NCBI RefSeq assembly: GCF_963676665.1
Contig: NZ_OY781368.1
Span: 1-64,000, forward strand
Length of the DNA stretch: 64,000 nt
Direction of reading: 5' to 3'
Source of the DNA: an uncultured Tolumonas sp.
Lineage (GTDB): Bacteria > Pseudomonadota > Gammaproteobacteria > Enterobacterales > Aeromonadaceae
The translations under genes were made by a program, and so were the position numbers. Shown here in pieces: positions 1-64,000 of this stretch. The notes beneath the pieces are model-generated. The model saw only the letters and a list, made by a program, of their open reading frames with translations, did no database searches and had not been told where the DNA came from. Position 1 is the first letter of the stretch; each line of letters starts with the position of its first letter.

Positions 1-137
1 GGAATTTGCGTGATGAGAAGATTAAAAGCAGAAACTTAGCGCACACTGAAAATATAAAAATATCGTAATTAATCATTTTGTCTGATGATATTTAGCCGTT
101 AACCTGTATTAAATTAAAACGAAACAGGGTCAATCTA

Positions 138-566
138 ATGACAGAAAATTGGTTTATTTGGGCTTTATTGTCCGCCGTATTTGCAGCCTTTACGGCTATT
201 TTCGCCAAGATCGGGATCGCTGGCGTCAACTCAGACCTAGCAACCTTGATCCGTACTGTTGTTATCTTTGTTGTATTAGCCGGTTTTATCTATTGGACGG
301 GAAAATGGAGTAATCCTTTCGATTTATCACCTAAGACGTGGATTTTTTTGATCCTTTCTGGTCTAGCGACAGGGGCTTCCTGGGTCTGTTATTTTCGTGC
401 GCTAAAAATGGGTGATGCCTCTAAGGTTGCACCGGTTGATAAATTCAGTCTGGTTTTGGTTGCGCTTTTTTCGGTGTTATTTCTAAAAGAACACCCATCA
501 TTTCGTGAGTGGTGTGGTATCGCAATGATCGGTGGTGGAGTTGTGTTGCTGGTCTTAAAAATATGA
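138..566 (+). CDS. EamA/DMT-family transporter, half-size
   Basis: The 142-residue product is almost entirely hydrophobic, with about five predicted membrane segments (near residues 5-25, 36-54, 67-88, 100-116 and 122-141). It has the EamA pattern of a 'FAKIGIAG' first helix and a 'KVAPVDKFSLVLVALFSVLFLKE' type fourth-helix region. Full drug/metabolite transporters carry two EamA repeats, so this one-repeat protein would have to work as a dimer in the inner membrane. Its substrate cannot be told from sequence. The ATG follows an AT-rich leader without a strong ribosome site. It stands alone, next to the relic of another small exporter. Confidence 0.75.
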   Translation: MTENWFIWALLSAVFAAFTAIFAKIGIAGVNSDLATLIRTVVIFVVLAGFIYWTGKWSNPFDLSPKTWIFLILSGLATGASWVCYFRALKMGDASKVAPVDKFSLVLVALFSVLFLKEHPSFREWCGIAMIGGGVVLLVLKI

Positions 567-931
567 AGTGAATATTACCTTTATAAGCGTCCGGTGAGAC
601 AGGTTCTGGAAATGGCAATGTAGTCTGATTTACATATCCACTTAATTTTTAGTAGACACTTAAAATATTAAAGAGCTATTTGGGAACGGTTGTTATCGAA
701 ACCTACTGGAAACCAGAATATGTCAGTTAGGCTTATGACTAAATTAACTCAGTTTTATGGCAAACATTTTGATCTTGGTTGATGTCGGGACCTTAAGCCT
801 TTACTTAAAGGACCCGTTTTACGGGTATAGCATAAACAAAAATCAAACAGGTTAAGTAAACTTGTTCTTGCAGGCGCAACAGGGCTGGTTATCAAAATAA
901 CTCATCATTCAGGATGCCCTCTCCAAAATGA

Positions 932-1195
932 AACTGTCAAATTAATTTCACATGTTATTACGGTAGGCGGATTCAATGGTATGGTATCGCATTCTACTTT
1001 CTTTCATTGACAATACGTACTATCCCAGTTGGAATTGTATATGCGATATGGTCAGGGCTCGGTATTGTACTTGTTTCATCTGTTGGCTGGTTTTTTCTTG
1101 GTCAAAAATTGGATATGGCCGCAGTATTAGGTATGGCTTTGATAATATTAGGCGTTATGGTCATGAATATTTTTTCTAAAACAACTTCACACTAA
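932..1195 (+). pseudogene. Decayed SMR-family multidrug exporter (EmrE-like), C-terminal part
   Basis: One frame reads through a block that closely follows the second half of EmrE: an 'IPVGIVYAIWSGLGIVL' helix, a 'FFLGQKLD' loop, and a final helix ending in 'NIFSKTTSH'. The similarity begins upstream of the first usable start (TTG at 1007) and can be followed back to about 970. The N-terminal helix with the essential membrane glutamate is not in frame, and a TGA lies at 929-931. Without that helix the protein could not export cations, so I call a pseudogene. The 365 bases between 567 and 931 show no other gene. Confidence 0.7.
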
Positions 1196-1479
1196 CAAAA
1201 TCCAGTTCAGAAAATTTTCAGCTTTATGTTGTGATAGTTTTCTGCAATAAGTTAATAAATGAAATGGGCCTTTAAAACGCAGTCACCAGTGAGAGGTGTA
1301 TCCAACTTTCAGTTGTGGCTGGCTTCATAATGAGACTGGTTGTTCTGAATGGATTTTAATTTGATTCCTGTGGGGGAATTAGAATATAAAATTATTATTT
1401 TCAATGTGGTATGGAGTCAGTAGCTTATATTTCTTAGCCCAGCAAGCTGGAAGGTAGCCATTTTGCTCTTCCACAGAAA

Positions 1480-1512
1480 GAGAACCCCATCATCAGGTTC
1501 TCGATTTTTTTT
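1480..1512 (+). terminator. Rho-independent terminator
   Basis: A 7-bp stem GAGAACC/GGTTCTC with a 9-base loop is followed by a run of T residues on the plus strand. It lies between the decayed exporter and the convergent relaxase gene. The rest of 1196-1559 contains no recognisable gene. Confidence 0.65.
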
Positions 1513-1559
1513 GTAAGCTCGATCGTGAAGCAAGCGCATTCCTTGCTCTGAGATTTAGT

Positions 1560-2969
1560 TTAATAAGTTAATTCTTCATATTTTTCTTTTCGAGCTTGGT
1601 GCATGGTTTTCATGCTGGATCTGATGTAAATATCAGCAGGTGGAGTTTGTAACGCTGATGGCAACGTCAAGCTCTCAGCGGTTGCATCTTCAAATCGTGT
1701 TAATGCTTTCCAGTCGCTATAACTTTCTAGCATCAGATCAGTTTCTAAATGCGGTTCAACTTCGTTTAAATCCTGATCTAACCCAAATATGGCTGAAAAT
1801 AGTTGAAATATGGTCTGAATAAGTTTTAGCTGATCTCGCTCTGCCTTGGTCTTACACAAGTAAAACAATACAGCATTGATACCGTTAGAACGGATGTAAT
1901 TTGGCCTTCGCGTTTTTGTTTTCAAGCACCGGACTTTGGATTTGGATATTTGGAGACAGAGATAAAAGTAACTATATCCGCTGGCCATGGGTGGAAGAGC
2001 AGGGGGCTTACTGCTTTGTTGAGTTGGTGATACATCTGGCAACTCGCGGGGTGCAAATGGACGGTTTTCTTTTTCTGTCTTGTTTGTATATTCCAGTGTT
2101 GGGTTGTCGCGGGCAGGGATATACGTGATGCCTTGTTCAATCAGACCAGGCAAAGTATATCGGCGATTAGCGCCCAGCTTTCCTCCTGGCACACTCATTT
2201 CATTGAACCGGTAGCAAATGCCTTTTGCTTTGCCGTTTTGAAATTGGATGTAGCAATGGATATCCATTTTACCGAGGATCTTAATCAGGTCGGGAAGTGA
2301 GTCATTGCCGGATTGAGCACATCGTTTGATCGCTGCGTTGATATAAATCCTCATTTGATCTTTTATGGGAAAACGCTCCTTGTTATTGATGCGTTTGCCA
2401 TCAAAAGGGTCAACAACCGTTTGCAGTCCATATTTGATTTCAAATGTGCGCATCAGGTTTGTGGCTTTAACCTTTTCTTGCCACTGGTTTACAACGGGAT
2501 GACGGAGTACATTTTGTACAGTACAAGCTGCAATGTGTATGTGTTGGTTATCGGTATCATTATGCTTAGTGACTATGTATTTACAGTGCTGATAGCCCAT
2601 TTCTTTCATAAAAGTTTTGGCGACATCTTGCCACTGAATATGGGTTAATTCCTCCCCACAGGGGAGGGAAATGATAAAATGTTTAAATGGGGTTTTAACG
2701 GCAGGATTTAGGGATGCTTGTTTTTCAATATCCTGAATAAAACCAGATATATTTGCATTATGTGCGGGTATTCGCTGGAATTCATCGCCATTAAATACTA
2801 GTGTTGGATCAGGTAGATTGATTAAACTTGAGCATATATAGTTAACACTATTGTCAATGGAGGTTGATTTAATATGCTCTTTTGTTAGGCCAAAAACATA
2901 TTCAATCATATGTTTAGCATCTGCACGGTTCCCTGATTTATTTTTACAGCTAATAATTTCATTTATCAT
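1560..2969 (-). CDS. Relaxase/mobilization nuclease (MobA-like)
   Basis: The 469-residue protein carries the relaxase three-histidine signature as 'HNDTDNQHIHI' at residues 136-146, preceded by a conserved 'HFIISLPCGEELT' strand at about 97-109. This is the metal-binding site with which conjugative and mobilization relaxases hold the nicking centre at oriT. No coupling protein or mating-pair genes are visible, so the host element should be mobilizable and not self-transmissible. The gene overlaps the upstream accessory gene by 11 bases and is probably co-transcribed. The C-terminal third (after about residue 300) is low-complexity and not assignable. Confidence 0.85.
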   Translation of the reverse strand: MINEIISCKNKSGNRADAKHMIEYVFGLTKEHIKSTSIDNSVNYICSSLINLPDPTLVFNGDEFQRIPAHNANISGFIQDIEKQASLNPAVKTPFKHFIISLPCGEELTHIQWQDVAKTFMKEMGYQHCKYIVTKHNDTDNQHIHIAACTVQNVLRHPVVNQWQEKVKATNLMRTFEIKYGLQTVVDPFDGKRINNKERFPIKDQMRIYINAAIKRCAQSGNDSLPDLIKILGKMDIHCYIQFQNGKAKGICYRFNEMSVPGGKLGANRRYTLPGLIEQGITYIPARDNPTLEYTNKTEKENRPFAPRELPDVSPTQQSSKPPALPPMASGYSYFYLCLQISKSKVRCLKTKTRRPNYIRSNGINAVLFYLCKTKAERDQLKLIQTIFQLFSAIFGLDQDLNEVEPHLETDLMLESYSDWKALTRFEDATAESLTLPSALQTPPADIYIRSSMKTMHQARKEKYEELTY

Positions 2970-3465
2970 TTCTATTCTCCAATATATTTGCCGCGATGGT
3001 TTTTAATTCATCATTGGTGAATGTGTGGATAGCAAAATTATAGAGTGTGTTTTTATCTAAATTTCCGTACAGTTCTTGCCTAACCAGTGATATCAGTTCC
3101 ATTAAAGTAAAGAGATTTTGTAAAGTAATTTTTATGTTTTCTTCTTTCTTAGAGTTGTGATTCTTATCTATCTCATTAATGAGTAAAGTTACTTCAGAAA
3201 ATACAGTATTAAGTTTTTCAGCTATTTCATTATTTATTTCTGGTATCTTTAATTCAGGCGGTTCTAGTGTACTGGTTGCTAGGGCGCGGAGGAAGGATGA
3301 CATGTCATCGTATCCCCAAGCGATACGTGCTTTTTCGGCAATGCCGAGTTCTATATTATTGAAGTTGGTGGTTTCTCTGTTTGTTCTTTTTAAATTACCA
3401 GTAATGATAATTCTTTTGTTTCTTGGTCTTGAATTAGCAAATGGATCATTATAGTTATTATTCAT
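2959..3465 (-). CDS. Mobilization accessory protein, MobC-like
   Basis: This 168-residue protein starts just upstream of the relaxase and overlaps it by 11 bases. The pattern 'NIELGIAEKARIAWGYDDMSSFLRALA' (about 37-63) is typical of small relaxosome accessory proteins with a ribbon-helix-helix-like DNA-binding segment, followed by a helical C-terminal half. Such proteins bind near oriT and help the relaxase open the strands. The assignment rests mainly on position and size; sequence support is moderate. Confidence 0.6.
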   Translation of the reverse strand: MNNNYNDPFANSRPRNKRIIITGNLKRTNRETTNFNNIELGIAEKARIAWGYDDMSSFLRALATSTLEPPELKIPEINNEIAEKLNTVFSEVTLLINEIDKNHNSKKEENIKITLQNLFTLMELISLVRQELYGNLDKNTLYNFAIHTFTNDELKTIAANILENRNDK

Positions 3466-3551
3466 GCTGTTATTTCCCGTAATGTTATTGTAATTATTTA
3501 TTCTTTTATTTCAATTATATCATATCTGCGGGAGCGGATATCAAGTAATAT

Positions 3552-3582
3552 TTTCTATAGTTACGTAAAGTAACTATAGAAA
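3552..3582. promoter_or_regulatory. 13-bp perfect inverted repeat, candidate oriT or Mob operator
   Basis: TTTCTATAGTTAC (3552-3564) is repeated in inverted form at 3570-3582 with a 5-base GTAAA loop. It lies about 90 bases upstream of the accessory mobilization gene, where oriT or an autoregulatory operator would be expected. The remaining sequence from 3583 to 3972 is AT-rich and holds no convincing gene. Confidence 0.4.
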
Positions 3583-3972
3583 CCTGCTTGCTAGCCAAAT
3601 AAGTAATAAAAATACATTTGGAGTAACTCTTATTTTTTAATTTATAAATATTGCGAATTAAATTTATTTTGCACTCTTGGTTTGCAAGCTTGTTTTTGCT
3701 GATTTTACTTTGCTTTTACAGTCTGCGAATTATTGGTTATACTTTGTTTTTTAATAATTACTTAATAAAATTAACCGTAAAAATTTTAAGCTTGAATAAT
3801 ATCTATTGCTTAAATGTCTCTCATATTTATAGTCACAACGACTTAAGCGATTATTGGCTTTTTTGGATATTCATGCTGTTGCGATGATGAACCAAATTTT
3901 TTCAGATTTTGGTGTTTGTGTTAGTTTCATCTATCAATCTCATGCCGGCTTGAGAAATGTATAGGTTGGTTA

Positions 3973-5154
3973 TTACATAAAGGTCAGTGTTACCCTCAGT
4001 CCATTCTTTTGCGCTTTCACGTTCATTTGTCGGTGTTGAATTACCAGTGCTAGCTCTTCCTCATCCAACTCATTGTGTTTATGAGATGGTTTCGGCGTGA
4101 CATAACCCACGGGTTGGGTCATCTCAAAGAAGACATCTTCGCAACGTTTCACATGGGCTGGCGAGACATTTTGATCAATGATTTTGGCATAACGCTTGGT
4201 CACCATGTCAACATCTACATGCCCCATATTTCGAGCGATCATCGCTATGGGCATGCCTGCGGTGATCATTTGGCTGGCATAAGTGTGTCTCAATTGACTG
4301 GGTGGGCGATAACGCACGCCGCATTCCTGACAGTGTTGCTTAAAAAAGCGGTCACGAAAGTCCTGATCATCCACGTAAAACTGCTTTGTCCGTGTGTTCA
4401 ATGCCAATAGATGCAGTGCTACTTTGCGTGGTTTGCTCCGGTCGTTGGTGTCGATCAGCGATGATGTTGCGGAACGTTTCTCTGTGTGGGCCATTAACAC
4501 TTGGATCGCCTCGATCGCTTGTTGATTGAGAGGGATTGTGCGTTTGGAACATTTGGTTTTGGGGATCTTATAGGCTTTTTCAACGACGGCGTACTGCACC
4601 GTCAGCGTCTTTTCAATCAAATTGATGTGTTCCCGCGATATCGCAAACAGCTCACTTATCCGCAGTCCAGTGCAAATATTCAACTGGATCAAGGCGGTTT
4701 CTACTGGATACTGTTCCTTTTTCGTTTTCGACAGCAAGCGTTGGATCTCATTGACGGTAAACGGATCGGCTATGGATTCATCATCACGGGGTAAATTGCG
4801 CTTGTTGGCCATAAAATCATGTGCAATGACACCGTCATTGTACGCGCGTTGCATGATGTCACGTAAAAAGCCCAGATACTGATTAACCGTGCTATTTGCG
4901 TAATGCCGTATGGTTGTCAAATCCGCAATAAATAAGTCGATATTCGACTGTGTTAATTCGGCAAATTTAATCTCACCAAATGCACGAGGATGTAGATCCC
5001 GGACACGACGGCGAAAGTGAAATTCCTTCATGCCACGTAATTTTCCACTGTCTTTATCAATGGTGATGCGCTGGTTATTACTGCTCGCCATCAACGTTAA
5101 TTTAAAATCAATCGCCTCCGCTAGGGTTGTTGGTTGATATTTTTCATTCGTCAT
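3973..5154 (-). CDS. Tyrosine-type site-specific integrase (first of the island)
   Basis: The 393-residue protein has the layout of phage and island integrases: an N-terminal arm and SAM-like domain (about 55-125), then the catalytic domain. Visible catalytic positions are Arg165 in 'TGLRISEL', Arg289 in 'PSQLRHTYAS' (a Ser stands where the first His of the HxxR box is usual), His312 in 'MGHVDVDM', and the nucleophile Tyr322 in 'KRYAKI'. It should integrate and excise the element carrying the relaxase genes. It is separated from the next integrase by 238 bases. The two integrases are different proteins, so this one may belong to an older or nested element. Confidence 0.88.
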   Translation of the reverse strand: MTNEKYQPTTLAEAIDFKLTLMASSNNQRITIDKDSGKLRGMKEFHFRRRVRDLHPRAFGEIKFAELTQSNIDLFIADLTTIRHYANSTVNQYLGFLRDIMQRAYNDGVIAHDFMANKRNLPRDDESIADPFTVNEIQRLLSKTKKEQYPVETALIQLNICTGLRISELFAISREHINLIEKTLTVQYAVVEKAYKIPKTKCSKRTIPLNQQAIEAIQVLMAHTEKRSATSSLIDTNDRSKPRKVALHLLALNTRTKQFYVDDQDFRDRFFKQHCQECGVRYRPPSQLRHTYASQMITAGMPIAMIARNMGHVDVDMVTKRYAKIIDQNVSPAHVKRCEDVFFEMTQPVGYVTPKPSHKHNELDEEELALVIQHRQMNVKAQKNGLRVTLTFM

Positions 5155-5392
5155 AACTCTTCCTCAATTTATTTGAGGTGACTATACGCAAAAGATATTT
5201 GTGTTGTCTATACCATGAAAACAGTAAAGCACTGAAATATAAGGATATATTATTAGTTTTTTTAGATATTTCTATCTATTACCATCCAATAACTATGCTG
5301 TTATCAATAAAATCAATGACTTGCGATTAAGCTCTTTATATCAAACAATATAAACTATTTGCATATTATGTGATTTAGATCACATAAATATT

Positions 5393-6721
5393 TTATAAAA
5401 TGTTATTTGTTTTTTCATATAATTCATCCAATTGAATGAAATCCGCAGGAAACAGCTCGATTTTTTCTTGCAACAGGCTCAAATTCACGCGTTTACCATA
5501 ACGACCAAAGGTAATGCCTTGCTTGGAATGCCCCACCAATTCCGCCACGATATGCTCAGCTACATCCGCTTGCTGTAATTCATCAATGAAGGTGTGGCGT
5601 AATCCATACACCGTTGGGCGACCTTTACCGATAATACCGGCGTGTGTCAGGTGACGTGCATAGCGGATGAGCAGGTTGTGTGACCAATCGACATCCGGTC
5701 CAAAGGGTTTATCATCAAACAGGTATTTATGCCTTTTACGCGCCGTGACGTACTCCAGAAAGCCATGTTGTAACAGTGCACTGTGCAGTGGGACCGTGCG
5801 ATAGGCATTTTCGGTCTTTAGCGTTCCATCGGCTTCACCGGCTTCGATTTTCATGCACCAGATCCCGTCAATACACTGAATATTCTGGCTTTTGAGCTGG
5901 CAGGCTTCAGACGGTCGTAATCCGCCATACAAACACAACAACGGCACCCAGAAGTCCTGTGGTTTGAGTTTTTTGTATTTGTGCTGCTGTTTGACACGCA
6001 GACAGGTAAACAACTGCAACACTTGCGCTTTGCTCCAGCGGGTACGTTCGGTATCGGCGCGGTTCTTGGCGGCTTTTTTCCCGGCGGTGATGCCGGTTAG
6101 TGGATTCGAACTGCAATAACCCAACGTCAGGCACCAGCCAAAAAACTGTTTCGCCGAATTTAGGTAGTTGGTTTTGGTTTTATGACTTTTGGGTTGCTGT
6201 AGCAGCTGATTACGGTACTCCTGCGTGAGCACCGGGGTGATTTGGTCGACTTTTGTTAATTTTTTACCGTTCATCCAGGTAATTAAGTCGCCAACACGCA
6301 AGCGTAGCTGCTGAATGGATTTGTTTTGAATACCTTCACATGCCTTGGCGGTCAGGAATGCCTCTAGCGCTTGTTTAAGCGGCATGCCGCTGGGTGGCAG
6401 CTCACTGGGGGCTGGAAAGTCCTGTGGCGCGCTAACCGATTGATGGGACGGGGAGAAACAGAAGCCTTGCTGGCGAAACACCGCAATTTCGTTGCGGATC
6501 CATTTTTGGAAACTGCGAGGAGAGGTATCAGCACGGGTATCGATCTGTGCGATCAGTTCGCGCAAATGCGCGGCCATGGCCAAATTACGGCTGATAGCTA
6601 TTCTGCGTTCTTTGGTTTGGAGTGAAGCGCGAATACAGAACTGGAGATCTTGATCCCGAAGTGACTTCGGGAGAGGCATGCGGGTGTAATAAACACCGTG
6701 TCGATTCTTGATCAGAAACAT
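5393..6721 (-). CDS. Tyrosine-type site-specific integrase (tRNA-Ser island)
   Basis: The protein of about 442 residues has an N-terminal DUF-type region, a SAM-like segment ('LKQALEAFLTAKACEGI'), and a catalytic domain with Arg in 'LYGGLRPSEACQL', HxxR region 'TVYGLRHTFIDEL', His in 'LVGHSKQGITFGRYG' and Tyr in the same block. I start it at 6721 because GGTGAG lies six bases upstream of that ATG; the ATG at 6745 has no such site. It sits 80 bases from the 3' end of tRNA-Ser and is transcribed away from it, the usual arrangement for an integrase whose attachment site is the tRNA 3' end. Confidence 0.88.
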   Translation of the reverse strand: MFLIKNRHGVYYTRMPLPKSLRDQDLQFCIRASLQTKERRIAISRNLAMAAHLRELIAQIDTRADTSPRSFQKWIRNEIAVFRQQGFCFSPSHQSVSAPQDFPAPSELPPSGMPLKQALEAFLTAKACEGIQNKSIQQLRLRVGDLITWMNGKKLTKVDQITPVLTQEYRNQLLQQPKSHKTKTNYLNSAKQFFGWCLTLGYCSSNPLTGITAGKKAAKNRADTERTRWSKAQVLQLFTCLRVKQQHKYKKLKPQDFWVPLLCLYGGLRPSEACQLKSQNIQCIDGIWCMKIEAGEADGTLKTENAYRTVPLHSALLQHGFLEYVTARKRHKYLFDDKPFGPDVDWSHNLLIRYARHLTHAGIIGKGRPTVYGLRHTFIDELQQADVAEHIVAELVGHSKQGITFGRYGKRVNLSLLQEKIELFPADFIQLDELYEKTNNIL

Positions 6722-6802
6722 GATTGACTCACCTAATTGACCCACTTGCTAAGTCATCAGATGTTCAATTTGAAATTTTGCTTACAAATCAGTAAGAAAA
6801 GA

Positions 6803-6890
6803 TGGCGGTGAGGGAGGGATTCGAACCCTCGATACGTTGCCGTATACACACTTTCCAGGCGTGCTCCTTCAGCCACTCGGAAACCTCACC
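6803..6890 (-). tRNA. tRNA-Ser (GGA)
   Basis: The 88-base gene on the minus strand has the long variable arm typical of serine tRNAs, anticodon GGA in the loop 'CTGGAAAGT', the T-loop TTCGAAT and an encoded 3' CCA. It closely follows the E. coli serW/serX type. Its 3' end faces the integrase, so it is the likely attachment site of the mobilizable island on its left. Confidence 0.96.
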
Positions 6891-7059
6891 ATATTTTCGT
6901 CTACGGGAAACGCACTGCGTATTACCCTTTCGACGGGCGCTACTCTAGGTCAAAGGGCATATGTGGTCAATGCTTTTTTGTGAAAAAATCATCGCACTAG
7001 GCGGTTTTCCTGCTCATCCGTATAATCACTGTTCAGATCGGTAAAAAGGTAAACAATCA

Positions 7060-8616
7060 ATGCGGCTGCAAGTAACGTGTGAAGATCGATTAGGGCTAAC
7101 CAGAGAGCTGCTAGCACAGTTAGAAGATAACCAAATCGATTTGCGCGGCATCGAAATTGATGTGGCGGGAATTATTTATCTGCATCTGCCCGATGTCGAT
7201 TTTGCCAACTTGCAGAAACTGTTACCTGATCTACGCCGTATTGCGGGTGTGACCGACGTAAAAACGGTCGCATATATGCCTTCAGAGCGCGAACATCACG
7301 AAATTAAAGCCTTGATGAAGGCGTTGCCTGATTTGGTATTTGCGCTCGATATTAAAGGTCGCTTGACGCAAGCCAATGACGCAGTGCTGAATATTCTTCG
7401 GTTATCACTGAAAGATATACAAGGGGTGCAGGCCGGCAGTTTTCTTAAAGGCTTTGCTTTTCTGCAATGGTTTGCATCGGGTAACCCACAGCCGGAAACC
7501 TGCAAACTGATTTTTGCCAGTGAAGAGTTTCTGGCAGACATTCTGCCGATCTCTATTCCTGACTCACAAGGTGTCGACCATTTAGCAGGTGCGGTTGTGG
7601 TGCTGAAATCTGCACGACGGGTAGGACATCACTTTAATTTATTGCACAGTTATGACGACAGCAGCTTTGAATACTTCTGTGCTGAAAGTCAGCTCATGCA
7701 GCAGTTATTACATCAGGCGCGTCGTTTTGCGATGCAAGATCAACCCTTACTGATCATGGGTGAAACTGGATCAGGTAAAGAGATGTTGGTGCGGGCTTGC
7801 CACCGAGCCAGCTTACGGGCCAATGGCCCTCTGTTGACATTGAATTGCGCGGCATTACCCGACGATGTGGCAGAACATGAATTGTTTGGTTCTGCTGCCG
7901 GTGCATTTGGGCCGGACTGGCCGGGGAAGATGGGCTTGCTGGAACAAGCCAGTGGCGGTGCTTTCCTGCTGGATGAGGTCGCTGAAATGTCACCGCTGCT
8001 GCAAAGTAAATTATTGCGTGTGCTGCAAGATGGTCGTTTCCATCGTGTTGGGCAGGAAAGCGAGGTGGCGGTCGATGTCCGGCTTTATTGCACCACACGA
8101 AAATCACTGGCAGAGCAAGTGCGCAAAGGGCTGTTTCGGGAAGATCTGTTTTTCCGCCTCAATGTTTTAACGCTGGAAATGCCAACATTGCGGCAACGCT
8201 TAGCTGATATCATGCCGTTGGCACAACAGTTTTGTAGCCGCATCAGTGATGAGCTACAACGCCGTCGTCCGCGCTTTTCCCGTTCGATGACCGAGTTCTT
8301 AAACAGTTATCCCTGGCCGGGGAATGTGCGCCAGCTGAAAAATGCCCTGTATCAAGCGTTAACCTTGCTGGAAGGCGAGGAACTGACGCCTGATATGCTG
8401 CGGTTACCGTTGATGGATGCCCATGAATCAGCGGCTGAGCAGTGGTTTGAAGGTTCATTGCCGGAAGCCACAAAACGCTTTGAGCGGCTCATGCTCGAGA
8501 GGCTCTATCCGCTTTATCCTTCCAGCCGTCAATTAGCGCAACGATTAGGCCTTTCGCATACTGCGGTAGCGAATAAATTGCGTGATTATGGTTTGAATAA
8601 AACGGATGTGAGCTAA
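7060..8616 (+). CDS. tyrR: Transcriptional regulator TyrR
   Basis: The 518-residue protein matches TyrR across its length. It starts with an ACT domain ('MRLQVTCEDRLGLTRELL' and 'DLRGIEID'), then a PAS domain (about 80-190), a sigma-54-type AAA domain with Walker A 'GETGSGKE', and a C-terminal helix-turn-helix ('SSRQLAQRLGLSHTAVANKL'). As in E. coli TyrR, the GAFTGA loop needed for sigma-54 contact is absent, replaced by 'GAFGPDWPGK'. TyrR senses aromatic amino acids and represses or activates their synthesis and transport genes. It is a single gene followed by its own terminator. Confidence 0.95.
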   Translation: MRLQVTCEDRLGLTRELLAQLEDNQIDLRGIEIDVAGIIYLHLPDVDFANLQKLLPDLRRIAGVTDVKTVAYMPSEREHHEIKALMKALPDLVFALDIKGRLTQANDAVLNILRLSLKDIQGVQAGSFLKGFAFLQWFASGNPQPETCKLIFASEEFLADILPISIPDSQGVDHLAGAVVVLKSARRVGHHFNLLHSYDDSSFEYFCAESQLMQQLLHQARRFAMQDQPLLIMGETGSGKEMLVRACHRASLRANGPLLTLNCAALPDDVAEHELFGSAAGAFGPDWPGKMGLLEQASGGAFLLDEVAEMSPLLQSKLLRVLQDGRFHRVGQESEVAVDVRLYCTTRKSLAEQVRKGLFREDLFFRLNVLTLEMPTLRQRLADIMPLAQQFCSRISDELQRRRPRFSRSMTEFLNSYPWPGNVRQLKNALYQALTLLEGEELTPDMLRLPLMDAHESAAEQWFEGSLPEATKRFERLMLERLYPLYPSSRQLAQRLGLSHTAVANKLRDYGLNKTDVS

Positions 8617-8634
8617 CGGGCAATCAAGGCCCGT
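8616..8634 (+). terminator. Terminator after tyrR
   Basis: A 6-bp stem ACGGGC/GCCCGT is followed by CTTTGTT. It sits in the short gap between the convergent tyrR and lpxH genes. Confidence 0.6.
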
Positions 8635-8639
8635 CTTTG

Positions 8640-9377
8640 TTATTCAGCGCTGGTGATCGGTTGTGATATTAAATTGATATCCCGATCATCAATTTGCAGA
8701 TACCAGAGATCGGTATTCCAATCGCCCAGTACAATGCGGCGGACTTTTTGACCATTATTCAATGATAATTCATGGATCATTGGTCGATGCGTATGTCCAT
8801 GAATCATCAAGGTTGCCTGATGTTGTTCAAAACAATCATTCACGCTGCCTGGCGTCACATCCATGATGCTGCGACTTTTTTGTTGCTTACCTTTGTGGCT
8901 GCCTTGCCGGATTTGTTGCGCAATCTTGACCCGACGTGATAACGGCAAATGTAAAAATACCCACTGCAACCAAGGCCAGCTGGTGATGCGCCGAAAGCGC
9001 TGATAGGCCTCATCATCGGTACACAGCTGATCGCCATGCAACAATAACGTTCTTTCACCGGCCATTTCGCAAGGGTAGATCGGTGGTAACAGCGTCATGC
9101 CGCATTCCCGGGCAAATCGTTTTCCGATCATGAAATCCCGGTTGCCATGAGAATAGAATAACCGGCAGCCCTGCTCGGACAGTGTTTTTAAAGCGTGAGT
9201 GATTTGTTGTTGTAATGGCGATTGCTCATCGTCGCCGATCCAGAATTCAAACAGATCGCCGAGAATATACAGTTCATCAGCCTGCGTAGCTTTGGTGGCT
9301 AAAAAATGAATAAAGGCGTTAGTCAGGTCAGGGCGGGCTTCACTGAGATGCAGATCAGCAATAAAAAGTTTCGTCAT
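8640..9377 (-). CDS. lpxH: UDP-2,3-diacylglucosamine diphosphatase LpxH
   Basis: LpxH hydrolyses UDP-2,3-diacylglucosamine to lipid X, a lipid A synthesis step at the inner membrane. The 245-residue protein shows the calcineurin-like metallophosphoesterase motifs in order: 'FIADLHLSE' (DxH) near the N-terminus, 'LGDLFEFWIGDD' (GD), 'SHGNRDFM' (GNRD), 'LLHGDQL', and 'MIHGHTHRP' (GHTH). Length is as expected. The order cysS, ppiB, lpxH is the same as in E. coli, although cysS points the other way here. It lies downstream of ppiB on the same strand. Confidence 0.95.
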   Translation of the reverse strand: MTKLFIADLHLSEARPDLTNAFIHFLATKATQADELYILGDLFEFWIGDDEQSPLQQQITHALKTLSEQGCRLFYSHGNRDFMIGKRFARECGMTLLPPIYPCEMAGERTLLLHGDQLCTDDEAYQRFRRITSWPWLQWVFLHLPLSRRVKIAQQIRQGSHKGKQQKSRSIMDVTPGSVNDCFEQHQATLMIHGHTHRPMIHELSLNNGQKVRRIVLGDWNTDLWYLQIDDRDINLISQPITSAE

Positions 9378-9394
9378 GAGAATTCATTAAAAGA

Positions 9395-9420
9395 GCCATA
9401 CCGCAGTAATACGGTATGGC
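9395..9420 (-). terminator. Hairpin terminator between ppiB and lpxH
   Basis: GCCATACCG and CGGTATGGC form a perfect 9-bp stem. Read on the minus strand it is followed by TCTTTTAA, so it would end ppiB transcription just before lpxH, perhaps incompletely. Confidence 0.6.
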
Positions 9421-9427
9421 AGACTGA

Positions 9428-9925
9428 TTATTCAGCGATAGTCACGTTTTCGATAACAACGTCTTCTTTCGGTACATCCTGATGCATACCGTAACGACCC
9501 GTTTTCACGGCTTTGATCTTGTTAACGATGTCCATACCGTCGGTGACTTGCGCAAACACACAGTAGCCCCAACCAGACATTGATTCAGATTTGAAATCAA
9601 GGAAGGTATTGTCAGCCACGTTGATAAAGAATTGCGCAGAAGCAGAATGTGGCTCTTGGGTACGCGCCATCGCAATGGTGCCTACTTTATTGGAAAGACC
9701 GTTGTTTGCTTCGTTCTTGATAGAAGCGCGGGTATCTTTTTCTTCAAAACCTGGCGCATAACCGCCACCCTGGATCATGAAACCATCGATAACACGGTGG
9801 AAAATAGTGCCGTTGTAATGGCCATCACGGCAGTATTGCAGGAAATTTGCTGCAGTAACTGGTGCTTTGTCGTTAAACAGTTCCAAAGTGATATCGCCAA
9901 GATTAGTGTGCAGGGTAATAGACAT
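9428..9925 (-). CDS. ppiB: Peptidyl-prolyl cis-trans isomerase B (cyclophilin)
   Basis: Cytoplasmic cyclophilin that catalyses proline isomerisation during folding. From the ATG at 9925 it is 165 residues, starting '[17 protein letters not shown]', the same start region as E. coli PpiB (164 residues). The longer frame upstream adds 18 residues with no family match. Cyclophilin active-site elements are visible: '[13 protein letters not shown]', '[13 protein letters not shown]' and the later '[13 protein letters not shown]'. It has no signal peptide, which separates it from periplasmic PpiA. Confidence 0.95.
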
Positions 9926-10120
9926 GAGGTCGCCTCTTGATAATTTGTTTGCTGATTCTAGCTTATGCAGCGATGACACAAAAGCAACATGTTAAATCCC
10001 GGTTACTGAACCCTCAGATTCTTTTGTTGCTAACACCATGCAAAGTGAAAGGAAACCAAAGGTGCAATCTGTAGCTCACTTCTTTAGAATGTCGTCATTA
10101 TTATTCGATACGGTGACATT

Positions 10121-11512
10121 ATGCTGAAGATATACAACACCCTGACTCGCCAGAAAGACGAATTTAAGCCAATCCAGCCCGGTAAAGTGGGCATGTATGT
10201 CTGTGGTGTCACTATCTACGATTTATGTCATATCGGTCATGGCCGCACATTTGTTGCTTTCGATGTGGTCGTGCGTTATTTACGTTACCTCGGTTATGAC
10301 GTGACCTTTGTGCGCAACATTACCGATGTTGACGACAAAATTATCAAGCGTGCCGCCGAAAATGCGGAAAGCTGCGATACATTAACCGAACGTCTGATCG
10401 CCGAAATGCACGCTGATTTCGATGCACTGAAATTACAGCGCCCGGATATCGAACCGCGAGCGACTCAGCATATCGGTGAAATTATTGCGTTGGTGAACTC
10501 ACTACTTGAGCAGAACTATGCGTATGTTTCTGATAACGGTGATGTGCTGTTTTCCATCGACAGTTTCCCTGAATATGGCCGTTTGTCGGGGCAGGACATC
10601 GAACAACTGCAGGCCGGTGCGCGTGTCAATGTCGAAGAAAGTAAACGCAATCCGATGGATTTTGTATTGTGGAAAATGTCGAAGCCGGGTGAACCAATGT
10701 GGGATTCACCATGGGGTGCGGGTCGCCCTGGTTGGCACATCGAATGTTCCGCGATGAACTCCAAACATCTGGGGCATCATTTCGATATTCATGGCGGCGG
10801 TTCCGATCTGCAATTCCCGCATCATGAAAACGAAATCGCTCAGAGCTGCTGTGCGCATCACACTCCGTATGTAAATACCTGGATGCATTCCGGTATGGTG
10901 ATGGTCGATGAAGAGAAAATGTCGAAATCACTGGGCAATTTTTTCACTATCCGTGATGTGCTGAAAGTTTATGATGCTGAAACAGTACGTTACTTTCTGA
11001 TGTCTGGTCATTACCGCAGTCCGTTGAATTACTCTGATCTCAACCTGCAGCAAGCACGCGCGTCGCTGGAACGCTTATACACGGCACTACGTGGTGTTGA
11101 GGAAGGTCAGGAGCAAGCAGCGCTTTCAGCACCGTTTGATGAACGTTTCAAAGCCGCGATGGATGATGACTTCAATACACCGGAAGCGTACTCCGTGTTG
11201 TTTGATCTGGCGCGTGATCTGAACCGTACCAAACAAGAATCAGCTTCTGATGCATCAGCTTTAGCGGCTTGCTTGCGTCGTCTTGGCGGTGTGTTAGGTC
11301 TGCTGCAACAACAACCGGAGCAATTCCTGCAATCTGGAGCTGCCGCTGTTGCGGATGATGTTGCGGAAATTGAACTGTTGATCAAGACCCGTAATGACGC
11401 GCGCGCCAGCAAAAACTGGGCATTAGCCGATGAAGCGCGGAACAAATTAACCGAGATGGGTATCGTGCTGGAAGATGGTGCGCAGGGCACGACTTGGCGT
11501 CGTAAGAGCTAG
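10121..11512 (+). CDS. cysS: Cysteinyl-tRNA synthetase
   Basis: Class I aminoacyl-tRNA synthetase that charges tRNA-Cys. The 463-residue protein has the zinc cysteine Cys28 in 'YVCGVTIYD', the HIGH motif at residues 37-40, zinc ligands in 'GWHIECSAM' and 'HHENE', and KMSKS in '[12 protein letters not shown]' near residue 267. Its stop codon TAG is made from the TA target of the adjacent insertion element plus the element's first base. The flank on the far side reads TAATTT, so the original stop was almost certainly TAA. The protein is therefore unchanged, but its natural terminator now lies 880 bp away. Confidence 0.97.
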
Positions 11513-12391
11513 GGCCTGTTGATCTTTGCTGACGAAATTTCATACCTTTCACATCGGTAGCCACATCATGCAATACGCCAGTGCCAGCGTGCTGGCATAG
11601 TTTCGTGCTAATTTGTCATATCGCGTTGCGATGGCGCGATAATGTTTCAGTCGCGCAAACGCATTCTCGACTAAATGCCGATATTTATATAAACACCAAT
11701 CGATATCGGCATTACCGACCTTTGAATTCGATTTTCTGGGGATCACTGGTTTACCGTTCTTTTTCCTGACCAATTCCCGGATGAGTTCACTGTCGTAACC
11801 TTTATCGGCCACCACAAAATCGGCATCCGGTAAACACGCTATCAATTCTGGTGCCGCTTTGCTGTCGTGAACCTCACCACCGGTAAGCAGAAAATCAATG
11901 GGTAAACCATAACTGTCCACGGCTAAATGTATTTTCGTTGTATTTCCACCACGGCTTTTACCAATCGATTCACTCTCATGTGTTGATGCCCCAGTGGCAT
12001 GCTGATGAGCTCTAACAATACTGCCGTCAATAAATTCCCATTCAAAATCAGGTGATTGCTTCAGTGCTGTGAACAATTGAAGAAGAACGCCTTTTTTCGA
12101 CCAAAGATTAAAACGACGATAAATCGTGTTCCAGTCGCCAAAAGCACTGGGGATATCGCGCCACGGACAACCGACACGCATTCGGTACAAAATACCCTCA
12201 AGCGTCATACGGTGTTCCGGTTTGTTATAGACACGTCCGGTTTCAAGCAGGAGTCTGGATAGCTTTAACCAGTATTCATCTGTTAGCATTATTCGAGGCA
12301 TGGTGGTTTGGTGTGGATTGTTTTTTGGCGAAAGTGATTATATCAATTCGCCATGCCGCTCAATAATTCACCTCGAAAGATCAACAGCCCC
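11512..12391. mobile_element. IS5-family element (IS427-like), copy 1, 880 bp
   Basis: The ends are near-identical inverted repeats: GGGCCTGTTGATC at the left and GGGGCTGTTGATC, read inward, at the right (one mismatch in 13). A TA duplication flanks it at 11510-11511 and 12392-12393. It holds one transposase gene on the minus strand. A second, nearly identical copy is at 44900-45779, so the family has moved recently in this genome. It is inserted exactly in the cysS stop codon. Confidence 0.9.
11549..12301 (-). CDS. IS5-family transposase (copy 1)
   Basis: The 250-residue DDE transposase is encoded in a single frame, while many IS427-group elements split it into two frames. Catalytic residues are visible as Asp in 'FIDGSIVRAHQHATG', Asp in 'VVADKGYDSE' and Glu in 'YRHLVENAFARLKHYR'. 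The N-terminal DUF4096-like part ('VGCPWRDIPSAFGDWNTIYRRF') is complete. It differs from the copy at 44937-45689 at only a handful of residues, and both appear intact. Confidence 0.93.
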   Translation of the reverse strand: MPRIMLTDEYWLKLSRLLLETGRVYNKPEHRMTLEGILYRMRVGCPWRDIPSAFGDWNTIYRRFNLWSKKGVLLQLFTALKQSPDFEWEFIDGSIVRAHQHATGASTHESESIGKSRGGNTTKIHLAVDSYGLPIDFLLTGGEVHDSKAAPELIACLPDADFVVADKGYDSELIRELVRKKNGKPVIPRKSNSKVGNADIDWCLYKYRHLVENAFARLKHYRAIATRYDKLARNYASTLALAYCMMWLPM

Positions 12392-12413
12392 TAATTTATT
12401 TCCAACACTTGGT

Positions 12414-12452
12414 AAAAAGGCTGGCCGAAGCAAACAGGCCGGCCTTTTTTAT
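12414..12452. terminator. Bidirectional terminator, original cysS terminator
   Basis: AAAAAGGCTGGCC and GGCCGGCCTTTTTT pair over 10 or more bases with one G-T pair, with A and T runs on both sides. It would serve both cysS (now cut off by the insertion element) and the convergent binding-protein gene. Confidence 0.75.
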
Positions 12453-13234
12453 TTAAAATCCAACATATGGTATTGATTGACTAGCTTGCGGTATTCCGCA
12501 CTTTCGTGGACTTTAGCTAAGGCTTTTTGGTAATTATTGATCACGTTATCGCTGGTGGTACGATTAAATGCAAAACAATCGGTCATTCGTTGCAAAACTA
12601 ATTCTTTAGGGTAATCGACAGGGCTTAAACCCAATTGTTGTATGGTGGCATAAACGACGGGTTCATAAGCTGCAATCATGTCAATTTTTCCTGACTGTAA
12701 CAGCCGAATCAGTTGCTCGGTATTTCGGGCTTTGACTAACCGACTTTTATTGTAGGTTTTTGCAATAACAACATCTTCAGCAATGTCCGAGCGGATAACG
12801 CCAATAGTCAGATCATTAATGGCAGACGTTGAGGTTAGATCGAAATTGTCTTTTTTTCGTCGAAAGAGTGCAACACCAGCCGTACTGATCGGGCAAACCC
12901 ATTTAAACATATTTTCACGATCTGCCGTGCGTGAGGTGGCAAACAACACACTGCCTGGTTCAGTTTGCGCGATATAATAAGCGCGCGCCCAGGGTAAAAA
13001 TTTGATGGGTTGTTGTGGTTCATCCAACTGCTGCCAAATTAATTTAAGTAACTCAACCGAAAAACCAGCGGCTTTTTGCCGATCATCTTCATAATTCACT
13101 GGTGGGTTTTGTTCACTCAGAAAAGTTAATGGCATTGGCGCCGCATTAGCCAGCGCGATGAATGTATATGCGGGGAGCAGCCAGGATAATTTCAATTTGG
13201 TGTTCTCCGGAAAATATATTTTACAAAAAGACAT
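12449..13234 (-). CDS. Periplasmic solute-binding protein, family 3-like
   Basis: From the ATG at 13234 the protein has about 261 residues and a signal peptide ending near 'FIALANAAP'. The mature part follows extracellular solute-binding family 3: 'GFSVELLKLIWQQL', 'FLPWARAYYIAQTEPG', 'TIGVIRSDIAEDVV' and 'LIRLLQSGKIDMIAAY'. No permease or ATPase gene is next to it. It is divergent from a response regulator and kinase pair, so it may feed that sensor or be a stand-alone sensor-type binding protein. The longer frame to 13279 adds a second hydrophobic stretch and looks less likely. Confidence 0.75.
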   Translation of the reverse strand: MSFCKIYFPENTKLKLSWLLPAYTFIALANAAPMPLTFLSEQNPPVNYEDDRQKAAGFSVELLKLIWQQLDEPQQPIKFLPWARAYYIAQTEPGSVLFATSRTADRENMFKWVCPISTAGVALFRRKKDNFDLTSTSAINDLTIGVIRSDIAEDVVIAKTYNKSRLVKARNTEQLIRLLQSGKIDMIAAYEPVVYATIQQLGLSPVDYPKELVLQRMTDCFAFNRTTSDNVINNYQKALAKVHESAEYRKLVNQYHMLDFK

Positions 13235-13325
13235 AACACATCCCATAAGGGATATAGTTGATATTATCAGTAATAGCAAATAATCGCCTATTTACAAATA
13301 GTTAGTTGGCTATGGTGTATATAAA

Positions 13326-13988
13326 ATGAAGATTTTATTGATAGAAGATGATGCATTGTTGCTGGGCGGGTTACAAAAAGCGCTGGAACAACAGCAATAT
13401 TGTTGTGATGTAGCAACCAGTATAAAAACAGCGCAACAACATACATTGGATGATTATGAGTTGATTATCCTCGATCTTGGGCTGCCGGACGGTGATGGAT
13501 TAACGCTGTTAAAACAATGGCGGCAGCAAGGCTGTAAGTTGCCGGTCTTAATCTTAACTGCTCGTGATTCGTTAGATGAGCGAGTAAAAGGTTTGGATCA
13601 AGGTGCGGATGATTACCTGATCAAACCATTTGCTTTGGCTGAATTGCTGGCGCGGGTACGAGCATTAATGCGGCGTCGTTTTGAGAAAACAGAAAATTCA
13701 CTGCTGTTCGGTTCATTGAAACTAGATATGACACATCATCAGGTGTGGCTAAACGAACAAGAATTGACGCTCACACGAATGGAATATGCCATTCTACGAC
13801 GCTTGATGTTACATCCGGGCAAAACGGTACAACGCGATCGCTTACAGCAAGACCTTTACGATTGGCATGATGATATTGGTTCCAACACGCTGGAAGTTTA
13901 TATCCATCATCTACGGCGCAAAATTGGTGCTGGCACGATTAAAACTATTCGGGGTGAGGGCTATCGACTTGAACAACAAGAAGAGTAG
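13326..13988 (+). CDS. Two-component response regulator, OmpR/QseB type
   Basis: The 220-residue protein has a receiver domain with acidic pocket 'LIEDDALL', phospho-acceptor Asp in 'LIILDLGLPDGDG' (near residue 51) and Lys in 'DDYLIKPF'. A winged-helix output domain ends with 'SNTLEVYIHHLRRKIGAGTIKTIRGEGYRL'. It resembles the PmrA/QseB subgroup. The downstream kinase gene overlaps its end, which points to translational coupling. Targets are unknown; the divergent binding-protein gene is the first candidate. Confidence 0.9.
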   Translation: MKILLIEDDALLLGGLQKALEQQQYCCDVATSIKTAQQHTLDDYELIILDLGLPDGDGLTLLKQWRQQGCKLPVLILTARDSLDERVKGLDQGADDYLIKPFALAELLARVRALMRRRFEKTENSLLFGSLKLDMTHHQVWLNEQELTLTRMEYAILRRLMLHPGKTVQRDRLQQDLYDWHDDIGSNTLEVYIHHLRRKIGAGTIKTIRGEGYRLEQQEE

Positions 13989-15045
13989 TTTATCCCGGCG
14001 GTTATTAATTAGTTTGGGTACTATCATTTTTATTACCCAAACCATCACCATTGCCTGGTTACTGCACGAAGATCGGGAATTATTAGAACGTACATTACGT
14101 CGTCTGGGTCAACCTGAATCAACATTACATCTGCTACATGGTACAAACAGAGAGATGTTGAATGCGTTGTTGGTACCAACAGCCATCGAGTTTTTACTCA
14201 GTTTAGTGGTTGCGTGGTTCATGATTAATTGGATCGTCGCGCCATTAAAAAAATTAACGGACCAATTACAAGAACGCAGTGTGGAACAATGGCAACCCTT
14301 TGATGTGGGGGGACGTAGTACCGAAGTGGAAGCCATCACTGGCGCACTAAATGGTTTAATGCAGAAACTTCAGCAAGCTTTTCAACGAGAGCGTCAATTT
14401 ACCGCTGATGTATCACATGAACTCAGAACGCCAATAGCCGGAATTCGGTTAAACCTTGAGTTATTAGCATTACAGCATCCGGCTGAAATTGATCCGCTTA
14501 TCGCGCGTCTTGATGGTATGCAACATACCATCGAACAATTACTGACTATGGCGCGTTTAGAGCAACAAATGGTTATGGGGCTGCAAACTCAGGTTGATTT
14601 GGTTCAAGAAGTTATCTTACCTGTTCAACATGAACTTACCGAGTTATTACGGCCTCGTATGCAAACTATAATTTTGCATCTTCCTGATTCAATGATGGTT
14701 ATCGGCGATAAGACTTTATTGCGTATGTTGATAAGGAATCTAGTCGAGAATAGCCACCGATATGCGGATAGTGGTTCGGCGGTGACCATTCATTTATCAG
14801 AAGTAAACGGTTGCCCGCAATTGCGTATTCAGGATATTGGCACTGGTGTTGATGAAACGGCAATTATTTCATTAACCAATGCATTCCAACGCTTTGATCA
14901 ACGAGGCAATGGGGTAGGGCTCGGGTTAAATATTGTGGCCAGAGTCTGCGCTTTGCATCAGGCCACACTGCGTATTGAAAACCATCATGAACCACATGGT
15001 CTCATCGTTGAAATTACTTTCCCGTCAGTAAATAACCAGCAGTAA
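13969..15045 (+). CDS. Sensor histidine kinase, QseC/PmrB type
   Basis: I start this kinase at the TTG at 13969, preceded by GGGGTGAGGG, giving about 358 residues. The frame extends upstream into the regulator gene, but those codons have no family match. There is a first membrane helix near residues 12-30, a short periplasmic loop, a second helix at about 70-90 ending 'MINWIVAPLKKL', a HAMP-like linker, the H-box 'FTADVSHELRTPIAG', the N-box 'LVENSHRYA' and G-box 'GVGLGLNIVARV'. It should phosphorylate the upstream regulator in response to an envelope signal. Confidence 0.88.
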   Translation: MNNKKSSLSRRLLISLGTIIFITQTITIAWLLHEDRELLERTLRRLGQPESTLHLLHGTNREMLNALLVPTAIEFLLSLVVAWFMINWIVAPLKKLTDQLQERSVEQWQPFDVGGRSTEVEAITGALNGLMQKLQQAFQRERQFTADVSHELRTPIAGIRLNLELLALQHPAEIDPLIARLDGMQHTIEQLLTMARLEQQMVMGLQTQVDLVQEVILPVQHELTELLRPRMQTIILHLPDSMMVIGDKTLLRMLIRNLVENSHRYADSGSAVTIHLSEVNGCPQLRIQDIGTGVDETAIISLTNAFQRFDQRGNGVGLGLNIVARVCALHQATLRIENHHEPHGLIVEITFPSVNNQQ

Positions 15046-15065
15046 ATAACCCGCATTAAATAAAA

Positions 15066-15091
15066 AGAGGGCTGAAACAGTTCAGCCCTCT
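15066..15091. terminator. Bidirectional hairpin terminator
   Basis: AGAGGGCTGAA and TTCAGCCCTCT form an 11-bp perfect stem between the convergent kinase and folD genes, with an A-rich lead-in on the plus strand. Confidence 0.7.
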
Positions 15092-15112
15092 ATATCATGT
15101 TATCTACACAAC

Positions 15113-15967
15113 TTAGCTGTGGTATTGCTCACAAGCTTGCAGTGTATTTTCAATCAATGTTGCAACAGTCATCGGGCCAACGCCACCCGGAACGGGTGTG
15201 ATAAAGCTGGCGCGCTCTGCCGCTGTTGCATATTCCACATCGCCGACAAGTGTGCCGTTAGATAAACGGTTAATACCGACATCTAATACGATCGCACCAG
15301 GTTTGATCCATTCACCAGGAATGAATTCTGATTTACCTACCGCAACCGCCAAGATATCCGCCTGACGTACAAATTGTTCTAAGCCTTTGGTAAAACGATG
15401 ACAAGTCGTCGTTGTGCAACCAGCCAGTAACAGCTCCAGCGTCATTGGGCGACCGACAATATTTGACGCGCCTACAATCACTGCATGCATGCCTTTTAAT
15501 TCGACCCCGGTGCTTTCAAGCAGGGTGATCATACCTTTTGGGGTGCAAGGGCGCAGGGCAGGGATTCGCTGGGCTAAACGGCCGACATTGTAAGGATGGA
15601 ATCCATCGACATCTTTATCGGGAACAATACGCTCGATCACTTGCGTTGAATCGAGGTGTGCCGGAAGAGGTAGCTGAACCAAAATACCGTCTACCGCAGG
15701 ATCCACATTTAATGTATCGATCAGTGCAAGAAGTTCATCTTGCGTGGTCGTTGCTGGGAGATCGTAAGATCTGGAAATAAAGCCCACTTCTTCACACGCA
15801 CGGCGTTTACTGCCGACATAAACCTGTGACGCAGCATCTTCGCCCACTAATACAACCGATAAACCGGGCGCTCGTAAACCATTTGCCTTTCGTTCCGCGA
15901 CGCGGGCAGCTACACGCTGACGCACAGACAGGGCAATCGCTTTTCCATCAATGATTTTTGCAGACAT
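15113..15967 (-). CDS. folD: Bifunctional methylenetetrahydrofolate dehydrogenase/cyclohydrolase FolD
   Basis: FolD interconverts 5,10-methylene- and 10-formyl-tetrahydrofolate in the cytoplasm using NADP. From the ATG at 15967 the protein is 284 residues, starting '[13 protein letters not shown]' as in E. coli. AGGTGA lies nine bases upstream; a GTG nine bases earlier is possible but less typical. Conserved elements include '[13 protein letters not shown]' with the catalytic Lys, '[12 protein letters not shown]', 'DVDGFHPYN', '[11 protein letters not shown]' and '[12 protein letters not shown]'. Confidence 0.96.
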
Positions 15968-16095
15968 ACCTTCCACTCACCTTGCTTTGCTAGGGCATAT
16001 TGTCGCATTTTTTTTACAATAAGGTTAGCGCATAAACAACCGCTTACCTTAGTCGTTTAATATCTGAACACTCAACTCTTTTTCATTAAAAAGAG

Positions 16096-16123
16096 TTTGA
16101 CGATCAAAGGGGGAATCTATAAT
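16096..16123 (+). promoter_or_regulatory. Sigma-70 promoter of the tRNA operon
   Basis: TTGACG at 16097-16102 (or TTTGAC one base earlier) and a perfect TATAAT at 16118-16123 are 15-16 bases apart. They are followed by a GC-rich stretch, the discriminator type expected of stable-RNA promoters under growth-rate control. The first tRNA begins 40 bases downstream. Confidence 0.75.
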
Positions 16124-16163
16124 ATCCGCCTCCGTTGTCGGACGCCTACAACAGAACAACAGT

Positions 16164-16240
<77 letters not shown>

Positions 16241-16251
16241 TTTCTTCCAGT

Positions 16252-16328
<77 letters not shown>

Positions 16329-16373
16329 ACAATTAGTTGTTCGCTTTGAGTGGTAAGGCAACACAGTTCGATG

Positions 16374-16449
16374 GTGGCTATAGCTCAGTTGGTAGAGCCC
16401 CGGATTGTGATTCCGGTTGTCGTGGGTTCGAGCCCCATTAGCCACCCCA
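16374..16449 (+). tRNA. tRNA-His (GTG)
   Basis: The 76-base gene has anticodon GTG in 'ATTGTGATT', the histidine-type C discriminator and an encoded CCA. Confidence 0.95.
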
Positions 16450-16464
16450 TTTAAAGAATACAGC

Positions 16465-16549
16465 GCGGAAGTGGCGAAATTGGTAGACGCACCAGATTTA
16501 GGTTCTGGCGCCGCAAGGTGTGAGAGTTCGAGTCTCTCCTTCCGCACCA
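16465..16549 (+). tRNA. tRNA-Leu (TAG)
   Basis: The 85-base gene has the long variable arm of leucine tRNAs, anticodon TAG in 'ATTTAGGTT' and an encoded CCA. The group Pro-Arg-His-Leu has the same members as the E. coli argX-hisR-leuT-proM operon, in a different order. Confidence 0.95.
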
Positions 16550-16567
16550 TTCTTTAGATACAACAAT

Positions 16568-16591
16568 AAACCAGCGGAAGCTGGTTTTTTT
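16568..16591 (+). terminator. Terminator of the tRNA operon
   Basis: AACCAGC and GCTGGTT pair around a GGAA loop and are followed by a run of T. From 16592 to 17010 I see no gene with family support; the frame crossing tRNA-Leu here is not real. Confidence 0.85.
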
Positions 16592-17010
16592 GTGCCTGTA
16601 ATCAGGTGGGAAGAGTGGCTTTTGTCTAAAGTAGAAATTTTTCAGGGTGTTGCCGATCAAATCAGAACACGAAAACGGTATGTGTTGGTTGCTGGTAACT
16701 ACCAGCGTCTGCTTAGCCATGAGCTTCGCGGTAAGCCAGCACCATATTGGCTTGCCTTTCGTAACGACTATACGCGCCACCGCGGAATCCATGCTGGCCT
16801 GATGAACTTCCCGAGCCAGACTCAGTAATTCTATCCGTTTGACGTCGGGTGCATTCTGTTGTCTTTTGCAACAATATTTATAGCTACTACGGCGAACCTT
16901 GATGATCTAGACTAACAACAGCGGACACTAAATTAAGCGACTGTTCGCTGTTCAAACTAGTCTGGTCTTTGGTTCAGATAGTGGTGATTACAGATTTATT
17001 TGTCGTCACG

Positions 17011-18453
17011 TTAACCCGCTACCGTTACGAGTTTAGTGTCAAAGTAAGCATTTATTGCTTCATGACCACCTTCTGAACCGATACCAGAATCTCTTATTCC
17101 ACCAAAATGCAGCTCCGGCAAACTTAAGCCCATGTGATTGATGCTAAGCATGCCAGCTTCAATATCATTTGAAAGTGCATGGACAGTTTTAATGTTGGCT
17201 GTGTAAGCGTAAGAAGCCAGACCATATGGCAAACGATTTGCTTCACGGATCGCTTCTTCATAGGTTGTAAATGAGTTTATTAACGCCAGTGGACCAAACG
17301 GCTCATCATTCATCGCTTGTGAATCGATTGGAACATCCCGCAATACGGTTGGTGCATAAAAGTAGCCAGGGACATCGGGTCGGAAACCGCCAGTGGTGAT
17401 CTTGGCGCCTTTAGCTACGGCATCGTTCACTAAATTTTCGATGTGTGAGACACCACGCGGCGTCGTCATGGGGCCCATTGTGGTGTGGCTTTCAGCGCCA
17501 TTCCCCATGATGATGTTTTTGACCGCAGCGGTTACAGCAATAATAAATTGTTCATAAACAGCCTCTTCCACAAGAAATCGAGTGGGGGCGATACAAATTT
17601 GTCCTGAATTGGCAAATTTAAGATGAGCCATTTGCTGAGCCGCTTGTTCTAGATCTGCATCAGCAAAAATTAAAACGGGGGCATGCCCACCCAATTCCAT
17701 AGTGTATTTTTTCATGTGAGCACCTGCTAGCGATGCGAGCTGTTTGCCTACCCGGGTTGAGCCAGTAAACGAGATCTTACGGATCTCAGGATGAGGGATC
17801 AGGTATGAGGAAATTTCAGCAGGCACCCCATAAATTAAACTGATCACACCCGACGGAACACCGGCATCATGAAATGCCTGAACTAAAGCTGCCGGAGACG
17901 CTGGCGTCTCTTCTGGGCCTTTAATGATAATGGAACATCCTGCGGCAAGTGCAGCCGAAAGCTTTCTGACGACCTGACTCATGGGGAAATTCCATGGCGT
18001 AAATGCAGCCACCGGCCCAACGGGTACTTTAATCGTCATCTGCTGAACGTTAGCAGAACGAGGCGGTGTTAATGTGCCATAACTACGGCTTGCTTCACCG
18101 GCAAACCAGTCAATGATATCTGCAACTTTGATGATTTCATCACGTGCTTGTTGCAATGTCTTTCCATGCTCAGCAGTCATAATGGCACTGATGGTATCAA
18201 CACGGTCCCTTACTAGTCCCGCAGCCCGACGCATGATGTTACTGCGTTCAAATGCAGAGGTATTCTTCCAAATTGAGAAACCCGTTACCGATGCTTGAAC
18301 CGCCTTCTCGACATCAGCCTGACTCGCTTTGGCAACCGAACCAATTATTTCTTCAGTGGCTGGATTGATCACTGGAATGGTTTCATTTGTCTGTGATGGC
18401 AACCATTCACCATTAATGAATAAAGTCGTATTTGGGTACATAAATTGTTCCAT
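17011..18453 (-). CDS. NAD(P)-dependent aldehyde dehydrogenase
   Basis: I start the protein at the ATG at 18453 or the one at 18441 ('MYPNTTLFINGEW'), giving about 480 residues, a normal length for this family. The 70-residue upstream extension has no match and would overlap the next gene. It resembles succinate-semialdehyde dehydrogenases. Visible elements are the cofactor region 'FTPWNFPMSQ', the Rossmann turn 'ISFTGSTRVGKQL', the general-base Glu in 'MELGGHAPVLI', and the catalytic Cys in 'NSGQICIAPTRF'. It oxidises an aldehyde to an acid, substrate unknown. It is last in a minus-strand row with DJ-1, ohr and ohrR. Confidence 0.88.
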   Translation of the reverse strand: MEQFMYPNTTLFINGEWLPSQTNETIPVINPATEEIIGSVAKASQADVEKAVQASVTGFSIWKNTSAFERSNIMRRAAGLVRDRVDTISAIMTAEHGKTLQQARDEIIKVADIIDWFAGEASRSYGTLTPPRSANVQQMTIKVPVGPVAAFTPWNFPMSQVVRKLSAALAAGCSIIIKGPEETPASPAALVQAFHDAGVPSGVISLIYGVPAEISSYLIPHPEIRKISFTGSTRVGKQLASLAGAHMKKYTMELGGHAPVLIFADADLEQAAQQMAHLKFANSGQICIAPTRFLVEEAVYEQFIIAVTAAVKNIIMGNGAESHTTMGPMTTPRGVSHIENLVNDAVAKGAKITTGGFRPDVPGYFYAPTVLRDVPIDSQAMNDEPFGPLALINSFTTYEEAIREANRLPYGLASYAYTANIKTVHALSNDIEAGMLSINHMGLSLPELHFGGIRDSGIGSEGGHEAINAYFDTKLVTVAG

Positions 18454-18560
18454 TTGGCGTGTTATTGAAAGATTGCAGGCTAACCCTGCAACCTCATGCA
18501 TGGATAAAGGAAAGAAACCAAGACCGCTTGGTGCCAATGTAAATGATTGGCACTCATGAA

Positions 18561-19241
18561 TTACCCTTTCAGTGCATTTAATAACGCCGTGGCGGTGGCA
18601 ACAGATGACCCTGGATTTTGGCCTGTGATCAATAAACCGTCTGTCACCACATACGATTGCCAATCAGCGACTTTGCTATAAACACCGCCATTGGCTTTCA
18701 GCATGTCTTCCACCAAAAATGGCACGACATCGGTAAGTTGCACGGCATCTTCTTCCGTATTACTAAAACCTGTAACCGTCTTGCCCGCTACCAATGGTTT
18801 TCCATCAAGGCCTTTTACATCACGCAGCACCCCAGGCGCGTGACACACCAAACCAACCGGTTTGTTGGTTTGGATAGCAGTCTCAATAAGCTGAATTGAG
18901 TTTTTATCTTCCGCCAGATCCCAAAGAGGGCCGTGTCCGCCAGGATAAAAGACAGCATCAAAATCACTTACCGTCACATCGGCTAATTTGATGGTGTTTG
19001 CCAGTGCAGCAATCGCTTCTTTATCGGCTTCAAAACGACGAGTTTCATCAGTCTGGAACATCGGATCGTTACTTTTTGGATCGAGTGGCGGTTGTCCTCC
19101 CAGAGGGGAAGCTAAGGTTAACTTAGCCCCCGCTTCTTTAAAAATGTAATAAGGCGCTGCCAGTTCTTCTAACCAAAAACCGGTTTTCAAACCCGTGTTA
19201 CCCAAATCTTCGTGAGAAGTTAAAACGACTAAGATATTCAT
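18561..19241 (-). CDS. DJ-1/PfpI-family protein (HchA-like)
   Basis: The product has about 226 residues from 'MNILVVLTSHEDLG'. It carries the DJ-1 fold elements 'AVFYPGGHGPLWDLA' and the nucleophile elbow 'VGLVCHAPGVL' with the reactive Cys. Proteins of this type are linked to carbonyl stress, as glyoxalase III or deglycase-like enzymes, or act as class I amidotransferase-like proteins; the exact activity is open. It lies between ohr and the aldehyde dehydrogenase gene on the same strand. A paralogue is encoded at 28548-29243. Confidence 0.85.
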   Translation of the reverse strand: MNILVVLTSHEDLGNTGLKTGFWLEELAAPYYIFKEAGAKLTLASPLGGQPPLDPKSNDPMFQTDETRRFEADKEAIAALANTIKLADVTVSDFDAVFYPGGHGPLWDLAEDKNSIQLIETAIQTNKPVGLVCHAPGVLRDVKGLDGKPLVAGKTVTGFSNTEEDAVQLTDVVPFLVEDMLKANGGVYSKVADWQSYVVTDGLLITGQNPGSSVATATALLNALKG

Positions 19242-19284
19242 GTGAGACCTCAATGATTAAATTTTGACATTAACGCGTGAATTT

Positions 19285-19710
19285 TTAAAGCACAACCAAA
19301 CGCACATCGATATTGCCGCGTGTTGCATTCGAGTAAGGGCAAACCTCATGCGCTTTCGCGACGAGTTCTTCCACTAACGCGTTATCTAAACCTGGGACGC
19401 TGATGCGCAATTCAACTTCAATACCAAAGCCATGGTCAATTGGGCCAATACCCACCAAACCCTCGATGGTCGTGGTCGCCGGAATAATGACTTTTTGCTG
19501 TGAGGCGACTAACTTTAATGCACCGGTAAAACAAGCAGCATAGCCCGCAGCAAACAGCTGTTCAGGGTTAGTGCCATCACCGCCCAAACCACCCAAACCA
19601 CGTGGGGTCGTTAATTTCAGATCAATGGCATTATCTTGTGATGTTGCACGACCATCACGACCTCCAGAAACAGATGCTTGAGCGGTATAGAGAACTTTAT
19701 TAAGAGACAT
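19285..19710 (-). CDS. ohr: Organic hydroperoxide resistance protein (Ohr/OsmC)
   Basis: Ohr is a thiol peroxidase that reduces fatty-acid hydroperoxides. The 141-residue protein has both redox cysteines in context: '[12 protein letters not shown]' and '[14 protein letters not shown]'. The start '[20 protein letters not shown]' is typical. It lies downstream of its likely regulator gene ohrR on the same strand, with 123 bases between them. Confidence 0.94.
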
Positions 19711-19833
19711 AGTATTTACTCCGATTAGTGAGGTATTGATAGCCAGCTATTATATAGTGCACTACATATGAATTATTTTTAAAGCCTTAATTAAATCAAT
19801 AACCGTTCAACTAAGGCTGCTTGAGGATGTTTT

Positions 19834-20283
19834 TTAAACGTTATTCAATATTTTATTGCGCAAATGCTCTAGTTGTTTTTTTAAGTCGAGCAGCATGTCT
19901 AAATCACATGACGTTGAACATAAGACGAGTTCAGGCACGGAACGCGCTTTCTCTTTTAACGCTTTTCCAGCTTCTGTCAGGCTGATGATCACATGACGCT
20001 CATCGTGTGCTGAACGTTGGCGAGAGAGAAGCGCTGCAACTTCCATTCGTTTTAGCAATGGTGTTAATGTCGCTGAATCAAGATACAGCTGTTCACCAAT
20101 TGAGGTAACAGACTGCTGATCTTCCTGCCATAAAATAAGCATAACCAGATATTGGGAATAGGTCAGTTCAAGTGGCTTTAACACCTTACGATAAAGCTTG
20201 CTCATCGCTAAATAAGAAGAGTAAAGTGCAAAGCAGATCTGCTTATCTAACTGAAGTAATGAGTTACTGTCATCAGCTTTCAT
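19834..20283 (-). CDS. ohrR: MarR-family peroxide sensor OhrR
   Basis: The protein of about 149 residues has the N-terminal sensing cysteine in 'DKQICFALYSSYLAM', the hallmark of OhrR, followed by a MarR winged helix ('LTYSQYLVMLILW', 'LDSATLTPLLKRME'). Oxidation of this Cys by organic peroxides releases DNA and induces ohr. I prefer the ATG at 20283; an ATG at 20301 adds six residues. A 38-base perfect palindrome lies just upstream and is the likely operator. Confidence 0.92.
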   Translation of the reverse strand: MKADDSNSLLQLDKQICFALYSSYLAMSKLYRKVLKPLELTYSQYLVMLILWQEDQQSVTSIGEQLYLDSATLTPLLKRMEVAALLSRQRSAHDERHVIISLTEAGKALKEKARSVPELVLCSTSCDLDMLLDLKKQLEHLRNKILNNV

Positions 20284-20340
20284 GTCACTTTCTACCCTCA
20301 TTAGTGAAACAAGTTATTCGTGATGTTGAACACTTTATGT

Positions 20341-20378
20341 AATCAACTATTAAATAGCAAGCTATTTAATAGTTGATT
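20341..20378. promoter_or_regulatory. 38-base palindrome, probable OhrR operator
   Basis: Two 18-base arms are exact inverted repeats around a central AA (AATCAACTATTAAATAGC and its complement). Inside are CTATTAAATAG and CTATTTAATAG, each itself close to palindromic, which resembles the AT-rich OhrR box reported in other bacteria. It lies about 60 bases upstream of ohrR. No T run follows it, so an operator is likelier than a terminator. Confidence 0.65.
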
Positions 20379-20664
20379 TGTGAATTTATTTGTGTTTTCT
20401 TGGCGAGTAACAATAACAAATTGTTAATTAACAAATTTTCTTTGAAAAATGATAATTACAACCGTGATGAAAGCAACAAGAGCCATCATTACATTCAAAT
20501 TTTGTATCGAGATGATTCGAGCCTGCGGCTCATTCATCTCAGCTAAACGCTACAATGTGATACATCAGCTAACGAAGGCGATTGCCAAAAAAGAGCAAAT
20601 GACAGGGTAGGGAATGTACTACGTTCAGCATGCAGGGAAACAGAAGGCAATAACCACCCACACA

Positions 20665-20810
20665 ATAATATTTCTTTCCGGGTTTGACGACGTTTAGTGG
20701 AAAACTTGCTATCAGCGAAGGTGAGTTGATGTTCCATGATTTAACAGATCTGATGGTCAACAGGATGGTTATATGATTTCACATTTGGGACTATTCGAGC
20801 CCTTTTGAAG
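20665..20810 (-). mobile_element. IS5-group relic, left end and transposase N-terminus
   Basis: Read on the minus strand, a leader beginning GCTCGAATAGTCC followed by '[22 protein letters not shown]' matches the left end and first residues of the IS5-group element at 46996. The match stops after about 145 bases. It is an old fragment. The remainder of 20380-20926 shows nothing else recognisable. Confidence 0.8.
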
Positions 20811-20926
20811 GGGCAAGGCTGATACTGATTTTATTCAGACACATTAAAAGCGCATAAAGCCATCTTCTTCCAGCTGTACTGATCAGAGAATACACAGTTT
20901 GAATTTTCAATATGGATTTGTTTACT

Positions 20927-21292
20927 TTATGAACGTGACAGCAAGATATTGTTCATACTGCTTTTGTCCGTAGCTCCATACCAATATTTTATATCTGGCA
21001 AAATATATACAATATCTCCAGTCTGAACGAGTTTTATTGAATCGCCCCATTCTTGAACCCAACCACTACCCGATGTAATAATTAATATTCGTTCATCACT
21101 ATGCATTTGCCATTCAGTTCGTGCCCCAAGATTGAAAGACATTTTGGCTATTTTTAAATGTTGAAATGATTTTCCAAGATATAAATTATCAATAAAAACA
21201 TCGCCAAAGAACATTATATCTCTTGATGTTATTTTTGTTTCTCTATCGCCACTTCTAGAAACAGATATGCCATTTTTGTTATTAAAGTCCAT
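20927..21292 (-). CDS. Cupin-domain protein
   Basis: The 121-residue protein has a single cupin barrel with 'GARTEWQMHSDERILIITSGSGWVQEWG' and a second strand pair 'TGDIVYILPDIKYWYGAT'. This type is common beside carboxymuconolactone decarboxylase and quinone-reductase genes in redox clusters. The metal-binding His pattern is only partly kept (a single His in the first motif), so enzyme activity is uncertain. It lies alone between an IS relic and a hairpin. Confidence 0.75.
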   Translation of the reverse strand: MDFNNKNGISVSRSGDRETKITSRDIMFFGDVFIDNLYLGKSFQHLKIAKMSFNLGARTEWQMHSDERILIITSGSGWVQEWGDSIKLVQTGDIVYILPDIKYWYGATDKSSMNNILLSRS

Positions 21293-21465
21293 TATGGTAA
21301 TTCCTTTTTGTTCAAAATTTCTGTAAGAATTTTAAGCTGCCTAAACTTGTTAATAGGTTTGATGTATGGCGCTTTTTCAAATATTGGGGGATTTAAAGTC
21401 TGATATTTTTATTTTTGATTATAGAGGGTTTGTTTGTATGGAAGTTATTACTATTTATAATAGTA

Positions 21466-21491
21466 TATATCCCCGAGAACTCGGGGATATA
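21466..21491 (-). terminator. Hairpin after the NAD(P)H oxidoreductase gene
   Basis: TATATCCCCGAG and CTCGGGGATATA form a perfect 12-bp stem with a 2-base gap, ten bases past the minus-strand stop codon. No strong T run follows, so it may be a weak terminator or an mRNA-stabilising end. Confidence 0.5.
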
Positions 21492-21501
21492 ACCACTTTA
21501 T

Positions 21502-22026
21502 TTATGCAGTAACTCTTTTTGTCATTTTTTCCTTAAAATATTCAAGTTTTTCTTTTGATACACCCATTGCTTCATAAAATGCGAGCGGTTCCAGATATTT
21601 CATACCAACATATAAAGCGCTGGCCTTAATCGGGGTTAACACCTCTTCAATAGTACTTTGAATCAACCCTTCCGCAGAATAAGTATGATTGCTTGCCCCT
21701 GCTGTGGTAATAACCAGCATTTCTTTATCTTTCAAAGCAATGCCTTCTGGTCCGAATGCCCAGCCATATGACCACACCGCATTCATATAAGCTTTCAGCA
21801 TTGGTGTTAAGTTGAACCAATGTACAGGGAACATAAATACAATACGGTCTTTATTTTCGCACGCAGCTTGCTCTGCGTTAACATCAAATGCAGCAATGTC
21901 ATTTCCATAAATAGATTCAAGATTTCTGACAGTCACATCACTTAAGGTTTCTGCAGCCTCCTGCAATGCTTTGATTGCAGTAGATTGTTCAGGATATGGG
22001 TGGGAAACGATGACTAACGTTTTCAC
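21502..22026 (-). CDS. NAD(P)H oxidoreductase, flavodoxin-like fold
   Basis: I choose the GTG at 22026, which has AAGGAA nearby, giving 174 residues starting 'KTLVIVSHPYPEQST'. The longer open frame upstream has no family match. It resembles the KefF/MdaB/DT-diaphorase-like group: 'DRIVFMFPVHWFNLTPMLKAYMNAVWSYGWAFG' is the flavin and quinone-site region and 'LVITTAGASNHTYSAEG' a conserved strand. It should carry FMN or FAD and reduce quinones by two electrons. It is followed by the DUF1330 and yqhD genes upstream on the same strand. Confidence 0.85.
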   Translation of the reverse strand: MKTLVIVSHPYPEQSTAIKALQEAAETLSDVTVRNLESIYGNDIAAFDVNAEQAACENKDRIVFMFPVHWFNLTPMLKAYMNAVWSYGWAFGPEGIALKDKEMLVITTAGASNHTYSAEGLIQSTIEEVLTPIKASALYVGMKYLEPLAFYEAMGVSKEKLEYFKEKMTKRVTA

Positions 22027-22060
22027 GAATAAATTCCTTAATATATTGATTAAATTTTTA

Positions 22061-22372
22061 CTAAATTGCAGGTGCAACGCCTTCAACCAGCCAGCAAGTT
22101 GTGTCGGTTGCAGCCACACGAAAAGGGATCAGTGCCTGATATTCGGGCGAATCATGCCAGGCATGCGCTTTTTCAACGCTATCAAACTGAAGAATAACAA
22201 GGATGCCTTTTGGATCATCGCCCTCAATCGTTTCTGTTTTACCTGCAGCAACGAGTCTTTTCCCGCCATATGGTTTATATGTCGCCGCAACTTGTTCCTG
22301 ATATGGTTTAAGTGCTACAGGATCATGTATTTTTACATCAAAAATAAAGTAAGCTGGCTTGTTATTTTCCAT
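22061..22372 (-). CDS. DUF1330-family protein
   Basis: The protein of 103 residues starts 'MENNKPAYFIFDVKIHDP' and shows the DUF1330 pattern 'YGGKRLVAAGKTETIEGD' and 'FDSVEKAHAWHDSPEYQAL' of ferredoxin-like alpha+beta barrel proteins. I start at the ATG at 22372, not the GTG two codons earlier. Function is unknown. It lies 35 bases upstream of the NAD(P)H oxidoreductase gene and 50 bases after yqhD, so the three probably form one transcript. Confidence 0.85.
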   Translation of the reverse strand: MENNKPAYFIFDVKIHDPVALKPYQEQVAATYKPYGGKRLVAAGKTETIEGDDPKGILVILQFDSVEKAHAWHDSPEYQALIPFRVAATDTTCWLVEGVAPAI

Positions 22373-22427
22373 AGTCACTTTCTCGGAATTATTGATAGAT
22401 GATGATTTTCAGTAAATATTTTAAATA

Positions 22428-23588
22428 TTACAGACTGGCTTGTAATATCTGTCGGCTGACGTCAGGTGTAATATCCCGATGTTCACCTAACATTGTCATA
22501 CCGTGCTGAGTTAATTGTTCAATAACTTGATTAATGGCGTCATCACCCAGACCGTATTCTGAAAGACGAGTTTTAACTCCCAGACTTTCAAAAAATTCAC
22601 GCGTTTTTTGAATGGATATATCAATGCGAGTATCTTCATCTCCTGCAGTAATATTCCAGACGCGAGCAGCATATTGCAGTAATTTCGCACGCTTGCCGTT
22701 ACGGCGTAACTTGAGTAATGAAGGAAGCACAATCGCCAATGTGCGAGCATGATCAATTTCATAAAGTGCCGTCAGCTCATGACCAATAAAATGTGTTGCC
22801 CAATCCTGAGGTACACCGGCTCCAATTAAACCATTTAATGCCATGCTGGCAGTCCACATCATATTGGCGCGTGAATCGTAGTCTGCTGGCTCATTGACAA
22901 CTTTGGGACCAATTTCAATCAAAGTCTGCAATAAACCTTCGGCAACGCGATCCTGTACGCGTGCATCGACGGGATATGTTAAGTATTGTTCTACTGTGTG
23001 AGTAAACGCATCAACAATACCATTTGCCAGTTGGCGAGCCGGTAAGGTGTAAGTTTTCGTTGGATCCAGAATTGAGAATTGCGGGAACACCAGTGGTGAA
23101 GCCAATAGAGCTTTGGTTTTAGTCGCGCTGCGGGTAATGACTGCTGCACTGTTCATTTCAGACCCGGTAGCAGGCAAGGTTAATATGACGCCGAAAGGCA
23201 CGGCTTGAGTCACATTACTGCCCCATGCTTCCAGAATTTGCCATGGGTCTTCACCTTTAAAATGGGTTGCCGAAGCGACAAATTTAGTACCATCAATGAC
23301 AGAACCACCGCCCACGGCTAGTAAGAAATCCAGTCCTTTTTCTCGAACGGTTGCAACGGCTTTCATCAGAGTTTCGTAGGTTGGGTTTGGCTCGATCCCT
23401 TTAAATTCATAGAACTCCCGGTTTCCTAATGCTGTGCGTACCTCTGCCAGTGTGCCGTTACGCTCGGCACTTTCACCGCCGTAAAGAATCAATACACGCG
23501 CATTTTCAGGAATTAAAGCTCCGATTTTTGCTACCGTTTTTTCACCAAAGACAATGCGGGTTGGGTTGTAAAAATCAAAATTCAGCAT
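22428..23588 (-). CDS. yqhD: Iron-containing alcohol/aldehyde reductase YqhD-like
   Basis: From the ATG at 23588 the protein is 386 residues ('MLNFDFYNPTRIVFG'), one residue different from E. coli YqhD. It has the NADPH loop 'LLAVGGGSVIDGTKF', metal ligands in 'GIVDAFTHTVEQYL' and 'HFIGHELTALYEIDHARTLAIVLP', and 'GLIGAGVPQDWATH'. YqhD reduces short and peroxidation-derived aldehydes with NADPH. In E. coli it is controlled by the AraC-type YqhC; here a LysR gene is divergent instead. A decayed second copy of its 5' end lies at 39325-39470. Confidence 0.92.
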   Translation of the reverse strand: MLNFDFYNPTRIVFGEKTVAKIGALIPENARVLILYGGESAERNGTLAEVRTALGNREFYEFKGIEPNPTYETLMKAVATVREKGLDFLLAVGGGSVIDGTKFVASATHFKGEDPWQILEAWGSNVTQAVPFGVILTLPATGSEMNSAAVITRSATKTKALLASPLVFPQFSILDPTKTYTLPARQLANGIVDAFTHTVEQYLTYPVDARVQDRVAEGLLQTLIEIGPKVVNEPADYDSRANMMWTASMALNGLIGAGVPQDWATHFIGHELTALYEIDHARTLAIVLPSLLKLRRNGKRAKLLQYAARVWNITAGDEDTRIDISIQKTREFFESLGVKTRLSEYGLGDDAINQVIEQLTQHGMTMLGEHRDITPDVSRQILQASL

Positions 23589-23695
23589 CTCATCACTCCA
23601 CCGAGTTAATATTTTCAACAAAATGTCTGTTGAAGCTAGTGTGAGTATGACGTCATTAATTGATAACTTTAATTGCACTTTGGGTTGAACAACCA

Positions 23696-23710
23696 TTAAC
23701 TAAAGGTTGT
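23696..23710. promoter_or_regulatory. LysR-type dyad between yqhD and lysR
   Basis: TTAAC-N5-GTTGT at 23696-23710 sits inside the longer inverted repeat ACAACC/GGTTGT (23689-23710). It lies in the 179-base divergent promoter region. The same arrangement occurs at 24756, 26996 and 39546. Confidence 0.5.
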
Positions 23711-23767
23711 CAATTTGGCTGTTTTTTTCTGATATAACATCAGACAATTTCTTCAATCAGGATAACC

Positions 23768-24721
23768 ATGGATATATCACAACGGGTTCGAGCTATTTTG
23801 TCATTTACGGAAGCTGCTGATTCCGGCAGTTTTGCCGCTGCCGCACGAAACTTAGGTGTTAGTACTGCCGCCGTGAGTAAAAACATAGCCGGCTTAGAGC
23901 AAACGCTAGGCGTTCGGCTTTTAAACAGAACGACCCGAAAGCAAAGTCTTACTGAAGAGGGTGTTTCTTTCCTGCAACAAGCAAAAATTGCATTGAATGC
24001 CTTAGATACCGCAGTTGATACCGTCGTAGCTCGGAAGATGGAGACCAGCGGACATGTTCGAATATCTACCAGTGCCGCTTTTGGCCGGGAGCAGTTATTG
24101 CCGGCATTACCGGGTCTGATGACGCGCTATCCGGCATTGTCAGTGGAAGTTGATTTTGATGACAGAGTCATAGACTTGGTTCATGACTGTTATGATTTAG
24201 CTATACGGGGAGGGCGGATCATTGATTCGTCGCTTATCACCCGTCCAGTGTGTCATTTGAGGATGGTTTTGGTGGCATCTCCAGACTATCTTGCTGTTCA
24301 TGGAATACCCCAAAGACCAGAAGATTTAAGAGGGCATAAATTTATAGCGAGACGTTTTTTGGGTGGTAAAGTTTCTCCGTGGGGCTTTAGGGAAAAAGAC
24401 GGTAGTTTGATTGCATTAGACCCTGAGCCCGCGATTCTTACATTTTCTGCTCCGGAGGCACTAACTCAGGGCGCACTCATGGGGGCGGGTATTGCACAGG
24501 TAGGCGTTCACCATGCAATAAAACACCTTCAGGAAGGTTCACTTAAATTAGTACTTTGGGGCGTTCATGATCCCGGGAGCTATGAAATGGTCATTCAGTA
24601 TCCACACCGAGCTTTAATTGCTCCCAGGGTGAAGGCTACAGTTGAGTACTTACTTGCCACTTTTAAATCAGATGAAACTTTAAATTACCCTTTCGAAAAG
24701 TTGGCCAATTACGTTGCATAA
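23768..24721 (+). CDS. LysR-family transcriptional regulator
   Basis: The 317-residue protein has an N-terminal winged helix-turn-helix ('GSFAAAARNLGVSTAAVSKNIAGLEQTLGVRLLNRTTR', about 20-57) and a C-terminal effector-binding domain starting near 'SGHVRISTSAAFGRE'. It is divergent from yqhD and followed on its own strand by a flavodoxin-family gene. Shared dyads suggest that it controls yqhD, itself and the downstream redox genes. Its effector is unknown; electrophiles or quinones are plausible from the context. Confidence 0.9.
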   Translation: MDISQRVRAILSFTEAADSGSFAAAARNLGVSTAAVSKNIAGLEQTLGVRLLNRTTRKQSLTEEGVSFLQQAKIALNALDTAVDTVVARKMETSGHVRISTSAAFGREQLLPALPGLMTRYPALSVEVDFDDRVIDLVHDCYDLAIRGGRIIDSSLITRPVCHLRMVLVASPDYLAVHGIPQRPEDLRGHKFIARRFLGGKVSPWGFREKDGSLIALDPEPAILTFSAPEALTQGALMGAGIAQVGVHHAIKHLQEGSLKLVLWGVHDPGSYEMVIQYPHRALIAPRVKATVEYLLATFKSDETLNYPFEKLANYVA

Positions 24722-24755
24722 TCAACAGACGTTGTTTTTGACCAAGGCATAATTG

Positions 24756-24770
24756 TTAACTTTGGGTTAA
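24756..24770 (+). promoter_or_regulatory. LysR-type dyad upstream of the flavodoxin-family gene
   Basis: TTAAC-TTTGG-GTTAA is a perfect 15-base dyad located 91 bases before the start of the next gene. It is the clearest copy of the motif shared by the neighbouring redox promoters. Confidence 0.5.
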
Positions 24771-24860
24771 TAGAACATCAACCACTTACGCAGTTATGGT
24801 TTCTTGTCTTGCACAATATGATGTGGTTTCTTAAGTCATGCTGCAAAGGAAAAAATAGTT

Positions 24861-25412
24861 ATGCTGATATCAATCGTTTACGACAGTGGTTATGGTCACA
24901 CAGAAAAACTTGCACGCGTTATTGCCGAGGGCGTAAATCGAGTTGATGGTGCAGAGGCAAAACTGATTTCCGTTGCTGATGGCGATTATCCATGGGATAC
25001 ACTGGCTGCCAGTGATGCCATAATCTTCGGATCACCCACTTATAACGGGACAGTCACCGCTCGTCTCAAGAAATTTATGGAAGAATCGACCCGTGCTTCG
25101 TGGTTGCCGCAGACATGGCGTAACAAAATCGCTGCTGGTTTTACAAATTCCGGTGCAATGCACGGTGATAAGCTCAACACATTAATTACTATGTCATTGT
25201 TTGCGGCTCAGCATGGCATGATCTGGATCGGGCTTGATTTGTTCCCTGGTCGTACGGCTGAACAGCCTAATCGTATCGGTGGTTGGCTTGGCGCAATGGC
25301 ACAATCCGACGACGTTGCACCAGAGATATCGCCGAACGGTAGTGATTTGGAAACTGCAGCATATCTAGGCCAGCGGGTTGCTGAAATCACAAAACAATTT
25401 ACACAAAACTGA
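24861..25412 (+). CDS. Flavodoxin-family NAD(P)H oxidoreductase (WrbA-like)
   Basis: The 183-residue protein has the FMN phosphate loop 'VYDSGYGHTEKLARVIAEG', the flavin-contact segment 'FGSPTYNGTVTARLKKFME', and 'AGFTNSGAMHGDK'. These mark the flavodoxin/WrbA fold. It probably reduces quinones with NAD(P)H. The gene lies downstream of the LysR regulator on the same strand and has its own dyad motif. The 240 bases that follow hold nothing convincing. Confidence 0.87.
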   Translation: MLISIVYDSGYGHTEKLARVIAEGVNRVDGAEAKLISVADGDYPWDTLAASDAIIFGSPTYNGTVTARLKKFMEESTRASWLPQTWRNKIAAGFTNSGAMHGDKLNTLITMSLFAAQHGMIWIGLDLFPGRTAEQPNRIGGWLGAMAQSDDVAPEISPNGSDLETAAYLGQRVAEITKQFTQN

Positions 25413-25652
25413 TTCCAAACGAAGTTGACACAGAAAATGCTGTGCATATGCAGCCTTTCTGAATGCCCGGTTAATGATCTTATAGCCGGGCAAACAATAT
25501 GTAAAACTACATCCAGGAAGGCTCCTTTTCATCTATCCGCTATTTGCAAATGCCTCAGAAATCCAGAACTAAAACTATCAGTATCACTTAGGCTGCTAAT
25601 AACCACCCATATACTAAATTCATGATTAGCTAAAAAAACGAAAAGGCATGAC

Positions 25653-26894
25653 ATGGCAGACAGCAAATCCAAGCAGTTGGTGCGAAATCCACCATCATTA
25701 CCTATCAGACTGCGGATGAATGGCCGCAATATTGATGAAATGCACCGCGCGTCAACGCCATTGGAGGCTCTATTTGATCTTACCTCGGCTGTCGCGGTAT
25801 CTGTTGCTGCAACCCGCCTGTATCACGATTTGTTATCTATAAAATCGGAGTTGGCATTTGTCAGATTCATGCTGGCTTTTATGGCTATCTGGTGGCCCTG
25901 GATGAGTTTTACCTGGTTTAGCAGTGCATATGACACTGATGATGTGCCATATCGTATATCCACATTTGTTCAGATGGTAGGTGTATTGCTCATTGCTGCA
26001 GGATTACCAGAAACCGCTGCTGTTAATATCACCGGTGTATTGGGTTTTACACTGATGCGTATTGCGCTCGTCATTTTATGGTTACGGGCATCAGTTGAAC
26101 ATAAGGAGCGCCGTGTCACTTGTCTGCGTTATGCAACAGCAACGACGGTACTCCAATTATTATGGATAGCCAATGCGCTGTGGATACCGTCTGCGTGGTT
26201 ATTATTAACTTTCATTGTATTGATGATGCTGGAGTTCATTGTCCCTATGTGGGCTGCTAAAGCTGGTGAAACGCCGTGGCATCCTAATCATATTGCGGAA
26301 CGTTACGGTTTTTTTACCATCATTTTATTGGGGGAATGTATGGCTGGTGCAGCCAGTGCAATAAATAACATTCTAAAAATACAAGGTTTTTCTTTGAATC
26401 TTGTTGTTGCCAGTGTCGCAACTGTCGGGCTGATCATGGGATTATGGTGGGCTTATTTTCTGGTTCCTTTTACTCAGGTTCTACGCTATCGGCGAGAACG
26501 TGGTTTTGTCTGGGGGTACGGACACGCTTTGGTTTTTGCTGCACTTGCAATACTTGGTGGTGTTCTGTTAGTTGTGGCTGATGTGTTAATCAGGCCAGAA
26601 ACGCAGCCATATCATTTGGTAACGCCCGTTTTTGCAATTGCGCTCACTGCCGCAACAGTAAGTATCTTTTTGGGGGCTCTCTGGTGGTTGGGGGGGAGAA
26701 TGACGCAACGTAGAGAGCGCTCTATGTTTATTGTTTTTCCTGTGTGGGTTATTTCCGGTCTGTCTGTGATCTTTGTTTATTGTGGTTTGCCGCTTGACTG
26801 GGGATTACTGCTTTTGGCTTGCGGCCCGGTTGTAATGATTTCATGGGTGATGTTTCTACGTCATCGTCAGCCAGACGCATTTGCTGTGCAGTGA
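25653..26894 (+). CDS. Low temperature requirement protein A (LtrA) family membrane protein
   Basis: The 413-residue protein has about ten to twelve hydrophobic segments and the LtrA hallmark 'RASTPLEALFDLTSAVAVSVAATRLYHDL' near residues 32-60, plus 'HIAERYGFFTIILLGECM' in the middle. LtrA was named from Listeria growth at low temperature; its molecular role is not established. The region 26895-27166 after it contains only the dyad listed separately. Confidence 0.88.
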   Translation: MADSKSKQLVRNPPSLPIRLRMNGRNIDEMHRASTPLEALFDLTSAVAVSVAATRLYHDLLSIKSELAFVRFMLAFMAIWWPWMSFTWFSSAYDTDDVPYRISTFVQMVGVLLIAAGLPETAAVNITGVLGFTLMRIALVILWLRASVEHKERRVTCLRYATATTVLQLLWIANALWIPSAWLLLTFIVLMMLEFIVPMWAAKAGETPWHPNHIAERYGFFTIILLGECMAGAASAINNILKIQGFSLNLVVASVATVGLIMGLWWAYFLVPFTQVLRYRRERGFVWGYGHALVFAALAILGGVLLVVADVLIRPETQPYHLVTPVFAIALTAATVSIFLGALWWLGGRMTQRRERSMFIVFPVWVISGLSVIFVYCGLPLDWGLLLLACGPVVMISWVMFLRHRQPDAFAVQ

Positions 26895-26995
26895 TGATTT
26901 ATCAGGAAATTATGTCTAACCGCAATCAGTGATCTCTCCATCTCACTTAAATACCTATTTTTCAAGCATTTCAACATATTAAGTGACACGTATCA

Positions 26996-27010
26996 TTAAC
27001 CTAAGGTTAT
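26996..27010 (+). promoter_or_regulatory. LysR-type dyad upstream of the six-gene run
   Basis: TTAAC-CTAAG-GTTAT, with nine of ten arm bases matching the perfect dyad. It lies 157 bases upstream of the first gene of the 27.2-32.3 kb run. Confidence 0.45.
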
Positions 27011-27166
27011 GAGACGTTCAACCTGGACCCCACTACAGGTTTATTATCGAACCTAACATAATGTTCAGCATAGGTTACAAAATGAACACGCTAGTAAAAC
27101 CGATGCTGCGTATCCCGTACCTATTAATTCTGCTTTTATCAACCATGTGAACCAAGGAGATTTACC

Positions 27167-27466
27167 ATGAAATTCCTTTGCCTTGATGTCCCACAACCTG
27201 GCGCAACACTGGAACAATATCAACCACACATGCAAAACGAAGCCCGTCACGGCTGGCAGCTCTATAAGAACGGTGTCATTCGGGATATTTATTTCCGACA
27301 AGATCGACCAGGCGTTGCGATTATTGCCGAAGCCGATTCGATTGAAATCGCGAAAAAAGAGCTGGCTGAGTTTCCGCTGGCTAAGGCCGGGCTCATCGGT
27401 TGGGATGTGATCCCTCTTGGCCCGTTCACTAATTGGGAAATTCTCTTCGCACCAGAAAACGCATAA
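27167..27466 (+). CDS. Muconolactone isomerase-like / YciI-type small protein
   Basis: The 99-residue protein starts 'MKFLCLDVPQPGATLEQYQ' and shows the dimeric alpha+beta barrel pattern of muconolactone delta-isomerase-like proteins, with 'GWQLYKNGVIRDIYFRQDRPG' and 'AKKELAEFPLAKAGLIGWDVIPLGPF'. AAGGAG stands before the start. It is the first gene of a same-strand run. Its reaction is not known; it is often linked with superoxide or aromatic metabolism genes. Confidence 0.75.
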   Translation: MKFLCLDVPQPGATLEQYQPHMQNEARHGWQLYKNGVIRDIYFRQDRPGVAIIAEADSIEIAKKELAEFPLAKAGLIGWDVIPLGPFTNWEILFAPENA

Positions 27467-27593
27467 TTTTTCAAGTTTGCTTTGGTGAAATTCAAATAAT
27501 GTTGAGGAAATAGCTTTCCAATCCAGAAGCTGATTAGTTAGGTGCAGCTTCATTGCCTTGGGGTTTTTTCCTCACAATCTTGGAGAGCGTGTG

Positions 27594-28529
27594 ATGCTCA
27601 AGTCTATTTCCTTTTCGAACAGAGACATAAATATTGTTGGGCACCTTCATTTACCTGAAGGTTTCCAAGAGGATAAAAAATATCCAGCTTTAGTTGGGAT
27701 CCATCCTGCAGGAGGTGTAAAGGAACAAACTATAGGTCTTTATGCCAAACGTCTGGCTGCACATGGATTCGTCGTCGTTGTGTATGACTCTTCTTATCAG
27801 GGTGAGAGCGGCGGTGAACCTCGCTTGCTTGAAGATCCTTCGACACGGGTGGAGGACGCTCGCTGTGCGGCAGACTTTCTCGCAACATTACCCTATGTTG
27901 ACGTTGATCAAATGGGCGTGTTTGGTGTCTGTGCTGGCGGCGGTTATGCAATCGCAGCTGCACAAATCGAACGTCGCTTCAAGGTAATCGCAGGTATCAG
28001 TGCAACACCGATGGGTGAGGCAGCAAGAACCTTCTTTGGTAAACAGATCCCGGATGCCGAACTTATTAAAACCCTTGAATCAGTATCTGTTCAGCGGAGT
28101 TCGGAAGCAAATGGCGGACAAGTTATCTATGTTCCTTTTGTTCCTGAACGCTTGGAAGATATTGATGAAAATACCCCAACCATGTTGCGTGAAGGGTATG
28201 AATACTACAGAACTGCCCGAGGTCAGCACCCAAATGCCAAAGGCCGTTTTCTGTTTACCAGTTTGGACAAAATGTTGGCATTCTCATGTTTCAACTTAAT
28301 CCCGAACTTGCTGACGCAACCTATGTTGTTAATTGTCGGCAGTAATGCCGACACCAAGGTATACAGCGAACAGGCATACGCATTATCCGAGGGGCCAAAA
28401 GAATTATTCGAGATCGGGGGGGCTACCCACATTGCTCTATACGACAAGCCTGAATATGTCGACCAAGCAGTAACGAAGCTCGTGTCGTTCTTTGGCACAC
28501 ACCTTTCCGTCAAAATCACTGGAAACTAA
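27594..28529 (+). CDS. Alpha/beta hydrolase, dienelactone hydrolase-like
   Basis: I start at the ATG at 27594 (311 residues, 'MLKSISFSNRDINIVGHLHLP'); the upstream extension to 27558 has no match. The fold is clear: oxyanion region 'GIHPAGGVKEQT', the nucleophile elbow 'GVFGVCAGGGYA' and acid/base regions 'LLIVGSNADTKVYS' and 'GGATHIALYD'. The nucleophile is Cys in place of the usual Ser, as in dienelactone hydrolases and the YcjY-type family. The substrate is unknown. Confidence 0.83.
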   Translation: MLKSISFSNRDINIVGHLHLPEGFQEDKKYPALVGIHPAGGVKEQTIGLYAKRLAAHGFVVVVYDSSYQGESGGEPRLLEDPSTRVEDARCAADFLATLPYVDVDQMGVFGVCAGGGYAIAAAQIERRFKVIAGISATPMGEAARTFFGKQIPDAELIKTLESVSVQRSSEANGGQVIYVPFVPERLEDIDENTPTMLREGYEYYRTARGQHPNAKGRFLFTSLDKMLAFSCFNLIPNLLTQPMLLIVGSNADTKVYSEQAYALSEGPKELFEIGGATHIALYDKPEYVDQAVTKLVSFFGTHLSVKITGN

Positions 28530-28547
28530 AAATAGGAATTCGCGATC

Positions 28548-29243
28548 ATGGCAAAACAAATCTCTGAACTAAAACCTGTTCTGTTCGTTGTTACCAGCTG
28601 TGCGGTGAAGGGCGCAACAGGTATTCCTACCGGTTACAACCTGGCTGAAGTGACCCACCCGTTGGAAAAATTGGAGGACGCTGGTATTGCTGTGGAATTT
28701 GCATCTATCCAAGGTGGTAATGCACCACTAGATGGTCTGGAAGACATGAACGATCCGGTGATCGCCCGCTTCTGGGCTGATGACGATTTCCGCCATAAAA
28801 TTGCAAATACACTCTGTATCAATGACGTGGATCCTACACGCTATTCAGCGATTTTCTTCGCAGGTGGCCATGGCACCATGTGGGATTTTCCCGACAACGC
28901 CGCAGTACAAAAAGTCATTCGTGAAATTGATGCCGCAGGCGGAATTGTTTCGGCTGTATGTCACGGCCCTGCTGCACTGGTTAATGCGACGAAAAGCGAT
29001 GGCTCTCTTTTGATTGCAGGCAAACGTGTCGCTGCCTTTACTGATAGTGAAGAAGAAGTTGTGCAGTCGACCCATGTTGTTCCATTCCTGTTAGCGTCTA
29101 CGCTTAACGAACGCGGAGCCATGCATCAGAATGCGGCAGACTGGGCCAACAACGTTGTTGTCGATGGTCGGCTGATCACTGGTCAGAACCCTCAGTCTGC
29201 TTCGAGCCTGGGCGAAAAACTGCGTGATGCCTTATTGGCTTAA
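28548..29243 (+). CDS. DJ-1/PfpI-family protein
   Basis: The 231-residue protein has 'AIFFAGGHGTMWDFPDN' and the reactive Cys elbow 'VSAVCHGPAALVNAT', the layout of HchA-like DJ-1 proteins. It starts 18 bases after the hydrolase stop codon, so it is in the same transcript. It is a paralogue of the product at 18561-19241, with which it shares the order of motifs and the closing 'GRLITGQNPQSA' segment. Confidence 0.87.
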   Translation: MAKQISELKPVLFVVTSCAVKGATGIPTGYNLAEVTHPLEKLEDAGIAVEFASIQGGNAPLDGLEDMNDPVIARFWADDDFRHKIANTLCINDVDPTRYSAIFFAGGHGTMWDFPDNAAVQKVIREIDAAGGIVSAVCHGPAALVNATKSDGSLLIAGKRVAAFTDSEEEVVQSTHVVPFLLASTLNERGAMHQNAADWANNVVVDGRLITGQNPQSASSLGEKLRDALLA

Positions 29244-29348
29244 GCAATTCAGACCGTAGCTTGTCAAAACAGGGACTGAGCTTTTGCTGTACAGCTAAAG
29301 CTTGGTTTCTTCCTGCCGATTTAACACCTTCAAACAAAAGAGGTTCTT

Positions 29349-30380
29349 GTGAAACTAATCTGTGTTGAAGAACATGTGATCGATCCTGATGTCGGTGCTG
29401 CTACAGGCCATTTGGTAGGAGCTGAAGCCCCTTTTATTACTGGCTGGGGCAGTCGCTTTGTTGATGGACAAAATATTGCTGATACTACGCGTCCTCATGT
29501 GTTGGCCCCGCAGGAATCGGCACGTAAATGCTTAGATATGGGGAAGGCACGGCTGGATGATATGGATGATGCCGGCATTGATATGCAGGTATTATCTTAT
29601 GGTGGTTTTCCGCAGTTACTGCCTGCAGAAAAGGCCATTGATCTTAGTCGTGCGGCCAATGACAAGTTGGCTCTCGCAGCACAAGCCCATCCGACGCGCT
29701 TTGCTGGCTTTGCGATGTTACCCTGGCAAGAACCGGAAGCTGCTGCCCGCGAACTGGAACGTGCAGTAAAAGAGCTCGGTTTTAAAGGGGCGCTCATTAA
29801 TGGCCGGCCAGGCGAAACGTTCCTTGATGATCCGCGTTATTCACCCATTCTTGCTGCTTTTGACGAACTGAAAGTCCCGTTATATGTCCATCCCGGGCTG
29901 CCTTTGTCTGCCGTACAAGCGCCATACTATGGTGGTTTTGATCGCGAATTGAGTGCGCGCTTATCTATGTTTGCCTGGGGCTGGCATAACGAAGCGGGCA
30001 TTGAGGTTGTGCGCATGTTGGTTGCAGGCGTATTTGATCGTTTCCCGCACCTGCAAGTGATTAGTGGGCACTGGGGCGAAATGGTGCCGTTCTTCCTCCA
30101 GAGACTTGAAGATTCTATTCCTCAAGAAGTATCCGGACTCAAACGCTCGATCACTCAAACCTATCGTGAGCATGTTTATGTTTCGCCCAGTGGTATGCTC
30201 ACGTTGCCGCACTTCCAGTTTATCTATGCCCTGATGGGGGCGGAACGCATTTTATACTCCATTGATTATCCCTATCAGAGTCTGGATGGTGCCAGGGCCT
30301 TTATCAATGGTCTGCCTATCAGTGATACAGAAAAGGCTCTTATTGCCCATGGTAATGCTGAAAAACTATTAATTATCTGA
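29349..30380 (+). CDS. Amidohydrolase family protein (ACMSD-like metal hydrolase/decarboxylase)
   Basis: The 343-residue protein starts at a GTG and follows the amidohydrolase-2 TIM barrel: 'CVEEHVIDPDVG' as a variant N-terminal metal site, 'LALAAQAHPTRFAGFAMLPWQEPEAA', 'LYVHPGLPL' with a metal His, 'VISGHWGEMVPFF' with another, and Asp in 'ILYSIDYPYQS'. Members decarboxylate or hydrolyse aromatic-derived acids, for example ACMSD and gamma-resorcylate decarboxylase. The substrate cannot be assigned. Confidence 0.83.
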   Translation: MKLICVEEHVIDPDVGAATGHLVGAEAPFITGWGSRFVDGQNIADTTRPHVLAPQESARKCLDMGKARLDDMDDAGIDMQVLSYGGFPQLLPAEKAIDLSRAANDKLALAAQAHPTRFAGFAMLPWQEPEAAARELERAVKELGFKGALINGRPGETFLDDPRYSPILAAFDELKVPLYVHPGLPLSAVQAPYYGGFDRELSARLSMFAWGWHNEAGIEVVRMLVAGVFDRFPHLQVISGHWGEMVPFFLQRLEDSIPQEVSGLKRSITQTYREHVYVSPSGMLTLPHFQFIYALMGAERILYSIDYPYQSLDGARAFINGLPISDTEKALIAHGNAEKLLII

Positions 30381-30445
30381 TGTAAATGTGATTGTCATAG
30401 ATCAGACAAAATCGTTTTCCATCCTGACACACCAGGAGTTTTAAT

Positions 30446-31501
30446 ATGAAAATTCTAGGTTATGCAGCTTATTCCGCCACCGCACCGCTTGCTCCTTTTC
30501 AATTCGAGCGACGCGAGCCTCGGGCTGATGATGTGGTGATCGACATCCTATATTGTGGCGTTTGCCATACCGATTTGCATTTTGTTCGGAATCATAGCGG
30601 CTTCACTACGTATCCCGTTGTTCCAGGTCATGAGATTATTGGCCGGGTCGTGAGTGTGGGAAGTCAGGTGACACATATCAAAATAGGCAATATCGTTGGC
30701 GTTGGCTGCATGGTCGATTCTTGCGGTCATTGCCATTCTTGCTCTCACGGGCAGGAACAAGCCTGTATTGAGGGGCCAACCTTTACTTATGGCTTTGTCG
30801 ATCGCCGTGACGGGATGACGACCTATGGTGGTTATTCAGAGCGGATTGTTGTTTCTGAAAAATTTGTTTTGAGTATACCTGATAGTCTTGATCCTGCAGG
30901 GGCGGCTCCATTGCTATGTGCGGGCATTACCACATGGTCGCCTTTGCACCAGTGGAAAGTAGGCCAAAGCAGTAAAGTCGGAGTGATTGGTTTGGGTGGG
31001 CTTGGTCATATGGCGATCAAACTAGCCAAAGCATTGGGCGCAGAGGTGACGCTGTTTACACGCTCGATTGGAAAGGAAGCTGACGCATTCCAGCTTGGTG
31101 CTGATCATGTCGTAATTTCCAATAATGCGGCACAAATGAACCAGGTGGCTAACACGTATGATCTGATCATTGATACAGTACCCTATGCTCATGATGTTAA
31201 TCCTTATATGGATACATTGGGTTTCGAAGGGGTGCTGGTGCTGGTCGGATATTTTGGACCGTTGGAACCTGCAGTTACTGCAGGCCCGATGCTACGAGGG
31301 CGTAAAGTGCTCACAGGCTCCTTTATAGGTGGTATTGCTGAGACACAAGAGATGCTGGACTTTTGTGGTCAGCATGAGATTGTGTCTGACATCGAGCTGA
31401 TCTCAATACAGGGCATTGATGAAGCCTATGATCGCATGCTTGCTGGCGATGTCCGGTATCGTTTTGTCATCGACATTGCATCGTTACGTCAACAGGAATG
31501 A
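30446..31501 (+). CDS. Zinc-dependent NAD(P) alcohol dehydrogenase (YahK/AdhA-like)
   Basis: The 351-residue medium-chain dehydrogenase has catalytic zinc ligands Cys40 ('GVCHTDLHF') and His62 ('PGHEIIG'), the structural zinc cysteines in 'DSCGHCHSCSHGQEQAC', and the Rossmann motif 'GLGGLGHMAIKLAKALGA'. It resembles NADPH-dependent aldehyde reductases of the cinnamyl-alcohol type. An AGGAG site precedes the ATG. It is the fifth gene in the run. Confidence 0.9.
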   Translation: MKILGYAAYSATAPLAPFQFERREPRADDVVIDILYCGVCHTDLHFVRNHSGFTTYPVVPGHEIIGRVVSVGSQVTHIKIGNIVGVGCMVDSCGHCHSCSHGQEQACIEGPTFTYGFVDRRDGMTTYGGYSERIVVSEKFVLSIPDSLDPAGAAPLLCAGITTWSPLHQWKVGQSSKVGVIGLGGLGHMAIKLAKALGAEVTLFTRSIGKEADAFQLGADHVVISNNAAQMNQVANTYDLIIDTVPYAHDVNPYMDTLGFEGVLVLVGYFGPLEPAVTAGPMLRGRKVLTGSFIGGIAETQEMLDFCGQHEIVSDIELISIQGIDEAYDRMLAGDVRYRFVIDIASLRQQE

Positions 31502-31516
31502 CGGATTACCGTTGTT

Positions 31517-31553
31517 AAAATAGCCATCAAGCAGAGCTCGGTGGCCATTTTTT
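31517..31553 (+). terminator. Probable terminator after the alcohol dehydrogenase gene
   Basis: AATAGCCATC and GGTGGCCATT pair with one mismatch and one G-T pair and are followed by TTTT. It may separate the last gene from the five upstream. Confidence 0.5.
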
Positions 31554-31581
31554 ATGTTTTTGTTCAGGTAATTGAAACAAT

Positions 31582-32283
31582 ATGAAAACAAAACATCCAC
31601 TCAATTCAATACAGATGAGCAGCTCATTTCTTGTTCCTTATGTACGCTGGGGGGAACTCAATGTTGGTTGGGGGGAACTCAGGGTTGCATCAGCACAATT
31701 CACGGAGTTCAAAACAGCTGTAATAGAGAATATACAAAGTACATTAACAAAAGAGAACGGCGTGCTGGAGTTTCAGGCAGTAATTAAACAAGAACATCCC
31801 AACGAACTATGTGTTTTTGAAGTATATAAAGATAAGGAAGCCTACAGGACCCATATTCAGAGCTTACATTACAAACAGTTTGGAGCCAGCGTCGGGCCAA
31901 TCATAAAAAATAAGGCTTTATATGACGTTATTCCTGTTGTGCTGGGTAGAAAACAGCACGCATTTCGCAGTGCATATGTTCGTATCGCAGAACTTGAGAT
32001 TTATCCCGAATATTTTGAAGGCTACCAAAAGGCGGTAACTGAAGAAATAGAGATCTCGATTAGCTCAGAACCTGAGGTGCTGGCTATTTATTCTGTTGCT
32101 TTGAAGGACAGTCCCGCGCATCTGCGGTTTCTGGAATTTTATGCCAATGAACAAGCCTATTTACAACATCGTGAATCGGTACACTTTCAAAATTACCTCG
32201 CGATCACGAAATCCATGATTAAATCACGGAAACTGTTTGAGGCTGAATCAATCATGCCGGGATTTAAGAGTATTAAAGGATGA
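31582..32283 (+). CDS. Two-domain antibiotic biosynthesis monooxygenase (ABM)-like protein
   Basis: The 233-residue protein contains two successive ABM-type ferredoxin-like domains. The first runs about residues 23-115 with 'FEVYKDKEAYRTHIQSLHYKQF', the second about 130-225 with 'LEFYANEQAYLQHRESVHFQNYL', and the two match each other in those helices. Such domains occur in quinol monooxygenases and haem-degrading enzymes. Near the start the residues VRWGELNVGWGELRV come from a short tandem DNA repeat. It closes the redox run. Confidence 0.72.
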   Translation: MKTKHPLNSIQMSSSFLVPYVRWGELNVGWGELRVASAQFTEFKTAVIENIQSTLTKENGVLEFQAVIKQEHPNELCVFEVYKDKEAYRTHIQSLHYKQFGASVGPIIKNKALYDVIPVVLGRKQHAFRSAYVRIAELEIYPEYFEGYQKAVTEEIEISISSEPEVLAIYSVALKDSPAHLRFLEFYANEQAYLQHRESVHFQNYLAITKSMIKSRKLFEAESIMPGFKSIKG

Positions 32284-32482
32284 TGTTTTTTCATCAAATT
32301 ATTTGATAAATATCAAAAGTATTTTGCATTGGATTTGTGTTATTTGGTCTGTTGGGGGAGGCGAGGTTAACCGTTCGGTTTAATCAAGATGCTAAATTTG
32401 ATGAGACTAATTTCTGTTCCCAGATTCAGAGGTTTTTGCTAGAAAATCTCGTCCCTATTCAAATCGCATTGGGGCGGTGCTA

Positions 32483-32641
32483 GGCTTTGTTGATTTTGGC
32501 TGATTACATTTCATTCATTTCGCATCAGCAACCACATCATGAAACAGGCTAGTGCCAATGTGTCGGCATAGTCTCGTACTAATGTCTCATATCTCGTGCG
32601 ATTGTGCGATAACCTTTCAGTTGTGCAAAGGCATTCTCAAA
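32483..32641 (-). mobile_element. Relic of the IS427-like element
   Basis: Beginning right after a TA, the sequence follows the left end of the 880-bp element at 11512 (TTGTTGAT, CTGATTACATTTC, AACCACATCATG and the reverse-coded transposase C-terminus) with many substitutions. It stops after about 160 bases. It is an old, inactive copy. Confidence 0.75.
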
Positions 32642-32644
32642 AAC

Positions 32645-32880
32645 TATTCAGTTTGCGCTGAAACAATCGGATGGCCTGTTGGTGTATGTCAGCCATGGTC
32701 AAGAAAATTGATAACATAACGGCTGAGCGTTTACACCGGCCCATCGCATAGGGAAGGAAGAACTATCTGTTTGCCGATATTGTTGCAGGCGAAGAAAGAA
32801 CGCGGGGGGGTGATTTATGCCTTACTAGGCAGAGCGAAACTAAATTGAATCCAAGCAAAAATCTGAGCTGTGTCTTAAGA
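32645..32880 (+). mobile_element. IS66-family TnpC relic
   Basis: Plus-strand translation gives 'FALKQSDGLLVYVSHGQEN', then 'AERLHRPIA', a TAG stop, then 'GRKNYLFADIVAGEERT'. This follows the C-terminal region of IS66 TnpC (the 'AERALRPIAxGRKNYLFAGSD' block). Stops and shifts make it non-functional. It directly abuts the IS427-like relic. Confidence 0.75.
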
Positions 32881-32895
32881 CGGATTGGCACACAA

Positions 32896-32916
32896 AGGGC
32901 CCTTGTAAAGGGCCCT
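32896..32916. terminator. Hairpin downstream of the beta-glucosidase gene
   Basis: AGGGCCCTT and AAGGGCCCT form a perfect 9-bp stem with a GTA loop just past the minus-strand stop at 32926. It is a probable terminator with a weak T tract. Confidence 0.65.
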
Positions 32917-32925
32917 CGTATTAGT

Positions 32926-35430
32926 TTATTTAGTAACAGTGATCCATGATTTATCGGCAAATTTAGCCTGTAGTGCCAACGCGTTTGGTGTTGTATTTTC
33001 TACTACAATTTCCTTATCTACGGTGAAAGTGATTGGTTCAATTGCTGTTACGTCAGATGAAGAGCTGATGTAAACCTTGTAGGTACCGGGTTCAATAATC
33101 CACTGATTATTAGTATCATCAAAACTTGCTAGCGTTTCAGCCGAAATATTGAATGTCAGTTTTTGTGAACTGCCAGCATCCAGTTTCGCTGTTTTTGCAT
33201 ATGCTTTTAGTTCAACGTTAGGTTTTTTCAGTTTCACTTCTGGCGCATTCACATAGACTTCAGCAACGTTTTTCCCTGCCACTGCCCCGGTATTTGTTAC
33301 TTGAGTCGTAATGGTAATGTTGCCTTTGCTACCAATGCTATTTAGCGTATTAGCTGATACAGCGGAATCACTGAAACCAAAGGTAGTGTAGGATAGGCCG
33401 AAACCAAACGGATAGGACACGGCTTTATCAAAGGTATTGTAATAACGGTAACCTACATAAATATCTTCGTTGTAGAATGCGTTATAATCCTGCTGACGAG
33501 GAATAGTTACATATGGTTCAAAAGGCCCTGCGTTATCAAAAGAACTCTCTGAGATCCCTGGGAATGTTGCTGATGAAGGTACATCGCTGTAGTTTGCTGG
33601 GAATGTTTGAGCTAGTTTACCACTAGGGTTCGCTGCGCCAGAGAGAATATCTGCTACTGCATTTCCCGCTTCCTGCCCAGGTTGATAAGCCAGCACAATG
33701 CCATCAACTTTGTCTTTCCAGCTGGTTGTATCAATAACGCCACCGATATTCAGAACGACAACTACTTTTTTATTTTGTCCATGGAACGCTGTGGATACAT
33801 TATCAATCAGTGTAGCTTCGAGATCTGTCAGCAGATAATCACCTTTACTCGCCGTTCGATCTTTACCTTCCCCCGCTGTACGGGAAAGAGTGATCACTGC
33901 AATGTCATCGGCAGATGCTGCGGCTGCAATATCTGCCGCCGGTACATCATATTCGGGACAAGTAATTACTTGCGATACCCCAAAAACATCAGTTGTTACG
34001 GTCTTATTGGCATTAAAATAAGTTTGGTATGCCGTACTCAACGTTCTGTCTACAGAGAAAGTATCCGATAGACCAGCCTGGATGCTTTTGACATAAGATG
34101 AGTGCACATCACCACTGCCTGTCCCTCCTTTAAAGGTATTTATTTGCCCAACACCAAAAGAGGCTACTTTTGAGCTTCTGACAATTGGTAACGTTGAATC
34201 ATCATTTTTTAATAAAATAATACCTTCTTCTGCCGCCTGTTTTGCAATCTGAGCATGAGCATATAAATCAGGGCTGTTAGAATACTGATAATTTTGCCCA
34301 GTTGGTGCTTTCAGCATCTGTGTTAATGCTCGGATCGCATTCTGACTGATAGTTTCGTCGTTTAACTGCTTATTAGCGTATGCGTCCTTTAACAATGGCA
34401 ACCAGTCTCCTCCCTGAGTGATTCGCCACGCGCCACCTGGTTGAATAACATCAACTCCAGCTTTCAACATAGCCACTGGATCCCAGCCAGACCACCAGTC
34501 ACTCATCGCAAAACCTTTGAAACCCCATTCATCACGCAGAATATTTTTTATGAGATCGGGTCTTTCACCGGCATTAATACCATTAATCGAGTTATATGAG
34601 GTCATTAATGCCCAAGGCTGTGATTTCTCAACCGCATACTCGAAACCACGCAAGTATATTTCGCGGAATGCACGCGGAGTAACAACATCATTCACTGTCC
34701 TGCGGTTAGTTTCGCTGTTATTCCCTGCGAAATGTTTAATGGTCGTCCCAATACCCTCGCTCTGGGCTCCATCGACAACCGCTGCTGCCATCGTTCCGGC
34801 AACTAACGGATCTTCAGAATAGTATTCAAAGTTTCGACCATTCAAAGGGTTACGTTGAATATTCATACCAGGTGCCAGCCAGAAATCAACCCCGTATTCT
34901 TTGGCTTCGTTACCAGCAGCCTTTCCAACTTCTTTAACAAGTTCCGGATTCCATGTTGATGCTAATACAGTTCCTGTTGGAAACGCTGTTGCATAAAAAG
35001 TACCTGATTCAGGATCTAGGCCTTCCTGACCATCGCGAGTCGGATAAATGCGAATGCCCGCTGGACCATCAACCAGTTTGGCAGCCGGAATATCTAATCC
35101 TGTTGAAGTATCAAGAACTCCACTGATATAACCAGCAGCACCAGGAACAATTTTCTTAAGATTAACAACTTTGGAATAATCTGTGCCAAATGTTGTTGAA
35201 CCATCGGCGGCTAACGTATTTCTATATCCAGGACCAACCAGCATGGTTATTTTTTCATCGGCAGTCATTTTTGAAACTAAGTTGGTTGCAATAGACTTAT
35301 AATAAGCATCATCTTTTACTACAGCAGATGAGTTATCAGAGTCATTATTACAAGCAGCCGCCCCTAATATTATTGAAACAACAATAGCAACTGTTGTTAA
35401 CTGAGGTTTATACATCGTCATCTTCATCAT
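32926..35430 (-). CDS. Glycoside hydrolase family 3 beta-glucosidase, lipoprotein
   Basis: The 834-residue protein begins with a signal peptide and a lipobox-like 'ILGAAACNNDSDN', so it is probably anchored to a membrane in the periplasm or at the surface. The GH3 N-terminal barrel follows, with 'ERDEWGF'-type 'LRDEWGFKGFAMSDWWSG' carrying the nucleophile Asp311 and 'KHFAGNNSETNRR' at the substrate site. Then come the C-terminal alpha/beta sandwich and a fibronectin III-like domain ('VTNTGAVAGKNVAEVYV'). It should cleave beta-glucosides released from plant or microbial glucans. An AraC regulator is next door. Confidence 0.92.
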   Translation of the reverse strand: MMKMTMYKPQLTTVAIVVSIILGAAACNNDSDNSSAVVKDDAYYKSIATNLVSKMTADEKITMLVGPGYRNTLAADGSTTFGTDYSKVVNLKKIVPGAAGYISGVLDTSTGLDIPAAKLVDGPAGIRIYPTRDGQEGLDPESGTFYATAFPTGTVLASTWNPELVKEVGKAAGNEAKEYGVDFWLAPGMNIQRNPLNGRNFEYYSEDPLVAGTMAAAVVDGAQSEGIGTTIKHFAGNNSETNRRTVNDVVTPRAFREIYLRGFEYAVEKSQPWALMTSYNSINGINAGERPDLIKNILRDEWGFKGFAMSDWWSGWDPVAMLKAGVDVIQPGGAWRITQGGDWLPLLKDAYANKQLNDETISQNAIRALTQMLKAPTGQNYQYSNSPDLYAHAQIAKQAAEEGIILLKNDDSTLPIVRSSKVASFGVGQINTFKGGTGSGDVHSSYVKSIQAGLSDTFSVDRTLSTAYQTYFNANKTVTTDVFGVSQVITCPEYDVPAADIAAAASADDIAVITLSRTAGEGKDRTASKGDYLLTDLEATLIDNVSTAFHGQNKKVVVVLNIGGVIDTTSWKDKVDGIVLAYQPGQEAGNAVADILSGAANPSGKLAQTFPANYSDVPSSATFPGISESSFDNAGPFEPYVTIPRQQDYNAFYNEDIYVGYRYYNTFDKAVSYPFGFGLSYTTFGFSDSAVSANTLNSIGSKGNITITTQVTNTGAVAGKNVAEVYVNAPEVKLKKPNVELKAYAKTAKLDAGSSQKLTFNISAETLASFDDTNNQWIIEPGTYKVYISSSSDVTAIEPITFTVDKEIVVENTTPNALALQAKFADKSWITVTK

Positions 35431-35764
35431 TCCTTTATGATTTAAAGGTAAAAACCTTAAGTACTACCTATTAACTTCCTTAGGGATAATTTTATTTAAT
35501 AAGAATTACCTAGGAATTGAATGACAGTGTAATATACAAGGATTAATTATTTCTTTTCATAATGGTGCAAAATATTTCATTTTGGAGCAAACAGAAAAAA
35601 ACAAACATAGATCACATTACTTTTCAAATTAAGGATGTGAATTTAATGAATTAGAAGCCTATTTAAGGTTATTGGTAGGGGCGAGTAAATCAGGGGGATA
35701 AATGTAAGTTGGTGTAATTAATGTTCGATTATTGCTTCTCTATAATAAATATGTAAGTGGTTAT

Positions 35765-36790
35765 TTATTTGTTGTGGTAATGCTGGCGGTATTTCATTGG
35801 AGAGATATTTGCGTGTTCGTTAAAAAAGCGGGAAAAGGTCGCCTGAGTTGCAAAACAGGTATCCTCACTAATTTCTTGGATGGATTTATCAGTTTCTGTC
35901 AACAATTGACATGCCCGGTTGAATTTTGCTTTCTGTAAAAGGTCAGTGAATGATGTTTGTTCCCGTTTCAGGCGTCTATTAATTGTCCATCGACTTTGCC
36001 GAAGTTCATCACAAATATCATCAAAAAAATTACTATCGGTTTCAAGGCGATAACTTAGTAATAACCTTGTGATGATCTGTGTAACGGTTTTTGAAAAAAG
36101 ACTTTCATCAGGTATTGTCAAATAAATACTCTCTACTCTTTCTTTTTGAAATTCATTTAGTGTTGCATTATATAGTTCACTTTTTTCAATTAATGCTTTG
36201 CTTTTAATGGATAGATAGTTAATGCTCTGATTAAAAATGCATTTAGCATTTAGTTGTTCACTTACGAATTTTTCAGACGTCAAAGGCTTTCCTGCAAAGC
36301 CAGCCGTTAAAGACATGTCAGGCAGATAGAGTCTTAGCATATCTAAAATAAATAAAAAATTACCTAATGCCGAACAGTTTACGAATTCATTTGGGCCTTC
36401 ATTTATATATTCAATATGCAATGTATTGTTATTGTTTTTAATGGTACATAAATCGCTATTCCCTATTAATGCTCGATATTGTATGAATTTTTCAATAGCA
36501 CCCAAAGCTGAATGTTCATTCAGGCAAAGCCCAATTAAATCCGGGAAAAATCGGTAAAAATATTTCATGGTTACAGCTTTAGATAAAAATATATCATTAT
36601 ATTTTAATGTGTCATACATCAAATTAAAGTGCTTTTCACTAGAAATTCTACCACCTGTTTTATTTAGTTCATATTCGCTTATGTTTCTGGCATCAAGAAT
36701 TCTATTAACATCAATGCCATTTTCAGCTAAGACTTTTAGCTTCCAGTTAATTATAGAGTTAGATACTGATTTCATTATTAAAGACTCCAT
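35765..36790 (-). CDS. AraC-family transcriptional regulator
   Basis: The 341-residue protein has an N-terminal arabinose-binding-like/OruR-type domain and a C-terminal pair of helix-turn-helices (about 245-340). 'SRWTINRRLKREQTSFTDLLQKAKFNRACQLL' and 'SIQEISEDTCFATQATFSRFFNEHANISPMKYRQ' are classic AraC signatures. It lies upstream of, and on the same strand as, the beta-glucosidase gene and may regulate it. The 334 bases between them contain no gene. Confidence 0.9.
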   Translation of the reverse strand: MESLIMKSVSNSIINWKLKVLAENGIDVNRILDARNISEYELNKTGGRISSEKHFNLMYDTLKYNDIFLSKAVTMKYFYRFFPDLIGLCLNEHSALGAIEKFIQYRALIGNSDLCTIKNNNNTLHIEYINEGPNEFVNCSALGNFLFILDMLRLYLPDMSLTAGFAGKPLTSEKFVSEQLNAKCIFNQSINYLSIKSKALIEKSELYNATLNEFQKERVESIYLTIPDESLFSKTVTQIITRLLLSYRLETDSNFFDDICDELRQSRWTINRRLKREQTSFTDLLQKAKFNRACQLLTETDKSIQEISEDTCFATQATFSRFFNEHANISPMKYRQHYHNK

Positions 36791-37247
36791 TCATCTAATT
36801 CGACTTCATATCGGTTAATGCTTAATTATATTACCGAGCATTTCGCTGAAGTGGCCATGAATAGTATTTGCCAAGTCCAAGATAACAGAATATGTAAAGA
36901 TATACTAAAAATTAAGTGCAAAATTTTGATGTGTCTTATGTTTTTACTGAATAGGAGAATGCAAATGTCTATCATGGTGTATTCATATTTAATCAATGAC
37001 AAGGTGAAGAGTGTTTCAAATAGGATTTAATTAACCGCATTTAAATGTTCTATGCTTAGATCGCTTTTATAAAAAATATATGTAATCCATAGAGGTTATT
37101 TCAATATTTAAATTAAAGATCGTGCTTATAGTTCTGTTATTGGAATTGTTTTTTTAAGCTGGTAATCGTTTGGTCGTATCATTGCAAATTTTTTTGCGGC
37201 GTAGGTTACAAGAACGGCGCATATCAGAATGAGTTTTCTGATTTCAG

Positions 37248-37281
37248 ACGCCCCCTAAGCTCTGAGAGAACAAGGGGGTGT
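37248..37281. repeat. GC-rich inverted repeat
   Basis: ACGCCCCCT and AGGGGGTGT (one G-T pair) form a 9-bp stem around a 16-base loop, in an otherwise AT-rich stretch (36791-37504) without a supported gene. It may end the minus-strand chemoreceptor transcript. Confidence 0.4.
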
Positions 37282-37504
37282 TTGCTATGATCTTTCAAAC
37301 CAGCAATATACCGTTTTAACCAAGTAGTTGCTATGAATTACACACTTTACTCCAAACTCTCAGACGCATGCTTCACTTACTAAGGTTTAGTTTAAATACC
37401 CAAAATGTAGAAGCTATAATAAATTTCTTGTAAATTTGAAATTAATAAAGATATCTGCAATTCATCACTCTTGATAGAGGTAACTGCGGTCAAGAACATA
37501 ATAA

Positions 37505-39115
37505 TTACAATCTATATGCGTTTACTACTGTTTTCATATCACCAGATATTTTCGTCAAGTGATTGGCTAAATTAGCCGTTTCATTAGCAGCTTGTGTATT
37601 TTCATCTACCATCTGCGCTACGCTTTCTACTTGCTGGGCAATAGAATTAGTGGCAGCTCCTTGTTCCCGAATGGCATGAGAGATATCGGCAACCAATGAA
37701 ACACTCTCTGCTGCTACACGACAGATCTCTTCCATGGTTTCATTTGCTTGACCTGCGCCTTCAACGCCTTGAACAACCTTTTCCGTCGCTTCTTGCATGC
37801 GTTTTACGGCTGAGACAGAAACATTCTGAATAGAAGAAATAATATCGCCAATTTCTTTTGTTGATGTAGCAGTTCTTGCAGCCAGAGTACGAACTTCATC
37901 AGCAACCACAGCAAAGCCCCGCCCTTGTTCACCGGCTCGCGCGGCTTCAATAGCAGCATTCAATGCTAACAAGTTGGTTTGTTCTGCAACCGCGCGAATA
38001 ATATTGATTACTGATTCAATTTCACGACCCTTTTCTTCCAATTGTTTAATATCCTCTGCTGCCTTATCTACTGCTTCAGCAATTGCATGGATATTAGCGA
38101 CGGTGTGAGAAATAACGCCTTGTCCAGCTTCGGCCTTGCGTCCAACTTCATTGGACTGCTCACTAGTTGTTTTAGCCTGATCCGCTACATGATTTATGCT
38201 GACAGTCATTTCTTCAACAGAAGCGGCCATATGGGATGTTGATGTGTTCTGGGAACCAGATCCTTCCGAGACTTTAAGTGCAGATTGTTGTAACTGCGAT
38301 GCACTAACAGAAACTTGTTCAGCTCCTTGCAGTAATTCCTGCAAATTATTCTGCATATTACTGATCAACTGGTTAAATGCTTTTAGCATATTGCTGATTT
38401 CATCGTTACCACTGACTTCGGCACGTAAAGTAAAATCTAATGTATCTTCAATACGTGAGATTGTTGAATTAGCAGCCTGTAGACCCCGACTGATCTGACG
38501 ATAGATCAACCAGCCTGTTATGGCTAAAAAGCCTGTAATAGCCAATGTTGAAAAAAATAAGATCCATTTTGCACCTTCATAATTTTCTTTACTAGATACA
38601 TCAATATCTTTAGCTAGTTTATAGTTATATTTCACATCATCTGCTATTGCAGCCGAAAATTGTGTCGCCTGATTTGCTAAAATGTCCAACTGGGTAGATT
38701 CACCAGCTTTATCATTCTTATTTGAATAACTCAGCACTATGGACGACTGTTTTACATATGCATCAGCAAAAAATTTTGCCTTCATATAAAGTTGTCGATC
38801 TTGAACATCTGAAATCAACGGTTCGTAGGCTGTAAGCGCATCTGACATTGCTTTGATCTTCTCATTAAACGTATTTTCTAACAGTTGTTTTTTTTCAAGA
38901 GAAACCTCGTTCACATGACTTCTGATTGCAATCCTGGCTTCTAGGAAACGGATGTTAGCTTCGTTCAGAGCATTAAAGCTTGGAAGTGTATTGTCGATAA
39001 CAACACGCATGCCATCATTAATGACATTTATGCGTGAAAGACCAATTATATTTATGCCAACACAACCAAAAAATCCGATTGCAATTAATAAAATAAGTTT
39101 ATGTGCTATTTTCAT
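37505..39115 (-). CDS. Methyl-accepting chemotaxis protein
   Basis: The 536-residue protein has a first membrane helix (about 7-28), a four-helix-bundle periplasmic sensor of about 155 residues, a second helix (about 186-208), a HAMP domain ('[22 protein letters not shown]'), and a long coiled-coil signalling domain. The hairpin tip is '[28 protein letters not shown]', the part that contacts CheA and CheW. No C-terminal CheR-binding pentapeptide is evident. The ligand is unknown. It is a single gene on the minus strand. Confidence 0.94.
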
Positions 39116-39324
39116 TATTGTTCACCCAACTACCTTGTTGTGTTTTTTATAACTTTAACATATGGCGAATAAAAATCCGCAATTATGTCGTTACATTATT
39201 TCCTAAATATTTTCCAATATTGTTTCTTGTGGTACAGCTCCCGTAGTTCAACTTCATGTAGCAACTTATGCTTTGCTCTGCACTTCATCTAAAAAATCAA
39301 TTCTAATAGATTTGACTATGTTAA

Positions 39325-39470
39325 AACAGTTGCAACGGTTTTCATCGCCGTAAAGCATAAATCCGCGAGCATTTTCAGGGATTAATGCACCAATTTCTAC
39401 TTCTACGACAGTTTTTTCACTAAAGACAATGCGGGGGCGTTGTCAAAATAAAAATTCAGCGTCTCATTAC
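39325..39470 (-). pseudogene. Decayed second copy of the yqhD 5' end
   Basis: Read on the minus strand the sequence follows the first codons of yqhD (23588 downward): the CAT-start context, 'GRIVF'-type codons, the stretch around 'ENARGFMLYG', then a jump of about 110 bases to the codons around 'MKTVATV'. Frameshifts and the deletion make it non-functional. It keeps the same divergent arrangement with a decayed lysR as the intact locus. Confidence 0.7.
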
Positions 39471-39545
39471 TTCACAGAAATAATATTTTTAAAAAATATC
39501 TATCAACACTCTTGTGAGTATAACGTTATTAATCATTAATCTTAA

Positions 39546-39582
39546 TTAACCTTTGGTTAAGTAATGATTAACGCAAGGTTAT
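39546..39582. promoter_or_regulatory. Two LysR-type dyads in the decayed promoter copy
   Basis: TTAAC-CTTTG-GTTAA (39546-39560) is a perfect dyad and TTAAC-GCAAG-GTTAT (39568-39582) a near one. They lie in the duplicated yqhD/lysR intergenic region and have kept the motif although the flanking genes have decayed. Confidence 0.5.
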
Positions 39583-39633
39583 TAATTAGCCTTTACTGAT
39601 ATAATATTAAAAATTTCTTCACTTAGGATGATT

Positions 39634-39830
39634 ATGGATATATCACAACGGGTTCACGTATTTGGTTATTTACGGAGTGATGTTCACCCGATAGTTTTGC
39701 TGGTGCCATACTAAAATTAGACATCAGTACCGCGGCAGTGAGTAAAAAATTGCCAGATTAGAGCAAACATTGGGTGTCCGGCTTGTTAACCTATTGATTA
39801 TAGAAAATCAACCATTTACGTAGTTGTGAA
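39634..39830 (+). pseudogene. Decayed second copy of the LysR gene, 5' end
   Basis: The sequence from ATG at 39634 matches the first 130 bases of the LysR gene at 23768 (MDISQRV, then the helix-turn-helix codons) with frameshifts. After GTTAAC it jumps to sequence matching the region downstream of that gene (around 24770-24800), so most of the reading frame was deleted. It is a relic of a duplication. Confidence 0.7.
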
Positions 39831-39859
39831 GATCGAGTTGCTTCATGAGTTAACTAACT

Positions 39860-39985
39860 TGATATCGATTCAACGGGATGTGAATCCACTTATCAATCGT
39901 TGATTTACCAACGCCCATAGCCTCGGCAGCTTCACGCACACATTAACCCTGTGAAGAACAAGTTGTGTAGTTTTAAGTCGATATT
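39860..39985 (-). mobile_element. IS3-family OrfA relic
   Basis: The minus strand encodes 'VREAAEAMGVGKSTIDKWI', the helix-turn-helix of IS3-family OrfA proteins, with a frameshift before it and unrelated codons after. No inverted repeats were found. The stretch 39990-40885 has no gene I can support; it contains only a 9-bp palindrome around 40308-40328. Confidence 0.7.
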
Positions 39986-40885
39986 AAGGGCTAAAATTAG
40001 ATCTGTTTGGTTTTCTTATTGTGCCATCTGATTAAAGGTGAGTAAGGAAATTGTTGTAAGTAATACTACGTTAGGTGCGCTGGTATTGCCTACAAAGGTT
40101 TCTACTTCTGATTTTGTAACAAATTTTCATAACCAACTAATGTGTGATGGCAACCTTATACGTACCATCTTTAATTTAACGATAACAATTATGTGACTTG
40201 CCACTCAAAAATGAATATTGCTACAAAATGATAAATTAATGCACCTATATGAAAATTTCTATCTCTTTATTTTTGTTAGATTATCAATGTGGCATGACGT
40301 ATTATGCGGTACCATTTTGAATGGTACCTTTAACAGTTGTAAGGTAAGTGTTATTAAATCCACCAAGTTAATGTAATATATCGTGGCTTGTCGGATTAAG
40401 TGTGGATTCTATAATTATCGCTAATTCCAATATTATTGGGGAATAAAGCTATTCTACCGTTGCTGGGTTATATTTTTTTAAAAAACGATTGATATACATA
40501 TAATTTTTTCCATTGAAAAAGGACATTAAATATTGCAGTGGTTCATGGTGGTAACATTCGTGAAAAAACATTCTATTATATAGATGAGTGGGAATAACAA
40601 GTTGTACGATTGGTGATGCTATTTCTGGAGTAAATGAAATTGTTCGGAATATTGAACACCAAAAATAACTGTAGAACAGGTGGTGGTTTTTGGTTGTTTG
40701 ATTTTCAATTAAGTCGAATAGTATTATTTTGCATAGTGATTAATGCGCGGAGCAATATGATTAAGAATGTTATTCTGCTGCGTATTTATATCCTTGGATA
40801 GGTGGGGTTGTATTTATCTGTGATTGGATGTTGCGCAAAAATATTATTTAGCTAAATTGGCTGTAAAAATGGATTCAGAATTCAA

Positions 40886-42919
40886 ATGAAAGTCATTAAA
40901 AAAAGTTGTTTTTTTGGTCTGATATCCTTTTCTTCAGTTCTGTTTGCTGCAGAGTATAGCGCCAGTTTTAAAAATACCGATATTCAGGAATTTATTAACA
41001 CTGTTAGTCATAATTTGGATAAAACTATCATCGTTGATCCCTCAATAAAAGGTTCCGTTAACGTTCGCAGCTACGATTTATTAAATGATGAGCAGTATTA
41101 CCAGTTCTTTTTAAGCGTGCTGGATGTATATGGTTTTGCGGTTGTACCGATGCCCAGTGGTGTTCTTAAAGTGGTCAAAGCGACCAATGCAAAAACGTCG
41201 GCGATCCCAGTGGCGGATGACGTCGCACCGGGTAGTGGTGATGAAGTGGTTACGCGTGTGGTACCGGTACGTAATGTGTCAGTACGTGATTTAGCGCCAC
41301 TACTTCGGCAACTTAACGATAACGCTGGCGTTGGGAATGTCGTTCATTACGAACCTTCGAATGTATTGTTATTAACCGGACGGGCGGCGGTGGTAAACCG
41401 TCTGGTCGAAATTATACATCGTGTGGATAAAGTTGGTGATGAGAGTGTCGATATCATTAAGCTTCAATTTGCCTCGGCCAGCGAGATGGTGCGGCTTATT
41501 ACGGCACTCACTAAAAATGATAAAAACAATGTCAGTTCGGTATTAACGCCCAAACTGGTAGCAGACGAACGAACCAATGCGGTGGTGATAAGCGGCGACC
41601 CTCAAAATCGACAACGCATTGTGACATTGATCTGGCAACTTGACCGCGAACAGCAAACGCAGGGTAATACCCGCGTGTTTTATCTTAAATACGCAAAAGC
41701 CAAAAATCTGGTCGATGTCTTGAGCGGGACCAGCAAAACCATTCAGAACGAAAAAAATGGTGGTACTGGCACATCCACGAGCAATACCACTTCGGCGGCG
41801 AATACCAGCAGTGGTGCGGGCAGCAGTGCCTTTAATGGTAAAGATTTAAGTATTGTTGCGGATGAACAGACCAATGCTTTGGTGATCACGGCTCAACCGG
41901 ATGTGATGCAGGAGTTAGAACGCATCATTGCCAAACTCGATATTCGCCGTGCGCAAGTGTTGGTCGAAGCCATCATTGTAGAGGTGCAAGACGGTGATGC
42001 GCTGAATTTAGGTGTGCAATGGGCAAATACCAACGGTGCCGGAACACAGTTTACCGCCACCGGGCTACCGACCTCGACCGTCGCGAATGCGGCACTGGAA
42101 TATAAAGATCATAGTACCTTTTCATCTACTACTACGGGAGCGCTCGGTAGTTTTAATGGTCTTGTCGCCGGCATGTATTCCGGTAATTGGGCCGGCTTAG
42201 TCACTGCGCTGTCCAGTAATACCAAAAGTAATATTCTGGCGACACCCAGTATTGTCACGCTGGATAACAAAGAAGCAGCCTTTAATGTCGGGCAGGAGGT
42301 ACCCGTCATCAGTGGCAGTCAATCCAGCACCAGCGGCAGTGTTTTTAACACGGTCGAGCGTAAAACCATCGGCACCAAGCTGAAAGTCACACCGCAAATC
42401 AATGAAGGCGATTCGGTGCAAATGGAGATCGAACAGGAAGTCTCCAGTGTGGCGTCCTCCACCTCGTCGGACTCTTCGTCATCAGCCAGTCTCGGATCGA
42501 CCTTTAATACCCGCACAGTAAAAAACACCGTATTGGTTAAAAGCGGGGAAACGGTGGTCTTGGGTGGTTTACTGAATAACACCACGGCGGAATCAGTATA
42601 TGAGGTGCCGTTGTTGAGCGATATTCCAGTACTGGGTTATCTGTTTCGCTACAGTGGCACCACCAAAAGTAAACAAAATTTGATGGTGTTTATCCATCCC
42701 ACCATCTTGCGTGATCCCGTCACTTATAACGGCATTTCCAGCAGTAAATACAATTTATTCAGGGCAGAACAACTTTCACAAGAAGCGGAGACGGACCGGT
42801 TAGCGCTACCTGTCGAACGGCCTATATTGCCGGCGTATGGCACTGAACCTACGTTGTTGTCGCCCAAGATGAAAGCCGTATTGGATAAGTCAACGAATGC
42901 AGCGGTGGTACAACCATGA
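40886..42919 (+). CDS. gspD: Type II secretion outer-membrane secretin GspD
   Basis: The 677-residue protein has a signal peptide ending at 'SVLFAA', the N0 domain ('SASFKNTDIQEFINTVSHNLDKTIIVDP'), three N1-N3 repeats ('RVVPVRNVSVRDLAPLLRQL', 'IIKLQFASASEMVRLI', 'RVFYLKYAKAKNLVDVL'), a Ser/Gly/Thr-rich linker near 295-310, and the secretin beta-barrel ('VGQEVPVISGSQ', 'VLVKSGETVVLGGLL', 'VPLLSDIPVLGYLFR'). It would form the exit channel. It is intact, but gspC is missing upstream and most partners downstream are decayed, so secretion through it is doubtful. Confidence 0.95.
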   Translation: MKVIKKSCFFGLISFSSVLFAAEYSASFKNTDIQEFINTVSHNLDKTIIVDPSIKGSVNVRSYDLLNDEQYYQFFLSVLDVYGFAVVPMPSGVLKVVKATNAKTSAIPVADDVAPGSGDEVVTRVVPVRNVSVRDLAPLLRQLNDNAGVGNVVHYEPSNVLLLTGRAAVVNRLVEIIHRVDKVGDESVDIIKLQFASASEMVRLITALTKNDKNNVSSVLTPKLVADERTNAVVISGDPQNRQRIVTLIWQLDREQQTQGNTRVFYLKYAKAKNLVDVLSGTSKTIQNEKNGGTGTSTSNTTSAANTSSGAGSSAFNGKDLSIVADEQTNALVITAQPDVMQELERIIAKLDIRRAQVLVEAIIVEVQDGDALNLGVQWANTNGAGTQFTATGLPTSTVANAALEYKDHSTFSSTTTGALGSFNGLVAGMYSGNWAGLVTALSSNTKSNILATPSIVTLDNKEAAFNVGQEVPVISGSQSSTSGSVFNTVERKTIGTKLKVTPQINEGDSVQMEIEQEVSSVASSTSSDSSSSASLGSTFNTRTVKNTVLVKSGETVVLGGLLNNTTAESVYEVPLLSDIPVLGYLFRYSGTTKSKQNLMVFIHPTILRDPVTYNGISSSKYNLFRAEQLSQEAETDRLALPVERPILPAYGTEPTLLSPKMKAVLDKSTNAAVVQP

Positions 42920-43362
42920 CGGCGACGGTATCGAAGGTGACTGTATTGGCGGAACCGCCATTACAACTGGGATTTGCCTATGTACGTGATTATGGCGTGT
43001 TGTTTCAATGGCAACTGGTGGTGCTGGCACAACGCATGGTTCGTACCTTATGCCCGCAGTGTAAACAGCTGTATCCAATCAAAGCGTCAGACCGAGAGTT
43101 GTATGGCTTTCCGGTTGGCGTAACGCAACTCTGTATAAAGCCGTTGGATGTGATGTCTTCCATTTTGCGGGTTACAAAGAGCGAACCGGTATTTATGAGT
43201 TGTTGCTGGTCGATGAAACGACCCAGGAAGCCATTTATAACGCTGATAGCGAACAGGCGATAGTGCGTGTCATACACCGAGTATTCGTAGTGATATTTTT
43301 TGCGGATGATGGCGGGCGATACCTCATTGGAAGAAATCTTGCGCGTTACGCGAGAGGATTAG
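42916..43362 (+). pseudogene. gspE: gspE pseudogene with large internal deletion
   Basis: The ATG overlaps the gspD stop (ATGA), the normal T2SS coupling. About 32 N-terminal residues of the secretion ATPase ('PLQLGFAYVRDYGVLFQW') run directly into its last quarter: 'LAQRMVRTLCPQCKQLYPI' and, after a frameshift, 'GYKERTGIYELLLVDETTQEAIYN' and 'AGDTSLEEILRVTRED' before TAG. Walker A and B regions, roughly 300 residues, are gone. The product cannot be an ATPase. Confidence 0.88.
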
Positions 43363-43363
43363 C

Positions 43364-43727
43364 ATGTCTGCGTCTGCTGCACTAACCAATAATGGTCGAC
43401 GTAGATAGGGCATGATTGAAGCCGATTTACTCCCGGCAACGTTTGCGGGAGCAAGGGCTGATGCCGTTGATGTTGACCGGAGCTTTAGCCCAGATGCAGC
43501 AACATCAGGCCCAACGACGCTGGTTGCAACCGTGCATTAGTACCGGTGGGTTAGCTCTACTGAGACGCCCAGCTTGCCATGCTTGTGGTAGCCGCAATAC
43601 TGATTGAAGAAGCCATAAATGCAGTAGTCCAGCAGACTGAGAAAGCCAAACTGAGCGCCTTGATAGCAGCGGTATGTCGGCCATTCTGCAACTGATTTTG
43701 CAGCTTAATAACATGATAGGTCGTTAA
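43364..43727 (+). pseudogene. gspF: gspF pseudogene with internal deletion
   Basis: It starts two bases after gspE. Pieces of the inner-membrane platform protein appear in different frames: an early in-frame TAG, 'GMIEADLL', 'RQRLREQGLMPL', 'QLAMLVVAAILIEEAINAVVQQTEKAKLSALIAAV', then a jump to the protein's extreme C-terminus 'ILQLNNMIGR' before TAA. About two thirds of the gene is missing. Confidence 0.85.
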
Positions 43728-43743
43728 TTTTATGAGAGGTCGC

Positions 43744-44178
43744 ATGCAAGCAAAACAACGCGGTTTTACGTTATTGGAAATCATGGTGGTGATTGTGATT
43801 TTAGGCATTCTGGCCAGTTTGGTGGTGCCGAATCTGATGGGCAATAAAGACCAGGCGGACCATCAAAAAGCCGTCAGTGACATTGTGGCACTGGAGAATG
43901 CACTGGATATGTACAAGCTGGATAACAGCAGTTACCCAACCACGGACCAGGGGATGACTGCCTTGGTGACTAAACCCGACAGTGAGCCTGCGCCGAGAAA
44001 TTATAAGTCGGGTGGCTATATCAAACGCCTGCCGACGGACCCTTGGCAAAACGAGTATCAACTGCTCAGCCCGGGTGAACACGGCGCGATTGATGTGTTT
44101 TCTGTTGGTCCCGATGGACAGGCGGGCACAGATGACGACATTGGCAACTGGGCATTAGAGTCAAAAAAAGCGCAATAA
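43744..44178 (+). CDS. gspG: Type II secretion major pseudopilin GspG
   Basis: From the ATG at 43744 (AGAGG upstream) the protein has 144 residues and a prepilin peptidase site 'MQAKQRG|FTLLEIMVVIVILGILASLVVPNLMGN'. The calcium and C-terminal region typical of GspG is present ('YPTTDQGMTALVTKP', 'YIKRLPTDPWQNEYQ', 'DDIGNWALE'). It looks intact. With gspE and gspF broken it could form pilus subunits only if other assembly proteins act on it. Confidence 0.93.
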   Translation: MQAKQRGFTLLEIMVVIVILGILASLVVPNLMGNKDQADHQKAVSDIVALENALDMYKLDNSSYPTTDQGMTALVTKPDSEPAPRNYKSGGYIKRLPTDPWQNEYQLLSPGEHGAIDVFSVGPDGQAGTDDDIGNWALESKKAQ

Positions 44179-44400
44179 CATCAATAAGACGACCTTGATT
44201 GATATTGAAAACAGAGTGTGTGAAAACTGGGTGTTTCCTGCTCGATTATGAGGTCATGTGCTTCACATAATCTGTCCATTTTGCAGTGAGCTATCAGAGG
44301 CATTATTTAATGATGTAGCAGAAAATAATTTTAGTGGGCTTGTGGCGCGTTATTGATGGGCTGGTATATCACCTATCAAAAAAGAAGGAGTTACAAATAA

Positions 44401-44690
44401 TGATGGTTATTAAGAGTAACGCACAACCTTATGGTGATAGCGCTAAGTTGGAAACTGCTCTCACACAGAGAACGACCCGACGCGATATCGACAGTGATAC
44501 ATGTGAGCATCGAATTTACAAAGGGCATCTCAGGGGCGGGGGGTTACATATTGAATGTCCATTTTGTGCCATTCAGGCGGTACTACCAGCGGAATATATG
44601 TTGTCACACGATGTGAATTGCCGATGTGGTGCATTACTGACCTGGTGGTATGCCGCGTATCGTAAAAAATCAGTTTCTCATGGCTTGTAA
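44401..44690 (+). CDS. Small cysteine-rich protein, not recognised
   Basis: A strong GAAGGAG site eight bases upstream supports the ATG at 44401 (96 residues). The C-terminal half holds 'IECPFCAIQAVLPAEYML' and 'VNCRCGALLTWWY', a CxxC plus CxC pattern that could bind zinc. I do not recognise a family. It occupies the place where gspH would be expected, between gspG and gspI, but is not a pseudopilin. Just upstream, 44256-44342 can be read as a short peptide with a similar 'HIICPFC' block, perhaps a partial duplication. Confidence 0.5.
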
Positions 44691-44899
44691 TCGCTATGAG
44701 TCCGTTTTCTTGTCGTGGTATGACGTTGTTGGAAGTGATAGTGGCGATGGCAATATTTGCTACTGCAGGTATTACTTTTATGATAACTGTGACTGAGCAG
44801 GTGGTAGCAATTTTCATGCTAAAACGTATCCAACCACAAGGTTATCGCGCGCAGGTTGAACTTGATGCACTGCCGTTTGAACGGCTCATCAACTGGTTA

Positions 44900-45779
44900 G
44901 GGCCTGTTGATCTTTGCTGATTAAATTTCACTCGTTTCACATTGGCAACCACATCATGCAACAGGCCAGTGCCAATGTGCTGGCATAGTTTCGAGCTAAT
45001 TTGTCATATCGTGTCGCGATGGCGCGATAATGTTTCAGTCTTGCAAACGCATTCTCGACCAAATGCCGGTATTTATATAAACACCAATCGATATCGGCAT
45101 TACCGAGCTTTGAGTTCGATTTTCTGGGGATCACCGGTTTACTATTCTTTGTCCTGATCAACTCCCGAATTGGCTCACTGTCGTAACCTTTGTCAGCCAC
45201 AATAAAATCGGCATCCGGTAAACACGCTATCAATTCTGGTGCCGCTTTGCTGTCGTGAACCTCACCACCGGTAAGCAGAAAATCAATGGGTAAACCATAA
45301 CTGTCCACGGCTAAATGTATTTTCGTTGTATTTCCACCACGGCTTTTACCAATCGATTCACTCTCATGTGTTGATGCCCCCGTGGCATGCTGATGAGCTC
45401 TAACAATGCTGCCGTCAATAAATTCCCATTCAAAATCAGGTGATTGCTTCAGTGCTGTGAACAATTGAAGAAGAACGCCTTTTTTCGACCAAAGATTAAA
45501 ACGACGATAAATCGTGTTCCAGTCGCCAAAAGCACTGGGGATATCGCGCCACGGACAACCGACACGCATTCGGTACAAAATACCCTCAAGCGTCATACGG
45601 TGTTCCGGTTTGTTATAGACACGTCCGGTTTCAAGCAGGAGTCTGGATAGCTTTAACCAGTATTCATCTGTTAGCATTATTCGAGGCATGGTGATTTGGT
45701 GTGGATTGTTTTTTGGCGAAAGTGATTATATCAATTCGCCATGCCGCTCAATAATTCGCCTCGAAAGATCAACAGCCCC
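44900..45779. mobile_element. IS5-family element (IS427-like), copy 2, 880 bp
   Basis: The ends are GGGCCTGTTGATC and, inward from the right, GGGGCTGTTGATC, with a TA duplication at 44898-44899 and 45780-45781. It has the same length and near-identical sequence to the copy at 11512. It is inserted into the gspI-gspM fusion. Confidence 0.92.
44937..45689 (-). CDS. IS5-family transposase (copy 2)
   Basis: The 250-residue transposase carries the same DDE residues as copy 1 ('FIDGSIVRAH', 'IVADKGYDSE', 'HLVENAFARLK'). Differences from copy 1 are few, for example 'PIRELIRTKNSKP' for 'LIRELVRKKNGKP'. The differences cluster in the C-terminal third (44940-45190), and the rest is almost identical. 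It appears functional. Confidence 0.93.
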   Translation of the reverse strand: MPRIMLTDEYWLKLSRLLLETGRVYNKPEHRMTLEGILYRMRVGCPWRDIPSAFGDWNTIYRRFNLWSKKGVLLQLFTALKQSPDFEWEFIDGSIVRAHQHATGASTHESESIGKSRGGNTTKIHLAVDSYGLPIDFLLTGGEVHDSKAAPELIACLPDADFIVADKGYDSEPIRELIRTKNSKPVIPRKSNSKLGNADIDWCLYKYRHLVENAFARLKHYRAIATRYDKLARNYASTLALACCMMWLPM

Positions 45780-45882
45780 TAGTAATACTGGAACAACAAG
45801 AAGCTATCACTGTGCAGCAAGCCATACCGACTGCGGGGATGGTACAGGTCAAACGGCTCATACTGGGTAGGACTAACAAGTC

Positions 45883-46650
45883 ATGAATTTACGTTTTTTT
45901 AACCGCACGCAGTTGAAATGGGGAGCGTTGTTTCTCTTCAGTTATCTGTTTTTTTTACTGATGTTGATGCCTGCATCCGTGGTGGTCGTCCACGTGCCAT
46001 TACCGAAATCGCTGCAACTGAATGCGGTACAAGGCACGCTTTGGCAAGGGGAAGTCGGTGAAGTGCGTTGGCAGCAACAAACCTTGCACCATGTCAGTTG
46101 GCAAGTCGTATGGTCTCGGTTATTGGTCGGGATGCCCGCATTGCATCTGACCCTGAATGACCCACAATCCCTCACTGGTGAAACCACAGTGGGTTGGCGA
46201 GGAGACCTGTTTGTTGAGGATTTATCGCTGCATGCTCCAGTGAGCACGATTTCATCATTTATTCCGATAACGGTACCGATTGGGCTGACTGGCAACGCAA
46301 GCTTGTCCATCCGACAGTTACAAATCAACCCGCAACATTGCACGCAACTGCAAGGTTCACTCTCCTGGCAGCCAGCTAACCTGTCAACGCCGTTAGGTGA
46401 TATTACGCTGGGGACACCGAAAGCCTCGCTTGCCTGCAATGGGGATACGTTCATCGCCGAAGTGACCCAAGATTCTGATATGGTAAGCAGTCAAAGCACG
46501 GTCAAAATGACCTTGCAAGGCCATTATCAGCTGCAATCTACACTCTCGGCTGGCCGGCTTTTACCTGAAAACATTCGTGCATCACTCAACCTACTGGGAA
46601 AAGACATCGGTAATGGTGTTTATAAAGTTAATGAGCAGGGGATGTTATGA
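45883..46650 (+). CDS. gspN: Type II secretion protein GspN
   Basis: The 255-residue protein has one N-terminal membrane helix ('WGALFLFSYLFFLLMLMPASVV', about 13-35) and then a periplasmic domain with 'LNAVQGTLWQGEVGEVRWQQQTLHHVSWQV', the usual GspN opening. GspN is an accessory T2SS protein of uncertain role and is absent in many systems. Its ATG overlaps the TGA of the gspM remnant. It is intact although the operon is otherwise broken. Confidence 0.88.
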   Translation: MNLRFFNRTQLKWGALFLFSYLFFLLMLMPASVVVVHVPLPKSLQLNAVQGTLWQGEVGEVRWQQQTLHHVSWQVVWSRLLVGMPALHLTLNDPQSLTGETTVGWRGDLFVEDLSLHAPVSTISSFIPITVPIGLTGNASLSIRQLQINPQHCTQLQGSLSWQPANLSTPLGDITLGTPKASLACNGDTFIAEVTQDSDMVSSQSTVKMTLQGHYQLQSTLSAGRLLPENIRASLNLLGKDIGNGVYKVNEQGML

Positions 46651-46934
46651 TTTTCGTAGTGTCCAATGGCTGGTTGTTGAATCGATTTAAAAACGGGATA
46701 ACACATCATGACGAATATGTGCTGGAGACCTTGGAGGCAGCGCGATTTCTTCAGGTGAGCACTATCGAGCTGAAAAGAGCTGTTATCAAAGCGGAGCTCT
46801 TGTTTGGCTACAGCCCACCCGATGCATATAAAGTAGGCAATAAATATTATTTTTTATGCCGAGATTTAATGGTGTTTAAGCAGGAAGTTACTGTATTAGA
46901 TCATTACTCTTTATATTTTAAGTCTAAATTGTGA
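46647..46934 (+). CDS. Small protein with excisionase-like helix-turn-helix pattern
   Basis: The 95-residue protein starts in the gspN stop (ATGA overlap). The segment 'VLETLEAARFLQVSTIELKRAVIKAELLFGYSPPDAYKVGNKYYFLCRDLMVFK' (about 25-77) fits the pattern of MerR/excisionase-type helix-turn-helix proteins, with 'EAARFLQVS' as the first helices and 'KVGNKYYF' as the wing. That assignment is from pattern only. It is not a known T2SS component. Confidence 0.5.
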   Translation: MIFVVSNGWLLNRFKNGITHHDEYVLETLEAARFLQVSTIELKRAVIKAELLFGYSPPDAYKVGNKYYFLCRDLMVFKQEVTVLDHYSLYFKSKL

Positions 46935-46995
46935 CTTATCCCAGCAATATTGGATACACAGTTAATCTATTTTCTGTTTTTCAAAATTCATCTAG

Positions 46996-48060
46996 GGAAG
47001 GTGCGAATAAGTCCTCAATGTGAGATCATATTGCCATCCTGTTGACCATCGGATCGGTTAAATCATGGAACATCAACTCACCTTCGCTGATAGCGAGTTC
47101 TCAAGTAAACGTCGTCAAACCCGTAAAGAAATATTTCTTTCCAGAATGGATGCTTTATTACCATGGGCGATGCTTTTGGATGTTATTGAACCTGTTTATC
47201 CAAAAGCTGGAAACGGTCGTCAATCTTATCCGTTGCAAACCATGTTTCGGATCCATTGTTTACAGCATTGGTATAACTTGAGCGACGGCGCCATGGAAGA
47301 CGCACTTTATGAAATTGCATCTATGCGGTTATTTGCACATCTGTCTCTGGATGGCGCAATTCCAGATCGGACAACGATCATGAACTTTCGCCACTTACTG
47401 GAACAACATCAATTAGCTCGGCAACTACTTGAGACCATCAACCAATGGCTGACGGATAGTGGTGTCATGATGAAACAAGGAACGCTGGTTGATGCCACAA
47501 TTATTGAAGCACCGACATCTACAAAAAATAAACAAAATCAGCGTGATCCGGAAATGCACCAAACCAAGAAAGGCAATCAATGGCATTTTGGAATGAAAGC
47601 TCATATTGGCGTTGATGCGAAAAGTGGTTTGACGCATACGTTGGTGACAACGGCCGCCCATGAACATGACCTGAACCAGCTAGAAAACTTATTACACGGG
47701 CAAGAAGAATTTGTCTCAGCCGATGCTGGTTATCAAGGTGCAGAGAAACGCGAAGCTTTAAAAGAAGTCGATGTTGACTGGCTGATAGCGGAGCGTCCAG
47801 GCAAAGTTAGAACCCTAAAACAGCATCCACGACTGAATAAAGTTGCCATACGCATTGAATATTTGAAAGCCAGCATCCGCGCAAAGGTTGAACATCCATT
47901 CCGGATCATCAAACAGCAATTTGGTTTTGTAAAAGCCCGATACAAAGGGTTGGCAAAAAATGACAACCAATTAGCGATGTTATTTGCGCTGGTGAATATG
48001 GTTTGAGTCGATCAAATGTTGCGATATAGCCGAAGTGTATCTGAAATCCGGTAATAAGCC
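46996..48060 (+). mobile_element. IS5-group element lacking its right end
   Basis: The left end GGAAGGTGCGAATAAG, preceded by CTAG, is the IS5 terminal repeat, and the transposase gene follows at the IS5 distance. No matching CTTATTCGCACC sequence was found downstream to 48547, so the right end is lost or too changed to see. The exact right limit is a guess. The region 48061-48547 holds no gene. Confidence 0.75.
47065..48006 (+). CDS. IS5-group transposase, slightly truncated
   Basis: The 313-residue protein follows IS5 transposase nearly throughout: '[29 protein letters not shown]', catalytic Asp in '[13 protein letters not shown]', Asp in '[15 protein letters not shown]', Glu in '[26 protein letters not shown]'. 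It stops at 'ALVNMV' with TGA, after which the frame continues 'VDQMLR', matching the 'ADQMIRQW' tail of IS5. The stop thus removes about 13-17 residues. With the missing right end, the element is probably immobile. Confidence 0.9.
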
Positions 48061-48553
48061 GGAAATCCCCCCAAAGAGAGGGAGAGTTGTTCCATAAATG
48101 AGTATTTTTGAAAATTATTGAGACAATAAACTCAAATTGAGAGATGTTGAATTAATAAAGACCATATCCATAACTTGTTCGCATATTCCCTAGGCCTCTG
48201 TAATCCAAATAGCTTGGTGAACTCAGTCGGTTGTCATCAACTGTAATATATTCGAATATAATTTCCCTCATCTAAGCACGAGGTTCGAATTTTTTCCATT
48301 GATGGCTTCGACCTTCAAACTATGGAAAAGCTTTCTGAACAGGCATTGTCGTAGCAACAGCCTTTTGTATTCATTTACATATCAATTAGTAGTCACGTAG
48401 TAATGTTTGTTAATCGTGAGAACAACATTGGTTTTCTAGATCAATAATTATGTTTAGTAATGGAATTCTCAAGATCCATTTTCAGAATAATCATTCTCAT
48501 CCAAATTGAGGATAATCCCATCTAGTGATTAGAAATCATCATGTGGGATGGGA

Positions 48554-49792
48554 ATGAATAGAAGTACAGCCATTGAACCCAGTAAAGAGATCTCAACACT
48601 ATTACTGGTTGTGCTGGCAACCGGTGCAGGTTTAGCAGTAGCTTCTCTGTATTATTGCCAGCCGCTGTTGGGGATCCTTGGGCAATCAATATCCGCATCC
48701 ACAAAAGAAGTGGGATATATCCCAACATTTACTCAACTGGGTTATGCCTTAGGCATGCTGTTGTTAACGCCCCTGGGTGATCGGTATGATCGCCGTAACG
48801 TGATCTCGTTGAAAGGACTGCTTTTAATTGGCGCACTCTCCTTTACTGCAATGTCACAAAACATCACCTATCTATGTATTGCCAGCTTTCTGATCGGTTT
48901 AATGGCGACGTTAGCACAGGATATTGTTCCTGCGGCGGCGGCATTATCAGCCCCCGAAAGTCGGGGAAAAAATATCGGTAAAATCATGACGGGGTTATTG
49001 CTGGGTATTTTGTTATCCAGAGCCGTGAGCGGCTTTATGGCGGAATGGTTTGGCTGGCGCGGTATCTTTATTGTTGCCGCGCTCGCGATGTTACTGGTGA
49101 TCATTATTTTGCGCCGTGTATTACCAAAATTTACACCTACGGTCACCTTAAAATACAGTGAGCTTATATTATCGGTATTCGGTTTGTTAGCGAAGTCTGC
49201 GGTATTAAGAAAGGCCGCTTTGGCTCAAGGGTTATTGGGTGTTTCATTCAGTGCATTCTGGTCTATTTTGGCCGTGATGCTCTATGACAAACCCTTTCAT
49301 ATGGGTAGCACTACCGCGGGTTTATTTGGTCTGGCGGGGGCATTTGGTGCATTAATGGCACCTGTTTTCGGTAAATTTGCGGATCGGATCGGGGCAGAAA
49401 AAGTCACGCATATGGGTACACTGTCTGTCGCAGTTTCTTTTATCCTCATGTTTCTGTTTTCACTGTTGAACGTCGGTATTTATATCAAATTAGCCATATT
49501 AGCATTGACCACCATCATATTTGATATGGGGGTGCAGGCTACCTTTATCGCGCACCAATCGATCATTTATAAAGTGGACCCGACCGCATTAAGTCGTCTG
49601 AATGCCATTATCGTTGTTGGGGCATTTACCGGAATGTCCATAGGTGGATTTATTGGTAGTCAGCTCTATGTCAGTTGGGGATGGCCAGCGGTTACACTTT
49701 TGGCCATGACTGCGGCAATTTTAGCGTTTATCACTCGGATCCTGCCCGAAAAAACAACGGATAAAACCCTGCAACCAGACCGTATCAATTAA
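48554..49792 (+). CDS. MFS transporter (AraJ/YbjJ-like efflux type)
   Basis: The protein of about 412 residues has twelve predicted membrane helices and the MFS loop 'LTPLGDRYDRRNVISLKG' between helices 2 and 3. 'YYCQPLLGILGQSI' in helix 1 is typical of this exporter subgroup. I use the second ATG (48554), which has GGGATGGGA in front; 48548 is possible. It is convergent with the LysR gene at 49854. The substrate is unknown. Confidence 0.87.
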   Translation: MNRSTAIEPSKEISTLLLVVLATGAGLAVASLYYCQPLLGILGQSISASTKEVGYIPTFTQLGYALGMLLLTPLGDRYDRRNVISLKGLLLIGALSFTAMSQNITYLCIASFLIGLMATLAQDIVPAAAALSAPESRGKNIGKIMTGLLLGILLSRAVSGFMAEWFGWRGIFIVAALAMLLVIIILRRVLPKFTPTVTLKYSELILSVFGLLAKSAVLRKAALAQGLLGVSFSAFWSILAVMLYDKPFHMGSTTAGLFGLAGAFGALMAPVFGKFADRIGAEKVTHMGTLSVAVSFILMFLFSLLNVGIYIKLAILALTTIIFDMGVQATFIAHQSIIYKVDPTALSRLNAIIVVGAFTGMSIGGFIGSQLYVSWGWPAVTLLAMTAAILAFITRILPEKTTDKTLQPDRIN

Positions 49793-49853
49793 ACAGCGCC
49801 ATCCCTTGGCATGAACACGGTGATTAACGTTTCATGCTTAGGTTGATCTGCCA

Positions 49854-50777
49854 TCAGCCTATTGCTCTTTCATAATTTGTTGGGAAAAAAGTGGGATCAG
49901 AAAAGCATGCCACGAACTGGTCATAAACGATCCGGACACGAGGTGGCACTGGACCACTCTGGGGGCGGTATATAAATAGATCCCAAGGTGTATTGATTGA
50001 AAATGCGGATAAAACGGGGATCAATTCTCCAGAGTTGATATACGGAGCCGCTAAATATACGGGCAGTTGTCCAAATCCTTTTCCAGTGAGTACTGCTTGG
50101 AATTCAGACTCGGCATCATCACTGATAAAAGCCGGATTTTGAGGGGTGAATTTGATCTTATTATTAAAAAACCAGGGCCAAATATGATTTCTGGTTTGAT
50201 CAAATAATGCGGTTGTTGGTAATCGTTTCAGGTCGTCAATCGATTGCGGAATACCATATTTATTCACTAACGCTTTGTGGCCTACCACGACTAGATTAAC
50301 TTTAGTCACCGAGCGGGCAATAAACCGGGTGTCGGTAATAATAGAGCCGACGCGAATACCAATATCTATCTGATCTTCAACTACATCAGAAATAAAATTA
50401 GAGAACCTGAGATCAAAATGAATATCCGGATTGGTTTTATTTATTTTATCTATGATAGGAAGAATAAAGCGTTTTGCCATGATCGGCGGGGCGGTAATTT
50501 TCACCATCAGATTATCAGCTTGAATTTTATTTTGAAAAACATCTTCAACGATTGAAATAGCATTCTTGGCTTGAGCGTAAAACAATTCACCATATGTGGT
50601 TATTTTTACGCTGCGAGTACTACGGACAAACAAAATTTCACCGAGTTCCGTCTCTAATTCTTTAATGCAACGAGAAACAACTTGTGGCGATACATTTAGT
50701 TTGATCGCCGTTTCTTTAAAAGTTTGCCGTTCTGCGGCAGCGCAAAATATTTTCAAATAATCCAATTTGTTAAACAT
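49854..50777 (-). CDS. LysR-family transcriptional regulator
   Basis: The 307-residue protein has the winged helix-turn-helix 'KLDYLKIFCAAAERQTFKETAIKLNVSPQVVSRCIKELETELGEILFVRSTRSVKIT' at the N-terminus and a standard substrate-binding-like effector domain. It is divergent from the alpha/beta hydrolase gene at 50910, with 132 bases between them, so it probably controls the 50.9-57.0 kb run. The effector is unknown. Confidence 0.9.
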   Translation of the reverse strand: MFNKLDYLKIFCAAAERQTFKETAIKLNVSPQVVSRCIKELETELGEILFVRSTRSVKITTYGELFYAQAKNAISIVEDVFQNKIQADNLMVKITAPPIMAKRFILPIIDKINKTNPDIHFDLRFSNFISDVVEDQIDIGIRVGSIITDTRFIARSVTKVNLVVVGHKALVNKYGIPQSIDDLKRLPTTALFDQTRNHIWPWFFNNKIKFTPQNPAFISDDAESEFQAVLTGKGFGQLPVYLAAPYINSGELIPVLSAFSINTPWDLFIYRPQSGPVPPRVRIVYDQFVACFSDPTFFPTNYERAIG

Positions 50778-50909
50778 AAATAGTTACCCGCTGAATTGAT
50801 TGGCCTATTACGTTCCAGGCCATGGTCATTTGCCATGATTTCAAGATCATACATATGCCAACGTGAAGTCAAGATGACTGAGTTAATTAAGATAATACAG
50901 GAGTAAAAA

Positions 50910-51971
50910 ATGAAATCGACACCATGGTTCTTGTTGTTGGCGACGTTGTTATCTACTTCCGTCTCATTGGCTGCTGAAGCAACGCATAAAACAGACACTG
51001 AGCGACACATACCGGCTCACACGTTACCGGTGCCCAACACCGTCAGTCCTCAACTGCAAGCAATGATTGCTGCGGGAACACTGCCAGTCTGGAATGTTCA
51101 CCCTCAATCGGTGACAGAATGGAAAAATTGGGTGAAAAAATGGGAAGCCGTTTCAATGAAAGTGCTGCCAGAACTGCGAGAGAAAATGGGGGTGACAGTC
51201 ACACCGAGTGTAATTGCCGGGGTTCAGGTGTTTACGGTAATACCCAAAACGATCACTGAAAATAATCGTGATCGATTGCTGCTCTATGTTCACGGTGGTG
51301 GTTATGTGCTCTTTCCGGGCGAGTCAGGCACATCAGAGGCCATCATGATGGCGAGCCATGACCACATTAAAGTGGTCGCGATTGATTATCGTATGCCTCC
51401 GGATTTTCCTTATCCAGCCGGTTTAAACGATGTGATGTCTGTATATAAGGAAATTGTAAAAACAACCGATCCGAAAAAACTGGCTATTTTCGGCACTTCT
51501 GCGGGCGGCGGTATGTTGTTGTCGATGGTCTTGCGGGCAAAAGATGAAGGACTTCCATTGCCGGGTGCGATTGCTGCAGGAACACCGTGGTCAGATCTGA
51601 CTAATACCGGTGACAGCTATTATACGAATGAGAACGTCGACAATGTGTTGGTGACTAACAATGGCCTGATTAGAGAGTTAGCAAACCTCTATGCACACGG
51701 TCATGATCTTAAAGACCCGTTCATCTCACCGGTTTATGGCGACATGCATGGCTTTCCGCCGACGATTCTTACTTCAGGAACACGCGATCTGTTTCTCAGT
51801 AATACTGTGCGGGTACACCGCAAATTGAGAGAAGCAGGAAGTATTGCCGATCTGATTGTATTTGAAGGCATGTCGCATGCGCAGTACATGATGTTGTCGC
51901 CTGATGCACCCGAGAGCCAGCAATATTTTTCAGAACTCAGTGCTTTTTTTGATAAACATTTAGCCAAATAG
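50910..51971 (+). CDS. Secreted alpha/beta hydrolase (HSL-type esterase)
   Basis: The 353-residue protein has a signal peptide cleaved near 'SVSLAAEA', so it should act in the periplasm. It carries the HSL-family oxyanion motif 'YVHGGGYVLFPG', the nucleophile elbow 'FGTSAGGGM' and a His in 'EGMSHAQYM'. A GGAG site precedes the ATG. It is the first gene of a six-gene plus-strand run. It presumably splits an ester; the substrate is not known. Confidence 0.87.
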   Translation: MKSTPWFLLLATLLSTSVSLAAEATHKTDTERHIPAHTLPVPNTVSPQLQAMIAAGTLPVWNVHPQSVTEWKNWVKKWEAVSMKVLPELREKMGVTVTPSVIAGVQVFTVIPKTITENNRDRLLLYVHGGGYVLFPGESGTSEAIMMASHDHIKVVAIDYRMPPDFPYPAGLNDVMSVYKEIVKTTDPKKLAIFGTSAGGGMLLSMVLRAKDEGLPLPGAIAAGTPWSDLTNTGDSYYTNENVDNVLVTNNGLIRELANLYAHGHDLKDPFISPVYGDMHGFPPTILTSGTRDLFLSNTVRVHRKLREAGSIADLIVFEGMSHAQYMMLSPDAPESQQYFSELSAFFDKHLAK

Positions 51972-52044
51972 ACGATGACAAAGCCGCATCATACGTTTGA
52001 ATTGATGTGCTTTTTCAATTCGCACCCACATGGAAAATAAAATA

Positions 52045-52779
52045 ATGTCGGATTCATCTATTTCAAGCTCAACCCCTACGACTGCCTTAAGCGCGTTGTA
52101 CAGTGTTGCTCCTGCTTTGGAACGATACACTCAAGATGCCATTATTAATGGTATATGGATGCGTCCTGATTTATCTGCGCGTGATCGCAGCATCGTAACC
52201 ATCGCAGCACTAGTGGCTCGCAAGCAGACCCACGCGATGCATCATTATTTCACTAAAGCACTGGATCATGATGTCAAACCGGCGGAGATCTCAGAGATTA
52301 TTACGCATATGGCATTTTATGCTGGCTGGCCCAATGCGTTTGCCGCAATACCTGTTTTGCATACGATTTTTGAAGAGCGAGGAATTGGTTTAGACCAATT
52401 ACCGGAGAGTTTACCGGAACTCCTTCCTTTAGATCTGCTGGCTGAACAACAGCGAGCTGATTATGCACAGGAGAATTTGGGGGCCGTGAGTCAGATCTTT
52501 CTGGATCAGACTACCGAGTTGATGTTCAAAGATCTTTGGTTGCGCCCAGCTTTATCCATGCGAGATCGACTGATAGTGGTTATTAGTTCATTGATTGCAT
52601 CAGGCAGAGGTGTGCAGTTTCTTCCGTTCTATCTAACGAAAGCGATGTCGCAAGGTTTAACAAAGATACAAGTTTCAGAAATGCTGGCCCATCTGGCGTT
52701 CTATGTAGGTTGGCCAACCGTCTTTTCGGCATCGTTTATCGTCAAAGAGTTTTATGACACGCAGGGCGCTGAAAAATAA
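52045..52779 (+). CDS. Carboxymuconolactone decarboxylase-family protein, two domains
   Basis: The protein of about 244 residues (ATG at 52045; 52030 is possible) carries two CMD domains. 'MRPDLSARDRSIVTIAALVA' and 'LRPALSMRDRLIVVISSLIA' open them and 'ISEIITHMAFYAGWPNAFAA' and 'VSEMLAHLAFYVGWPTVFSA' close them, showing internal duplication. The AhpD-type CxxC is absent, so peroxidase activity is unlikely. Function is unclear. Confidence 0.85.
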   Translation: MSDSSISSSTPTTALSALYSVAPALERYTQDAIINGIWMRPDLSARDRSIVTIAALVARKQTHAMHHYFTKALDHDVKPAEISEIITHMAFYAGWPNAFAAIPVLHTIFEERGIGLDQLPESLPELLPLDLLAEQQRADYAQENLGAVSQIFLDQTTELMFKDLWLRPALSMRDRLIVVISSLIASGRGVQFLPFYLTKAMSQGLTKIQVSEMLAHLAFYVGWPTVFSASFIVKEFYDTQGAEK

Positions 52780-52848
52780 GAACATCTGAGCGTATAGCGT
52801 CAGTGCGATTTATGTGCTTTTAAAAACAGCCCCACAAAAGGATATAAA

Positions 52849-53829
52849 ATGGAATACGTTAAATTTGGAAATACCGGGTTAGATGTATCACGTATTTGTC
52901 TGGGATGTATGAGCTTCGGCGATCCGGAACGATGGCTGCATTCATGGGTTCTTCAGGAAGAAGGCAGCCGTGAAGTTATCAAAAAAGCATTGGATTTAGG
53001 CATCAATTTCTTCGATACGGCGAATGTGTATTCGTTAGGCGTCAGCGAGGAAATTCTTGGACGAGCCATCAAAAATTATGCAAATAGGGATGAGGTCGTC
53101 ATTGCCACCAAATTGCATGGTCGAATGCATCAAGGTGCTAATGGTGCCGGTCTTTCCCGAAAGACCATCATGAGCGAAATTGATAAAAGCCTGAAGCGAT
53201 TGAATATGGATTATATCGATCTCTACATTATTCATCGTTGGGATTACAACACCCCTATTGAAGAGACAATGGCCGCATTACACGATGTAGTCAAAGCCGG
53301 TAAAGCACGCTATATCGGTGCATCAGCAATGTACGCTTGGCAATTCCAGAAAGCGCAATATGTGGCAGAAAAGAATGGCTGGACACGTTTCGTTTCCATG
53401 CAAAACCACATGAATCTTATCTATCGTGAAGAAGAAAGAGAGATGTTGCCACTTTGCCGAGATCAAAAAATAGCCGTAACGCCTTACAGCCCACTAGCAT
53501 CCGGTCGATTAACCCGAGATTTATCAGAAACAACTAAACGGTCAGAATCCGATCAAATTGCAAAAAGTAAATATGATGCAACATTTGAAGCTGACAAATT
53601 GGTCATTGATCGTTTGGCTGAAATCGCTGAAAAACGAAATATCCCACGTGCACAGATTGCTCTCGCTTGGTTATTACACAAAGAGCCGGTTGTTTCACCT
53701 ATCATTGGTGCAACAAAAATATCTCAATTGGACACTGCCGTTGAGGCGCTTTCAGTGAAATTATCCACTGAAGAAATCACATATATGGAAGAGCCGTATA
53801 TTCCGCATAACATCGTTGGATTTAATTAA
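52849..53829 (+). CDS. Aldo/keto reductase
   Basis: The 326-residue protein shows the AKR tetrad: Asp in 'NFFDTANVYS', Tyr in the same motif, Lys in 'VVIATKLHG' and His in 'YIIHRWDY'. The NADPH-site 'SPIIGATKISQLD' is present near the end. It resembles the YajO/Tas-like group. AAAAGGA precedes the start. It likely reduces aldehydes or ketones with NADPH. Confidence 0.92.
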   Translation: MEYVKFGNTGLDVSRICLGCMSFGDPERWLHSWVLQEEGSREVIKKALDLGINFFDTANVYSLGVSEEILGRAIKNYANRDEVVIATKLHGRMHQGANGAGLSRKTIMSEIDKSLKRLNMDYIDLYIIHRWDYNTPIEETMAALHDVVKAGKARYIGASAMYAWQFQKAQYVAEKNGWTRFVSMQNHMNLIYREEEREMLPLCRDQKIAVTPYSPLASGRLTRDLSETTKRSESDQIAKSKYDATFEADKLVIDRLAEIAEKRNIPRAQIALAWLLHKEPVVSPIIGATKISQLDTAVEALSVKLSTEEITYMEEPYIPHNIVGFN

Positions 53830-53863
53830 CTGAGATTACTCGAACACGAATAATAATATGCGA

Positions 53864-53885
53864 AAGCAGCCTTGAAAGGCTGCTT
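53864..53885 (+). terminator. Hairpin after the first aldo/keto reductase gene
   Basis: AAGCAGCC and GGCTGCTT form a perfect 8-bp stem, loop TTGAAA, followed by ATT. It may be a partial terminator splitting the run into two units. Confidence 0.6.
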
Positions 53886-53965
53886 ATTCGAATGATTAAC
53901 ATTAAAAAAACGTCATCTGCCATTTATTTATAATCAGACATACAAACTATTCTTTAAGGATAATT

Positions 53966-55240
53966 ATGAAAGGTTCACAACCTGATTTGTCTGCTGTCGG
54001 ATTTATCCCTCCTCAAAATGAGGACATTGGGCCTAAAAATCGGATAAGAAAACAGGAAGTGTGGGTACTTTTAGTCTTAAGTTTACTCATGTCATTTTCA
54101 TCGATTTCAACAGATCTCTATTTACCGGCTATGCCAATAATGAGTCGCGATCTTCTTGCTTTTTCGGGTGGGATTGAACTGACTATTTCCGCATTTTTGA
54201 TTGGCTTTAGCTTAGGTCAATTGCTGTGGGGCCCATTAGGTGATCGTTACGGGCGCAAGTTACCGATTATGGTCGGGCTGATTTTATTTGTATTGGGTGC
54301 GGCGGGATGCGCGATGTCAGCAACGATCAATCAATTGATTGGATGGCGCATTATTCAGGCTATCGGGGCTTGTTCTGGTCCTGTGCTAGCCAGAGCGATG
54401 CTCCGTGATTTGTATTCACGCGAAAAATCAGCGCAAATGCTATCGACCTTGATCTTGGTTATGGGGATCGCGCCTTTAGTTGGACCTTTGCTCGGCGGTC
54501 AGATTCTCATAATTTGGTCATGGCATGCAATTTTTTGGATATTAGCCGGGTTTGGTGGTTTAGCCGGCATTGCCTTGCTCTCTATTCCAGAAACATTGTC
54601 GGTTGACAAACGAACGGTCGAGCCGCTCATGACTGCGTTCAAAGACTATTTTGTTCAATTAAAAAATCCGCAGTTGATTGGATATATAGCTTCCGGCGCT
54701 TTCTTTTATGCCGGTATTTATGCCTACGTCGCTGGGTCGCCAGCGGTATATATCGATTTTTACCATGTATCTCCTCAAGCTTATGGCTGGTTGTTTGCTC
54801 TGAATGTGATGGGTCTCATGGTTATCAATCTCTTTAATTCTCAGCTCGTTTTGAAACTCGGTATTGACCGGTTGTTTTATATCGGCACCTGGGTCACTGC
54901 AGCATCAGGGATCATGTTGGTGGTGAATGTTTGGTTTAGGTTGGGTGGGATCGCGGGTGTGGCGGTGCCTTTACTCATTTTTATCGCAATGAATGGATTG
55001 ATCGTCGCCAACTCGGTGGCTAGTGCTCTTGATTTGGCACCACAAAAAGCCGGAACTACATCATCACTTATTGGTGCTATGCACTATGGTTCAGGCGTGA
55101 TCAGTGCCGCTATCTTAAGCGTTTTTGCAGATGGGACACCATGGGCGATGAGCGCGATTATTGCGGTGGCAGGCATTGGCAGTTTGGTGTCAGCAACATT
55201 ACTAAGGCAATCGCGAAAGCACAATGGATATAGAAATTAA
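53966..55240 (+). CDS. MFS drug exporter, Bcr/CflA-type
   Basis: The 424-residue protein has twelve predicted helices and the Bcr/CflA features 'SSISTDLYLPAMPIMSRDL' in helix 1 and 'LLWGPLGDRYGRKLPIM' in loop 2-3, plus 'RIIQAIGACSGPVLARAMLRDLYS'. This family exports bicyclomycin, chloramphenicol, sulfonamides and similar drugs by proton antiport. AAGGA stands before the ATG. Its place in a detoxification run suggests export of an aromatic or electrophilic compound. Confidence 0.9.
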   Translation: MKGSQPDLSAVGFIPPQNEDIGPKNRIRKQEVWVLLVLSLLMSFSSISTDLYLPAMPIMSRDLLAFSGGIELTISAFLIGFSLGQLLWGPLGDRYGRKLPIMVGLILFVLGAAGCAMSATINQLIGWRIIQAIGACSGPVLARAMLRDLYSREKSAQMLSTLILVMGIAPLVGPLLGGQILIIWSWHAIFWILAGFGGLAGIALLSIPETLSVDKRTVEPLMTAFKDYFVQLKNPQLIGYIASGAFFYAGIYAYVAGSPAVYIDFYHVSPQAYGWLFALNVMGLMVINLFNSQLVLKLGIDRLFYIGTWVTAASGIMLVVNVWFRLGGIAGVAVPLLIFIAMNGLIVANSVASALDLAPQKAGTTSSLIGAMHYGSGVISAAILSVFADGTPWAMSAIIAVAGIGSLVSATLLRQSRKHNGYRN

Positions 55241-55323
55241 TGTGTTCTCATTCTCTCAGCGATGAATAATCTGAAAAAATCGCTTGTGGATGAGTTCGTT
55301 TTTCTCTTAAAAAAGGTGAAATT

Positions 55324-55980
55324 ATGAACAGTAACCAAGAACAGCAATATTCCAGTATCGTCAAAATTTCCGCATTTACCGCGAATGGCAATTTAACTCA
55401 ACTGCACGCCGCGCTCCATGAAGGGCTTGATAATGGGTTAACTATCACTGTAATCAAAGAAGTTTTACTGCAAATGTACGCCTATACCGGGTTCCCTCGA
55501 TGCATCAATAGTGTCAATACCCTGATATCGGTGCTACATGATAGGGAAGAAAGCGGTATTCAGGATGTGCTTGGTGTTTCGTCAAGCCCGTTGCCCACGA
55601 ACAAATCAAGATACGATATCGGTACTGACATTCAAACGATATTAGCTGGAAAACCGATCTTGTTTCCCAAAGGAAGTTACGCCGATTTTATTCCTGAGAT
55701 AGATATCTTTCTGAAAGAGCATCTGTTTGCCGATATCGTGGCCAGAAATGCCGTTAATCTCGAAAAGCGAGAAGTGGCGACTATCGCGGCATTGACTAGT
55801 TTGGGTGGCACAGATCCACAACTGACCTTCCATATTGGGGCCGGATTGAATGTTGGTCTGACTGAAGCACAAGCGACCGCTATTTTTAGCGTCATTGAAT
55901 CTGATGTCGATGCAGAGAAAGGAAAGAATGGATCTCGCATTCTTCAGCAAGTGATCGAAAATCGACAGAAAACCGCTTAA
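55324..55980 (+). CDS. Carboxymuconolactone decarboxylase-family protein
   Basis: The 218-residue protein resembles the first CMD protein of the run: 'VKISAFTANGNLTQLHAALHEGLDNGLTITVIKEVLLQMYAYTGFPRCINSVNTL' in the first half and 'REVATIAALTSLGGTDPQLTFHIGAGLNVGLTEAQ' in the second. The Cys in 'FPRCIN' does not form a CxxC. Such proteins are often beside AKR and cupin genes. The function is unknown. Confidence 0.82.
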   Translation: MNSNQEQQYSSIVKISAFTANGNLTQLHAALHEGLDNGLTITVIKEVLLQMYAYTGFPRCINSVNTLISVLHDREESGIQDVLGVSSSPLPTNKSRYDIGTDIQTILAGKPILFPKGSYADFIPEIDIFLKEHLFADIVARNAVNLEKREVATIAALTSLGGTDPQLTFHIGAGLNVGLTEAQATAIFSVIESDVDAEKGKNGSRILQQVIENRQKTA

Positions 55981-56009
55981 ATAAAACGAACAAAAATCAG
56001 GAATACACA

Positions 56010-57017
56010 ATGAAATATAAGTATTTAGGTCGTAGTGCTTTGCAAGTATCTCCACTCTGTTTAGGGGCGATGATGTTTGGCAATGAAACGGATGAGCCGA
56101 TCTCCAAACGCATTATTCATAAGGCGTATGATCAGGGGATCAATTTTATCGACACTGCGGATGTCTACGCAGGCGGCTTTTCCGAGGAAATAGTCGGCCG
56201 ATCTGTGTCAGCACAGCGAGATGATTGGGTACTTGCGAGCAAATTCAGTTTTCCTAAAGATCCAACGAGACCCAATGCACAAGGTCAATCACGAAAATGG
56301 ATCTACCATTCAGTTGAAAACAGTTTGAAACGTTTAGGCACCGATTTCATTGATATCCTGTATTTCCATCGCGCTATTCCGGGTTTACAGCTGGAAGAGG
56401 GAGTGCGAGCTATCGGTGATCTGATCCGCCAAGGTAAGGTTCGTTATTTTGGTGTCTCTAATTTTGCCGGATGGCGTATTGCCGAGATCTGCCGAATCGC
56501 TGATGCCATCGGTGTCGACAGACCGATTGCCAGTGAACCGCTGTATAATATCGTATCCCGCACCGCTGAAGTTGAGCAACTTCCCGCCGCCGGACATTAT
56601 GGCCTTGGTGTGGTGTCATATAGCCCGTTAGCCAGAGGCGTATTAAGCGGTAAATACGATCTGAATAAACCATTACCGGAAGACAGTCGGGCAGGGCGAG
56701 GCGATAAACGTATCCATCAGACAGAGCTGCGTTCTGAATCGATCGAGATAGCCAGAAAAATCGGGGCTTATGCGGCGGAACGAGGAACTAACTCGATAGC
56801 TTTTGCGCTGGCTTGGGTGCTGAACAATCAACTGGTCACATCAACTATTGCCGGGCCGCGTACTGAAGCGCAATGGGACAGTTACATGGATGCTTTGTCT
56901 ATCAACATCACTGCCGAAGATGAGGCCTTCATTAATAGTCTCGTTGCACCGGGTCATGATTCTACGCCGGGTTATACTGACCCTGGTTATCCGGTAGAAG
57001 GGCGTATTATTATTTAA
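56010..57017 (+). CDS. Aldo/keto reductase
   Basis: The 335-residue protein has the AKR tetrad: Asp in 'NFIDTADVYAGG', Tyr in the same motif, Lys in 'WVLASKFSF' and His in 'ILYFHRAIP'. 'SPLARGVLSGKY' and 'STIAGPRTEAQWDSYM' mark the NADPH site. It is the second AKR in this run and only distantly similar to the first. It begins 29 bases after the CMD gene. Confidence 0.92.
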   Translation: MKYKYLGRSALQVSPLCLGAMMFGNETDEPISKRIIHKAYDQGINFIDTADVYAGGFSEEIVGRSVSAQRDDWVLASKFSFPKDPTRPNAQGQSRKWIYHSVENSLKRLGTDFIDILYFHRAIPGLQLEEGVRAIGDLIRQGKVRYFGVSNFAGWRIAEICRIADAIGVDRPIASEPLYNIVSRTAEVEQLPAAGHYGLGVVSYSPLARGVLSGKYDLNKPLPEDSRAGRGDKRIHQTELRSESIEIARKIGAYAAERGTNSIAFALAWVLNNQLVTSTIAGPRTEAQWDSYMDALSINITAEDEAFINSLVAPGHDSTPGYTDPGYPVEGRIII

Positions 57018-57143
57018 TTGCTCAGTTATAAAGATGAATAATATATATCGCTAACTTTAAATATTCAGAGTTAGTAATAGCTGTTTTATCTATATGAACG
57101 TACCTACTCAAAATCGCCAAAACAGGGTGGTGGTCAGCTTGGC

Positions 57144-57177
57144 ACCACCTCATTTTGGCGCAAACAAATGAGGTGGT
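57144..57177. repeat. 12-bp inverted repeat near tRNA-Val
   Basis: ACCACCTCATTT and AAATGAGGTGGT are perfect inverted repeats around a 10-base loop, located 170 bases past the 3' end of the minus-strand tRNA-Val. The same bases also pair with GGTGGTG at 57126-57132, so two alternative hairpins are possible. The surrounding 57098-57334 stays open on the plus strand but has no start codon. Confidence 0.5.
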
Positions 57178-57349
57178 CGCGAAGATTTTGGGCACCGAAA
57201 GAGGAATTTGGCAAAAAATTGAAAAACAAGATTTGAATGAGACTTTCTTGGTGCAATTGGGTACCTATTTTGCAGACGGCTGTGCCCACAAAAATAAGTG
57301 GTCAACTTTAGATGTGTTAGGAGATTTAAAGTGATTGATTTACTTAGAA

Positions 57350-57426
57350 TGGTGCGTCCTAGTGGACTCGAACCACCGACCCCCACCATGTCAAGGTGGT
57401 GCTCTAACCAGCTGAGCTAAGGACGC
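57350..57426 (-). tRNA. tRNA-Val (GAC)
   Basis: The 77-base gene has anticodon GAC in 'CTTGACATG', T-loop TTCGAGT and an encoded CCA. It closely resembles E. coli valV. In E. coli valV and valW are adjacent; here the second copy is truncated. Confidence 0.96.
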
Positions 57427-57454
57427 ACTTGAGAGATTTTTGCTATCGAAAAGA

Positions 57455-57504
57455 TGGTGCGTCCTAATGGACTCGAACCATCGACCCCCACCATGTCAAG
57501 GTGG
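57455..57504 (-). pseudogene. Truncated second tRNA-Val (GAC), likely attachment-site remnant
   Basis: This 50-base piece covers the 3' end of a tRNA-Val from CCA through the T-arm and the whole anticodon arm. The match to the intact gene ends at the 5' side of the anticodon stem. Two differences lie in the T-stem and are compensatory (a G-C pair became A-T), so it descends from a once functional tRNA gene. The D-arm and 5' acceptor strand are missing. I read it as the displaced 3' end left at the edge of an element lying to the right. Confidence 0.8.
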
Positions 57505-57729
57505 GGCTGACATGATCTAAAAAATACTTCAACATTTGCAATAATTCCCATATCGCCCGACATTTGTGGTTTATAGTGACCATCTCGTGCATTGAGCGTC
57601 AGATTAGTTCAATACGATTGACCCAAAGCGAGTAAACAGGTTGAATCAGTACCGAGATGAGTCAATTTATGGGTATGGCAAAGAACAAAATTGTCTGCGT
57701 TGTTTACTTTCGAGGCCATGAGTGCCGCA

Positions 57730-57896
57730 TTTCTGATACCAACGGAGCAAACGTTGAATTGATGAACAGGTGAAACGTTATATCCCTGATGCAGCATTGA
57801 AATGGCGGTCAGACGCCGAGCATGTTCTTTATCGTTAGTTTTATGAATGATTCTTTCGATTCGTCTGCGTTCGGCACGAGATAAAACTGGTAACAT
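57730..57896 (-). mobile_element. IS630-family transposase N-terminal relic
   Basis: On the minus strand the codons read 'MLPVLSRAERRRIERIIHKTNDKEHARRLTAISMLHQGYNVS', the start of IS630-type transposases, and then lose similarity. No catalytic region remains. Codons on both sides of this block in the surrounding 57609-58088 reading frame have no match. The rest of 57505-58363 shows no gene. Confidence 0.72.
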
Positions 57897-58363
57897 AGCA
57901 CTAACTCGGTTTTTGAGCGGTTGTTTACTTTGGCGACGATATGACCGTATAACTAAAATCGAATTACTCCCACCAAGTGATCTACATTTCGAAACAATTT
58001 TATCAACAGCCTGCAGGCATGTTGGTTTGTATTGCTTTCCGAAAAGTCTCATTTTTTTATGTGTGAGACTTAGTGACACATATTGCACAGCAATAATAAA
58101 AATTAATCAGAAGTGGTAGGCTTGATTCAAATCTCATATCGGATTTTAAGTGGCCGATATGTTAATAATAACGTTTAAAATTTTATTGAAATAATTCTTA
58201 TGGTTTGTTTGTTTTTGCGATACGTAATGCACAATTAATTCTTGGATGTCAATTGCATTATGCCGAGTAGCTATGTTGCTCATTATTTTTAATGGAATTT
58301 TCTATTGCAGGTTGTTGTTTTTTATGTCAAAAATATATGACGAAGTAATCAAAGGTATTTTCT

Positions 58364-58888
58364 ATGTCAAACCATATATATGCCCTGCATCCGATAGTTG
58401 AAAAATATTTTAATGACCCTATTTTCAAGATTATAAAAAGGAAAATAAATGCTTATTCATGCAATATTTCTGATTTCTCATATTTTCCTATTTTATATGA
58501 AAAGATGGAAGGCTCTGAAGAAAATAATGACGATGTTCAAAAAGGTGAAGTCCGATATTTATATTACCCAATATATCTATGTGCATTTGACGATTTAAAT
58601 CAGTTAGATAAGCGTTGCATCGTTGTACAAAGATTTTTTTCTGATTCAAAAAAGGAACGTGTATTTTTATCATCATTACTAAAAATTATATTTATACAGA
58701 TGAAAAATAATACAGAATATTATGAAGTATGTGAGTGTTTACGGATGTTAATTAACAAACACGCTAGTGATAGCCTTAAAAAACACTGGTTTTCAACTAA
58801 TGGAAAAATTTCACAATCTCAGTTTTCTACTTTTGTTGGGTTAAGTAGAAATGATTTAGCTAAAGGAAAATTAAATGTCGATGACTAA
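58364..58888 (+). CDS. Unrecognised small protein, first gene of the recombinase module
   Basis: The 174-residue protein is not known to me. It is AT-rich in codon use, like the two genes that follow. Its C-terminal part 'GKISQSQFSTFVGLSRNDLAKGK' (about 148-170) looks like a small helix-turn-helix. The preceding region is predicted helical, with 'LYYPIYLCAF' as a possible strand. Its end overlaps the start of the large recombinase gene by 14 bases, so the two are translationally coupled. It might direct or regulate recombination; if this is a gamma-mobile-trio island I cannot say whether it corresponds to the trio's small member. Confidence 0.6.
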   Translation: MSNHIYALHPIVEKYFNDPIFKIIKRKINAYSCNISDFSYFPILYEKMEGSEENNDDVQKGEVRYLYYPIYLCAFDDLNQLDKRCIVVQRFFSDSKKERVFLSSLLKIIFIQMKNNTEYYEVCECLRMLINKHASDSLKKHWFSTNGKISQSQFSTFVGLSRNDLAKGKLNVDD

Positions 58889-61247
58889 TATAAATGAGTC
58901 AAATAAAAGTGTTTTTTCTGATATTTATTCGGTCATGTTTCCGACAGCACTGATAATGTTGATGCCTGATTTAATTGATGTGCATCATGTTATTTTAATT
59001 TTTTTACAGGAATTGATGCCGGAAAAATTTTTATATGAAAATAACGATGGTAAGTATTATATGTATCGTGAGGAAATAGAATGGATAAATAGCTTATCCA
59101 TTCAAAAATCATCGGATAAAATAAATTACAAAGAATATGCTAATAGTATAAAAGAGCGTATCAAAAAAGCTAGAAAAGTCGAGGTCTATAGTTTGCAGCT
59201 ATCTATCATCGCAAATGTCGGCGTTGAAAGAAACTTAAACCTTGGTATTTTTAATGAGTTAAAAACAATTACACTATTGTCAGTAATAAAAATATTAAAA
59301 AATGTTAACTTTCGTGGAAATGAATCCACGAATAGCAGCGTTAAAGAAGTAGTTTTAAATATTAGACGATTTCAAGATGGTGCAAGAAGAAAATTCGCAA
59401 AAATGATATCTGAAATTGATTTTTCACTTTCAATCGATTCTATAAAAAATGAATTTGTTAAATTATATGACCCATCGAAAAATGATGTATCTAACAGGGC
59501 CCTGTCTTCTCTGATTATTATTCTGGAACTTATTTTGGGTACTGGAAAGGGTGGGGGTGGTGGTCGAAATTATAAAACAAAAATTGAAGTTGATGCCGTA
59601 TTTCAGGTGGATGGCTGTACAGTTGAGAGGTTAGTTGAAATTGATTATCTCTCTAACCGAGATAAAACTGCACATAGTGAACAAGAAGATCAACGTGGTT
59701 TAATAACAAGAAAAGTTTCGTACCTAATTTCTCCTCGCGAACGTCTAGCTGATTTAAAAGTCAACCAATGGCGTGCAGCATCGATAGCTTTATCAATGTC
59801 AATCAGGACGCAATCACTACCCTGTGATATAGGACAGTTATCTGAATGCCAAGTTAAAACTTTATCCCAATACTTTATTCAACAGATTAAAATTGGGAAT
59901 AATGCATATGGTTTGCTACTAATAATGGTTTTACTTGGTAAAACCATTCAAGATCTTCAAAATTTAAAAATCTATACTGAAACTGAATCTAATCAAAGTA
60001 TTAATTCAAATAAATTTGATTCAATCATTAACAATGATGATGTATTTTTTGCATTTCGAACAGTGAAGGTCACTCATGGCAAAATTCATGCTAAATTAAA
60101 TAAAGATTTAATGCCAATAGATGAAAAGTTAAAACTTAATCTTCCTACAATATTAAAACATATCATGAGTAACGGTAGTAAGTTGGATGTTACAGAGTCC
60201 GCATTGAGACAAGAGTTGGACAAAGCATCTACTAAAACTGGCATTCAGATAACGTTATCACAATTATCAAATTATTTATCAAATTGGTTACAAAGGCACA
60301 GTGTAGATCAAGCTATTATGGGGGTCTTAACTGAAAAAACAGTTAAACAATGTGCTCCAATGGCCTACAGTCGGATCCCTATTCATAAAATAAATACAAT
60401 ATGGATGGAGTATTTGCTTTCGCTTGGCATTTTATCTGATGATGTGAATACCGAGAATATTGTTAATGTGATGAAATATGTTGGAAGTCGTTTATATCCT
60501 GAGCACGATACCTTGCAGATAAAAATTAAAAACCTACAAGATTCATTACAATATATCAAGAGTCTAAAAAATATAGCTAGAACAGATGAAGCATCAAAAA
60601 TAATTGATTTTCATAATTTATTTATTAAATATACATTGTTGATTTTAAATTTATCAACAGGTGCTAGACCTGTGACTGACATGTACGGCACAGTTGAGAA
60701 TTACTGTCTAAAATCAAAATTTATCAGAATCTCTGACAAAGAAGCCAGATCAGTTCCCGCAGGAAGATTTCTTCCCCTGACAAATATTGCGGTAAAACAA
60801 TTAGATAATTTGGAGTCTTACCTAAAACAGTTATCAGATAAATTTAAATTCAGCTATGCAAATATTGCATGCGCGGCTCATGATGCAATCAATTCCAATG
60901 GCCCATTTTTGTTTTGGCTGCAGCATGTTGAAACTATTCATGAAGAAAATGTTCGTAATAAAATAATAGTGGAACAAGTTAGCCCTCGATCATTATTACA
61001 ACACTTTGATCATGATTTCCCATATCCAGTGAATTGGCATCGCCATGCTGTACGAACCCGATTGATGATGTGTGATGAGATTAGCTCGGCTCTGGTCGAT
61101 CATGTTATGGGACATGAGAATATGGGGCATGAATATGCAAATTTATTCAGCGGGTCATCACTACAGGATCTCCGTATCGTATCCGAACATTTAAATGACT
61201 GGCTGAATAGTTTAGGTTTAACAGTATTGGAAGCGAAAGTATGGTAA
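58875..61247 (+). CDS. Very large tyrosine recombinase (790 residues), GmtY/Gin-like
   Basis: The catalytic domain is at the C-terminus: Arg598 in 'LSTGARPVTDMYG', His724-x-x-Arg727 in 'WHRHAVRTRL', His747 in 'HVMGHENMGHEY' and the presumed nucleophile Tyr754. The His to Tyr distance is only seven residues, shorter than the usual nine or ten. The first 590 residues have no familiar domain; a glycine-rich patch occurs near 220-227 ('GTGKGGGGGRN'). Proteins of this size and layout occur in multi-recombinase island modules such as GMT and GInt; the name is by analogy. AAAGGA precedes the ATG, and its last codons overlap the next gene (ATGGTAA). Confidence 0.82.
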   Translation: MSMTNINESNKSVFSDIYSVMFPTALIMLMPDLIDVHHVILIFLQELMPEKFLYENNDGKYYMYREEIEWINSLSIQKSSDKINYKEYANSIKERIKKARKVEVYSLQLSIIANVGVERNLNLGIFNELKTITLLSVIKILKNVNFRGNESTNSSVKEVVLNIRRFQDGARRKFAKMISEIDFSLSIDSIKNEFVKLYDPSKNDVSNRALSSLIIILELILGTGKGGGGGRNYKTKIEVDAVFQVDGCTVERLVEIDYLSNRDKTAHSEQEDQRGLITRKVSYLISPRERLADLKVNQWRAASIALSMSIRTQSLPCDIGQLSECQVKTLSQYFIQQIKIGNNAYGLLLIMVLLGKTIQDLQNLKIYTETESNQSINSNKFDSIINNDDVFFAFRTVKVTHGKIHAKLNKDLMPIDEKLKLNLPTILKHIMSNGSKLDVTESALRQELDKASTKTGIQITLSQLSNYLSNWLQRHSVDQAIMGVLTEKTVKQCAPMAYSRIPIHKINTIWMEYLLSLGILSDDVNTENIVNVMKYVGSRLYPEHDTLQIKIKNLQDSLQYIKSLKNIARTDEASKIIDFHNLFIKYTLLILNLSTGARPVTDMYGTVENYCLKSKFIRISDKEARSVPAGRFLPLTNIAVKQLDNLESYLKQLSDKFKFSYANIACAAHDAINSNGPFLFWLQHVETIHEENVRNKIIVEQVSPRSLLQHFDHDFPYPVNWHRHAVRTRLMMCDEISSALVDHVMGHENMGHEYANLFSGSSLQDLRIVSEHLNDWLNSLGLTVLEAKVW

Positions 61248-64000
61248 ACCCATTTATAGTGGCTGAAGAAACACTCGCTAATACAAAAAAAAATTTACAA
61301 AAACAAAGAAAAATTGCAGAAGATAAAGAGCTTGAAAAATTAGCATCTAATTTAAATTTACTATCTATACAACAACATGTGGTTCAAGTATTTAAAGATG
61401 TCATGCCAACGATGTTTTCCGAACCAGTGGAAACTACAAACTACGAAATAAATTATGGGAAATTTGTTGATTTATATCGTGAAAAATGCAATGTAACAGA
61501 TCAATTCAGAAAAGGCATATTATATTTACAAGAAATAATTCAATCGGGAAATGTAGAGGGATATTGGTCATTAGATATTCCGAGTCTATCAATTGAAGTT
61601 TCTCGAGATCTGATCCCATACGATGAACATTGGTTAAAAAAAAGCAAGCAGTGTCTCCAATTACATGAGAAATGGATTGCAGATATTGAATCAAAGCGGC
61701 GAGTTAAATACACTCCGGAGATATTGTTTACAGATATCTTGTTGAGTTCAATATTTCACTCTGGTATTCACGATATAAATCGTTTACTAGCATTAGCTCA
61801 ATTTATTTTGAAGAAACAAAAAATAACTTCTACTGATTCTTATTATTGGGTTCGGCTATCGCTAAGTCAGAATCATGTGAATCATATAGATGAAGATAAT
61901 AACCTCACATATCAATATAATCAGTTCTTGGCGTTGCCTACTATTGGATTGATAGGTCGATATTATCGAAACAACAAAATGAATTGTTCTTTTTTGAATG
62001 ATGAGGAATTAAAGAAATTTTTCGTGAAAAATATAAAACCATATAATCTAAATCATCTTACTTTTAATGAGGTTTGCCGCTATAGCCAAATGACTATTCA
62101 TTTAAACAATGGCATCCAATATCCACAAATATTATCTCATGTAGCACTAGGAGACATTTGCTCAACAGCATTGTATCATGAAAATTGAGAGTTAATATAT
62201 CGACCTGTTGAAGCAACTAATGCTGAGATTAAAATCAAACGCTCCTACTCAGCAATATCAGGTAAAAATAAAACTAGAGCAGTTGTTAATCGCTCTGATT
62301 TTATTTTAAAAATTCGCTATCACCTTAGGGATAGAATAAGCAGCAATCAAAAGAATTCAAGGTTGGATGCAAAAAAACAATTGTATTTATTGAAAGAAAA
62401 AAATGAATTTAGTGACTCTGAGAATGTCATTTTAAGTTGGTTGTGCTATCAATTAGAGAAAAATAATGAACTATCAACACTAAATACCTATTTATCTAGA
62501 GCGTGTATACTGTGGCTACTATTTTGCAATAATGAAAACATTGATGAATGGTCTGGGGAGAAATTTCTTTCTGTATACAGAGATATTTTAGAGCAAGACT
62601 ATAACGCCAACAAAAAAATAACAAATGATTCTATCAAACATCATGATCATAGTGATTACTCTTCCGTTCTGGCTGAATTGCTTACAAGAATCCATACACA
62701 TGCAATGAAAGAGTTCGGGCTCGAGGCGTTACCTGAGCACCTGTTAGATGGTACGAAAAAAATAATTCATGTAAAAGCAGGTTTTATCAGTGAACCACAT
62801 TTCAAATTTGTATTAAATGCATTATCTAACTGCACTGAATTATATTCACAAGAAAAAAATGTTTTAATCTGCATTGCTACGATTGCATTCAGAACGGGGC
62901 TGAGATTTAGTGAAATTCAATATTTGAAATTAAATAATATTGAAAACTCTGATGAATTATGGATTTATGTTCGCTGTACATCAGCTGACAATCTTAAGAC
63001 ATTAAGTGCTCGACGCCGTATACCTCTTGGTCTATTGCTAACACCCGATGAAAAAATAATTATAAAAAACTACTTAAATGAAAAATTCGGGCAAGAGGCT
63101 TATGATTCTACAAAATTTGCATTCACTTTAGGCGAAAATCAATATTTACCTATTCCTGGCGATATGATTCGTCAGACGATCAAGTCGGCAATAAATCAAT
63201 GCAGTGATAAATCAAAGTCTGCATTTACATTTCATCATTTACGCCATACAGCTCTAAGTCGACTCCAATTAATCATTCATCGGAAGATATTAAACTATCA
63301 GAATGAACAAAATATATTTTGGCGTAATTCAGTAGCTTGGTCACCCGAGCAATGTGATCAGATTTATCATGCTATTTTATCCGGTCATCCAAGGGGCGAT
63401 TATTGGGCTCTTTGTAAATTTTCAGGACATCAATCTCCTGCAACCACATTGAAAAATTACCTACATTTTTCTGATTTGGTTGCTGCATCATGCATGAACG
63501 CGGGGGTATATCAGTGGAGCTATTATTTAATAAATTATTTTTCTGGAATTTCATTGGAAAAAATAAATGAATTATCTAATAATTCAACTTATTTTTGTGA
63601 GAGTGCTTATTCGAATGCAATGAAAGAAGCGATTGGTAAATTTACCAAATTAGTTTCATGTACTGACCGTGCAATGCCAAATATTTCACCTATTATCCAT
63701 AAATTAAATATTCATGCTATCTATGAAATAATTTCTGTTTTAGAATTACACCATGACCACTCATTTTTGCAAACAAAGTATGATTTGAATGATGATATCA
63801 TGATTGATTTGTTCTCTGCAGCGGTAAAACTAAGTTCATTTAAAACAGAAAAAGGTAAGAGCCGAATTAATTCGACTTCTCGCTCTAATTTATTACAACC
63901 TGCAAAGCTTCGCTCGCATGCTGAGCAAAATGAGTTTAGTCGATTGGTTCCTAAATTTGAGGTTTTTTCTGAAGTCGAAATCGACGAATTTGAGTTTTTA
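61241..64000 (+). pseudogene. Second very large tyrosine recombinase (GmtZ/Gin-like), in-frame TGA at 62186, runs off the window
   Basis: The gene begins in the stop of the preceding recombinase (ATGGTAA). After 315 codons it meets TGA at 62186-62188, then stays open in the same frame for 604 codons to the window end. The five catalytic residues all lie after the TGA: Arg555 in 'FRTGLRFSEIQYL', His665-x-x-Arg668 in 'FHHLRHTAL', His730 in 'FSGHQSPATT' and Tyr740 in 'LKNYLHFSD'. At least 200 more residues follow Tyr740. No good ATG start lies soon after the TGA (first at 62706). It may be a recent nonsense mutation, a sequencing error or readthrough. The 3' end is outside the window. Confidence 0.8.

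Follow-up and report, generated by a model that had tools for sequence, protein, structure and literature searches.

Islands equipped with several recombinases (GInt, SE, GMT and RIT) are a growing group in which the division of labour is poorly understood. RITs consist of three recombinases in about 3.5 kb, according to the available part of PMC3414803. GInts are described as inserted into genes for proteins (an ABC transporter and ssb), flanked by 10–17-nt repeats, and tRNA is not mentioned in the main text (PMC5385486); the same holds for the main text on SE (PMC10214605). Our comparison with known kinds also drew on PMC12715929 and PMC8138268, each available in part. Here, we analyzed a window of 64,000 bases (bases 1–64000 of the 152,064-base contig C1 in the 4.2-Mb genome G000). 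It contains what appears to be a worn-out copy of a recombinase set not described before. No description of the set was found among the literature matches listed, which were mostly without subscription papers. We estimate a probability of about 60% that the three genes of the set (X, Y and Z) and a convergent pair (H and I) form a recombination module of islands whose integration site is the anticodon stem-loop of a tRNA gene, and that the window holds a decayed copy of it. This reading is based on island ends, gene sets, catalytic residues, Y–Z fusions and the joint divergence of Y, Z and I, from which we infer the division of labour.

A decayed X-Y-Z copy and the ends of its island

The ORF list of the window contained three genes on the + strand: X (58364–58888, 174 aa), without a library match above cut-off; Y (58875–61247, 790 aa), a degenerate tyrosine recombinase; and Z (61241–64390, 1,049 codons), a tyrosine recombinase that runs past the right edge of the window at 64000. 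X and Y overlap by 14 bp and Y and Z by 7 bp, as a sequence-only reading of this DNA had described: three overlapping genes, the small protein first. That reading had also taken Z for an intact recombinase of more than 900 residues. The frame of Z is interrupted by a single in-frame TGA (62186–62188), leaving two ORFs in the same frame (61241–62188, 315 aa, and 62363–64390, 675 aa); all six relatives aligned read through the position of the stop. To the right of the window we found H, which encodes an HD-domain homologue (C1 64452–65243, − strand), and the last ≈ 40 codons of integrase I (C1 65253–65378, − strand), which match residues 357–395 of the G008 integrase at 67% over 42 columns. This Arm-type integrase has been truncated by an IS21-type element (C1 frames 65393–66982 and 66972–67760). 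Intact I, present in all seven relatives with both island ends located, is thus absent from the window island, where only the C-terminal remnant was found. The window copy of the module is probably dead; given the stop in Z and the loss of I to the IS21-type element, the ≈ 66-kb island is probably immobile without help.

Searches of Pfam, NCBIfam and PHROGs yielded nothing above cut-off for X, for Y (whose Pfam E-value of 0.004 was the best) or for the first part of Z; the second part of Z matched Phage_integrase. The catalytic positions of Z (arginine, lysine, RH, GH and tyrosine) are intact in 16 of 16 aligned sequences. In Y, the R, K, RH and GH positions are likewise intact in all 16 aligned, but the tyrosine is not conserved. 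A direct profile comparison of Y with Z gave a weak result. The two are fused into one frame in G095 (1,800 aa), G212 (1,825 aa) and G242 (1,278 aa, near a contig end). The AlphaFold model of X was of moderate confidence and had no PDB match with E ≤ 0.001. The Foldseek matches of the Y model were weak and the best nine were all tyrosine recombinases; because the mean pLDDT was 57 and the best match (XerH) had an E-value of 0.076, this structural likeness is only suggestive. In relatives read in detail, X has ≈ 190–250 aa, Y ≈ 740–850 aa and Z ≈ 1,010–1,120 aa. H (≈ 260–320 aa) has an HD domain with weak similarity to TraI_2/MobH, and I (≈ 390–410 aa) has Arm-DNA-bind_2 and Phage_integrase domains.

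The sequence-only reading had placed the island edge at a tRNA-Val fragment followed by an IS630 relic. Both features are present. An intact tRNA-Val(GAC) gene was called at 57350–57426 (− strand) and a second one, of 73 nt, beside it at 57455–57527 (− strand). Set against an intact pair elsewhere in the genome (C11:1453401–1453582), the second gene diverges after 57504, and only its 3′ part up to that position remains. The relic (about 57504–57996, − strand) is homologous to an intact element in G008 that encodes a 339-aa DDE_3/HTH transposase; the name IS630 fits but was assigned by eye, and a Pfam search of the relic's own frame gave no match. The left edge of the relic corresponds to the inside of the element, about 57 nt from the end of the intact copy as placed by eye from its terminal repeats. 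The inner edge of the tRNA-Val fragment therefore joins the interior of a transposon and not the trio, and the fragment is a scar, not a shown attachment site of the window trio. Attachment of this copy at the second tRNA-Val was rejected, the relic accounting for the junction there. An inverted repeat (CATGTCA...TGACATG, 57492–57514) was likewise rejected as a core site: its right arm is internal transposon sequence that occurs in G008 without an adjoining tRNA-Val, so the repeat is due to chance. The tRNA-Val pair (57350–57504) is internal to the island and matches the far end of the tRNA-Val island of G002 (L125) at 86.6% over 329 bp. In a genome of the same species (G100, 87% complete), DNA matches were confined to the tRNA-Val end and the transposon, and the module had none.

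At the intact tRNA-Val pair on C11 lies a remnant island (1442410–1453582, L043) with a 34-bp tRNA-Val fragment that has the same end as the G002 trio island. Its genes include one for a DpdE-like protein and, as judged by eye, HipBA-like ones; its interior gave no PF00589 match.

The actual ends of the window island are at 16279 and about 82287. They are marked by a 318-bp direct repeat (98.4% identical), whose left copy (16279–16596, + strand) starts in the anticodon stem of a tRNA-Arg(TCT) gene (16252–16328) and whose right copy lies outside the window at C1 81963–82280. The repeats begin at nucleotide 28 of tRNA-Arg(TCT) and continue through tRNA-His and tRNA-Leu. In the congener G003, a single copy of the repeat represents the empty site; there, the sequence to the right of C1 82284 resumes after 0.47 kb of other DNA. 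The right island end has TTAACAGGTACGG in common with the trio-bearing tRNA-Arg island of G008. As to the earlier expectation of a tRNA-Val or matching repeat to the right, no tRNA-Val was found between 57527 and the contig end at 152064 (94.5 kb), but the tRNA-Arg/His/Leu repeat at 82 kb upholds the idea of an island, with other ends than those proposed. The trio is internal to this ≈ 66-kb island; since Z was the sole match between the island ends in a PF00589 search of C1, no recombinase set other than the trio was seen in it. About 41 kb of other DNA separates the left island end from X. This distance would need a later insertion and counts against reading X-Y-Z and H-I as a two-part module.

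Complete extra copies of tRNA-His and tRNA-Leu are found within the end repeats at 16374–16549 in the window, at 82059–82233 on the contig and at 2050957–2051133 in G008. Each insertion into tRNA-Arg therefore adds tRNA genes to the host. Among the cargo genes to the right of the module are those for HipA and an HTH partner, ParE/Phd and CcdA/CcdB. Inside the island, the window also contains genes of the Type II secretion kind (40886–44178): a GspD-type secretin, a weak GspE-like fragment and a GspG-type pseudopilin. Four 250-aa frames with the same start were seen at 11549–12301 and 44937–45689 in the window, at 114306–115058 on the contig and at 1450488–1451240 on C11. The first matches IS4/5-type transposases, so the four are probably one IS copied around the genome.

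Related islands at tRNA genes

We located both ends of seven related islands of about 25 to 90 kb, all of which start in the anticodon stem-loop of a tRNA gene. Five are in tRNA-Asp (47.1 and 41.4 kb in G040, 24.9 kb in G010, 35.6 kb in G042 and 29.7 kb in G014), one is at a tandem tRNA-Val pair (≈ 89.7 kb, G002) and one is in tRNA-Arg(TCT) (43.4 kb, G008), with a 344-bp repeat that includes tRNA-His and tRNA-Leu. As in the window island, the target tRNA of each is split, with an intact copy at one end and a fragment at the other. In the five tRNA-Asp islands, the cut falls in the anticodon stem of tRNA-Asp: its 3′ half lies on the X side, an intact tRNA-Asp lies at the far end, and the end repeats measure 49–163 bp. 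A 5S gene was called by Rfam beside the intact tRNA-Asp in three of them (the second G040 island, G010 and G042); of the other two, G014 has a contig that stops there and the first G040 island had none called. The X-side half of tRNA-Asp was also present in G043 and G020, for which the far end was not found. Empty sites were seen where G042 holds its 35.6-kb island: in G017 and G058, recQ, identified with support from its RecQ zinc domain, has an intact tRNA-Asp after it. In G017 a 5S gene comes next, and in G058 this tRNA lies at the end of the contig. G044 likewise has recQ close to tRNA-Asp, with the contig ending within the tRNA.

G040 carries two modules at two tRNA-Asp genes (2213594–2222346, L047, and 3207548–3217752, L103). 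They are 98–100% identical over most of their length, and one Y is split by a transposase-bearing insert. Another relative was found in NZ_AP026896.1 (L082), a 4.9-Mb record labelled as plasmid pKAM479_3 of Aeromonas caviae that is more likely a chromosome; its Z is broken into four pieces separated by other frames.

X, Y, Z, H and I were present in all seven islands, counting the G040 Y split by an IS, and in relatives read in detail H-I is convergent to X-Y-Z. H was retained even at a distance from Z (9.4 kb in G042 and 10.2 kb in G002). X was the outermost protein gene at one end of every island, 187–577 bp from the crossover as measured from the listed ORF starts: 187–220 bp inside it in six islands and, with tRNA-His and tRNA-Leu intervening, about 577 bp in G008. 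The earlier proposal of a multi-recombinase module in a tRNA-associated island is thus supported by the tRNA-Arg repeats and the relatives; that the module sits at one island end is borne out by the seven relatives and not by the window. At nine of 21 loci with the upstream region inspected, no tRNA was seen within the ≤ 1 kb covered, which counts against the module reading; one of these nine, Aeromonas fluvialis (G029), has tRNAs farther upstream, at 1.6 kb.

Profiles of X, Y and Z built from ten Aeromonadaceae members recovered proteins of a Vibrio plasmid, an Acinetobacter plasmid and further genomes (the test set was small and the E-values of this test are relative only), and later profiles recovered members in other families. 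A search for relatives with Y alone gave 17 of 100 genomes at E ≤ 0.001, our own included. Among plasmid records, 39 of 72,556 matched, 36 of them from Acinetobacter; most of the 30 matches listed had 22–24% identity over about half the protein. A scan of the genome collection with two short peptide patterns gave 36 stretches, four of which were confirmed, so distant relatives were missed. The 38 viral stretches that matched a pattern included no relative, and the phage records searched had none.

A second recombinase set lies on C22 of the same genome (87546–95140; L014 7547–15141), with proteins of 163, 512, 948, 425 and 388 aa encoded on one strand. In profile comparison, the 512-aa protein matched family Y (probability 88%) and the 948-aa protein family Z (97.6%), and a Pfam search with the 425-aa protein gave no match. 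This set is a distant cousin of the trio with all genes in one direction.

Some relatives lie near defence genes, as had been anticipated for the cargo. GajA and GajB (Gabija) adjoin the trio of G003 and also lie near the second trio of G008. In G040, a DruE3-type protein (Druantia) is encoded next to a module, and an Acinetobacter johnsonii plasmid has a type I restriction enzyme close to its trio. PADLOC matched seven of nine proteins, which had been picked by eye as likely defence genes and are not an unbiased sample. The trio family is thus a handle for finding defence cargo.

Proposed roles of X-Y-Z and H-I

How the work is shared between the two gene units is suggested by where each occurs without the other. 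Within the class, Y was found in 12 of 369 genomes (E ≤ 1e-8, our own included) and H in 30 of 369 (E ≤ 1e-6), many of the weaker H matches being possibly unrelated HD proteins. Eight H matches reached 1e-18, a cut-off chosen after the table had been seen, and five of these eight genomes had Y (hypergeometric p 7.6e-7; 1.5e-5 without our own genome). In the other three (G270, G322 and G368), no Y was detected and I adjoins H. Conversely, in G029, G003, L083 and others, the sequence read contained a trio with Y but neither H nor I. Since H-I can stand alone, X-Y-Z sometimes does, and the two occur together in the seven islands, we assign the choice of tRNA to I and a further step to Y-Z. I, as an Arm-DNA-binding integrase, would pick the tRNA site. 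Z would be the active half of a Y-Z complex that cuts and joins DNA, with Y as its structural, catalytically degenerate partner and X as a small accessory protein; together, X, Y and Z may bring about excision, the formation of circles or, at the same end, a second step of recombination. That islands in tRNA anticodons need two machines, a standard integrase I and a heteromeric Y-Z with X for a distinct step (which may be excision, circle replication or cargo exchange, for example), is a tentative proposal that we hold at somewhat less than even odds.

The position of X next to the crossover in all seven islands, with I further inside, could also mean that Z with Y and X is the tRNA integrase itself and that I and H have another role, such as control of excision. 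The A. fluvialis trio fits such an arrangement: it lies near tRNA-Pro-Arg-His, and neither I nor H was present in the 40 kb read. However, three of the eight strong-H genomes have H-I without a detected Y, I has the Arm-DNA-bind_2 and Phage_integrase domains that are usual for tRNA integrases, and trios without I (L080 and L083) show no tRNA beside X. We regard this assignment as unlikely, if the most serious of the alternatives. Improbable to a greater degree is that X-Y-Z is a separate, transposon-like element riding on ordinary tRNA islands. It would explain why, in the stretches read, X-Y-Z occurs on Vibrio and Acinetobacter plasmids without H-I or with a divergent integrase. Against it, X-Y-Z lies at the very island end in seven of seven cases; no ends of its own were found, and the near-identical G040 modules share the stretch from the tRNA half past I. 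Furthermore, Y, Z and I diverge together: their distances correlate over 12 systems (r 0.94–0.98, permutation p 5e-5), which may reflect only shared descent.

The module reading, with I choosing the tRNA and Y-Z acting at a further step, lends itself to experiment. Owing to the clear tRNA ends, the empty sites, the separation of I from Y-Z and the natural fusions, the need for several recombinases can be tested gene by gene.

Comparison with known systems

The trio relatives appear to form a family of their own, set apart from GMT and SE by homology tests and from GInt and RIT by published descriptions. The sequence-only reading had likened the locus to GMT and GInt islands and placed it in tRNA-Val. 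In gross design the likeness holds: GMT (GmtY, GmtX and GmtZ, its design being taken from model names and a control locus) likewise has three overlapping genes for a protein of ≈ 200 aa and large recombinases, and there are defence genes near trio relatives. GInt (ginABCD) likewise has, at one island end, several recombinases, one with a partial catalytic set, and a small protein. Nevertheless, the NCBIfam Gmt models gave no match to the window proteins at E ≤ 0.1, nor to the set of one relative and the C22 set at E ≤ 1. In G000, the sole match of the GmtY model NF040693 (recomb_GmtY) was a generic integrase on C11, below the cut-off. NF040692 (recomb_assoc), which we take to be GmtX, matched none of the trio sets and nothing in the control genomes either. 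In hhalign comparisons of the X, Y and Z profiles with a true GmtY-bearing locus (L099), which had limited power as single sequences were set against family profiles, all probabilities were below 2%. We therefore rejected membership in GMT. The order of genes also differs: the GMT control locus reads 441, 908 and 200 aa with the small gene last, and GInt has three recombinases with the small gene last, whereas the trio has the small gene first, two recombinase-type genes and then a convergent unit. This comparison with GInt was made by gene order and description. Trio islands, unlike GMT, target tRNA genes, and the tRNA-Val junction that had suggested an insertion is explained by the transposon relic. 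A GMT or GInt island in tRNA-Val is consequently very improbable, far more so than the other alternatives. The original observation was partly confirmed, and is worth keeping for the family to which it led.

SE (strand-biased circularizing elements; intA-tfp-intB-srap) is akin to the trio module in having two active recombinases, a degenerate one and a small protein. It is a single operon, whereas X-Y-Z and H-I are two convergent units. Profiles of X, Y and Z showed no similarity to the SE-6945 genes (intA being represented by a 311-residue part only), and SE membership was rejected on this basis. RIT and Tn554 have overlapping recombinase genes in common with the trio, which differs, by their descriptions, in having two large recombinase-type proteins with X and a separate I. 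Finally, the trio islands share with tRNA genomic islands (Islander, in the available part of PMC4383910) a split tRNA target, intact and displaced copies of it and an Arm-type integrase, I. They differ from ordinary tRNA islands in two respects: a second recombinase set of three genes, X-Y-Z, lies at one end, and the repeats can carry whole extra tRNAs (His and Leu).
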